DNA of 31,221 bases from Thraustochytrium sp. TN22 (taxonomy: Eukaryota > Sar > Bigyra > Thraustochytrida > Thraustochytriidae). Positions 1 through 31,221 of this stretch are shown here, piece after piece (position 1 is the first letter of the stretch; each line of letters opens with the position of its first letter). The stretch is from contig JABLUY010000337.1 of assembly GCA_013306675.1 (NCBI GenBank), positions 1 to 31,221 on the forward strand. Reading direction: 5' to 3'. Position numbers and translations under genes: made by a program. Under the pieces are notes generated by a model, which saw nothing but the letters and a program-made list of their open reading frames with translations, ran no database searches and was not told where the DNA came from.

Positions 1-564
1 ATTTAATGGGGGAAAAAAACTGGCCCATTTTGCAGAGTGCGCGCTCCGCGCGCCCTCGCGCGCCGCGAATCCGAGGTGGCGTTCCCGCGCGCACCGTCCG
101 AGCCCCGCGGCCCCCGTGCGCGCGGCGCACACCCGGTGCGCACCGAAAATGGACAGCGCGCGCTCGCTGCTCTGTCTCTTGTCCCTTATCGCCTCTCTCT
201 GTCTCTCTCGCTCCCTCGCCCGCGCCGGCAGACCGCCACCGAGCGAGCGGCGGCGCGGCGCGGGCGGCGGCGGCGGCGGCGCGCTCTCCGGGCGGGCGGC
301 GCGGCGCGCGGCGGGCTCGCGGCGCGCGGGCGGGGCGCCGGTCGGCGCGCGCGCGGCGCCGGGGCGTCCATCAATTGGTCCATCCATCCATCCATTTGCT
401 GATCGCTCGCTCGCTCGCTCGCTCGCTCGTCCGGGACGAGGCCGACTCTACGCGGCGCGGCGCGAGAGGCAGAGCAGAGCGCAGCGGCGCGGCGGCGCGG
501 CGGCGCGGCGGCGAGGAGCGGCGGCGCGGGCACCGGCGCCCAGGGCGGACGCCGGCGGGCGGAG
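1..564. other. Upstream region of the bHLH gene with simple repeats
   Basis: No gene is supported here. The stretch holds a pyrimidine-rich tract (about 170-225), very GC-rich sequence, a CATC tandem run at about 379-395 and a GCTC tandem run at about 404-429, followed by GGC-rich repeats up to the ATG at 565. Long open frames crossing it in several phases encode only Arg/Ala/Pro/Gly-rich strings, as expected by chance from GC-rich DNA. It is most likely promoter plus 5' leader of the bHLH gene. I see no convincing TATA element. Confidence 0.5.
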
Positions 565-1944
565 ATGCAGCAGCAGCAGCAGCAGCGAGGAGGAGGCGCG
601 CGCGGCGGCGCGCGCGGGCGCGGCGAGATGCCGCGGCTGGAGGTGGGCGAGGGCGAGGACGGCGCCGGCGGCAGCGGGCAGGCGAAGCGCAAGAAGGAGC
701 CGTCCGTGCCGCACCTGCACAGCCCGCGCACGAGGGCGAACAGCAACAACGAGGAGCCGCGCAAGAGGGCGACCTTCGCAGGCGGCGCGCAGCACGCGGG
801 CTTCGGGCCGGTGCCGCCCACGCCTGTGGGCGGCGGCGGCGGCGGCGGGAACTCGGCGGCGAGCGACTCGTCGTCGCCGTCGCCGTCGCCGTCCGCGTCG
901 TCGTCGTCGCCGGCGGCGTCCGGCAGCGCCAAGAAGGTCATCAAGTCGGAGCGCGAGCGCGAGCGCCGCGCCGCGGTGCGCAACCTCTTCCTGGCCATCT
1001 CCGTGGAGCTGGGCCTGCGCGAGGACGGCGACAACTCGGCGCTGGACCAGACGCAGGTGCTGGCGGCCGCCATCACCAAGCTCAAGGAGCCCGACGCGCC
1101 ACACCTCGCGGGCAGCGCGCTGTCGCCGGGCAGCGACGCCACGGCCGCCTCGCCCATGGGCGCCTCGCAGCTCGACCTGGCCAAGGAGCTGGCCTTCAAG
1201 CGGTCACCAAACGCGCACTCGCGCACCCACGCCCACACAGATACCAGCGGCAACTCACCGGCCACCGAGGCGTCCTCGCCCGTCATTTTGCCGCTGCCCT
1301 ACGCACCGCCGCGCATGTCGTCGCAGTCCCAGCACCAGCATCCGCAGCACCAGCAAGCCTTCGCGCACCACCACATGTACGCGCAGCAGCAGCAGCACCA
1401 GCAGCACCACCACCACCAGCAGCACCTGCAGCACCACCAGCACCAGCAGTATCAGCTCATGCACGAGCACCAGGCCGCGGACACGCGTAAGACCTCGATC
1501 GGGGGCGGCGCGCCGCCGCCCCCGTTCCGCCTCGGCGCCGGCGACTCGAGCCGCTCGCTCGGACGCATGTCCAACCTCAGCAACGCCTCCGACACGATGC
1601 AGCAGTTTGTCGACTTTGCCTCGGACGCCATTCCGTCGCCCGGCATGCACATGCTCGGGCCCAACGATGACACCGGCTTTCACTTCAACTTCGACTCGGA
1701 CAACAACTACGCTAATCTCGACCAGATTCTGCCCCAGTCGCTTCAGCGTACGCACCTTACCACCAAGCCCAACATGCCTGGTGGTCGCGCGAGGTCCGCT
1801 TCGCGTCTGGCTGACTCGGCAGCGCTCTCCGTCGCCATGGGCCCGCCCTTGCCCTTCGACATGAAGCCCGGCCAGCACTCCGCAGACTTCTCCGACTACG
1901 CCAACCCACTTCACATGTCTAGAACCTTCTCCTCCACTGTTTAG
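565..1944 (+). CDS. bHLH transcription factor with low-complexity His/Gln-rich region
   Basis: This 459-residue protein is a probable nuclear DNA-binding regulator. A basic helix-loop-helix segment lies at about residues 123-175. The basic part carries the E-R-x-R-R pattern (E131, R132, R134, R135), then V138 and F142 of helix 1, a loop containing GLREDGDNSALD, and helix 2 ending in AITKLKE. In the bHLH family the conserved Glu and Arg contact CANNTG E-boxes. Lys sits where many members have the first basic His, so the exact site preference is unclear. The rest is low complexity: a poly-Gln start, Gly and Ser/Pro runs (about 88-122) and a strongly His/Gln-rich tract (about 253-302), typical of activation or condensate-forming regions. 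No second dimerisation domain (zipper or PAS) is evident. The start is the first in-frame ATG; an ATG 21 codons later is an alternative. Confidence 0.8.
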   Translation: MQQQQQQRGGGARGGARGRGEMPRLEVGEGEDGAGGSGQAKRKKEPSVPHLHSPRTRANSNNEEPRKRATFAGGAQHAGFGPVPPTPVGGGGGGGNSAASDSSSPSPSPSASSSSPAASGSAKKVIKSERERERRAAVRNLFLAISVELGLREDGDNSALDQTQVLAAAITKLKEPDAPHLAGSALSPGSDATAASPMGASQLDLAKELAFKRSPNAHSRTHAHTDTSGNSPATEASSPVILPLPYAPPRMSSQSQHQHPQHQQAFAHHHMYAQQQQHQQHHHHQQHLQHHQHQQYQLMHEHQAADTRKTSIGGGAPPPPFRLGAGDSSRSLGRMSNLSNASDTMQQFVDFASDAIPSPGMHMLGPNDDTGFHFNFDSDNNYANLDQILPQSLQRTHLTTKPNMPGGRARSASRLADSAALSVAMGPPLPFDMKPGQHSADFSDYANPLHMSRTFSSTV

Positions 1945-3082
<1,138 letters not shown>

Positions 3083-3156
3083 AAGATTTTGAGGAGTTGC
3101 TACGGCTTCAGTGGAGCTTAGCGCTTTGCGGCGCAATGCGCAGAAACGCGCCCCAA

Positions 3157-3172
3157 GCTTGGCAAGCCAAGC
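3157..3172. repeat. Perfect 7-bp inverted repeat (small hairpin) in HINT 3' region
   Basis: GCTTGGC and GCCAAGC flank a two-base AA spacer, making a perfect seven-base-pair stem. It lies about 75 bases after the HINT stop codon and just before a larger hairpin at 3201-3251, so both probably sit in the 3' UTR. Confidence 0.55.
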
Positions 3173-3200
3173 GTGACGAGCGAGCGGAGCATGGCGAGTA

Positions 3201-3251
3201 AACCCAGCGAGTGGCCGCTGGTCGAGCGACCAGCGCTGACTTGGCTGGGTT
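3201..3251. repeat. Long two-tier hairpin in HINT 3' region
   Basis: An outer perfect 8-bp arm pair (AACCCAGC at 3201-3208 and GCTGGGTT at 3244-3251) encloses an inner perfect 9-bp stem (CGCTGGTCG at 3216-3224 and CGACCAGCG at 3227-3235) with a two-base AG apex. The bases between the stems pair only partly and would form an internal loop. It lies about 120 bases after the HINT stop codon. It could be a 3'-end processing or stability element, or simply a decayed inverted duplication. Confidence 0.6.
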
Positions 3252-3617
3252 GAAAGAATGAGTACTGCCCTTGTTGTGCTCCTCTTGTTGAAGCTTGACG
3301 CGCGCATGATGAAACGCCACGCTGGGCGCACAGTCCGCTGTGCAGCTTTCTCTCTCGCTCTATCGTGGCAGCAACCTAGCTAGCTAGCTTGCTTGCTAGT
3401 AGAGCATAGACTCGGACGAATCTAGCTAGCTAGCCATCCAGCCCAACTGGCGGCTTCGTCACAGGGCGGACCTGCACTGGCTCGGACCCGGGCCGCTGAG
3501 AACTTGGTTGCCATAAACCTCAAACATCCTCGGTCGGCTCACCTCGGTCACGGTGCTCGCCTCGGTCGGTGCTCGTCACGCAGAGCAAGGAGCTCGGAGC
3601 GACCGGAGTGCGGCAGC

Positions 3618-4322
3618 ATGGGCGCGGAGGAAGGCGACGCGCACGCGCGGCGGCACGGCGACATCCTGCTGGTGCGGCATGGCGAGACGGACGGGAATCG
3701 CGGCAAGGTGCTCCAGCTGCCGACCATCCCGTTGAATGAGAACGGGCACAAGCAGGCGCGCAAGGCGGGCGCGCGGGTGGCAGAGACCTTCCATGTGCAC
3801 AAGATCCTGTGCAGCGACCTTCAGCGCACGCAGGACACGGCGGCGCCCATCCGCGAGCTCTCGGGCGCTCCGCTGGAGCTCACTCCGCTCCTCCAGGAGC
3901 GCAGCTTCGGCGACTTGCGCGGGGTCCCCTTCGTGGACCTGCAGCGCGACGGCATCGAGGTCTTTAGCGAGGATTACTCGCCCCCCAACGGCGAGTCGCC
4001 ATCCATGTTCCGCGAGCGCGCCTCCAAGGCCTGGCAGCGCGTTCTCGAGGAGGCGCGCGCGACGCCGCCCGGCAAGGTGTTGGCGGTCGTCACGCATGGC
4101 CTCGTGCTCAACCACTTCGCCAAGCACTTTGTGGAGATCAGTTCGGAGGACCGCGCGCACAGAATTATTCCGTTCAAGAACACCAGCCTGTCGCTTCTTG
4201 ACGCCAACACGCGTGGGAGCGCGCCGCTGCGCATCATGTCGGTCTTTAATGATGACTCGCACCTTTCGGACGAGGACCGCGACCCATCCTTTGGCGCGAT
4301 CTTGAGCAAGGCCAAGCTCTAA
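3618..4322 (+). CDS. Histidine phosphatase (phosphoglycerate mutase-like) family protein
   Basis: This 234-residue enzyme belongs to the histidine phosphatase superfamily (branch 1). The RHG signature is at residues 20-22 (LLVRHGETDGN), with H21 as the phospho-accepting nucleophile. R70 in CSDLQRTQDTA is the conserved pocket arginine, LLQERSFGDLRG supplies the usual acidic region, and H160 in VVTHGLVLNHF is the second catalytic histidine. Members dephosphorylate small phosphometabolites (fructose-2,6-bisphosphatase/TIGAR, cobC-like) or proteins; the length and the lack of extra domains do not decide the substrate. It is short for a cofactor-dependent glycolytic mutase and better fits a phosphatase. 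There is no signal peptide. The first in-frame ATG was used; the upstream open frame begins without ATG. The gene converges with the kinase gene, about 400 bases away. Confidence 0.88.
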   Translation: MGAEEGDAHARRHGDILLVRHGETDGNRGKVLQLPTIPLNENGHKQARKAGARVAETFHVHKILCSDLQRTQDTAAPIRELSGAPLELTPLLQERSFGDLRGVPFVDLQRDGIEVFSEDYSPPNGESPSMFRERASKAWQRVLEEARATPPGKVLAVVTHGLVLNHFAKHFVEISSEDRAHRIIPFKNTSLSLLDANTRGSAPLRIMSVFNDDSHLSDEDRDPSFGAILSKAKL

Positions 4323-4722
4323 TCCTGTTCGAGTCCAAGCCTTCATCCTGCTCACGGCCCAAAGTAAGAAGCTCACACAGATCTGATTTGATGAAGGCAC
4401 AATGTTCAATCAAACTAAGGGCATAACAGGGGACACGCACACTCACAGAGCGAGGCAGATGAGGGGGGAGAGGAGGAGAGAGGGAGAGGAGGAGGAAGGG
4501 CATGAGACTTGCGGAAACAGCCTTCGCACCACCATCGTCGTCGTTGCCACGCTCAGACAAAGAAAGGCTGCAACCAAACCGGTCCTGAGCCAAGGAGGTC
4601 TTGGCCTTGCATTGCACCGACATTGCCTTGCACAGACACTGTCTTGAATGAATAGCCCAGGAGGCATGGCCCGATCCGATCCTCACAGTCAGGACTTTCG
4701 TGGTCTCGCCAAGATGGCTTGC
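4323..4722. other. Convergent intergenic region with purine-rich tract
   Basis: These 400 bases lie between the 3' ends of the histidine phosphatase (plus) and kinase (minus) genes. A long A/G-rich tract (about 4449-4501, mostly GAG and GGA units) is the main structure. No gene is supported; both 3' UTRs should be here. Confidence 0.5.
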
Positions 4723-6945
4723 TCAGGCGAGGGCAAGACGGTTGCGGCCACGCTTGACCTCGGCGGCGGGCGTCGCCGCAGGCCGCGAAGCCACCACGGT
4801 TGCAGGATTCGGGGACGAGGGTTCGCGCATGTAGTTCCAGTCGAGCAGAAAAGGGCTGGCCTCAGATGGGCCCTGCGCGTCGGCATCGGCATTGCCGCGG
4901 CGACGCGAGGAGCCATAGGCCTTGGCGGAGCCCTTGGACTGCAGGCTATCTTGAACGGAGAGGTTGGTAAAGTCGGTGTGAAAGTTGCGGATGTCAAAGG
5001 ACTCGTCGGCCTGGGTGTCGCCGGCCGGCTGGGCGGCGCGCGAGGGGCGGCGCAGCTGCACGGGCGCCGGGCGGTCGGCCATGACGACGAGACGGTCCCA
5101 GTCCACGGAGGAGAAGAATGGGTGCGAGGCGATGCCCTGGAAGCCGCCGGCCGTGGAGGCACCGAGGCGCTGCTCGGGCGTGCGGCGCAGCAGGCGGCGG
5201 ATGATGTCGCGCGCCTGCGAGGAGATGCGCACGTGCGGCGGGAAGGCGAGCTGGCGGCGCAAAATGTTCTCGCACATGGTGTCCATGCTGGAGTGGTAAA
5301 AGGGCGGCTGGCCAATGAGCATGTCGTACATGAGGGTGCCGAGCGACCACCAGTCGACGCTGAAGCCGTAGCCGAGGCCGGAGCGGCCGCCCTGGCGGAT
5401 CATCTCGGGCGCGATGTAGGCCGGCGTGCCGCAGACGCTGCGCGCGCCGCGCCACTCGGTGACGTTGGGCGCCGCGAGCCCAAAGTCGGCGAGCTTGACA
5501 TGGCCGCGCGCGTCGAGAAGGAGGTTCTCTGATTTGAGGTCGCGGTAGGCGATGTGGTGCTGGTGCAGGTGCACGAGCGCGCAGGCGATCTCGGAGCAGT
5601 AGAAGCGCACCATGGCCTCCTGGAAGTTGCCGGCACGGTCGAGGTGGAAGAACATCTCACCGCCGCCGCAGAACTCCGAAACGAGGCAGATGTGGTCCTT
5701 GGTCTGGAAGGCGCGCTTGAGCCCGAGGATGAAGGGATGGTCGCCGCACTGGATCATAACGAGCTTTTCGTCCGCCACAAGGCGCTGCTTGCGGCGCGTC
5801 ACGAGGCGCGCCTTTGGCAGCACCTTGACGGCGACGGGCTCGCGGTCCGGGCCGCGCGCCAGAAAGACCATGCCGAAGGAGCCCTTGCCAATGAGCGACA
5901 GGCACTGGTAGTCGCCGATGCGGTTGCCCTCGACAGGGGAAATCTCCGGCTTGCGGCACGGCGCCGGCGCCCGCGCCCGCGCCGCGCCGCGCGAGGCGGA
6001 TGCGGACGCGGACGCGGACGTGGACGAGGACGAAGAGGAGGAAGCAGAGCGCACACCGGCGGCACCGCGCATGGGCGGCTTGGCGCTGGCCGCACTGGCC
6101 TTGGCCCTGCGCTCCGCGCCCGCCGCGGCGTTGGCCATGGTGGGCGTGGACTCGCTCTCGAGGCCTGCCAGATCGAGCGTGGCCTCACCGGCGTCCGGCG
6201 CGCCGCCGGACGGCACGGCAAAGTGGCGCACACCCGCCTGCTGCGCCGCGGGCTCCTCGAGGAGCTCCTGCAGCGGCGGCTGAAGGTTGTTCTGCGGCAG
6301 CGGCGACTGGCCGCCGCTGCTAAAGGACGCCTCCAGAAGCGCGCGGTGCGAGCCGGCGTCCGAGTAGGACCCGTGGCGAGAGCTGGCGGATTCCGAGCCA
6401 GACTCCGAGCCGTACTTGGAGAGCGAGGACCAGGGCCGGCGGCGGAAGGACGAGAGCGCGTAGAAGCGCGTGCGCCGGCCGGCGCTGATGGGCGACTGCG
6501 CCGAGGCCGCGGCCGACGCGTAGGCGGCGCGCAGGTCGGCCTCGTTAGCGGCCGCGTCGGCCGAGGTCTGCGAGGCCGTGGACCCCATGGACGGCGCGGA
6601 GCGCAGCGTGCTGCCGGACTGCGCGCTGCGCTCCAGCACGGCTGCGCTGCCGCCGTGCAGCAGGCGCTGCTGCCGGTCGAGCAGGTCGCGCCGTTGCGCC
6701 TCGGCCGTCGTCTGTCGCCGCCCCCCTGGCACGCGCAGGCCGCCCCACGGCAGGCAGCACGCCATGGCGCCCGCGTCCGCCGCCTCGGCCGCCGCCGCCG
6801 CCCGCGCCGCCGCCTCCTCCTCCGCGCGCCGCGCCGCCGCCTCCGCCGCCGCGCGCGCCGCGTACGCCTCCTTCTCGGCCTGCGCGCGCGCCGCCGCGCG
6901 CCGCCGCAGCTCGTTGTCCGGGAGCTGCTCACGTCGCCTCCCCAT
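4723..6945 (-). CDS. AGC-family serine/threonine protein kinase
   Basis: This is a 740-residue protein with a kinase domain at about residues 345-610. All catalytic landmarks are present: the GKGSFG glycine loop, K374 in VAVK, catalytic D469 in YRDLKSENLLLD (the Tyr-Arg-Asp form typical of AGC kinases, with Ser for the usual Pro of KPEN), D487 in DFGLA, and CGTPAYIAPE in the activation segment. The downstream tail has an AGC-like stretch with SFDIRNFHTDF and a degenerate hydrophobic motif FLLDWNY (699-705). The N-terminal ~340 residues are low complexity: an Ala/Arg/Glu helical start, a possible palmitoylated CC near residue 60, then Ser-rich sequence. No PH, C2 or cyclic-nucleotide domain is visible, so assignment to PKA, PKC, S6K or SGK is not possible. 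The start is the first ATG in frame. The gene is divergent from the nephrocystin-3-like gene. Confidence 0.88.
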   Translation of the reverse strand: MGRRREQLPDNELRRRAAARAQAEKEAYAARAAAEAAARRAEEEAAARAAAAAEAADAGAMACCLPWGGLRVPGGRRQTTAEAQRRDLLDRQQRLLHGGSAAVLERSAQSGSTLRSAPSMGSTASQTSADAAANEADLRAAYASAAASAQSPISAGRRTRFYALSSFRRRPWSSLSKYGSESGSESASSRHGSYSDAGSHRALLEASFSSGGQSPLPQNNLQPPLQELLEEPAAQQAGVRHFAVPSGGAPDAGEATLDLAGLESESTPTMANAAAGAERRAKASAASAKPPMRGAAGVRSASSSSSSSTSASASASASRGAARARAPAPCRKPEISPVEGNRIGDYQCLSLIGKGSFGMVFLARGPDREPVAVKVLPKARLVTRRKQRLVADEKLVMIQCGDHPFILGLKRAFQTKDHICLVSEFCGGGEMFFHLDRAGNFQEAMVRFYCSEIACALVHLHQHHIAYRDLKSENLLLDARGHVKLADFGLAAPNVTEWRGARSVCGTPAYIAPEMIRQGGRSGLGYGFSVDWWSLGTLMYDMLIGQPPFYHSSMDTMCENILRRQLAFPPHVRISSQARDIIRRLLRRTPEQRLGASTAGGFQGIASHPFFSSVDWDRLVVMADRPAPVQLRRPSRAAQPAGDTQADESFDIRNFHTDFTNLSVQDSLQSKGSAKAYGSSRRRGNADADAQGPSEASPFLLDWNYMREPSSPNPATVVASRPAATPAAEVKRGRNRLALA

Positions 6946-7095
6946 CGCGAATCGGGGCCCCGCTCTCCCTCCCTCCGCCGTGCGCCGCCGCTGGCCTGCC
7001 CGCGAGCGCGCTGCTCGGGCGAGCCGCTGCTCGGGCTCGCGCGGGGCCGGCCTGGCCGCGCCTGCGCGCTGCCCGCGGAGCCGCCGCGCGCGCGC

Positions 7096-7140
7096 GAGGC
7101 GAGGCGGGGCGAGGCGAGGCGAGGCGAGGCGAGGCGAGCC
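7096..7140. repeat. GAGGC pentanucleotide tandem repeat
   Basis: About nine head-to-tail GAGGC units, one with a base change, lie roughly 150 bases upstream of the kinase start codon. This places them in its promoter or 5' leader. Confidence 0.7.
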
Positions 7141-8555
7141 GCTGCGCGGTCTCTCTCAACTCTCAACAACAGTGTACGAGAGGCGCGCAAGGCGCAGGAG
7201 CGGGGAGGCCCGTTCGAAATTCAAAAACACGCCCCCCGCCGCTCGCGCTCGCCCGCGCCGCCGCCCGCGGCGCTCGCGCCGGCGCCGCGCGCCGGCCGGC
7301 CGCCGTGCCGCCGCCGTCCGAGCAGCCGCCCGCGCGCGGCGCGCTGCCACGTGATTGATCTGATCGCTCGCCAGCGGCGCCGGCACGGGGCGCCAAATCC
7401 GCGCGGAAGCGCGGGAACGGCTGCGTCAGCCGGGCTCTCGCTTCGCGGTCCCCCTGCGCCTGTCTGGCCGCGCCGATCGGCAGCCAGCGCGCGCACGCAC
7501 GCACGCCGGGCGGCGAGCTGCCTGCCTGCGCTCCGCGCTGCGCTGCGCTGCCCTGCCCCGCCCTGCCCTGCCGGCCCCGGCGGCCGCGCGCGGGCGATGG
7601 CTGTTTGACGGGCATTCACGCATTCAGACTCGGGCTCGACCCGGGTTCGGGCGTGGTACCGGTATGCGGGACCGCGCCGCTGGGCCTCGCCGCGCCGCGC
7701 CGCCGCCGCGTGACCGCGCCCGCGCGCGACCCGCGGCCGCGCGCGGGCGGCGCCGCGCAGAGCAGGCGCGGCGAGGCGCGGCGAGGCCGGCGCGGCGAGG
7801 CGCGCCGGCGGCGGGCGAGCGCGGCGAGCGGCGGCGGGCGGCGGGGAGGAGGAGGCCCAGGCACGGCACGGCACGCGGCAGGCCGGCACGCGGCGGAGGC
7901 GCACGCACCGTGTGGGCGCCGCCGCGAGGCGCGCACGCGCGAGGGTCGCGGGGCAAGGCGCCGCGCGGCGGGGCCGGCGAGCCTGTGATGAGCGACGGCG
8001 ACATGGGCAGTCCGGGCTGCGAATCTACGGTGGCTTACTACGGGATGATGCGGTGACGGACGTCACGGTCCGGGTCGAACGAGTCTAGCTAGGCCTGGAC
8101 GGGCTACACCACGACCGTGACGACACTGCGGTGCACAAGGCGTACGCGCGATTCATTAGAAGGTGCGCGTCGACGCGCTCGACGCGCCGTCCAAGTCATC
8201 ATCGTCGCGGAGCCGAGCGGCCGCCACTGGCACCGCACTGCACGCTGCGTTGCGAGGCGCTGGCGAGGCGAGGCCCGACCCCGACGACGCGGCGGCGAGG
8301 GACGCAGCCCGCGAGCGGCCAGCCTGGCCAGCCACCACCACCACCACCACCACCTGGCCGCAGCCTGCTCGGGATCGCATGATTCGCATCCAGCATTCAG
8401 CTCAGCGAGCGTCGTGCCCTGGCAGCTTGGAGCGCTTGGAGCTACCGCGAGCTACCTTCTCCACAGGGTACTGGAAGGTGGGACCCCGGGACCTCGGGAC
8501 CGTTGGAGAGCGCGATGGTCCAGGTCCATGGAGACAGGGACGCGCAAGAGGACAC

Positions 8556-8602
8556 GAGGAGGAGGAGGAGGAGGAGGAGGAGGAGGAGGAGGAGGAAGAG
8601 GA
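8556..8602. repeat. GGA trinucleotide repeat upstream of NPHP3-like gene
   Basis: A near-perfect run of GGA triplets ends about 37 bases before the start codon at 8639, so it is probably in the 5' leader. It could vary in length between strains. Confidence 0.75.
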
Positions 8603-8638
8603 GAGCAGCGACATACCCGCTGAGGAGCAAAGGAGGAC

Positions 8639-11600
8639 ATGGGCGCAGCGTGCTCTTCAGGGACGCGCGTGCAAGATGCGCCGGGCAAGGATGATGCGCC
8701 GGCGACGCCTCTGACGGCGGCGCCAGCGACGTCGGTGACGCCTGCACCAGCCCCACTAGCCAAAGCACCGGCAGCGTCGCCCCCACCAACGCCCTTGCCA
8801 GCACCTCCTCCGGCTTCAACAGAGTCCTCGGCTGCGAACCCTCCAGCCGCATCCGCTGCTGCAGGAGAAGCTCCGGACGATGCGGCAGCTGGGATCCTGC
8901 AGCGAGCGGCAGAGCGGCTGGAGAAGCTCAGAAAGACGGTGGTGGCGGAACCCGACCCGGAGACCTTCGTGCGGCGCAACCGCAAGCGGCTGGCAGAGAC
9001 GCGCACGGTGCGCGTCTTCATCTCGAGCACTTTCCGAGACTTCGCACTGGAGCGCGACTACCTGATGCGGCACGCGCTGCCGGAGCTGCGGCGATTCGGC
9101 GAGTCGCGCGGCGTGACGGTGGTCTTTGTGGACTTGCGCTGGGGCGTGACGCGCGAGGAGAGCGGCAGCGGCCAGGTGGTGCGGCTGTGTCTGCAGGAAA
9201 TTGACGCGTGCCGGCCGTTCTTCGTCGGCATGCTGGGCGACCGCTACGGCTGGCACCTGGCGCAGACGCTTACGGCGAACGACGAGCCGCTCGTGGAGAC
9301 CATGGACATCGGCCAGGCGCTGTACCCGTGGGTGGGCGAGTACCGCGACCGGTCCGTGACGGAGCTCGAGATTCTGCACGGCGCGCTGCTGCACCCGGAG
9401 CTGGCGGGTCAGGTGACCTTCTACTTCCGACAGCAAGAGGCCTTCTTGCGCAACACCCGCGCGGAGATGGCGCCCGACGTCCTGGAGGCGTACAGCAACA
9501 CGAACGAGGGCGACTACGCGCTGCGGTGCCAGACGCGGCTCAAGGAGGAGATCCGCGCGGCCTTTCCCGACCGGTGCTTCGACTACGAGCGCATCAGCGC
9601 GCTGTCTGAGCAGCTCGTGCAGGACGTCTCGCGCGCCATCGACGCGGAGTTCCCCATGGACGCGGGCCAGTTCGGGCCGTGGGACTTTATCGACCTGCAC
9701 CACGAAGCCTTCGCGGCGTCCAAACGCCTCGGCTATGTTGCCCTGGACGAGGCCTTTGACGCGCTGGACGCTGCGCTCGCCGGCATGGGCCCCGCGGCCG
9801 GTGGCCGCGGCGCCGCCGAGCTGGCCGTCGTAGGCCCCTCCGGCAAGGGCAAGTCGGCGCTCCTGGCGAACTGGGCCAACAAGCAGCAGCGCGCGGCCAG
9901 CGCCGCCGTCTTTGTGCACTTTGTGGGCTGCACCACGGAGAGCACGGACCACCACCACATCATGCGACGCATCGTCGCGTTCTTCGGGCGCAGGTTCAAC
10001 CTGGATGTGCGCGACTTCTGCCAGGACCTCAAGGCGCGCAGCGCCAGCGCCAAGCCGGCGGCCGCCGGTGCGTCGGGGCAGCCCGCGGCGGGCCCAGAGG
10101 CCCAGCAGGCCTACCAGCCTGGATTTCGCGACGAGGACGCGCTGCATCTCAACGAGCAGCAGGTCACGGAGATCCTGCCGGACTTCCTCGTGTCGGCCGT
10201 GGCCGAGGCACAAAAGGCTGGCGTGCGCGCCGCGCTCGTGCTGGACGGCCTGGACCAGCTCGAGGACAAGGGCCACTCGCGGACGCTCTTCTGGCTCCCG
10301 TCCGTGCACGGCCTCGCCACGCTGGTGGGCTTCAAGTCGGAGGAGGCCGACGTGACGCGGTCCCAGACTGCCAAGCTCCGCTCGCCCAAGTCCAGAGGCA
10401 CGCTCGAGGTGGCCGCCCGCGCCGCCCTCACGAGCGGCGCCGCCGGGCCGGACGCGGGCGGCAAGAATGCCGCGGACGACCCGGACGGCGCGCGCCGCCT
10501 CTCGCAGTCCGGCGCCGCCGAGGTGGTGCGCGAGCACTGGGCCTTGCGCAACGGGCACTTCTTTGTGCTGGGCGACCTGGAGCGCGAGCAGCGCCGGCAG
10601 GTCATCACGGGCTACCTGGCGGAGCACGCCAAGAAGTTGGACGGCGACCAGACTTCGCTCGTGCTGGAGGCCGAGTCGGCGCAGAACCCGCTGTTTCTCC
10701 GCACGCTGCTGGACGAGGCGCGCCTTTTCGGCGACTTCAACAGCCTCACGGATCACCTTCGCATGCTACTGGCTGCGCCGAGCAACCCGGCGCTCTACGG
10801 CCTCGTGCTGGACCGCATGGCGGACGAGTGCGGCGCCGACCTCATGCGCTGGGCCGTCGGCCTTGTGCTGTGTGCGCGCGACGGCGTCACGGACCAGGAG
10901 CTGCGCGAGGCGCTCATGATCGACTTCGCGACGGCGCTGCGCGAGGGCACCGAGGCGCGCTACGTGGAGGCTGCGGACGACCTCAATGATCTCCAGCCTC
11001 TGGCTGTCGACTTTCGCATCCAAGACGACGCCACGGTGCGCAGCTTCGTGCAGCTACTCTTTGGCCTCCGCGAGCAGCTCTGCTCCACCTCGGGCCTGCT
11101 GCGCTTCTTCCACGACGCCGCCAAGGAGGCGGTGCGCACGGCGCTGGGCGGCTACAACGGCGGTGTGCGCCGCGCGCTGCACTGGCGGCTCGCCGAGTGC
11201 TTCGCGAGAGACGATGTGGCCAAGGTCGACTTCGCGCGACAGCTGCGCGAGCTGCCCTATCATCTCCTGCGCGCCGGCCGCCATGACGAACTCGCCGCCT
11301 ACACGTCGCGACCCGAGGTGCTGCGCGAGATGCTGCAGGACGAGGCCTGCAAGTACGAGCTCGTCCTCTACTGGCGCGAGATCGGCGCTGCCTGGAGCCG
11401 CCGCACAGGCACCAAGGCGCCGGCCTCGGTGGGCGCCTACCTCAAGGACGTGGCGCTGCAGAGCAAGAAGGACTTGCCGCCAGACCTGGGCAAGACCCGG
11501 ACCACCATGACCACGGCCGATTTTGAAGCGATGCGCCCGCTGCTGGAGCAGGCCTCCGAGATCCTCGACCACGTGTCCTCGCTGCTGGCGCTCCTGGACA

Positions 11601-13051
11601 TGTACGACGAGGCCGTCGACCTGCGCCACATGGAGATCGCCTACAATACGCTGCTCTACGACGGCGAGCACGACAAGATTGCCGTCTCCTGCAGCGAGCT
11701 CGCCGACGTCTACGAGCGCGTCTACAGCGACTACAAGCGCTCCATGGAGCTCAAGGAGCGCGCGCTCGCCATTGACCGCAAGCTCTACGGCGAGAAGAAT
11801 CGTCAAATCGCCATCGCCTACGACAACCTCGGCTTCCTCCACCTCAAGCTTGGCAGCTACGCGCGCGCCAAGGAGGTTTACGAGCACTCGCTCGCCATCA
11901 AAAAGGAGGTCTGCGGCGAGTTCCACCGCGACATTGCGCAGACCGCCAACGCGCTCGGCCTTTTGCACGAGGAGCTCGGCGACCTCGACGCCGCCCAGCG
12001 CTGGTACCAGCTCAGCCTCGACGTGCGCAAGCGCGCCTTTGGCCCGCGCCACCCCTCCGTGGCACGCAGCAACATTGACATGGGCATGCTGCGCCTCAAG
12101 CAGGGCGACACCTCCGAGGCGCTCGAGCTCGTCGCGCAGGGCCACGACGCCCTCGAAGAGGCCCTCGGCCCGCTGCACAGCGACGTCGCCGCCGCGGCCA
12201 ACAACCTCGGCCTCGTCTACGCGCAGCGCGGCGAGCACCAGCTCGCGCACGACTACCACTGGCGCGCGCACCGCACGCAGCTCAGCCGCCTCGGCCCGGA
12301 CAATCCGGCCCTCGCCGCCACCTGCGCCAACCTCGGCTCCGTCTGCCAGGAGCTCACGCGCCAGGCCTTTCGGAACAACGACGAGACTGCCGAGGACAAC
12401 TTCTTCCAGCAGGCCGTCAAGCACTACACCAGCGCCGTCGCCATTTATGAGATCAAGCTGCGCGCCGCGCACCCAGACCTTGGCATCGCGCTCCACAACC
12501 TCGGCACGCTCTACTACGACGCTGCTGCGCGCGAGATCTCCTGCCACGAGGATGCCGAGGACCAGGCCTCTGTGCGCGAAACCATCCAGGAGCACCTCCA
12601 GGAGGCCTGCGACGCGCTTAAACGTGCGCTCGAGGTGCGCGTGGAGGTCTTTGGTGACGACTCGCCGCCCGCCAACGCCTCGCGCGACGCGCTGCGCCTT
12701 TGCACCTCCCAGCTTGAGCACCTGCGCGGCGGCGGCGAGGTCGCCGCCCTCCAGGCTGGCGCCGACGGCGACGGCGCCGACGATGGGCTCGTTGACCGCT
12801 GCGTCGCCTCGTTGGACGAGCTGCGCCCGATCACCGACGCCGCGCTCGAGGCCAAGCTCGGTTCCGCCGACGACGTCAGTCTCGCAAATCCCTCGCCCGA
12901 GCTCGACGCCGTCCTAGAGCGCATCGCGCAGGACCTCAACATTGCCAACTTTGAGCCGGGCGACCTCAACGCCGCCGAGGCGCCTGACACGCTCGATGCC
13001 ACTCTCCTCGCCACGGTCGTGCAGACCATCCTCCGCCAAGCCTACAGCTGA
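8639..13051 (+). CDS. Nephrocystin-3-like DUF4062-NACHT-TPR protein
   Basis: This 1470-residue single-exon protein starts MGAACSSG, an N-myristoylation signal (Gly2, Ser6) with a neighbouring Cys for palmitoylation. A Pro/Ala linker and short helical segment (about 85-120) follow. Residues 124-270 form the DUF4062-type domain seen in NPHP3, NWD1 and TEP1 (VRVFISSTFRDF, VDLRWGVTREES, LGDRYGW). A STAND/NACHT P-loop ATPase follows, with Walker A GPSGKGKS at 399-406 and Walker B LVLDGLDQLED around 533-543. Residues about 960-1355 are kinesin-light-chain-type TPRs with repeated GxxHPxxA and NNLGxxY/F signatures. TPRs rather than WD40s favour nephrocystin-3 over NWD1/TEP1. Human NPHP3 is itself myristoylated and targets the ciliary inversin compartment, so a ciliary membrane scaffold is the best inference. 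A STAND sensor role is the alternative. Confidence 0.87.
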   Translation: MGAACSSGTRVQDAPGKDDAPATPLTAAPATSVTPAPAPLAKAPAASPPPTPLPAPPPASTESSAANPPAASAAAGEAPDDAAAGILQRAAERLEKLRKTVVAEPDPETFVRRNRKRLAETRTVRVFISSTFRDFALERDYLMRHALPELRRFGESRGVTVVFVDLRWGVTREESGSGQVVRLCLQEIDACRPFFVGMLGDRYGWHLAQTLTANDEPLVETMDIGQALYPWVGEYRDRSVTELEILHGALLHPELAGQVTFYFRQQEAFLRNTRAEMAPDVLEAYSNTNEGDYALRCQTRLKEEIRAAFPDRCFDYERISALSEQLVQDVSRAIDAEFPMDAGQFGPWDFIDLHHEAFAASKRLGYVALDEAFDALDAALAGMGPAAGGRGAAELAVVGPSGKGKSALLANWANKQQRAASAAVFVHFVGCTTESTDHHHIMRRIVAFFGRRFNLDVRDFCQDLKARSASAKPAAAGASGQPAAGPEAQQAYQPGFRDEDALHLNEQQVTEILPDFLVSAVAEAQKAGVRAALVLDGLDQLEDKGHSRTLFWLPSVHGLATLVGFKSEEADVTRSQTAKLRSPKSRGTLEVAARAALTSGAAGPDAGGKNAADDPDGARRLSQSGAAEVVREHWALRNGHFFVLGDLEREQRRQVITGYLAEHAKKLDGDQTSLVLEAESAQNPLFLRTLLDEARLFGDFNSLTDHLRMLLAAPSNPALYGLVLDRMADECGADLMRWAVGLVLCARDGVTDQELREALMIDFATALREGTEARYVEAADDLNDLQPLAVDFRIQDDATVRSFVQLLFGLREQLCSTSGLLRFFHDAAKEAVRTALGGYNGGVRRALHWRLAECFARDDVAKVDFARQLRELPYHLLRAGRHDELAAYTSRPEVLREMLQDEACKYELVLYWREIGAAWSRRTGTKAPASVGAYLKDVALQSKKDLPPDLGKTRTTMTTADFEAMRPLLEQASEILDHVSSLLALLDMYDEAVDLRHMEIAYNTLLYDGEHDKIAVSCSELADVYERVYSDYKRSMELKERALAIDRKLYGEKNRQIAIAYDNLGFLHLKLGSYARAKEVYEHSLAIKKEVCGEFHRDIAQTANALGLLHEELGDLDAAQRWYQLSLDVRKRAFGPRHPSVARSNIDMGMLRLKQGDTSEALELVAQGHDALEEALGPLHSDVAAAANNLGLVYAQRGEHQLAHDYHWRAHRTQLSRLGPDNPALAATCANLGSVCQELTRQAFRNNDETAEDNFFQQAVKHYTSAVAIYEIKLRAAHPDLGIALHNLGTLYYDAAAREISCHEDAEDQASVRETIQEHLQEACDALKRALEVRVEVFGDDSPPANASRDALRLCTSQLEHLRGGGEVAALQAGADGDGADDGLVDRCVASLDELRPITDAALEAKLGSADDVSLANPSPELDAVLERIAQDLNIANFEPGDLNAAEAPDTLDATLLATVVQTILRQAYS

Positions 13052-13999
13052 GTTGTGATCAGCCAGCCAGCTAATCTGAACGATGTCTTTGCTTTGTATG
13101 ATGGCAAGCAAGTCGCCACAAGCCACAACTTGGTTGGGTCACTGGCATTGACAGTGGTGAGCGTCCCTGGCAGTGCGCATGGCCCGGGTCCGGCTGCGTC
13201 CAAGTCAAGACTTGGGCTCTGTCAAAATCATAACCTCGCCAGTACGTACTCCAGTGCCAGGTACCAGTGACGCGCGCGCTGCCAGTGCGCGCGCAGTTGG
13301 CTCGCGTGACGCGCCCAAGCTGGAGAGCACTGCAGCGGCGGCGCAGCCACCCACTGGCGCGTGCAATCCTGCGACGGTGCGCCGCAAGCACGAAGACATG
13401 GTGGAAGGCGAACATGACATCCTCCGGTCGTGCCTCATTACCTCGCGTGCAATCATCAATCAGCCATCCATGCACGCATGCAAGGCGCAAGATCGCGTGA
13501 CATGACCTGACTGAGGCTGACTCCCTCCAATCTCAGGCGCCCGGGGCCGCTTCGTCCTCCGGCAAGGTCGAGCTTCGTTAATTGCCATCGTCACCTGACG
13601 ACGATGAGGAGTGCCGCCACATCGTCGTCGTCGTCGTCGTCGTCCGCGCTCGTCATCGTCACAGCGGGCAAGCGTCATCGCCGCAGAACCCAATCGGCGA
13701 CGAGCGGCGGCGACGGCGAGCGAGGAGCGGGAAGCGCAGCGCGCAGGCACGCTCGCGCTGCCCGCGCCCACGCCCGCGCCCGCGCGGCCGCGAGCGGCCC
13801 GCGCACGGGGCGTCCGGGTCGGAGGCGGCGAGGCCGAGGGCATCGCGGCGCGAACCCGAGCCCGAGCCACCCGCGCGCGCCGCGACCGCGGGCAAAAAGG
13901 CTGCGCGCGTGCGTCCGCGCACGCGTACTCGTGCGCGTACGCGTCGCTCTCGCCCGCCGGCGCTGAGCGAGGACGAGCGAGAAGAGGGAGAGAGCAAGC
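13052..13999. other. Intergenic region between NPHP3-like and proline-heptad genes
   Basis: These 948 bases hold no supported gene. The left ~450 bases have lower GC and repeated CCAGTG words around 13250-13295. A GTC triplet run lies at about 13621-13645. From about 13700 the sequence is GC-rich leader-like DNA up to the ATG at 14000. Open frames through it are Arg/Ala-rich noise. Confidence 0.45.
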
Positions 14000-15286
14000 A
14001 TGGGGCGAGGCATGGCAGACGGCACCCTGGTCCAGGCGGCACACGACGCCGAGCTCGACGCGGAGCGCAAGCGCAGCGCAGTCAAGGCGGAGGCGGCCAA
14101 GACGCGCGAGCCCGCGACGCCCGCACCGCCCGTGAACGGCGAAGCGCGCGGGAAGAGCCTGGGCGATGTGGCCGCCGGCAAGGGGCTCTCGGTGAGAGGC
14201 TTTCTCGCGCTCGCGGCCTGCGTGCTGGTGCTGCTGGTGCTGGCCAAGACGAACCAGTCCAAGCTGGGCGCCAAAATGGCGGCCGTGCTGCTGGGACCGG
14301 CCGGCCTCAGCGGCGCCTTCGCACTGCTGCTGTGGACCGCGCCGCTCAAGGAGATCGCCTACCTGGTGGACCGCCTGGGCGCGGTGCGCGGCGAGCTGCG
14401 CCAGCTGCTGCCGCACGCCGCGGACCTGCTGCCCCTGCTGCCGGATATGCTGCCTTACACGCAGGTCGTGGTGGACAACATTGAGCGCGTGGGCGCCGCC
14501 ATGCCCGTCATGATGCAGCCCGGCTGCAAGGAGTACATCTTGCCGCTCATGCCCAAGCTCATGCCCGACCTCGAGATGCTGCTGGACGCCTTCCCCATCC
14601 TGGCGCCCGTTATGCCGCGCGTCGCGCCCGAGCTGCACCGCATCCTGCCCTACATGCGCACACTCCTGCCTTATTCGGAGGCACTCGTGCCCATCGTCCA
14701 GGTTGACGGCTGGGAGGCCGTCAACGAGCACATGGACGTGCTGGCGCCCTGCATCGACAAAGTGGCGCCCTACTCCAAGGACCTGGCGCCCTACATCCCG
14801 CAGCTTGCGCCCTACATGCCCATCCTTACCAAGCACATCGACAACCTCACCGCCAACATGGAGGAGACCATCCCGGTCCTCGATAAGCTCATGCCGCTTC
14901 TCCCGCTGCTCCCAGCCGCCGACCAGGCCGGCATCCTCGACCGACCCATCGCCTTCAAGGCGCTGCCGCAAGTGCTCAAGCGCTCCTTTTTCAGCAATGA
15001 CATGACCAACCGCGCCGCCCTCACTGGCGCCTCCATCCATGGCAAGATGCTCAACAACATTCAGCAGCTGCAGCGGGCCCTCGCCGAGCGCTACAAGCTT
15101 TATCTGCTCAGCCCCGCCATGCAGGCCAAGCCCAAGTTTCTTCTCAACGGAGCCGGCGACGGGCCCGATTCGGACCAGTACGACGCGCACGACGACCCCG
15201 AGTCAGACGCCGAGTCAGACGCCGACGACGATGACGACGAATTCGCCGAGAATGAACCCGACGCCGAGGACGATGCGCGCCTCTGA
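14000..15286 (+). CDS. Two-helix membrane protein with proline-phased heptad repeats, unknown function
   Basis: I do not recognise this 428-residue protein. After a charged ~60-residue N-terminus there are two hydrophobic segments (about 67-82 and 92-113), probably a membrane hairpin. Residues ~137-305 form a regular repeat in which proline recurs every seven residues, often followed by Tyr and preceded by Leu-Leu, Leu-Ala or Leu-Met (LLP, LAPY, LMP). Examples are prolines 203, 210, 217, 224, 231 and 250, 257, 264, 271. Extra prolines fall three residues later in several units, giving a 3+4 rhythm. A non-repeated region (about 310-385) is followed by an acidic Asp/Glu tail (about 393-426). 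It resembles an amphipathic lipid-facing or lipid-transfer array more than a coiled coil, but this is inference. The ATG sits in a good context (GCAAGCATGG). The gene converges with the helicase gene, 135 bases apart. Confidence 0.75.
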   Translation: MGRGMADGTLVQAAHDAELDAERKRSAVKAEAAKTREPATPAPPVNGEARGKSLGDVAAGKGLSVRGFLALAACVLVLLVLAKTNQSKLGAKMAAVLLGPAGLSGAFALLLWTAPLKEIAYLVDRLGAVRGELRQLLPHAADLLPLLPDMLPYTQVVVDNIERVGAAMPVMMQPGCKEYILPLMPKLMPDLEMLLDAFPILAPVMPRVAPELHRILPYMRTLLPYSEALVPIVQVDGWEAVNEHMDVLAPCIDKVAPYSKDLAPYIPQLAPYMPILTKHIDNLTANMEETIPVLDKLMPLLPLLPAADQAGILDRPIAFKALPQVLKRSFFSNDMTNRAALTGASIHGKMLNNIQQLQRALAERYKLYLLSPAMQAKPKFLLNGAGDGPDSDQYDAHDDPESDAESDADDDDDEFAENEPDAEDDARL

Positions 15287-15355
15287 GCTTGTGATCAAAC
15301 CACTTCCTCTCACACAAAGCGCGCCACGCGCGCCCTGTACTTGCTCCTTCCTTCT

Positions 15356-15359
<4 letters not shown>

Positions 15360-15393
<34 letters not shown>
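15360..15393. repeat. CT dinucleotide repeat between convergent genes
   Basis: About 17 CT units occupy a quarter of the 135-base gap between the proline-heptad gene (plus) and the helicase gene (minus). It would be transcribed into one or both 3' UTRs. Confidence 0.85.
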
Positions 15394-15397
<4 letters not shown>

Positions 15398-15421
15398 AAA
15401 GAAAGACCAACACTTTTTTGT

Positions 15422-18400
15422 TCAATGGACGTCACTACTATCGCGTGCCAGGCGGCGTACCAGTTCTGCTTGCATCGCTTCCATGAGCTGGAGCCTTTGG
15501 AGCTTCTTGGAATCCTTTTCTGTCGTGAAGATGATCAACTCGGAACCTTGTTTCCGGGCGCGCCCGCGGCACTGCACAAGCTTGTGCATGGCCGTCGGCG
15601 GGGTCAGCGTCACGACGCGGTCGCACTCGCTGATGTCAAAGCCCTCCTGAACGGCGCTCGTCGCCACGAGCACGTTGATCTCACCGAGTCGAAAGCTGGC
15701 CACGGTCTGAAGCTGGTGCTTCCAGGTCTGATCCTGGGTTCCGACGACGTAGTCGGTACGGACCCCGGCGTCGCTCAACACGAGCCTCACGTACTCGGAG
15801 ACGCGTTGCGCGTCGCACCGCCGCTCTACGAAGACAAGAGTGCGCCCGAGCCGGCCCTGCTCGGCTGCGGCACGCAAGAGATCCGCGAGCTGCAGGACGG
15901 GGCCAGTTGCAATCGCTCGTCCAGGTTCGGCGGACGACTCGCCAATGTAGATCACCCCGCTGCCTGTGCTGTTGTTCTTGTTGAGATCGGCAACGTAGGC
16001 GAGCTCAGACTCGAGCAGGGCTGGCCCGATCTGGAAGGTTTCGAACGCGCTGCGACACTCGTCCTCCTTCTCGTCGACATTGACCGGGTCGGTGAGCTTG
16101 ATCTCGGTGCGAATGTCCTGCACTGGGGCCTCAGGGTCGTGCAGCAGAAACGCCTCACCTCTGCCGAGTCCGATGGCATCCAGGAGCTGGCGAGCGGCCT
16201 CTTGCATCTTCAGTTGATCGCACTGCTTGGCCTCGACGCAGGCCGTGAGCCCGAGGCAAGGCGTCGCCTGCGCGGGATCAGCCGAGAAGGCGCTGGCAAT
16301 CTTCATGAAGTCCGAGTTGCCTTTGGCATGCTGGCACTCGTCCAAAACGAGGAGGTCAATGCTGCGCCGCACGTCGACGCTATGCTCGAGGAAGTTGAGA
16401 AGCATGCCGCCGGTGATGCAAACCACATTGAAGTGACGGAGCTCGTCCCATGACTCGGGACTCATGCCGCCGCAGGCGCGTGCAACACGAAACCCGGTTA
16501 CCTCCTCAATCACCCGCGCCTGCTGGAACATGAGGACCACCGTGGGTACGACGAAGACGGCGAGTTCCGGGCAGAGGTACCTAAGGACAACAGCGGCGAT
16601 GGCTGTTTTGCCCGCGCCGGTGGGCGCGTGCACCACGGCGTTCTTGCCCATTGAGAAGGCACCCAACACCTGCTGCACCAACCTTGTTTGGAATCCGCGC
16701 AAAAAGATTGGCCTCAGCATGACGACCTTCGAGGTCGCTTGTGCAAACTCGACCGAGAGAGCGTGGCCCTCGTAGGCCCTTCTCAGCCAAGGATTCGGCT
16801 CCTTCTTCGCAGCCTCACGCAGCTTTTCGGGCCTCAGCACACGCGTCCAGGCCGCCGCTGTTGGCAGCGGCAGGACGATGGCCGGTGGGCAGTCGCTGTC
16901 CGTCGAGTCGCGAAGCGGCTCGTACTTTTTCCGCACCCGGACGACAGCAGACGTGTACGCCTCAGAGAGGTTCACAAGCCGAGCCACGCCGAGCGCTGAG
17001 ATCGCCTTGTACAGAGCCCGGAAGAAGATGGTGGCGCAGTCTGGCATGAGAAGGCCCGGGACACCAATCGCGGCGTAAAGGCGGTCACCGTGCTGCGCCG
17101 CGAGCCCCTTGCACAGCTCGATGGTGTCGCATGCGCTGAAGCACACAAAAGCCTTTCCATTGGTAGGATCTCGCAGCGAAAGCCATTCGGCAACGCGATC
17201 GAACATGTTCTGATTCGACAGCTGCTCCCCGGACTTGAGCGTCTTGAAGGTGGCGCCACTCTCGGCTGCGCTGTCCGAGCGAGACGCGATAATGTGCAGG
17301 ACGTCCGCTTGGGAATTCAACGCAGCTTGCAGCTCCGTGCAGCTGTGCACGAGCTCCTGCGTGACATCGAAAGAGGTGAGCGCGTCAACTTCGTCCTCCC
17401 AGCCACCTGGCTCTCCGTGGGATCCGACGAGCACCACGGCGAGCACGCGCATAGGGCTGCCCGCGACGTCATCGTCATCGGCACTACGCTGTGCATCGAC
17501 GGCGCTGAGCGCGCCCCGATGCTTTCGGCGCTTTGACTTGCCCTGCGAGTCCACATTGACCCAGTCGGGGTCATCTCGGGTCACCTCCGCGTCGAGCGCC
17601 GAGGGCGCTGCTTGCTCGCTCGCATGCTCGTTGTGCAGCAAGCGGTCATCCAGCACCTCCTCTTTTTCAGCTTCCCCGTTGTCCCCGTCGTCGTCGTCGG
17701 ACTCTTCCTTTTTTTCGTCGCGCTCCGCATCTGTCGTCGGTGCGTCCGGTCCTCGCACGACCGGCAGGACGCTTAGGTGAAGGAGAGAGTCCCTCTCGAT
17801 GTTTTCCAGATCATGACGAAGGTCCTCGAGGATGCTTTGAAGGGCATCGTCCTCAGGAAAATACTCCCACACAACGACCCGAGGAGCGTAGCCTGGCGGC
17901 GCGAAGGTCACCTCGATGCGCTTGGACTGAGGGACTGTGTTGACAGTCCTTCTTGCGCGGGCTCCCGCGCCGCTGGAGCCGCTGCTACCTTCGGTCGTTG
18001 AAATTCGGCCACCCGCATCAATGCGGAAGGGAAAGCCGCCAAATCGGTCGTTGTCGGATGCCTCCAAGTCGCGCCTCGTACCCCCGGGAATGTTCTTCCG
18101 GTTGTTCGGCAGCAAGAAGCAATTGCACGTGTAGATCTTCACACCGGCAACTTCTTCCTCGTCATCGCCAAGCCTTCGGTTGTGGTCCGCCACCCTGACG
18201 CCGTTTGCGTCCTTCATCAGCTTTTGCGTGTTGGTCTCGATCCACTTGAGCTTGTAGCCACCTGGAACGCGCTCTCGAACCGCCTTGCGATCGGCAGTCC
18301 GCGCTGTGAAGAGTGCTCTCCGCGCGGCGTCCCCATCGGCGTGGGAGTCGTCTGGTAGCTCAAGGTCGCGCCAGCGCGCGTCAGGGAGCGGCTCGCCTTT

Positions 18401-18514
18401 CTCGAGGCGCCCGATGGCCTCCTTGGCGGCGGCCAGGGCGGAGCTCAGCGTCAGGGCCGCATCGTCGCCGGAGGCCGCGGCTCCGGCGCTCGGCGGCGCG
18501 GGCGGGTCTGCCAT
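15422..18514 (-). CDS. CHAT/caspase-like domain fused to RIG-I/Dicer-type DExH helicase
   Basis: This is a 1030-residue single-exon protein. The N-terminal ~340 residues are unrecognised, with an acidic segment. Residues ~350-520 look like a CHAT (clan CD peptidase) domain: MRVLAVVLV strand, VLHIIASRS (H407), VCFSACDT with C462 at the expected nucleophile position, then GVPGLLMPDCATIFFRALY matching the usual helix. The typical catalytic GHG is replaced by S-R-S (S411 for His). Residues ~605-1015 form an SF2 helicase: RGFQ, APTGAGKT (630-637), ITGGMLLNFL, DECQHA (from D725), GLTA, TLVFVERR, LVATSAVQEGFDIS (about 950-964) and QCRGRARKQGS (near 983). DECx in motif II and QxRGRAR in motif VI are features of the RIG-I/Dicer helicase group. 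RNase III, PAZ, CARD and the RIG-I C-terminal domain are absent, and the insert between the two RecA lobes is short. A nucleic-acid sensing or defence role is inference. Confidence 0.8.
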   Translation of the reverse strand: MADPPAPPSAGAAASGDDAALTLSSALAAAKEAIGRLEKGEPLPDARWRDLELPDDSHADGDAARRALFTARTADRKAVRERVPGGYKLKWIETNTQKLMKDANGVRVADHNRRLGDDEEEVAGVKIYTCNCFLLPNNRKNIPGGTRRDLEASDNDRFGGFPFRIDAGGRISTTEGSSGSSGAGARARRTVNTVPQSKRIEVTFAPPGYAPRVVVWEYFPEDDALQSILEDLRHDLENIERDSLLHLSVLPVVRGPDAPTTDAERDEKKEESDDDDGDNGEAEKEEVLDDRLLHNEHASEQAAPSALDAEVTRDDPDWVNVDSQGKSKRRKHRGALSAVDAQRSADDDDVAGSPMRVLAVVLVGSHGEPGGWEDEVDALTSFDVTQELVHSCTELQAALNSQADVLHIIASRSDSAAESGATFKTLKSGEQLSNQNMFDRVAEWLSLRDPTNGKAFVCFSACDTIELCKGLAAQHGDRLYAAIGVPGLLMPDCATIFFRALYKAISALGVARLVNLSEAYTSAVVRVRKKYEPLRDSTDSDCPPAIVLPLPTAAAWTRVLRPEKLREAAKKEPNPWLRRAYEGHALSVEFAQATSKVVMLRPIFLRGFQTRLVQQVLGAFSMGKNAVVHAPTGAGKTAIAAVVLRYLCPELAVFVVPTVVLMFQQARVIEEVTGFRVARACGGMSPESWDELRHFNVVCITGGMLLNFLEHSVDVRRSIDLLVLDECQHAKGNSDFMKIASAFSADPAQATPCLGLTACVEAKQCDQLKMQEAARQLLDAIGLGRGEAFLLHDPEAPVQDIRTEIKLTDPVNVDEKEDECRSAFETFQIGPALLESELAYVADLNKNNSTGSGVIYIGESSAEPGRAIATGPVLQLADLLRAAAEQGRLGRTLVFVERRCDAQRVSEYVRLVLSDAGVRTDYVVGTQDQTWKHQLQTVASFRLGEINVLVATSAVQEGFDISECDRVVTLTPPTAMHKLVQCRGRARKQGSELIIFTTEKDSKKLQRLQLMEAMQAELVRRLARDSSDVH

Positions 18515-18895
18515 GGTCGCCCGCCTGCCTCCGAGGACAGCACGATTGATCGTTTGGTCGCACCGATTCGCGCGGGAAGCTTGGCGTGACTTGGTGCTCT
18601 GTCGCTTTTCGAGCCTCTATGGCTTTAGGAAGACAGGCCGGTGGCGTCCCTGGAAGCGGGAGCGCACGAGGATTCCCGTGGCGAGCCTCGAGGGCGGAGA
18701 AGGGAGCGAGATCTGGCGAGAGGCCAGCAAGGCAGTGCCGTGCAGCGAGGAGTACACGTTGGCATGGTTATTTCACTTCTCTACTTGCCCAGGCTTTCAG
18801 GTTTTGCGAGGCTGCTCCAGCCTGAGCAGCCAGTATTGAACATGCGTGCCGACGACGGCGCTGCGGTGTGGCGAGGCCGCCGCGATGTATGATTG
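18515..18895. other. Intergenic region upstream of CHAT-helicase gene
   Basis: These 381 bases hold the helicase promoter and the 3' end of the first RING gene (both minus strand). An 8-bp perfect inverted repeat, GGCTGCTC at 18810-18817 and GAGCAGCC at 18824-18831 with a 6-base loop, lies 65 bases beyond the RING stop codon and could be a 3' UTR hairpin. No gene is supported. Confidence 0.5.
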
Positions 18896-19780
18896 TCATG
18901 GGAGGCTGGCAATGTAGGCGCGGAGAGAGATAGGATTGGGTATGGGGTCGTCCGGGTAGGCAAAGTCGTGGATGGTGGCACGGCACATGGGGCACTTTGG
19001 TACGCTTCTATTGTTGCGGGCGGTCTGGTCTATGCGGTGCATGCAGCGGCCGCACAGGTAGTGGTTACAGGGGCGAAGCACGACGACGTTGTCGGCGATG
19101 CTGTTGCTCTGGCAGACCGGGCACTCGAGCGGGTTGCGGTCCTCGACGGCTTGCTGCTCCTTGCGGAGCGCCTGGCGAAAGTCCTCAAGACAGGTCTCTT
19201 TGCAGCTGTCAATATTGGTGCGGTGAGCGACGAGCATGCGCTCCGTGACGGTGGTGAGATTGCTGATGAGACCGGTGGCCGCGAGTTGCTCGTTGAGCGC
19301 TGCAATCCGCTCGCTGACGACGGTCTTTTGGTTCTCTGCCTCTCGTTTCAGGTCCCGCTGCAGGCGCTCGAGCGCGGCGCTCGCCTCCTTCTCGGTGGCC
19401 ACGTGCATGAGCGCAGCGATCGCGGAAGTGAGGATCGCGCGCAGGGCGTCCTTGGCCCTCGCGTCCTGGTCCTCGAGGCGGAGCGCGCCGTCGATACGCG
19501 CGGTGGGCGCCTCCTGCCGCGCCCCGAGCGCCAGGCCTGCGACCGAGGCCACGAGGGTCCCGGCAATGAGCACGAGCGTGACGAGCAAGCCGACGCCGCT
19601 CCACGCCTCGCTCGCCTGCGTCTCGAGCAGCAGCGGCACGAGGAGGGCGAGGCGCCGCGGCTCCTCTCTGAACCACGCGAGCACTGCGTCCAGCGCCTTG
19701 GACCCGAGCGTGGCCACGAGCCACGCGCTGATGGGGGCCGCGCCCATGACCAGGGCCACGTTCGCCACCGCCGACAGCAT
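18896..19780 (-). CDS. Membrane RING-finger protein (probable E3 ubiquitin ligase), paralog 1
   Basis: This 294-residue protein ends in a C3HC4 RING at about residues 220-270: CPVC (from C220), then LRPCNHYLCGRC and CPMC. RING domains recruit E2 enzymes for ubiquitin transfer. Hydrophobic segments at about 2-25, 42-52 and 61-86 suggest membrane anchoring. A helical, probably coiled-coil region (about 100-200) separates them from the RING. A short conserved tail after the RING reads DFAYPDDP. It is clearly paralogous to the next gene upstream (20145-21227), sharing SGVGLL near the membrane helix, ALNEQLAATG, ERMLVAH and the whole RING plus tail. The frame stays open upstream to an ATG at 20170, but that extension overlaps the neighbour's stop codon and has no counterpart in the paralog, so I chose 19780. 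Substrate and membrane are unknown. Confidence 0.82.
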   Translation of the reverse strand: MLSAVANVALVMGAAPISAWLVATLGSKALDAVLAWFREEPRRLALLVPLLLETQASEAWSGVGLLVTLVLIAGTLVASVAGLALGARQEAPTARIDGALRLEDQDARAKDALRAILTSAIAALMHVATEKEASAALERLQRDLKREAENQKTVVSERIAALNEQLAATGLISNLTTVTERMLVAHRTNIDSCKETCLEDFRQALRKEQQAVEDRNPLECPVCQSNSIADNVVVLRPCNHYLCGRCMHRIDQTARNNRSVPKCPMCRATIHDFAYPDDPIPNPISLRAYIASLP

Positions 19781-20144
19781 CGTGCCGCGGCGACAGGCGC
19801 GCCTACGACCGGCGGCCGGACCTGCCGCGAGCCCGTCGCGCGCCCCGCCGCGCCGCGCCGCCACCCGGGCCTCTCTCTGGCCGGCCCAGGCCTCCCGGGT
19901 TTGCCTGAGGCCCTGGGCACGCACGGACGACACGAGGAGGCGGAGAACGAGGAGCGCGACGGGAGCGCGGCGGGCCAGCGCAGCCCAGCCCAGCGCAGCG
20001 CAGCGCAGCGCACGAGAAGGCCATCCGTGGCAGTGCAAAGCGAGGAGAGAGCAAACTCGTGTAAAATTCAATCGGCATGGACGGACACCTCTGGAGACCA
20101 GGCACTGCACTGCCAAGCCGAGTGAGAGGCGTCCTCCTTGCTCG
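19781..20144. other. Spacer between the two RING genes
   Basis: These 364 bases separate two same-strand paralogs and include a GCAGC/GCAGCCCA run (about 19977-20010). No gene is supported. The RING paralog 1 frame is open across it but reads as Arg/Ala/Leu-rich filler. Confidence 0.45.
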
Positions 20145-21227
20145 TTAATAACCGTCACCATCCCCCGCATCTAGTAGGCCTAGGCCTGGCGGACTCCATC
20201 CGTAAGTTAGCGAGAGGCCGTCGATGTAGTCGCGGAATGCCGCGCGGTGAAAGATTGGGTCCTCCGGGTAAGCAAAGTCGCGGATGGCGCCGCGACACAT
20301 GGGGCAGCTTCGACTGGCACGCCTTTTTTGAGCTTCGTCAGTCATGCGGTGAGTGCAGCGGCCACACAGGTAGTGCCTGCAGGGCTCGAGCACCACGAGA
20401 TTCTCGGCGATGTTGCTATTTGTACAGATTGGGCACTCAAGTGGGGTGCGGTCTTCGACAGCCTCGCGGAACTCCACAAGGCAGGTCTTCTTGCACTGCT
20501 CGAGAGCGGTGCTATGGGCGAGGACCATGCGCTCTATGACGGTTTCAAGGTTGCTGAAGATACCAGAAGCCTCGAGCTGTGCGTTGAGCGCCGCCGCGCT
20601 GTCGGCGACGATGCCCTCTTGATTCTCCGCCTCAACCTCCAGATTGTTTCGCAGACGCTCGATCGCGACTTCCGCTTCCGCCTCGGAGAGGCTTTCCGCA
20701 AGCTCGGTGATCCCGGAGCTGAGATGAGCGCGCATAGCCTCTTTAGCCCTGTTGTCCTGACTCTCGAGGCGAAGCTCGCCATCGAAAAATGCACGAGGCC
20801 CCATCTGCCGCACTCCGGCGTTCTCGGTCGGTGGCTCCTTCGTCGCTGCGGGCGACTCGGCAGGTGCGTCCCGGTGCCCAGCTGACATTGCGTCAGCTGC
20901 CTCGCTAGGCGCGTCTTGCTTTGTCCAAGGCGCGAGTAGCTTTGCCCTGGACACGACTTGCTTCGCCACAGACATGCCTTGCTCCGCCCACGACTTGCCT
21001 TGCTTCGCCCACAACTCCTCGCTCGGCACGCCTTTCAGGCCCCAGCGCACCAGTTCTGCCACCAATTCAACCAGAACGCAGCCGAGGAGCAGCACGAGCG
21101 TGCTCACGAGACCAACGCCGCTCCATCTCTTGTCCACGAGCGCTCCGCCCACCGCCACCTCAAGCAACATGGGTAAGAGGAACATGGCGTGCTCCGGCTT
21201 CGCCAGCCCGCCGACTCGAGCTGTCAT
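20145..21227 (-). CDS. Membrane RING-finger protein (probable E3 ubiquitin ligase), paralog 2
   Basis: This 360-residue protein is the tandem paralog of 18896-19780. A hydrophobic helix (about 36-60, starting WSGVGLVSTLVLLLG) aligns with the helix of paralog 1. A helical region with ENQEGIVADSAAALNAQLEA and IERMVLAHST follows, then a C3HC4 RING at about 265-315 (CPIC, LEPCRHYLCGRC, CPMC) and the same DFAYPEDP tail. It differs by a stretch at about residues 72-105 made of seven-residue units beginning AKQ or AEQ, absent from paralog 1, and by an extra C-terminal ~20 residues. The start was placed at the ATG where homology with the paralog begins. An ATG at 21437 would add 70 residues with many Arg/Ser/Ala and no acidic residues, which could be a mitochondrial presequence, but third-base GC there is weaker. 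Confidence 0.8.
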   Translation of the reverse strand: MTARVGGLAKPEHAMFLLPMLLEVAVGGALVDKRWSGVGLVSTLVLLLGCVLVELVAELVRWGLKGVPSEELWAKQGKSWAEQGMSVAKQVVSRAKLLAPWTKQDAPSEAADAMSAGHRDAPAESPAATKEPPTENAGVRQMGPRAFFDGELRLESQDNRAKEAMRAHLSSGITELAESLSEAEAEVAIERLRNNLEVEAENQEGIVADSAAALNAQLEASGIFSNLETVIERMVLAHSTALEQCKKTCLVEFREAVEDRTPLECPICTNSNIAENLVVLEPCRHYLCGRCTHRMTDEAQKRRASRSCPMCRGAIRDFAYPEDPIFHRAAFRDYIDGLSLTYGWSPPGLGLLDAGDGDGY

Positions 21228-21702
21228 AGTCTTGCCACTTCCGCTCGCTGCGCGGGGCGCCGAGACTGCCCGGGCGGCCCTGCGCAAGCCCCTCGCGCGG
21301 CCCGCTACGCCGCGCAGTACCGCGCAGCGACTGGCAGTGCGGCGCGGGGCAGAGAAGGATGAAAAGGATTTGCTCAATCGGGGAACGCGACGAGAGCCTG
21401 AGCCTGGCTGACGTGTGAGCAAGGCACTCCGAGTCATCGCTCGTAAACAGCCAATGAAAAATAACAGAGCTCATCACGATTCGAGCTCGTTCTTCACACG
21501 CTCGCTTGCTCGTCAGTTGCTGCTCGTGTCGTCAGTGGTGTTCTGCAAAATCCACTGTTGAACAAAACGACGTAGCCCAAAATGAAGAACTCGAACGGAG
21601 TCGGTCTCCAGGTCGGTCTCCAGCAGTGTTCTTTTTTATTACTTTAGTACATCATCGGTGTCGGTGCGTTGTGCTACATCATCGGTGTTGGTGCGTTGCG
21701 AC
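21228..21702. other. Intergenic region between RING paralog 2 and DsbA-like gene
   Basis: These 475 bases hold the promoter/leader of RING paralog 2 and the 3' UTR of the DsbA-like gene. The right end contains two small tandem repeats (listed separately). No further gene is supported. Confidence 0.45.
21601..21701. repeat. Two short tandem repeats in the 3' region of the DsbA-like gene
   Basis: A 12-base unit (TCGGTCTCCAGG) occurs twice at 21601-21623. A 27-base unit beginning TACATCATCGGTG occurs twice head to tail at 21648-21674 and 21675-21701 with few differences. The second array ends directly at the stop codon of the minus-strand DsbA-like gene. Confidence 0.75.
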
Positions 21703-22341
21703 TCAAATGGCTTGGGGCTTGGCACGACCCTCAATGGCCTCGACGAAGACGTCGACGGGCTGGCCGCCGGAGAAGACGGGCTGGCCGTCGAAGAAGAAAG
21801 TGGGCACGCCGGAGATGCCACGGCGCGCGTTGAGGAGGGCCTCCTCACGCACCTGTTGCTGCACGTCGGGCAGCGCGACGAAGCGGAGCGCCTCGTTGAC
21901 GTCGGCCAGGCCGGCCTCGGTGGCGGCGGCGCGCAGGACCTCGTCGTCGCTGACGAGCAGGCCGTCGTGAAAGTACTGGCGGAAGAGCACCTCGACGAGT
22001 CGGTGCTGGTCGCCCGGGCTGCCGCGCTCGCTGGCGAACTTGAGCAGCGCGTGCGCCTTGACCGTGTTGGGCGAGCGGTCGCACTTGCCGGTGAAGTCGA
22101 CGCCGGCGCGGCGGCCCGCCTCCTTGAGATGCGGCGGCACGCGCGGGTTGCCTGGCGTTGCCGGCGCCTTGGCCATGCCCTCCTCGGGCATCTCCGGCCG
22201 CAGCAAGAAGGGTCTCCAGGTCACGGTCGCCTCGCGCCCGGTCTTGGCGAGCGCCGCGTCAAGGTTGCGCTTGCCCACCCAGCACCACGGGCACAGCACG
22301 TCCGACACGATCTCCACCGCCAGCGTCTGCCGCGTCGCCAT
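21703..22341 (-). CDS. DsbA/FrnE-like thiol-disulfide oxidoreductase
   Basis: This 212-residue thioredoxin-fold protein belongs to the DsbA family, FrnE/2-hydroxychromene-2-carboxylate isomerase-like branch. The opening VEIVSDVLCPWCWVGKRNL contains the redox pair C17-P18-W19-C20. The typical helical insertion follows (HALLKFASERG, LVEVLFRQYFHDG), and the cis-proline strand is GISGVPTFFFDG with P180. Family members act as dithiol oxidoreductases or glutathione-linked enzymes. There is no signal peptide or membrane segment, so it is more likely cytosolic or organellar than secreted. Length is normal for FrnE-like proteins. The first ATG gives the usual N-terminus of the family. A GCTC tetranucleotide run lies just upstream. 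Confidence 0.9.
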   Translation of the reverse strand: MATRQTLAVEIVSDVLCPWCWVGKRNLDAALAKTGREATVTWRPFLLRPEMPEEGMAKAPATPGNPRVPPHLKEAGRRAGVDFTGKCDRSPNTVKAHALLKFASERGSPGDQHRLVEVLFRQYFHDGLLVSDDEVLRAAATEAGLADVNEALRFVALPDVQQQVREEALLNARRGISGVPTFFFDGQPVFSGGQPVDVFVEAIEGRAKPQAI

Positions 22342-22366
22342 TCTGCTCGTCGTGCGAGCTCCAGGC

Positions 22367-22391
22367 CGCTCGCTCGCTCGCTCGCTCGCTC
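22367..22391. repeat. GCTC tetranucleotide repeat
   Basis: About six GCTC units lie 26 bases upstream of the DsbA-like start codon (minus strand). The same tetranucleotide run precedes the bHLH gene at 404-429. Confidence 0.75.
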
Positions 22392-22649
22392 ACTGTCCGA
22401 TGGGGTCTGCCCGCGCCCCAATCTTGGTTTGCCGCCGCGCCGCGCCGCGCGAGACCGCCCTCGGGTCGGCGCCTCGGCGCATCCCGGACCCTCGCCCGCC
22501 TCCTCGACGCCGACGCCCTCGCCGCCGCCGCCGCCGCCGCCGCGCCTCGGAGCAGCGGCGGGCCGGGAGAGCAGCGGGCGAGCGAGCGACGCCTGCGCCG
22601 CGGCGACGGCACGTCCTCCGCTCGCTCCCGCAGACTGGAGTGCGGCAGG

Positions 22650-22874
22650 ATGGCCAGGTCCTTGCCGGGCGGGTTCCGCTTCACGACCTCGCGCAGGGGC
22701 GTCTGCCTGCTGCAGCGCGGCGCGGTGGACGTGCGGCTGCTGCACGATGAGCAGAGCATGGCCAGCAAGACGTTGGTGCCGATGCCGTCGTCTGGGAGAG
22801 CGTTGGCATCCACTGAGCCCGCTTGCATACTGGCAGCTCTACGAGAAGCCACTGCAGCTCTCGCTAGCTCGTAG
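22650..22874 (+). CDS. Possible small protein of unknown function
   Basis: A 74-residue open frame starts at an ATG in a good context (GCAGGATGGCC). In its first ~49 codons nearly every third base is G or C and the second base is the most AT-rich, as in the confident genes nearby. After about 22790 the bias fades, so the true 3' end or an intron may lie there. No motif is recognised. The complementary strand also has an open frame here (up to 22900) whose third bases coincide with these, so the strand is uncertain. A short minus-strand stretch at about 22920-22985 also reads protein-like. Confidence 0.3.
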   Translation: MARSLPGGFRFTTSRRGVCLLQRGAVDVRLLHDEQSMASKTLVPMPSSGRALASTEPACILAALREATAALASS

Positions 22875-23414
22875 ACTGGGCCCTTTTGCTCCAGCATCAC
22901 CGTCGTCTGCGAGTTCTCCTGTCATCATGATCGCCTCGAACAGGTCGAGCAGATGCACCGTGACGGCTTCTTGGTCTCGACACTAGCTCATGCAACGCGG
23001 CCAAACAACCAAGCAGCCAAGCAGCCAAGCAAAGCGCTGTCGTGCACAATCTCAGACCTCTCGTCTCTCTCTCCTCTGTCTCGTCGTCCCTCCATTTAAT
23101 TCTCTCTCCGTCTCGTCGTTGGTCACCGCATAGCACGGTTTGACAGCGAGGTCGGGCAGGAGTTCCGGGTTCCGCAGGCCTCCCCCCCAGCTGTTCGACG
23201 CCGTTGGCGCGGTGTCTGGCAAGTGGAGAATCGGCGCCGGCGCAAGTGGCGGCGGGCGGCCGCAAGTGGCGGCGTGGGACTGGGACCGATTCTCAGCAGG
23301 GGGCGAGTTTGTGCCCGGCGGCGCTCAGCTGGGAGGGAAAAGCAACTCGCAGCCTGATCGAGGCGGCGCGGCGCGATCAAAACCCAAGCCAGAGAGGCAG
23401 ACCCGAATCGAGAG

Positions 23415-23478
23415 CAGGCAGCGGCAGCAGCAGCGGCGGCGGCGGCAGCAGCAGCAGCAGCAGCAGCGGCGGCAACGG
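23415..23478. repeat. CAG/CGG triplet repeat in 5' leader
   Basis: Interleaved CAG and CGG triplets lie just before the ATG at 23498 of the HPPD-like gene. They are probably transcribed in its 5' UTR. An in-frame open stretch exists across them but has no ATG. Confidence 0.7.
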
Positions 23479-23497
23479 CAGGCAAGGCACGACGAGC

Positions 23498-25618
23498 ATG
23501 GAGACGCAGAGCACGGCGCCCGTGGACGCGACGGAGTTCGGGTGCGAGTTCCACCATGTCCACATGTACGTGGACGAGCTGCGTGATATGGAGACGTACA
23601 AGGAGATGGAGGAGCTGGTGAACGCGCTGGCGGCCAAGGGGAGCTACGACCCGTTCTCCGGCGGGATGAGGTTCCTGGAGCCGGATCAGGCGCTCCCGGT
23701 GAGGATCACGGAGGGACGCAAGGTGTTTGAGGCGCTGTGCGAAAAGGCGAGCAGGTGCCCGATGGCCGAGCCGGCGGCGTTCTCGCCGGCCGGGCAGGAC
23801 GTGGTGGAGCAGCTCATCTTCGGGCTCGGGTGGCGCGTGACGGCGGAGCATGTGGGCGCGGACACGCGGTCCGTGCTGGTGACGTCGCAGGACGCGCGCG
23901 GCGTCAAGATCGTGGTGACGGCGCTGCGCAAGGACACGACGGCGGACGGCGCGGCCGTGACGCCAGGTCCGGCGTACGCGCACTTTGCGGCGGAGAACCT
24001 GCATCGGTACGCCAAGGTGAACCACGGGTTCCAGGGCATCGCCGTGCTGGCCTTTGAGCTGCCGGACGCTGGGTCGATCGAGACGGTCAAGGCGCGCTAC
24101 GAGGCCAAGCACCCGGGCCTGCTGCTGGGCGTGCACACGTACGAGGACCGGCGCACGATGGACGACGGGCGCGGCGGCGAGCCGACGACGGTGGTGCTGG
24201 GCACGATGCAGATCCTGGAGGCCTTCGCATACTACTCGGGCGCCAAGGGGTCCGAGGTGGACCGCGGCACGGTGCTGCGGCTCGTGCACCGCGAGGGCTC
24301 GTTCGCGAGCAAGCCGGGCTTTGGCAACCCGCAGGGCGTGCTGCCGGGCCTGGAGGACGTCCCGGCGCGCTTCGACGGCACGTCCATCCCGGCGTACTCG
24401 GACCACTGGGTGAGCAACGTGCGCGACCGGCACTCGTTTTTGCAGACGCTCGAGGACGTGCTGGGCTTCACGCCCAAGGTGGACTTCAACGCCGGCGTGG
24501 TGGCGGCCGGCCGCGCGCAGATCGAGAGCACCGTGACGGGCAACAACGCGGGGATGCTCAAGCAGTCGTGCGATTCCAAGGCGGTGCTGCAGGACCAGTC
24601 CCAGGTCTATTTGCCCATCAACAACGCGCTCACCGAGGTGGGCCACGTGCACGGCTTCCTCGAGCAGGTCGGTCAGGGCGTGCAGCACCTGGCCAGCCGC
24701 GTCGAGGACCTGGTCGCCTTCATCGAGCGCGTCAACAACTACCGCGCCATCACCGGGCGCGGGCTCTCCTTCCTCAACATCCCTGCCTCGTACTACGGCA
24801 TGCTCGACGTGGAACGCGACCTCGACTTTGTGGAGGACGCGGCGCTGCGCGCGCGCGTTGTCGAGGCGCTGCGCGCCGCCGGCCTGCTCTCCGTCGCCGG
24901 CATTGTGCGTCTGGACGTCTCGGACGCGCAGCTCACGGAGGTGCTCGGCTTTGTCGACTCGGTGCCGCTGCTCGACCGCCTGCGTCAGACCATCAAGCAA
25001 GCGCGCTACTCGAACATCTACAAGCTGCTGCGCGACCACTTCTCCGAGCAGACCTACCTGCAGATCGTGCGCAACAAGATCCTCGTGGACATCCAGGCCG
25101 GCGACGTGCTCTTCCAAATCTTCACCTGCAACATCCTGCAGCGCGACACGAGCGACGAGGCGCCCTTCTTCGAGTTTATTCAGCGCGTCTGCTCCGAGAA
25201 GAAGCTGCCGGACGGCGCCTGCGCGCCCATCAAGCCGGGCTGCGGCGGCTTCGGCATCCGCAACTTCCTCTCGCTCTTCCTCTCCATCGAGGTCTCCAAG
25301 GCCATGCTCGAGGTCGAGGCCGCCGTCAAGGCCGGCGACGCGGCTCGCGCCGACGTTGCTCGCCAGCGTGTCGACCTTTTCACGCGCCAGCTCAACGAGT
25401 CCAACCCCATCCTCACCGCCATTAGCGACGCCATGACCGCCGAGGCTGTCGCGCTCGACGCCCTCCGCGGCCTCGAGGTCGCCGAGTCCAAGGATGCCGA
25501 CGCGCTCGCTCGCCTGCGTGAGCTTGCCGAACAGCACGGCCGCGCCAAGCTCGACGGCAACAAGCAGCTTCAGGACCTCTCCAAGCACTACGCCCAGGTC
25601 ATGGAGGCCCTCGGCTGA
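23498..25618 (+). CDS. 4-hydroxyphenylpyruvate dioxygenase-like (VOC-fold) protein, enlarged
   Basis: This 706-residue protein resembles the 4-hydroxyphenylpyruvate dioxygenase (HPPD) family: Fe(II) enzymes of the vicinal-oxygen-chelate fold that make homogentisate during tyrosine catabolism. The three iron ligands align: H303 in SDHWVSNV, H397 in GVQHLASRVED and E559 in FFEFIQRV. Other family landmarks are YLPINN before the second His, GLSFLNIPASYYGML after it, ILVDIQAGDVLFQIFT and the closing GFGIRNFLSLF. It differs from typical ~350-450-residue HPPDs by a longer N-terminal VOC-like half, about 80 extra residues between the second His and the Glu, and a ~100-residue helical C-terminal extension. 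The usual substrate-pocket KSQI segment is not conserved (GHVH there), so the substrate may differ from hydroxyphenylpyruvate. The start is the first in-frame ATG. Confidence 0.78.
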   Translation: METQSTAPVDATEFGCEFHHVHMYVDELRDMETYKEMEELVNALAAKGSYDPFSGGMRFLEPDQALPVRITEGRKVFEALCEKASRCPMAEPAAFSPAGQDVVEQLIFGLGWRVTAEHVGADTRSVLVTSQDARGVKIVVTALRKDTTADGAAVTPGPAYAHFAAENLHRYAKVNHGFQGIAVLAFELPDAGSIETVKARYEAKHPGLLLGVHTYEDRRTMDDGRGGEPTTVVLGTMQILEAFAYYSGAKGSEVDRGTVLRLVHREGSFASKPGFGNPQGVLPGLEDVPARFDGTSIPAYSDHWVSNVRDRHSFLQTLEDVLGFTPKVDFNAGVVAAGRAQIESTVTGNNAGMLKQSCDSKAVLQDQSQVYLPINNALTEVGHVHGFLEQVGQGVQHLASRVEDLVAFIERVNNYRAITGRGLSFLNIPASYYGMLDVERDLDFVEDAALRARVVEALRAAGLLSVAGIVRLDVSDAQLTEVLGFVDSVPLLDRLRQTIKQARYSNIYKLLRDHFSEQTYLQIVRNKILVDIQAGDVLFQIFTCNILQRDTSDEAPFFEFIQRVCSEKKLPDGACAPIKPGCGGFGIRNFLSLFLSIEVSKAMLEVEAAVKAGDAARADVARQRVDLFTRQLNESNPILTAISDAMTAEAVALDALRGLEVAESKDADALARLRELAEQHGRAKLDGNKQLQDLSKHYAQVMEALG

Positions 25619-25727
25619 GCGCAGGCTGCACGGTTCATGATCCATCCCAGAAATCGCCCTCGAAACAAAATGAACCTCTTCAACTTATTTCAAGCTCACT
25701 CCACGACCCTTGCTCGTGCGCATCGCG

Positions 25728-26765
25728 TCACCCGACCCAGTGCGTCCCAGCATTCAGGTGAAACGAGCGCCTGTCGGCCACCTTGGCTGGGTTATAGTAC
25801 GCCGGCCCGGGCGGCGCGGCGCGCCCCGACGGACCAATGCCCTTGCGGACGCTCGCCTTGAAGGCGCTCGCGGCGCCTGCCCGCACCGGCCCGGCGCCCA
25901 GGTCCATTGGCACGTCGTAGTGGCCCGGCGCCGGCGTCTCCTCCCGCAACGACCGTCGCAAGTACGGCCGCCCGAAGCGGTCCTGGCCCATGTTCGCAAA
26001 CATCGAGCTCGGCTGCACCGCCTGGTTGCGCGGCTTGACAGGCTTGCTCACGCCCTCGTACTGGCCCGGCGCCGGCGTCTCCAGGCGCGCGCGCGGCACC
26101 AAGTCCGCGCCGCGCCGCGAGCTCGAGCGAAAGGCCGACCCGGCGCTCGACGCGCTCGCCCAGCGCGCCGGCACGCCCGGCGAGTACGCGCCCGGCGCCG
26201 GCACGTCCCCGTTCAGTCGCCAACCGCGCTGCGTGCCCGACGCGAATGCCGACGACTTGGCAGTCTTCTTGTACCGGGGCGTGTACGTCTTGCACAGCTC
26301 GTACTGGCCCGGGCTCGGCGTGTCCTTGCTCGCGAAGACCCCCGCCGTCGCCGGCCGCGCCGCGCATTTGAAGGCCGCCGTCCCGCCCACGCTAAAGTCC
26401 TGCACGGCCCACGCCCGCGCGGGGTTCACCTCGTAGTACCCCGGGCCCGGCGGCGCCTCGTCGTCCTCCAGGTCGCGCTCGAACCGCAGCGCCTTGGACG
26501 CCAGCATGCCGTACCCCTTGCGGCTATAGGAGCCGGCGCCATCCACCTCCGCCTCGCGCGTCACCGTCCGTGCGCGGTAGTACGAGCCGGGACCCGGCAG
26601 GTCGGTCGGCCCGTCGCGCTCCGAGAAGCGCAGCGAGCTCTTGCCGAAGCCGCGGCTTGTGCCGTGCGCGGCGCTCGCGTCTGCCACGAAACGCGAAGGA
26701 ATCGACGACGCCGACCGAGGCTTGCCATCCTCCCGTGGCCGGCGCCTCGCGCCTGCGCTCGCCAT
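25728..26765 (-). CDS. SHIPPO/STPG repeat protein (ODF3-like flagellar protein)
   Basis: This 345-residue basic protein has about seven sperm-tail PG-rich (SHIPPO) repeats. The core motifs in order are PGPGSY, GAGSY, PGPGYYE, PSPGQYE, PAPGAY, PAPGQYE, PAPGHYD and PPGPAYY, spaced roughly 25-50 residues apart, with Phe/Ser-rich segments (SSAFASG, SSMFANMG) between them. Proteins of this family (STPG, ODF3/CIMAP, CFAP-type) bind axonemal or cortical microtubules, several as microtubule inner proteins. This supports a flagellated life stage. The frame opens upstream, but the first ATG is at 26765 in a strong context (AAGATGG). It converges tightly with the HPPD-like gene (109 bases). Confidence 0.88.
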   Translation of the reverse strand: MASAGARRRPREDGKPRSASSIPSRFVADASAAHGTSRGFGKSSLRFSERDGPTDLPGPGSYYRARTVTREAEVDGAGSYSRKGYGMLASKALRFERDLEDDEAPPGPGYYEVNPARAWAVQDFSVGGTAAFKCAARPATAGVFASKDTPSPGQYELCKTYTPRYKKTAKSSAFASGTQRGWRLNGDVPAPGAYSPGVPARWASASSAGSAFRSSSRRGADLVPRARLETPAPGQYEGVSKPVKPRNQAVQPSSMFANMGQDRFGRPYLRRSLREETPAPGHYDVPMDLGAGPVRAGAASAFKASVRKGIGPSGRAAPPGPAYYNPAKVADRRSFHLNAGTHWVG

Positions 26766-27551
26766 CTTCGCTGCGCGCCAGGCGAGGCTCGCGTCAGGCA
26801 AGCCGCGCGCCGCAAGTTCTGGCTTGTCCTGGCTGTCTTGTCATTGCTCTCCGTGCACGTGCCGCGCCGTGGCGTGGGGACCGGGTGCGCGCTCTCCACG
26901 GCCGTAACGGAATTCACAGAAGCGGAGCGCCGGGCAGCGCCGCGCAGCGCCGGGCAGCGCCGGCTGGCTTCGGCAGCGGCTGCCAGTGGCATCGCAGCCC
27001 AAATGATTCTTTTGCCGCGGAGGCTACCACCATCGCAACAAACAAAAAAAGACAGAAAGGGGCCAAATGTGCAGGACATGGGGGAAAGTCTCGAGCCACC
27101 ACTCGGCTTGCTCCAAACGGCGATCATGAAGGCACCAAACGACAATCATGAATGTATTTCTCACTTCAAGCGTCCCTGCGCTTCACTTCAAGCATCGCTT
27201 CAACCCGAGGGTGCCATTTGCGAGCAAGCTCGCCGCCGTGCTATCTCTTACCGAACCATGTTCCCAGCTTCACGATCGCTTTGGTCGCAAAGGCTGGCTT
27301 TCACAGGCTCGGGCTCCCTGTTGTCCACCGCCTCGGCGTCGACCGCCTCGGCGTACCTCGGCGTCCCGCCCTGCCAGTGCCTCTGACCGCGCGTCTTCCG
27401 TCCGGTGCCTCAGGCTCTCCTTGTACTGGTAGTAGCAGCTGACTCGCCGGAGCAACTTGAACGAGTGGCTGCAGAGGCGCGACCCGGACCCGGACCCGGA
27501 CCCGGCGCGCGCGGCAGTCTGCAGTCGCGCGGCGCGGCACGGCGCGGGGAG
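26766..27551. other. Divergent intergenic region between STPG-like and BCP1 genes
   Basis: These 786 bases hold two divergent promoters and no supported gene. Visible are a GCGCCGGGCA-type repeat cluster (about 26935-26970), an A-rich stretch (about 27037-27060), and GCCTCGGCGT repeats (about 27330-27365). A CACGTG lies at 26856-26861. The BCP1 frame is open back to 27405 but has no ATG before 27552. Confidence 0.45.
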
Positions 27552-28877
27552 ATGGGCAGGGGCGAGGGCCGGCAGGCGCGCAAGCGGCCGCTGGACAAGG
27601 CGGCGGCCTCGGCGCCGGCGATGGGCGGCAAGCGGCGGGCTGGCGCCGCGCAGGGCGCCGCGGCGACGCAGGCCGCCAAGCGCAAGGAGCCCAAGCGCAA
27701 GGACGAGGAGGTGAAGCTGCGCACGGACAAGAGCAAGCAGCGTAAGGAGCAGGCCGAGACCAAGGCCAAGGCAGAGGCAGAGGCAGAGGCAGAGGCAGAG
27801 GCAGAGGCAGAGGCTCGGGCGGAGTCGTCCGAGGACGAGTCCTCGGATGGCGAGATGCGCGAGGTGGACGACCGTATCGAGGCGCTCGTGGGCGAGGAGG
27901 AGGGCTCGGACGAGGAGGAGGACTCCGATGAGGAGGACCGCGAGAAGATTCTGATGCAGGCCGACGCGGATGGCAAGCACAAGGGCGAGCGCCTGGACGT
28001 GGCCTTTGACTTTTGCGACCCCAAGGAGGACGACTTCTCCATGATCAAGGCTCTCATGCAGCAGGGCACGTCCGCGCTCGTGCCCAAGGTTGCCGAGACC
28101 CTCGGCACGCTGGCTGGCGATGTCACCGAGCAGGCTGCCGTGTGCACCACCATCTGCATCGAGGACGAGGTGTACGGTTTTGCGGCCGCCCTTGCGGCGC
28201 GGCACTACGACGCCAAGCCGTACTTTACGGCGCTCAAGGAATGGCTGACCGCCGCCTGCACCGAGGAGACCAAGCCGCGCCTGGAGAGCGTCTTCAAGTC
28301 GGGCCTCGCCTGGGTCGTGACCGAGCGCCTGCGCAACATGCCGGGCCAGCTCGCACCGGCGCTCATGCGCATGCTGCTCGATGACATCAAGTGGGCGCGC
28401 GAGAACACCGAGGAGACCGGCGGCACCAAGGACATGTTCGACTTTGAGTACGTGCTTCTGCTGGCGCCTTGCTTCGTGGGCGCCGCCCGCGTCGAGGCCG
28501 AGAAGGATCTCATCGACAGCGAGGACGAGGACGATGAGGACGACGAGGATGAGGACGACCATGGCGTTGACGAGGCGGCCGCCGCGAAGAAGGCCAAGCA
28601 GACCAAGGGCCCGAAGAAGTCTGACGCCAAGGCTGCCAAGGCTACCAAGGGCGCCAAGGCCGACAAACCTCTCTTCCTCCGCGCCGAGGATGAGGACCTT
28701 GCTGCCCGCGCCGACCTCTGCATCCCCGTGCAGCTGGCCGCCAAGGTCGTCATGGAGGGTAAGGCCAAGGGCGCCGTTCCGCAGCGCCACCAGCCTCGCC
28801 ACGCGCGCGCGCTCTTCTTCAAGCTCGCCTCCTTTGAAAAGGCTGTCGCGCACCTGGAGAAGGAGACTCAGGTCTAA
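27552..28877 (+). CDS. BCP1: BCCIP/BCP1 family protein
   Basis: This 441-residue protein is a BCCIP (BRCA2- and CDKN1A-interacting) / yeast Bcp1 homolog: a nuclear chaperone and export factor, in yeast linked to ribosomal protein Rpl23 and Mss4. The conserved core begins at about residue 150 with VAFDFCDPKEDDFSMIKALMQQ-like sequence (split by family: FDFCDPKEDDF, then IKALMQQ). It continues through IEDEVYGFAAAL, WVVTERLRNMPGQLAPAL (matching the ERFINVPPQIA region of human BCCIP) and FDFEYVLLLAPCF. The N-terminus is Lys/Arg-rich, then an Glu-Ala repeat from a GAGGCA hexanucleotide run (about 27773-27812) and acidic segments. A second acidic/Lys-rich insert interrupts the C-terminal part. The last 34 codons lie within a tandem duplication (28775-29490), and this copy is intact. 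Confidence 0.88.
   Translation: MGRGEGRQARKRPLDKAAASAPAMGGKRRAGAAQGAAATQAAKRKEPKRKDEEVKLRTDKSKQRKEQAETKAKAEAEAEAEAEAEAEARAESSEDESSDGEMREVDDRIEALVGEEEGSDEEEDSDEEDREKILMQADADGKHKGERLDVAFDFCDPKEDDFSMIKALMQQGTSALVPKVAETLGTLAGDVTEQAAVCTTICIEDEVYGFAAALAARHYDAKPYFTALKEWLTAACTEETKPRLESVFKSGLAWVVTERLRNMPGQLAPALMRMLLDDIKWARENTEETGGTKDMFDFEYVLLLAPCFVGAARVEAEKDLIDSEDEDDEDDEDEDDHGVDEAAAAKKAKQTKGPKKSDAKAAKATKGAKADKPLFLRAEDEDLAARADLCIPVQLAAKVVMEGKAKGAVPQRHQPRHARALFFKLASFEKAVAHLEKETQV
27773..27812. repeat. In-frame GAGGCA hexanucleotide repeat in BCP1
   Basis: About seven GAGGCA units encode alternating Glu-Ala in the BCP1 N-terminal region. The six-base period keeps the frame, so copy-number change would be tolerated. 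Confidence 0.8.
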
Positions 28878-29131
28878 TGATGGTGCGACAAAGCATATGT
28901 AAAGATGGATGGTGCTTCGTATTCTTGCAAGGACCAGGACATGTCCGTCGTGTGCTCGCCTTGACGTTGCTTCGCTCTCCATAGCTCGCGCGTCGCCTTG
29001 TTGGTGCGGGCGGAACGCAAACCACGTGACGTCTTCGTCGACGTGGTCTGTGCGCGCGCACCGGACCCAAGCTTGGCAGCTCGATCTGCTCTGGCGCGGG
29101 AGCTGTCGCGAGCCACGCTCGGCGGGCGGCT
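28775..29131. repeat. Tandem duplication, copy 1 (357 bp)
   Basis: This is the first of two adjacent direct copies. It contains, left to right, the functional end of BCP1 (to the stop at 28875-28877), the intergenic segment, and a non-functional copy of the 3' end of the minus-strand coiled-coil gene. In this fragment the position of that gene's stop codon reads GAG. Confidence 0.9.
28990..29131 (-). pseudogene. Duplicated 3' fragment of the coiled-coil gene
   Basis: This repeats the C-terminal coding end of the gene at 29333-30580, beginning VARDSSRARADRAAKLGSG on the minus strand. It lacks the rest of the gene. The stop codon position has changed to GAG, so the frame would run on if translated. 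Confidence 0.75.
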
Positions 29132-29236
29132 CGTTCCGCAGCGCCACCAGCCTCGTCACACGCGCGCGCGCTCTTCTTCAAGCTCGCCTCCTTTGAAAAG
29201 GCTGTCGCGCACCTGGAGAAGGAGACTCAGGTCTAA
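29132..29236 (+). pseudogene. Duplicated BCP1 3' fragment (frameshifted)
   Basis: This stretch repeats the last 34 codons and stop of BCP1. A 2-base insertion in the CACGCG run at about 29158 breaks the frame, and no start or upstream coding sequence exists, so it is a remnant of the tandem duplication. Confidence 0.8.
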
Positions 29237-29490
29237 TGATGATGCGATAAAGATGGATGGTGCTTCGTATCCTTGCAAGGACCAAGACGTGTCCGCCGTG
29301 TGCTCGCCTTGACGTTGCTGCGCTCTCCATTGCTAGCGCGTCGCCTTGTTGGCGCGGGCGGAACGCAAACCACGTGACGTCTTCGTCGACGTGGTCGTCC
29401 TGGTTTGTGCGCGCGCACCGGACCCAAGCTTGGCAGCTCGATCTGCTCTGGCGCGCGAGCTGTCGCGAGCCACGCTCGGCGGGCGGCTCG
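29132..29490. repeat. Tandem duplication, copy 2 (~359 bp)
   Basis: This second direct copy follows copy 1 without a gap. It starts with a dead copy of the BCP1 tail, then the intergenic segment, then the real last ~52 codons of the coiled-coil gene. Differences from copy 1 include a 2-base insertion in the BCP1-tail copy, an ~11-base deletion after its stop, and a ~9-base insertion inside the coiled-coil gene's tail. Confidence 0.9.
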
Positions 29491-30580
29491 AGGACGTCTT
29501 GTTGTCCTCGACGCAAGACTCTTCGATGACAAGCGTGCTGGTGGCAGCAGCAGCAGCACGCCGGGTCGCGGCGGCAGTGTGATGAGCAGCCCGTGCCCGC
29601 GCCTTCCAGCCCGGCGCCAAAATCCTGGACACGAATCCGCCAGGCTCCGACTTCAACGTCTTCATCTTGGCATCTACACGCGCCGTGCGGCTCAACTTGG
29701 GGGTAATCGCGGTGGCCCTAAGATTGCCAGCGGCAATGGAGGCCAACCTCCTCCGTTCAGCCCAGCCAGGCGCCAGAAGTCTTGAGACGTAGCCCTCGGG
29801 CGCCTCAGGGACAGGGCTGGAGGCTTTCGTGCTCGTCGCCCTGGACAATGATCTGGTCGCCGGGCTTGCGCGGGGCGTCATTGCCGCCAAGCGCGGTGCG
29901 CCTGAGCGCTTGATCACAAGAAGCTCGTGCCAAACCTTGGGCCTGCGAAGCCGAATGTGGCGGAACATGGGCTCAAGCGTTTTAGTAACAATGCGCTCGG
30001 CCTGCGCCAGCTCACTGAGCCACGGCGCTGTCAGCGCTCTCGCGTGCGCCCGCATCTTTGCGATGCGGGTGCGCTGACGACTGGAAATTTGGCGCAGACG
30101 ACTGTTCTCGGCCTCAAGGTTGGCAGCCTTGGCCTCCAGCTGCTTCTTGTCCGCGACAGCCAGGACGAAACGACCCTCCTCCGACTTGCGCAAGGCGCGC
30201 TCGTCCTGGAGCGCTTGCTGGAGCTCGCTGATCTCGACCGTCCTGAGGCGGAGCTCTGCCGAGGAGCTGGCCGCAAGGAGAAATGGCACGACATTTGGAT
30301 GCTCGAATCGCGCGCCAAGGTTCAAGACGACGGAGCGCAGCTCCCGAATGGCCTCATCGCGATTCTCAATCATTTCGCGGCAGCGAGCGTGGGGCCGAGC
30401 TCCACGCGCAAGATGCTGCTCAAGGGCGTCTGTGTCGCGCATCCCAAGATACCCGTGCGACAAGTCGTTGCCATGCACCTTGGGTGCCGCCTTGGCGTCC
30501 TTTGCCTCCAAGCGAGGCGGCGACTTGGCCCGGGCCTCGCCGCCATCTCTGCTCAACGCCAGATCGCTCAGCACCGGCAT
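29333..30580 (-). CDS. Coiled-coil protein with a duplicated GxVSRxLAPGW motif, unknown function
   Basis: I do not recognise this 415-residue basic protein. Residues ~68-180 are helical with heptad-like Leu/Ala/Glu/Gln sequence (ISELQQALQDERALRK, QLEAKAANLEAENSRLRQ), a probable coiled coil. A segment with PWLSELAQAERIVTKTLEP and RRPKVWHELLVIKR follows. The C-terminal half is Ser/Thr/Arg/Ala-rich and carries a motif twice: GYVSRLLAPGW (ending at W273) and GFVSRILAPGW (ending at W325), 52 residues apart and each followed by a basic run. The tail (about 364-415) lies in the tandem duplication. The frame opens upstream with GTG codons, so the first ATG (30580) was used. No membrane segment or signal peptide is visible. 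A cytoskeletal or scaffold role is possible but unproven. Confidence 0.7.
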   Translation of the reverse strand: MPVLSDLALSRDGGEARAKSPPRLEAKDAKAAPKVHGNDLSHGYLGMRDTDALEQHLARGARPHARCREMIENRDEAIRELRSVVLNLGARFEHPNVVPFLLAASSSAELRLRTVEISELQQALQDERALRKSEEGRFVLAVADKKQLEAKAANLEAENSRLRQISSRQRTRIAKMRAHARALTAPWLSELAQAERIVTKTLEPMFRHIRLRRPKVWHELLVIKRSGAPRLAAMTPRASPATRSLSRATSTKASSPVPEAPEGYVSRLLAPGWAERRRLASIAAGNLRATAITPKLSRTARVDAKMKTLKSEPGGFVSRILAPGWKARARAAHHTAAATRRAAAAATSTLVIEESCVEDNKTSSSRPPSVARDSSRARADRAAKLGSGARAQTRTTTSTKTSRGLRSARANKATR

Positions 30581-31115
30581 GACAGCCGCCACGACTCACT
30601 GCCAGGCGGGTTTGCTACCGAGCCGCCTGTGCGACTCCGCGAGGAGCGGGTGTACAGAAAGAGAACGAGAGGATGGCCAATTCATGCGCGTGCACAGAAT
30701 TTGACCCCAGGCCACCCCGACGCTCCAAACCGACGGAAGGTGTTCAAAGGCTCGCCGTGTAGCTCAACAGCGCGATGCGCAGCCAACAGAAAATGAGTGC
30801 GGAGGGGCTCAGGTGGGCGAAAGGCGGCACGCCGTGCGTTCCCTCTTTGGAAGGCGCTGTCGCACTTGTAAAACCGAAGACCTCTTTCTCACTTTCTCAC
30901 ACAGTCTCGAGGCGTCCTCAAGCTTGTGTTCATCTTACTCAGCAGTGATTTGGCAGTTGACGATGTCACAAGCACCGTCTTGCGTCTGTTCTGCTCTCAC
31001 AAAGAGACGTGCGGGAGCACCCTGGCGGCCAGGCCAGCTGCCAACAAGCTCGCCAGGCGGCAAGCAAGAATCAGGGCGGTGCGTTCGAGAATGATTTGAT
31101 TCATCTGCTGCAGCA
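30581..31115. other. Intergenic region between coiled-coil and TPR genes
   Basis: These 535 bases should hold the promoter of the coiled-coil gene and the 3' UTR of the TPR gene, both minus strand. Base composition is less GC-rich than neighbouring coding DNA. No gene or strong repeat is seen. Confidence 0.45.
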
Positions 31116-31221
31116 CTACAGGTTCTCGCGGCAATCGCGAAGCCATCCCTGCAGGTTCTGCGTGTCTGGGTGGCCCGCGCCGAGCGACTCCAAGTAGATG
31201 CTCTCAGCTTCCTCCAGGAGC
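31116..31221 (-). CDS. C-terminal end of a TPR (kinesin-light-chain-type) protein, partial
   Basis: The minus strand is open from the window edge to a TAG at 31116-31118, giving 34 residues. The sequence contains EEAESIYLESLGAGHPDT, which matches the end of a kinesin-light-chain/NPHP3-type TPR unit (helix B, then the LGxxHPxT turn), followed by QNLQGWLRDCRENL as a final helix. The 5' part lies outside the window, so domain architecture and function cannot be judged. Confidence 0.6.
   Translation of the reverse strand, partial: LLEEAESIYLESLGAGHPDTQNLQGWLRDCRENL

Follow-up and report, generated by a model that had tools for sequence, protein, structure and literature searches.

Background

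The described systems closest to the protein analysed here are the Dicers, the RIG-I-like receptors (RLRs), the Craspase complex, and the CHAT-NLR/STAND proteins. A failure to find any RLR outside animals is cited in a review (PMC6723221). In Craspase, which consists of Cas7-11 with the TPR-CHAT protein Csx29, RNA binding is coupled to a CHAT domain; Csx29 is reported also to contain CHAT1, a pseudo-caspase that forms an interface with Cas7-11 (PMC10028731). Fusion of a sensor module to CHAT is known from fungal CHAT-NLR/STAND proteins (PMC12881547). The protein P0001 of Thraustochytrium sp. TN22 appears to combine a RIG-I/Dicer-type helicase with a probable CHAT-like domain; no relative with this architecture was found in the collections searched, and a literature search found no description of such a protein.

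Locus and coding evidence

The window, i.e., the whole analysed stretch of 31,221 nucleotides, contains the uninterrupted frame reported by the initial annotation:

15422..18514, (-) strand: whole frame of P0001, 1030 residues and stop, stop-free from ATG to TGA
17498..18514, (-) strand: N-terminal region, residues 1-339, fold without a match, with an acidic stretch at residues 267-287

The remaining five frames of 15422-18514 carry 7 to 32 stops each. The G+C content of the window is 67%, and at 23.1-25.6 kb of the window a frame of 804 amino acids overlaps one of 840 on the other strand; as these properties make open frames cheap, the length of P0001 alone is weak proof of coding. Better evidence that P0001 is coding comes from in-frame homology, codon-position G+C, and a start ATG in good context (GACCATGG). 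Overall, G+C at the three codon positions is 0.67/0.45/0.76. Along the gene, each of 19 windows has its minimum at the second position, and windows 351 to 1000, which cover the joint between the CHAT-like and helicase parts, have their maximum at the third. The first position equals or exceeds the third in the windows from 151-250 to 301-400. The single frame and the codon bias across the joint favour the view that both halves belong to one gene.

Contamination was rejected as the origin of the locus, given the G+C content of the window (67% vs 64-72% for loci on other contigs). CDC45, the sole Pfam match of the N-terminal region (E=0.29), was not considered credible.

Helicase half

15446..16708, (-) strand: RIG-I/Dicer-type superfamily 2 helicase, residues ~603-1023 (Hel1, short insert, Hel2, and the first helix after motif VI), from Pfam and phmmer
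16331..16342, (-) strand: motif II, DECQ, residues 725-728, from sequence and alignment
15554..15574, (-) strand: motif VI, QCRGRAR, residues 981-987, from sequence and alignment

Helicase models (DEAD, Helicase_C, and ResIII) are alone above the Pfam cut-off in P0001, with DEAD at residues 614-766 (6.8e-19) and Helicase_C at 879-986 (2e-14). The initial annotation's complete set of superfamily 2 motifs is borne out by alignment with Dicer homolog 1, in which the stretches that we take to be motifs I to VI are all present. The strings that it quoted also occur in the protein: VCFSACDT (residues 457-464), GVPGLLMPDCATIFFRALY (within 481-505), DECQ, and QCRGRAR. DECQ is a variant of the RIG-I/Dicer signature, because the aligned Dicers carry DECH in motif II.

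Among solved chains, the best phmmer matches are Dicers (Dicer homolog 1, 4.7e-31; AncD1D2, 4.2e-29; Dicer-like 4, 5.8e-23; Dicer-2, 1.5e-20), followed by LGP2 (4.2e-16), 1wp9 (presumably Hef, 5.4e-15), RIG-I (9.5e-15), and FANCM (4.2e-14). This proximity to Dicers is valid for plant, insect, and ancestral Dicers, as animal Dicer chains (e.g., 21cb, 9.0e-14) rank under LGP2 and RIG-I. The method tells Dicer-type and FANCM-type helicases apart, since a control helicase from the same genome (C414) ranks FANCM first (2.8e-109). Sequence comparison thus strongly supports the placement of the helicase half, as initially proposed, in the RIG-I/Dicer branch and not with FANCM or the DEAD-box proteins. 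FANCM was rejected as the identity of P0001: its match of 4.2e-14 lies behind the Dicers and contrasts with 2.8e-109 for the C414 helicase.

PAZ, RNase III, CARD, and the RIG-I C-terminal domain give no Pfam match in P0001, in agreement with the initial view that the protein is neither a Dicer nor a canonical RLR; an RNA-interference Dicer was rejected as its identity, as Pfam detects no RNase III. A CARD too diverged for Pfam may lie inside residues 1-339; the CARDs of C. elegans DRH-1 had likewise gone unannotated (PMC11260149). The insert between Hel1 and Hel2 is reduced (132 residues vs 202 in Dicer-like 4), and the protein ends 43 residues past motif VI. The short insert and the lack of a detected C-terminal RNA domain make the dsRNA preference of the helicase uncertain.

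In wider searches, all of the best 25 of 40 PADLOC matches fall in the helicase part of P0001, as do those of all 10 plasmid records retrieved by tblastn (10/10). The CHAT-like part matched five plasmid records, all with E of 4 or worse, and CHAT seeds yielded no confirmed relatives in genome_contigs and viral_contigs. In the same two collections, a search with six short peptide patterns, suited to close relatives only, confirmed no relative of the whole protein.

Probable CHAT-like domain

16850..17467, (-) strand: probable CHAT-like (caspase-fold) domain, residues ~350-555, from profile tests against shuffles and alignment with 13 CHATs; Pfam negative
17129..17131, (-) strand: C462 codon, facing the CHAT catalytic cysteine (FSACDT vs LNACDS), from alignments and profile
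17282..17284, (-) strand: S411 codon, set against the catalytic histidine of CHAT (LHIIASRS vs HFSGHG) in a single alignment, from MAFFT
17417..17419, (-) strand: H366 codon (SHG past the first predicted strand), speculative substitute histidine

The initial annotation had proposed separate profile searches of the two halves, and of these only the helicase gave Pfam matches. For residues 350-520, on which its CHAT claim had been made to depend, CHAT (PF12770) is not matched by Pfam up to E=10, whereas a 22-sequence CHAT profile scores the query at 12.1 bits, a value reached by none of 20,000 shuffles and by none of 229 genome frame fragments. The match is in register with the CHAT catalytic cysteine (C462), and HMMER aligns the second half of the domain only (about 441-534). 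The profile was built from 28 available CHAT stretches (three from the same genome and 25 from plasmids) after omission of six of the 25 plasmid CHATs (L036, L037, L044, L046, L047, and L049), in which the strict form of the His or Cys motif was not found by pattern; owing to this omission, it represents canonical members. The score of the query was reached by five of 20,000 shuffles with a 13-sequence profile (7.7 bits), by two and ten of 20,000 with bacterial-only profiles (10 and 19 sequences, respectively), and by 47 of 20,000 with a profile restricted to the same genome. True CHATs held out of the 13-sequence profile scored 48-177 bits, and the query 4-10 in the same runs.

In a MAFFT alignment with 13 CHATs, the first strand, LHIIASRS, FSACDT, and IGV...ATIFFRALYKAI face the corresponding CHAT elements. 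Residues ~350-555 are thus probably related to CHAT, judging from the weak in-register profile match; the initially proposed fold finds backing in this match and none in Pfam or structure prediction.

An unrelated α/β domain, resembling the CHAT cysteine strand and the following helix by chance, is unlikely. Such a domain would agree with the negative Pfam result and with the 13-sequence profile run on the whole protein, in which the best single stretch was in the helicase (754-807, 5.3 bits) and outscored the CHAT stretch (454-532, 3.1 bits). Against chance likeness stand the score unmatched by shuffles of the 22-sequence profile and the strand/helix order of the whole CHAT domain, reproduced for residues ~350-555 in one alignment (MAFFT). 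The low structural confidence also accords with an unrelated domain: the single-sequence model of residues 347-581 has a pLDDT of 45.0 (39.3 for residues 590-1030), and VIA-align gives mixed ties for it (Argonaute, GDSL lipase, PurE, vWA, caspase-1, and legumain). For this low-confidence model, the top Foldseek match is the SAVED-CHAT chain 8tl0_I (E=0.015, probability 0.51). VIA-align places that match at chain residues 21-145, with the CHAT part at about 301-460 (numbering schemes may differ); the same procedure applied to the certain helicase returned no helicase among the best 50 of 925 rows. As the match falls outside the CHAT part and the helicase control went unrecognised, the structure line carries no weight.

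Of the two CHAT catalytic motifs, the [SN]AC-type cysteine motif is present (C462). Serine and arginine occupy the CHAT histidine and glycine positions in the MAFFT alignment; alignment A2 does not place LHIIASRS facing the histidine strand, so the assignment of S411 comes from a single alignment. No HxxxH motif occurs in all of P0001, and the histidines between residues 340 and 470 are H366, H390, and H407 only. The lack of HxxxH, with serine at the histidine position in one alignment, makes an ordinary CHAT protease unlikely, and the domain is probably a pseudo-enzyme that kept the cysteine and lost the histidine motif.

A one-chain protease with an active CHAT, in which C462 and a displaced histidine would be switched on by the helicase upon RNA binding, seems improbable. 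C462 is in register with the CHAT cysteine, and H366, directly past the first predicted strand, might, speculatively, replace the lost histidine; the first strand of caspase-type sheets lies near the active site. Csx29 in Craspase offers a model, since target RNA switches it on in a manner requiring H615/C658 (PMC10028731). The few histidines available, the missing HxxxH motif, and the serine and arginine substitutions speak against activity, and no displaced dyad was found in the portions of the literature consulted. Of the built-in effector or adaptor initially envisaged, the protease effector is therefore weakened by the missing histidine motif, and an adaptor is likelier.

Genomic context

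The genome encodes three further CHAT proteins (C316, C398, and C153), each with both catalytic motifs, and in two of them (C316 and C398) the CHAT is fused to a STAND sensor module. Peptidase_C14 matches occur on C45 and C429. Neither RNase III (two models) nor Piwi had a match in the genome, and the controls worked in both searches. RdRP and gasdermin gave no match, but neither did their controls, and these two negatives carry no weight. Searched against its own genome, the CHAT-like part found only itself and one C16 match at E=0.07, which was read as compositional and rejected as a relative.

P0001 is single copy: the 12 other genome matches reach at most 26 bits each, and the one examined, on C414, encodes a FANCM-like protein. 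The single copy, the short insert, and the lack of a detected C-terminal RNA domain would suit a housekeeping or genome-maintenance helicase that remodels RNA or DNA, with the N-terminal α/β domain as a passive scaffold and no part in immunity. Such a role is rather unlikely, as repair is covered by the FANCM-like protein and the closest relatives of P0001 are Dicers.

Proposed function

P0001 is best read as a Dicer-like RNA-dependent ATPase in which a pseudo-CHAT docking module occupies the place of the RIG-I CARDs; we infer a role in RNA sensing and immunity, perhaps as a hitherto undescribed antiviral sensor. The helicase would bind structured or double-stranded RNA and hydrolyse ATP, and this could free or cluster the pseudo-CHAT domain. 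The latter may then dock on active proteases with a caspase fold in the same cell, i.e., CHAT-STAND proteins or metacaspases, with the C316, C398, and C153 CHATs and the Peptidase_C14 matches on C45 and C429 as candidate partners. Docking would start a defence or death response, much as RIG-I exposes its CARDs. This proposal of one gene, with a RIG-I/Dicer-branch helicase nearest to Dicers and a degenerate CHAT directly ahead of it as an RNA-triggered docking module for defence, is tentative, its likelihood falling somewhat short of even.

It is doubtful, yet conceivable, that a Dicer-type helicase has been recycled as a one-chain eukaryotic RNA receptor that recruits (or activates) CHAT proteases, with CHAT in place of CARDs and neither RNase III nor Argonaute detected in the genome, as a counterpart of Craspase in working principle. 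If true, a second, independent route would lead from RNA recognition to signalling, via a Dicer-type helicase without RNase III and a caspase-fold domain, and RNA sensing would be tied to the CHAT proteases of bacterial and fungal immunity. P0001 offers a direct test of the viral-RNA response where RNase III and Argonaute go undetected.

Comparison with known systems

P0001 resembles the Dicer helicase domain (Dicer homolog 1, Dicer-like 4, AncD1D2, and Dicer-2), which provides the top matches in both helicase halves and shares the QxRGRAR motif VI. It differs from Dicers in the absence of PAZ and tandem RNase III (Pfam), in motif II (DECQ instead of DECH), in an insert 70 residues shorter than that of Dicer-like 4, and in the CHAT-like domain ahead of the helicase. 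With the RLRs (RIG-I, MDA5, LGP2, and C. elegans DRH-1) it shares the helicase branch and an N-terminal domain of possible signalling use; however, the CHAT-like domain sits where RLRs have CARDs, and no C-terminal RNA domain is detected. The CHAT-NLR/STAND proteins, including those of the same genome, likewise fuse a sensor module to CHAT, but their sensor is a STAND ATPase and not a helicase, and the own-genome copies keep both catalytic motifs. Craspase comprises two proteins, is RNA-guided, and has an active CHAT2 with H615/C658, whereas P0001 lacks the histidine motif and joins its CHAT-like domain to a helicase in one chain.

Locus and reading frame

The 31,221-base contig (C263), which the window covers fully, belongs to a genome of 37.9 Mb in 453 contigs. 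Its gene content is of eukaryotic type and includes a homologue of BCCIP, a protein kinase, several RING proteins, and one with TPR repeats. The studied frame and its relevant neighbours are:

15422-18514, minus strand: studied frame, 1030 aa
18896-20170 and 20145-21437, both minus strand: tandem RING-finger frames, directly upstream of the studied frame
8639-13051, plus strand: STAND-type neighbour, 1470 aa, with DUF4062, an AAA_16/NACHT-like ATPase stretch, and TPR repeats

A convergent frame (14000-15286) ends 135 bases away from the studied frame, and the RING frame upstream on the same strand is 381 bases away. The remaining five frames of the stretch contain 7 to 32 stops each. Overall G+C by codon position is 0.67/0.45/0.76; the second is the lowest in 19 of 19 windows, and the third is the highest in every window from 351 to 1000, including the joint (~575-605). 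Within windows 151 to 400, first-position G+C equals or exceeds that of the third. Judged from the sequence, the CHAT-like and helicase halves are taken as a single coding frame. A GA/TC dinucleotide run of 32 bases (15361-15392) lies right behind its stop codon.

The C-terminal halves of the RING frames share 53% identity across 208 aa, hence their assignment as tandem duplicates. In animals, RIG-I is regulated by RING ligases; any link between these frames and the studied helicase would be hypothetical. The STAND-type protein, two frames from the studied frame, has a nephrocystin-3-type match under the model's cut-off.

Helicase half

In the whole protein, only DEAD (614-766, 6.8e-19), Helicase_C (879-986, 2e-14), and ResIII (605-760, 2e-11) exceed the Pfam cut-offs. 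The top solved-chain match of the helicase part is Dicer homolog 1 (4.7e-31, 111.5 bits), followed by AncD1D2 (4.2e-29), Dicer-like 4 (5.8e-23), and Dicer-2 (1.5e-20). Lower matches include LGP2 (4.2e-16), Dicer-like 3 (4.5e-16), 1wp9, presumably Hef (5.4e-15), RIG-I (9.5e-15), and FANCM (4.2e-14), down to the other animal Dicers at 9.0e-14. As these other animal Dicers rank below LGP2, RIG-I, and FANCM, the helicase part is, by sequence comparison, closest to the Dicers of plants and insects and to ancestral ones rather than to Dicers as a whole. The genome's next-best match, a protein on contig C414, behaves differently and retrieves FANCM (2.8e-109) and 1wp9 (7.8e-66).

Motif II reads DECQ, whereas the aligned Dicers have DECH, and motif VI reads QCRGRARK against QSRGRARK in Dicer homolog 1. 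The insert, which in these helicases helps grip dsRNA, is short, since motifs III and IV are 132 residues apart (query 170-302) compared with 202 in Dicer-like 4 (chain 280-482). Only 43 residues separate motif VI from the frame end, and the C-terminal RNA domain is absent.

CHAT-like domain

Residues 339-599 give zero Pfam matches at E up to 10. CHAT profiles were made from plasmid CHATs together with three from the same genome. Run against the full-length protein, the 13-sequence profile marks two stretches, and the one in the helicase (754-807, 5.3 bits) outscores the CHAT-like one (454-532, 3.1 bits), which is a warning. On residues 339-599 it gives 7.7 bits, a value that no shuffle out of 2,000 (score reported for 1,396) and no genome frame fragment out of 229 (reported for 177) attains; in a larger run, 5 of 20,000 shuffles reach the query score. 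The 22-sequence profile gives 12.1 bits (0/20,000 shuffles, 0/229 fragments). Bacterial-only profiles of 10 and 19 sequences yield 9.2 and 6.6 bits, reached by 2 and 10 of 20,000 shuffles, respectively, and the own-genome-only profile yields 5.1 bits (47/20,000). Genuine CHATs omitted from the 13-sequence profile score 48 to 177 bits (13/13). From these shuffle counts and the scores of real CHATs, it follows that the CHAT match, as a sequence similarity, exceeds chance in the best test, yet is remote. Single-sequence structure models have pLDDT of 45.0 (residues 347-581) and 39.3 (590-1030, the helicase part), and neither these nor the fold searches bear on the CHAT assignment.

In the MAFFT alignment, RVLAVVL is aligned with the first CHAT strand, ADVLHIIASRSD lies opposite the catalytic-histidine strand (PDIVHISAHGEE in L031, one of the aligned CHATs), KAFVCFSACDT opposite the catalytic-cysteine strand (KLVYLNACDS), and AAIGVPGLLMPDCATIFFRALYKAI opposite the strand and helix that follow. 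This register places C462 at the catalytic cysteine and S411 in place of the catalytic histidine. The C462 register is reproduced by HMMER and in a second alignment (A2); that of S411 is seen in MAFFT alone, as HMMER omits the first half and A2 sets the histidine strand elsewhere. Independently of any alignment, no HxxxH motif occurs anywhere in the protein, and the only histidines within 340-470 are H366, H390, and H407. The CHAT-like domain is probably of CHAT descent, with the histidine motif lost (pseudo-CHAT).

Other CHAT proteins and RNA interference genes

CHAT matches occur at four places in the genome (contigs C316, C398, C153, and C44), including two frames:

C316 2580-6578, minus strand: L021, 1333 aa, with an EGF-like stretch, a hydrophobic segment, CHAT, and NB-ARC just under cut-off
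C398 2996-5752, plus strand: L022, 919 aa, with CHAT, AAA_16, and a C-terminal SH2, all above cut-off

By eye, the hydrophobic segment of L021 looks like a membrane span, and a signal peptide is likewise read; the layout suggests a receptor at the cell surface whose cytoplasmic module would be of caspase-like and STAND type. L022, with an NB-ARC match under cut-off, appears to join phosphotyrosine binding to a CHAT-STAND protein, an unusual combination. The C153 protein contains SPRY, and its CHAT passes the genome search but is missing from the whole-protein Pfam scan. The C44 protein is read as a separase, by eye, from its size and domain position. Both catalytic CHAT motifs are retained in the C316, C398, and C153 proteins, and Peptidase_C14 matches occur on C45 and C429; together, these point to active-looking caspase-fold proteases as candidate partners.

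Neither RNase III (two Pfam models) nor Piwi has a match in six-frame searches, ignoring introns, of this possibly incomplete assembly; in controls, each RNase III model was matched in 8 of 14 genomes and Piwi in 1 of 14. Their absence is likely rather than certain, and RNA interference of the usual type seems to be missing. An RdRP search matches neither this genome nor its controls and so carries no information on that gene.

Proposed mechanism and comparison with known systems

In the favoured reading, the helicase would bind RNA and use ATP, a step that would expose or cluster the pseudo-CHAT domain, which could then dock onto active caspase-fold proteases. A pseudo-CHAT domain participates in RNA-triggered protease control in Csx29, where CHAT1 interfaces with Cas7-11 and CHAT2 depends on H615 and C658 (PMC10028731); in fungi, gasdermins are under the control of CHAT domains carried by NLR and TPR proteins (PMC12881547); and bacterial conflict systems often contain caspase domains that are inactive (~70% in the effector position of one class; PMC7159879). 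C. elegans DRH-1 has previously unannotated CARDs (PMC11260149), which illustrates that a weak N-terminal domain on such a helicase can be genuine.

RLRs have been looked for in non-animal eukaryotes without success, as cited in a review (PMC6723221). No description of a CHAT and RIG-I-type helicase fusion was found among the papers listed in searches of 5.39 million, a set without most subscription articles; the same fusion may be unnoticed elsewhere, for instance in protist protein databases. Unlike Dicer and RIG-I, the studied protein is without the accessory domains of either, according to Pfam; its helicase branch is a known one, and what is new is the N-terminal partner.
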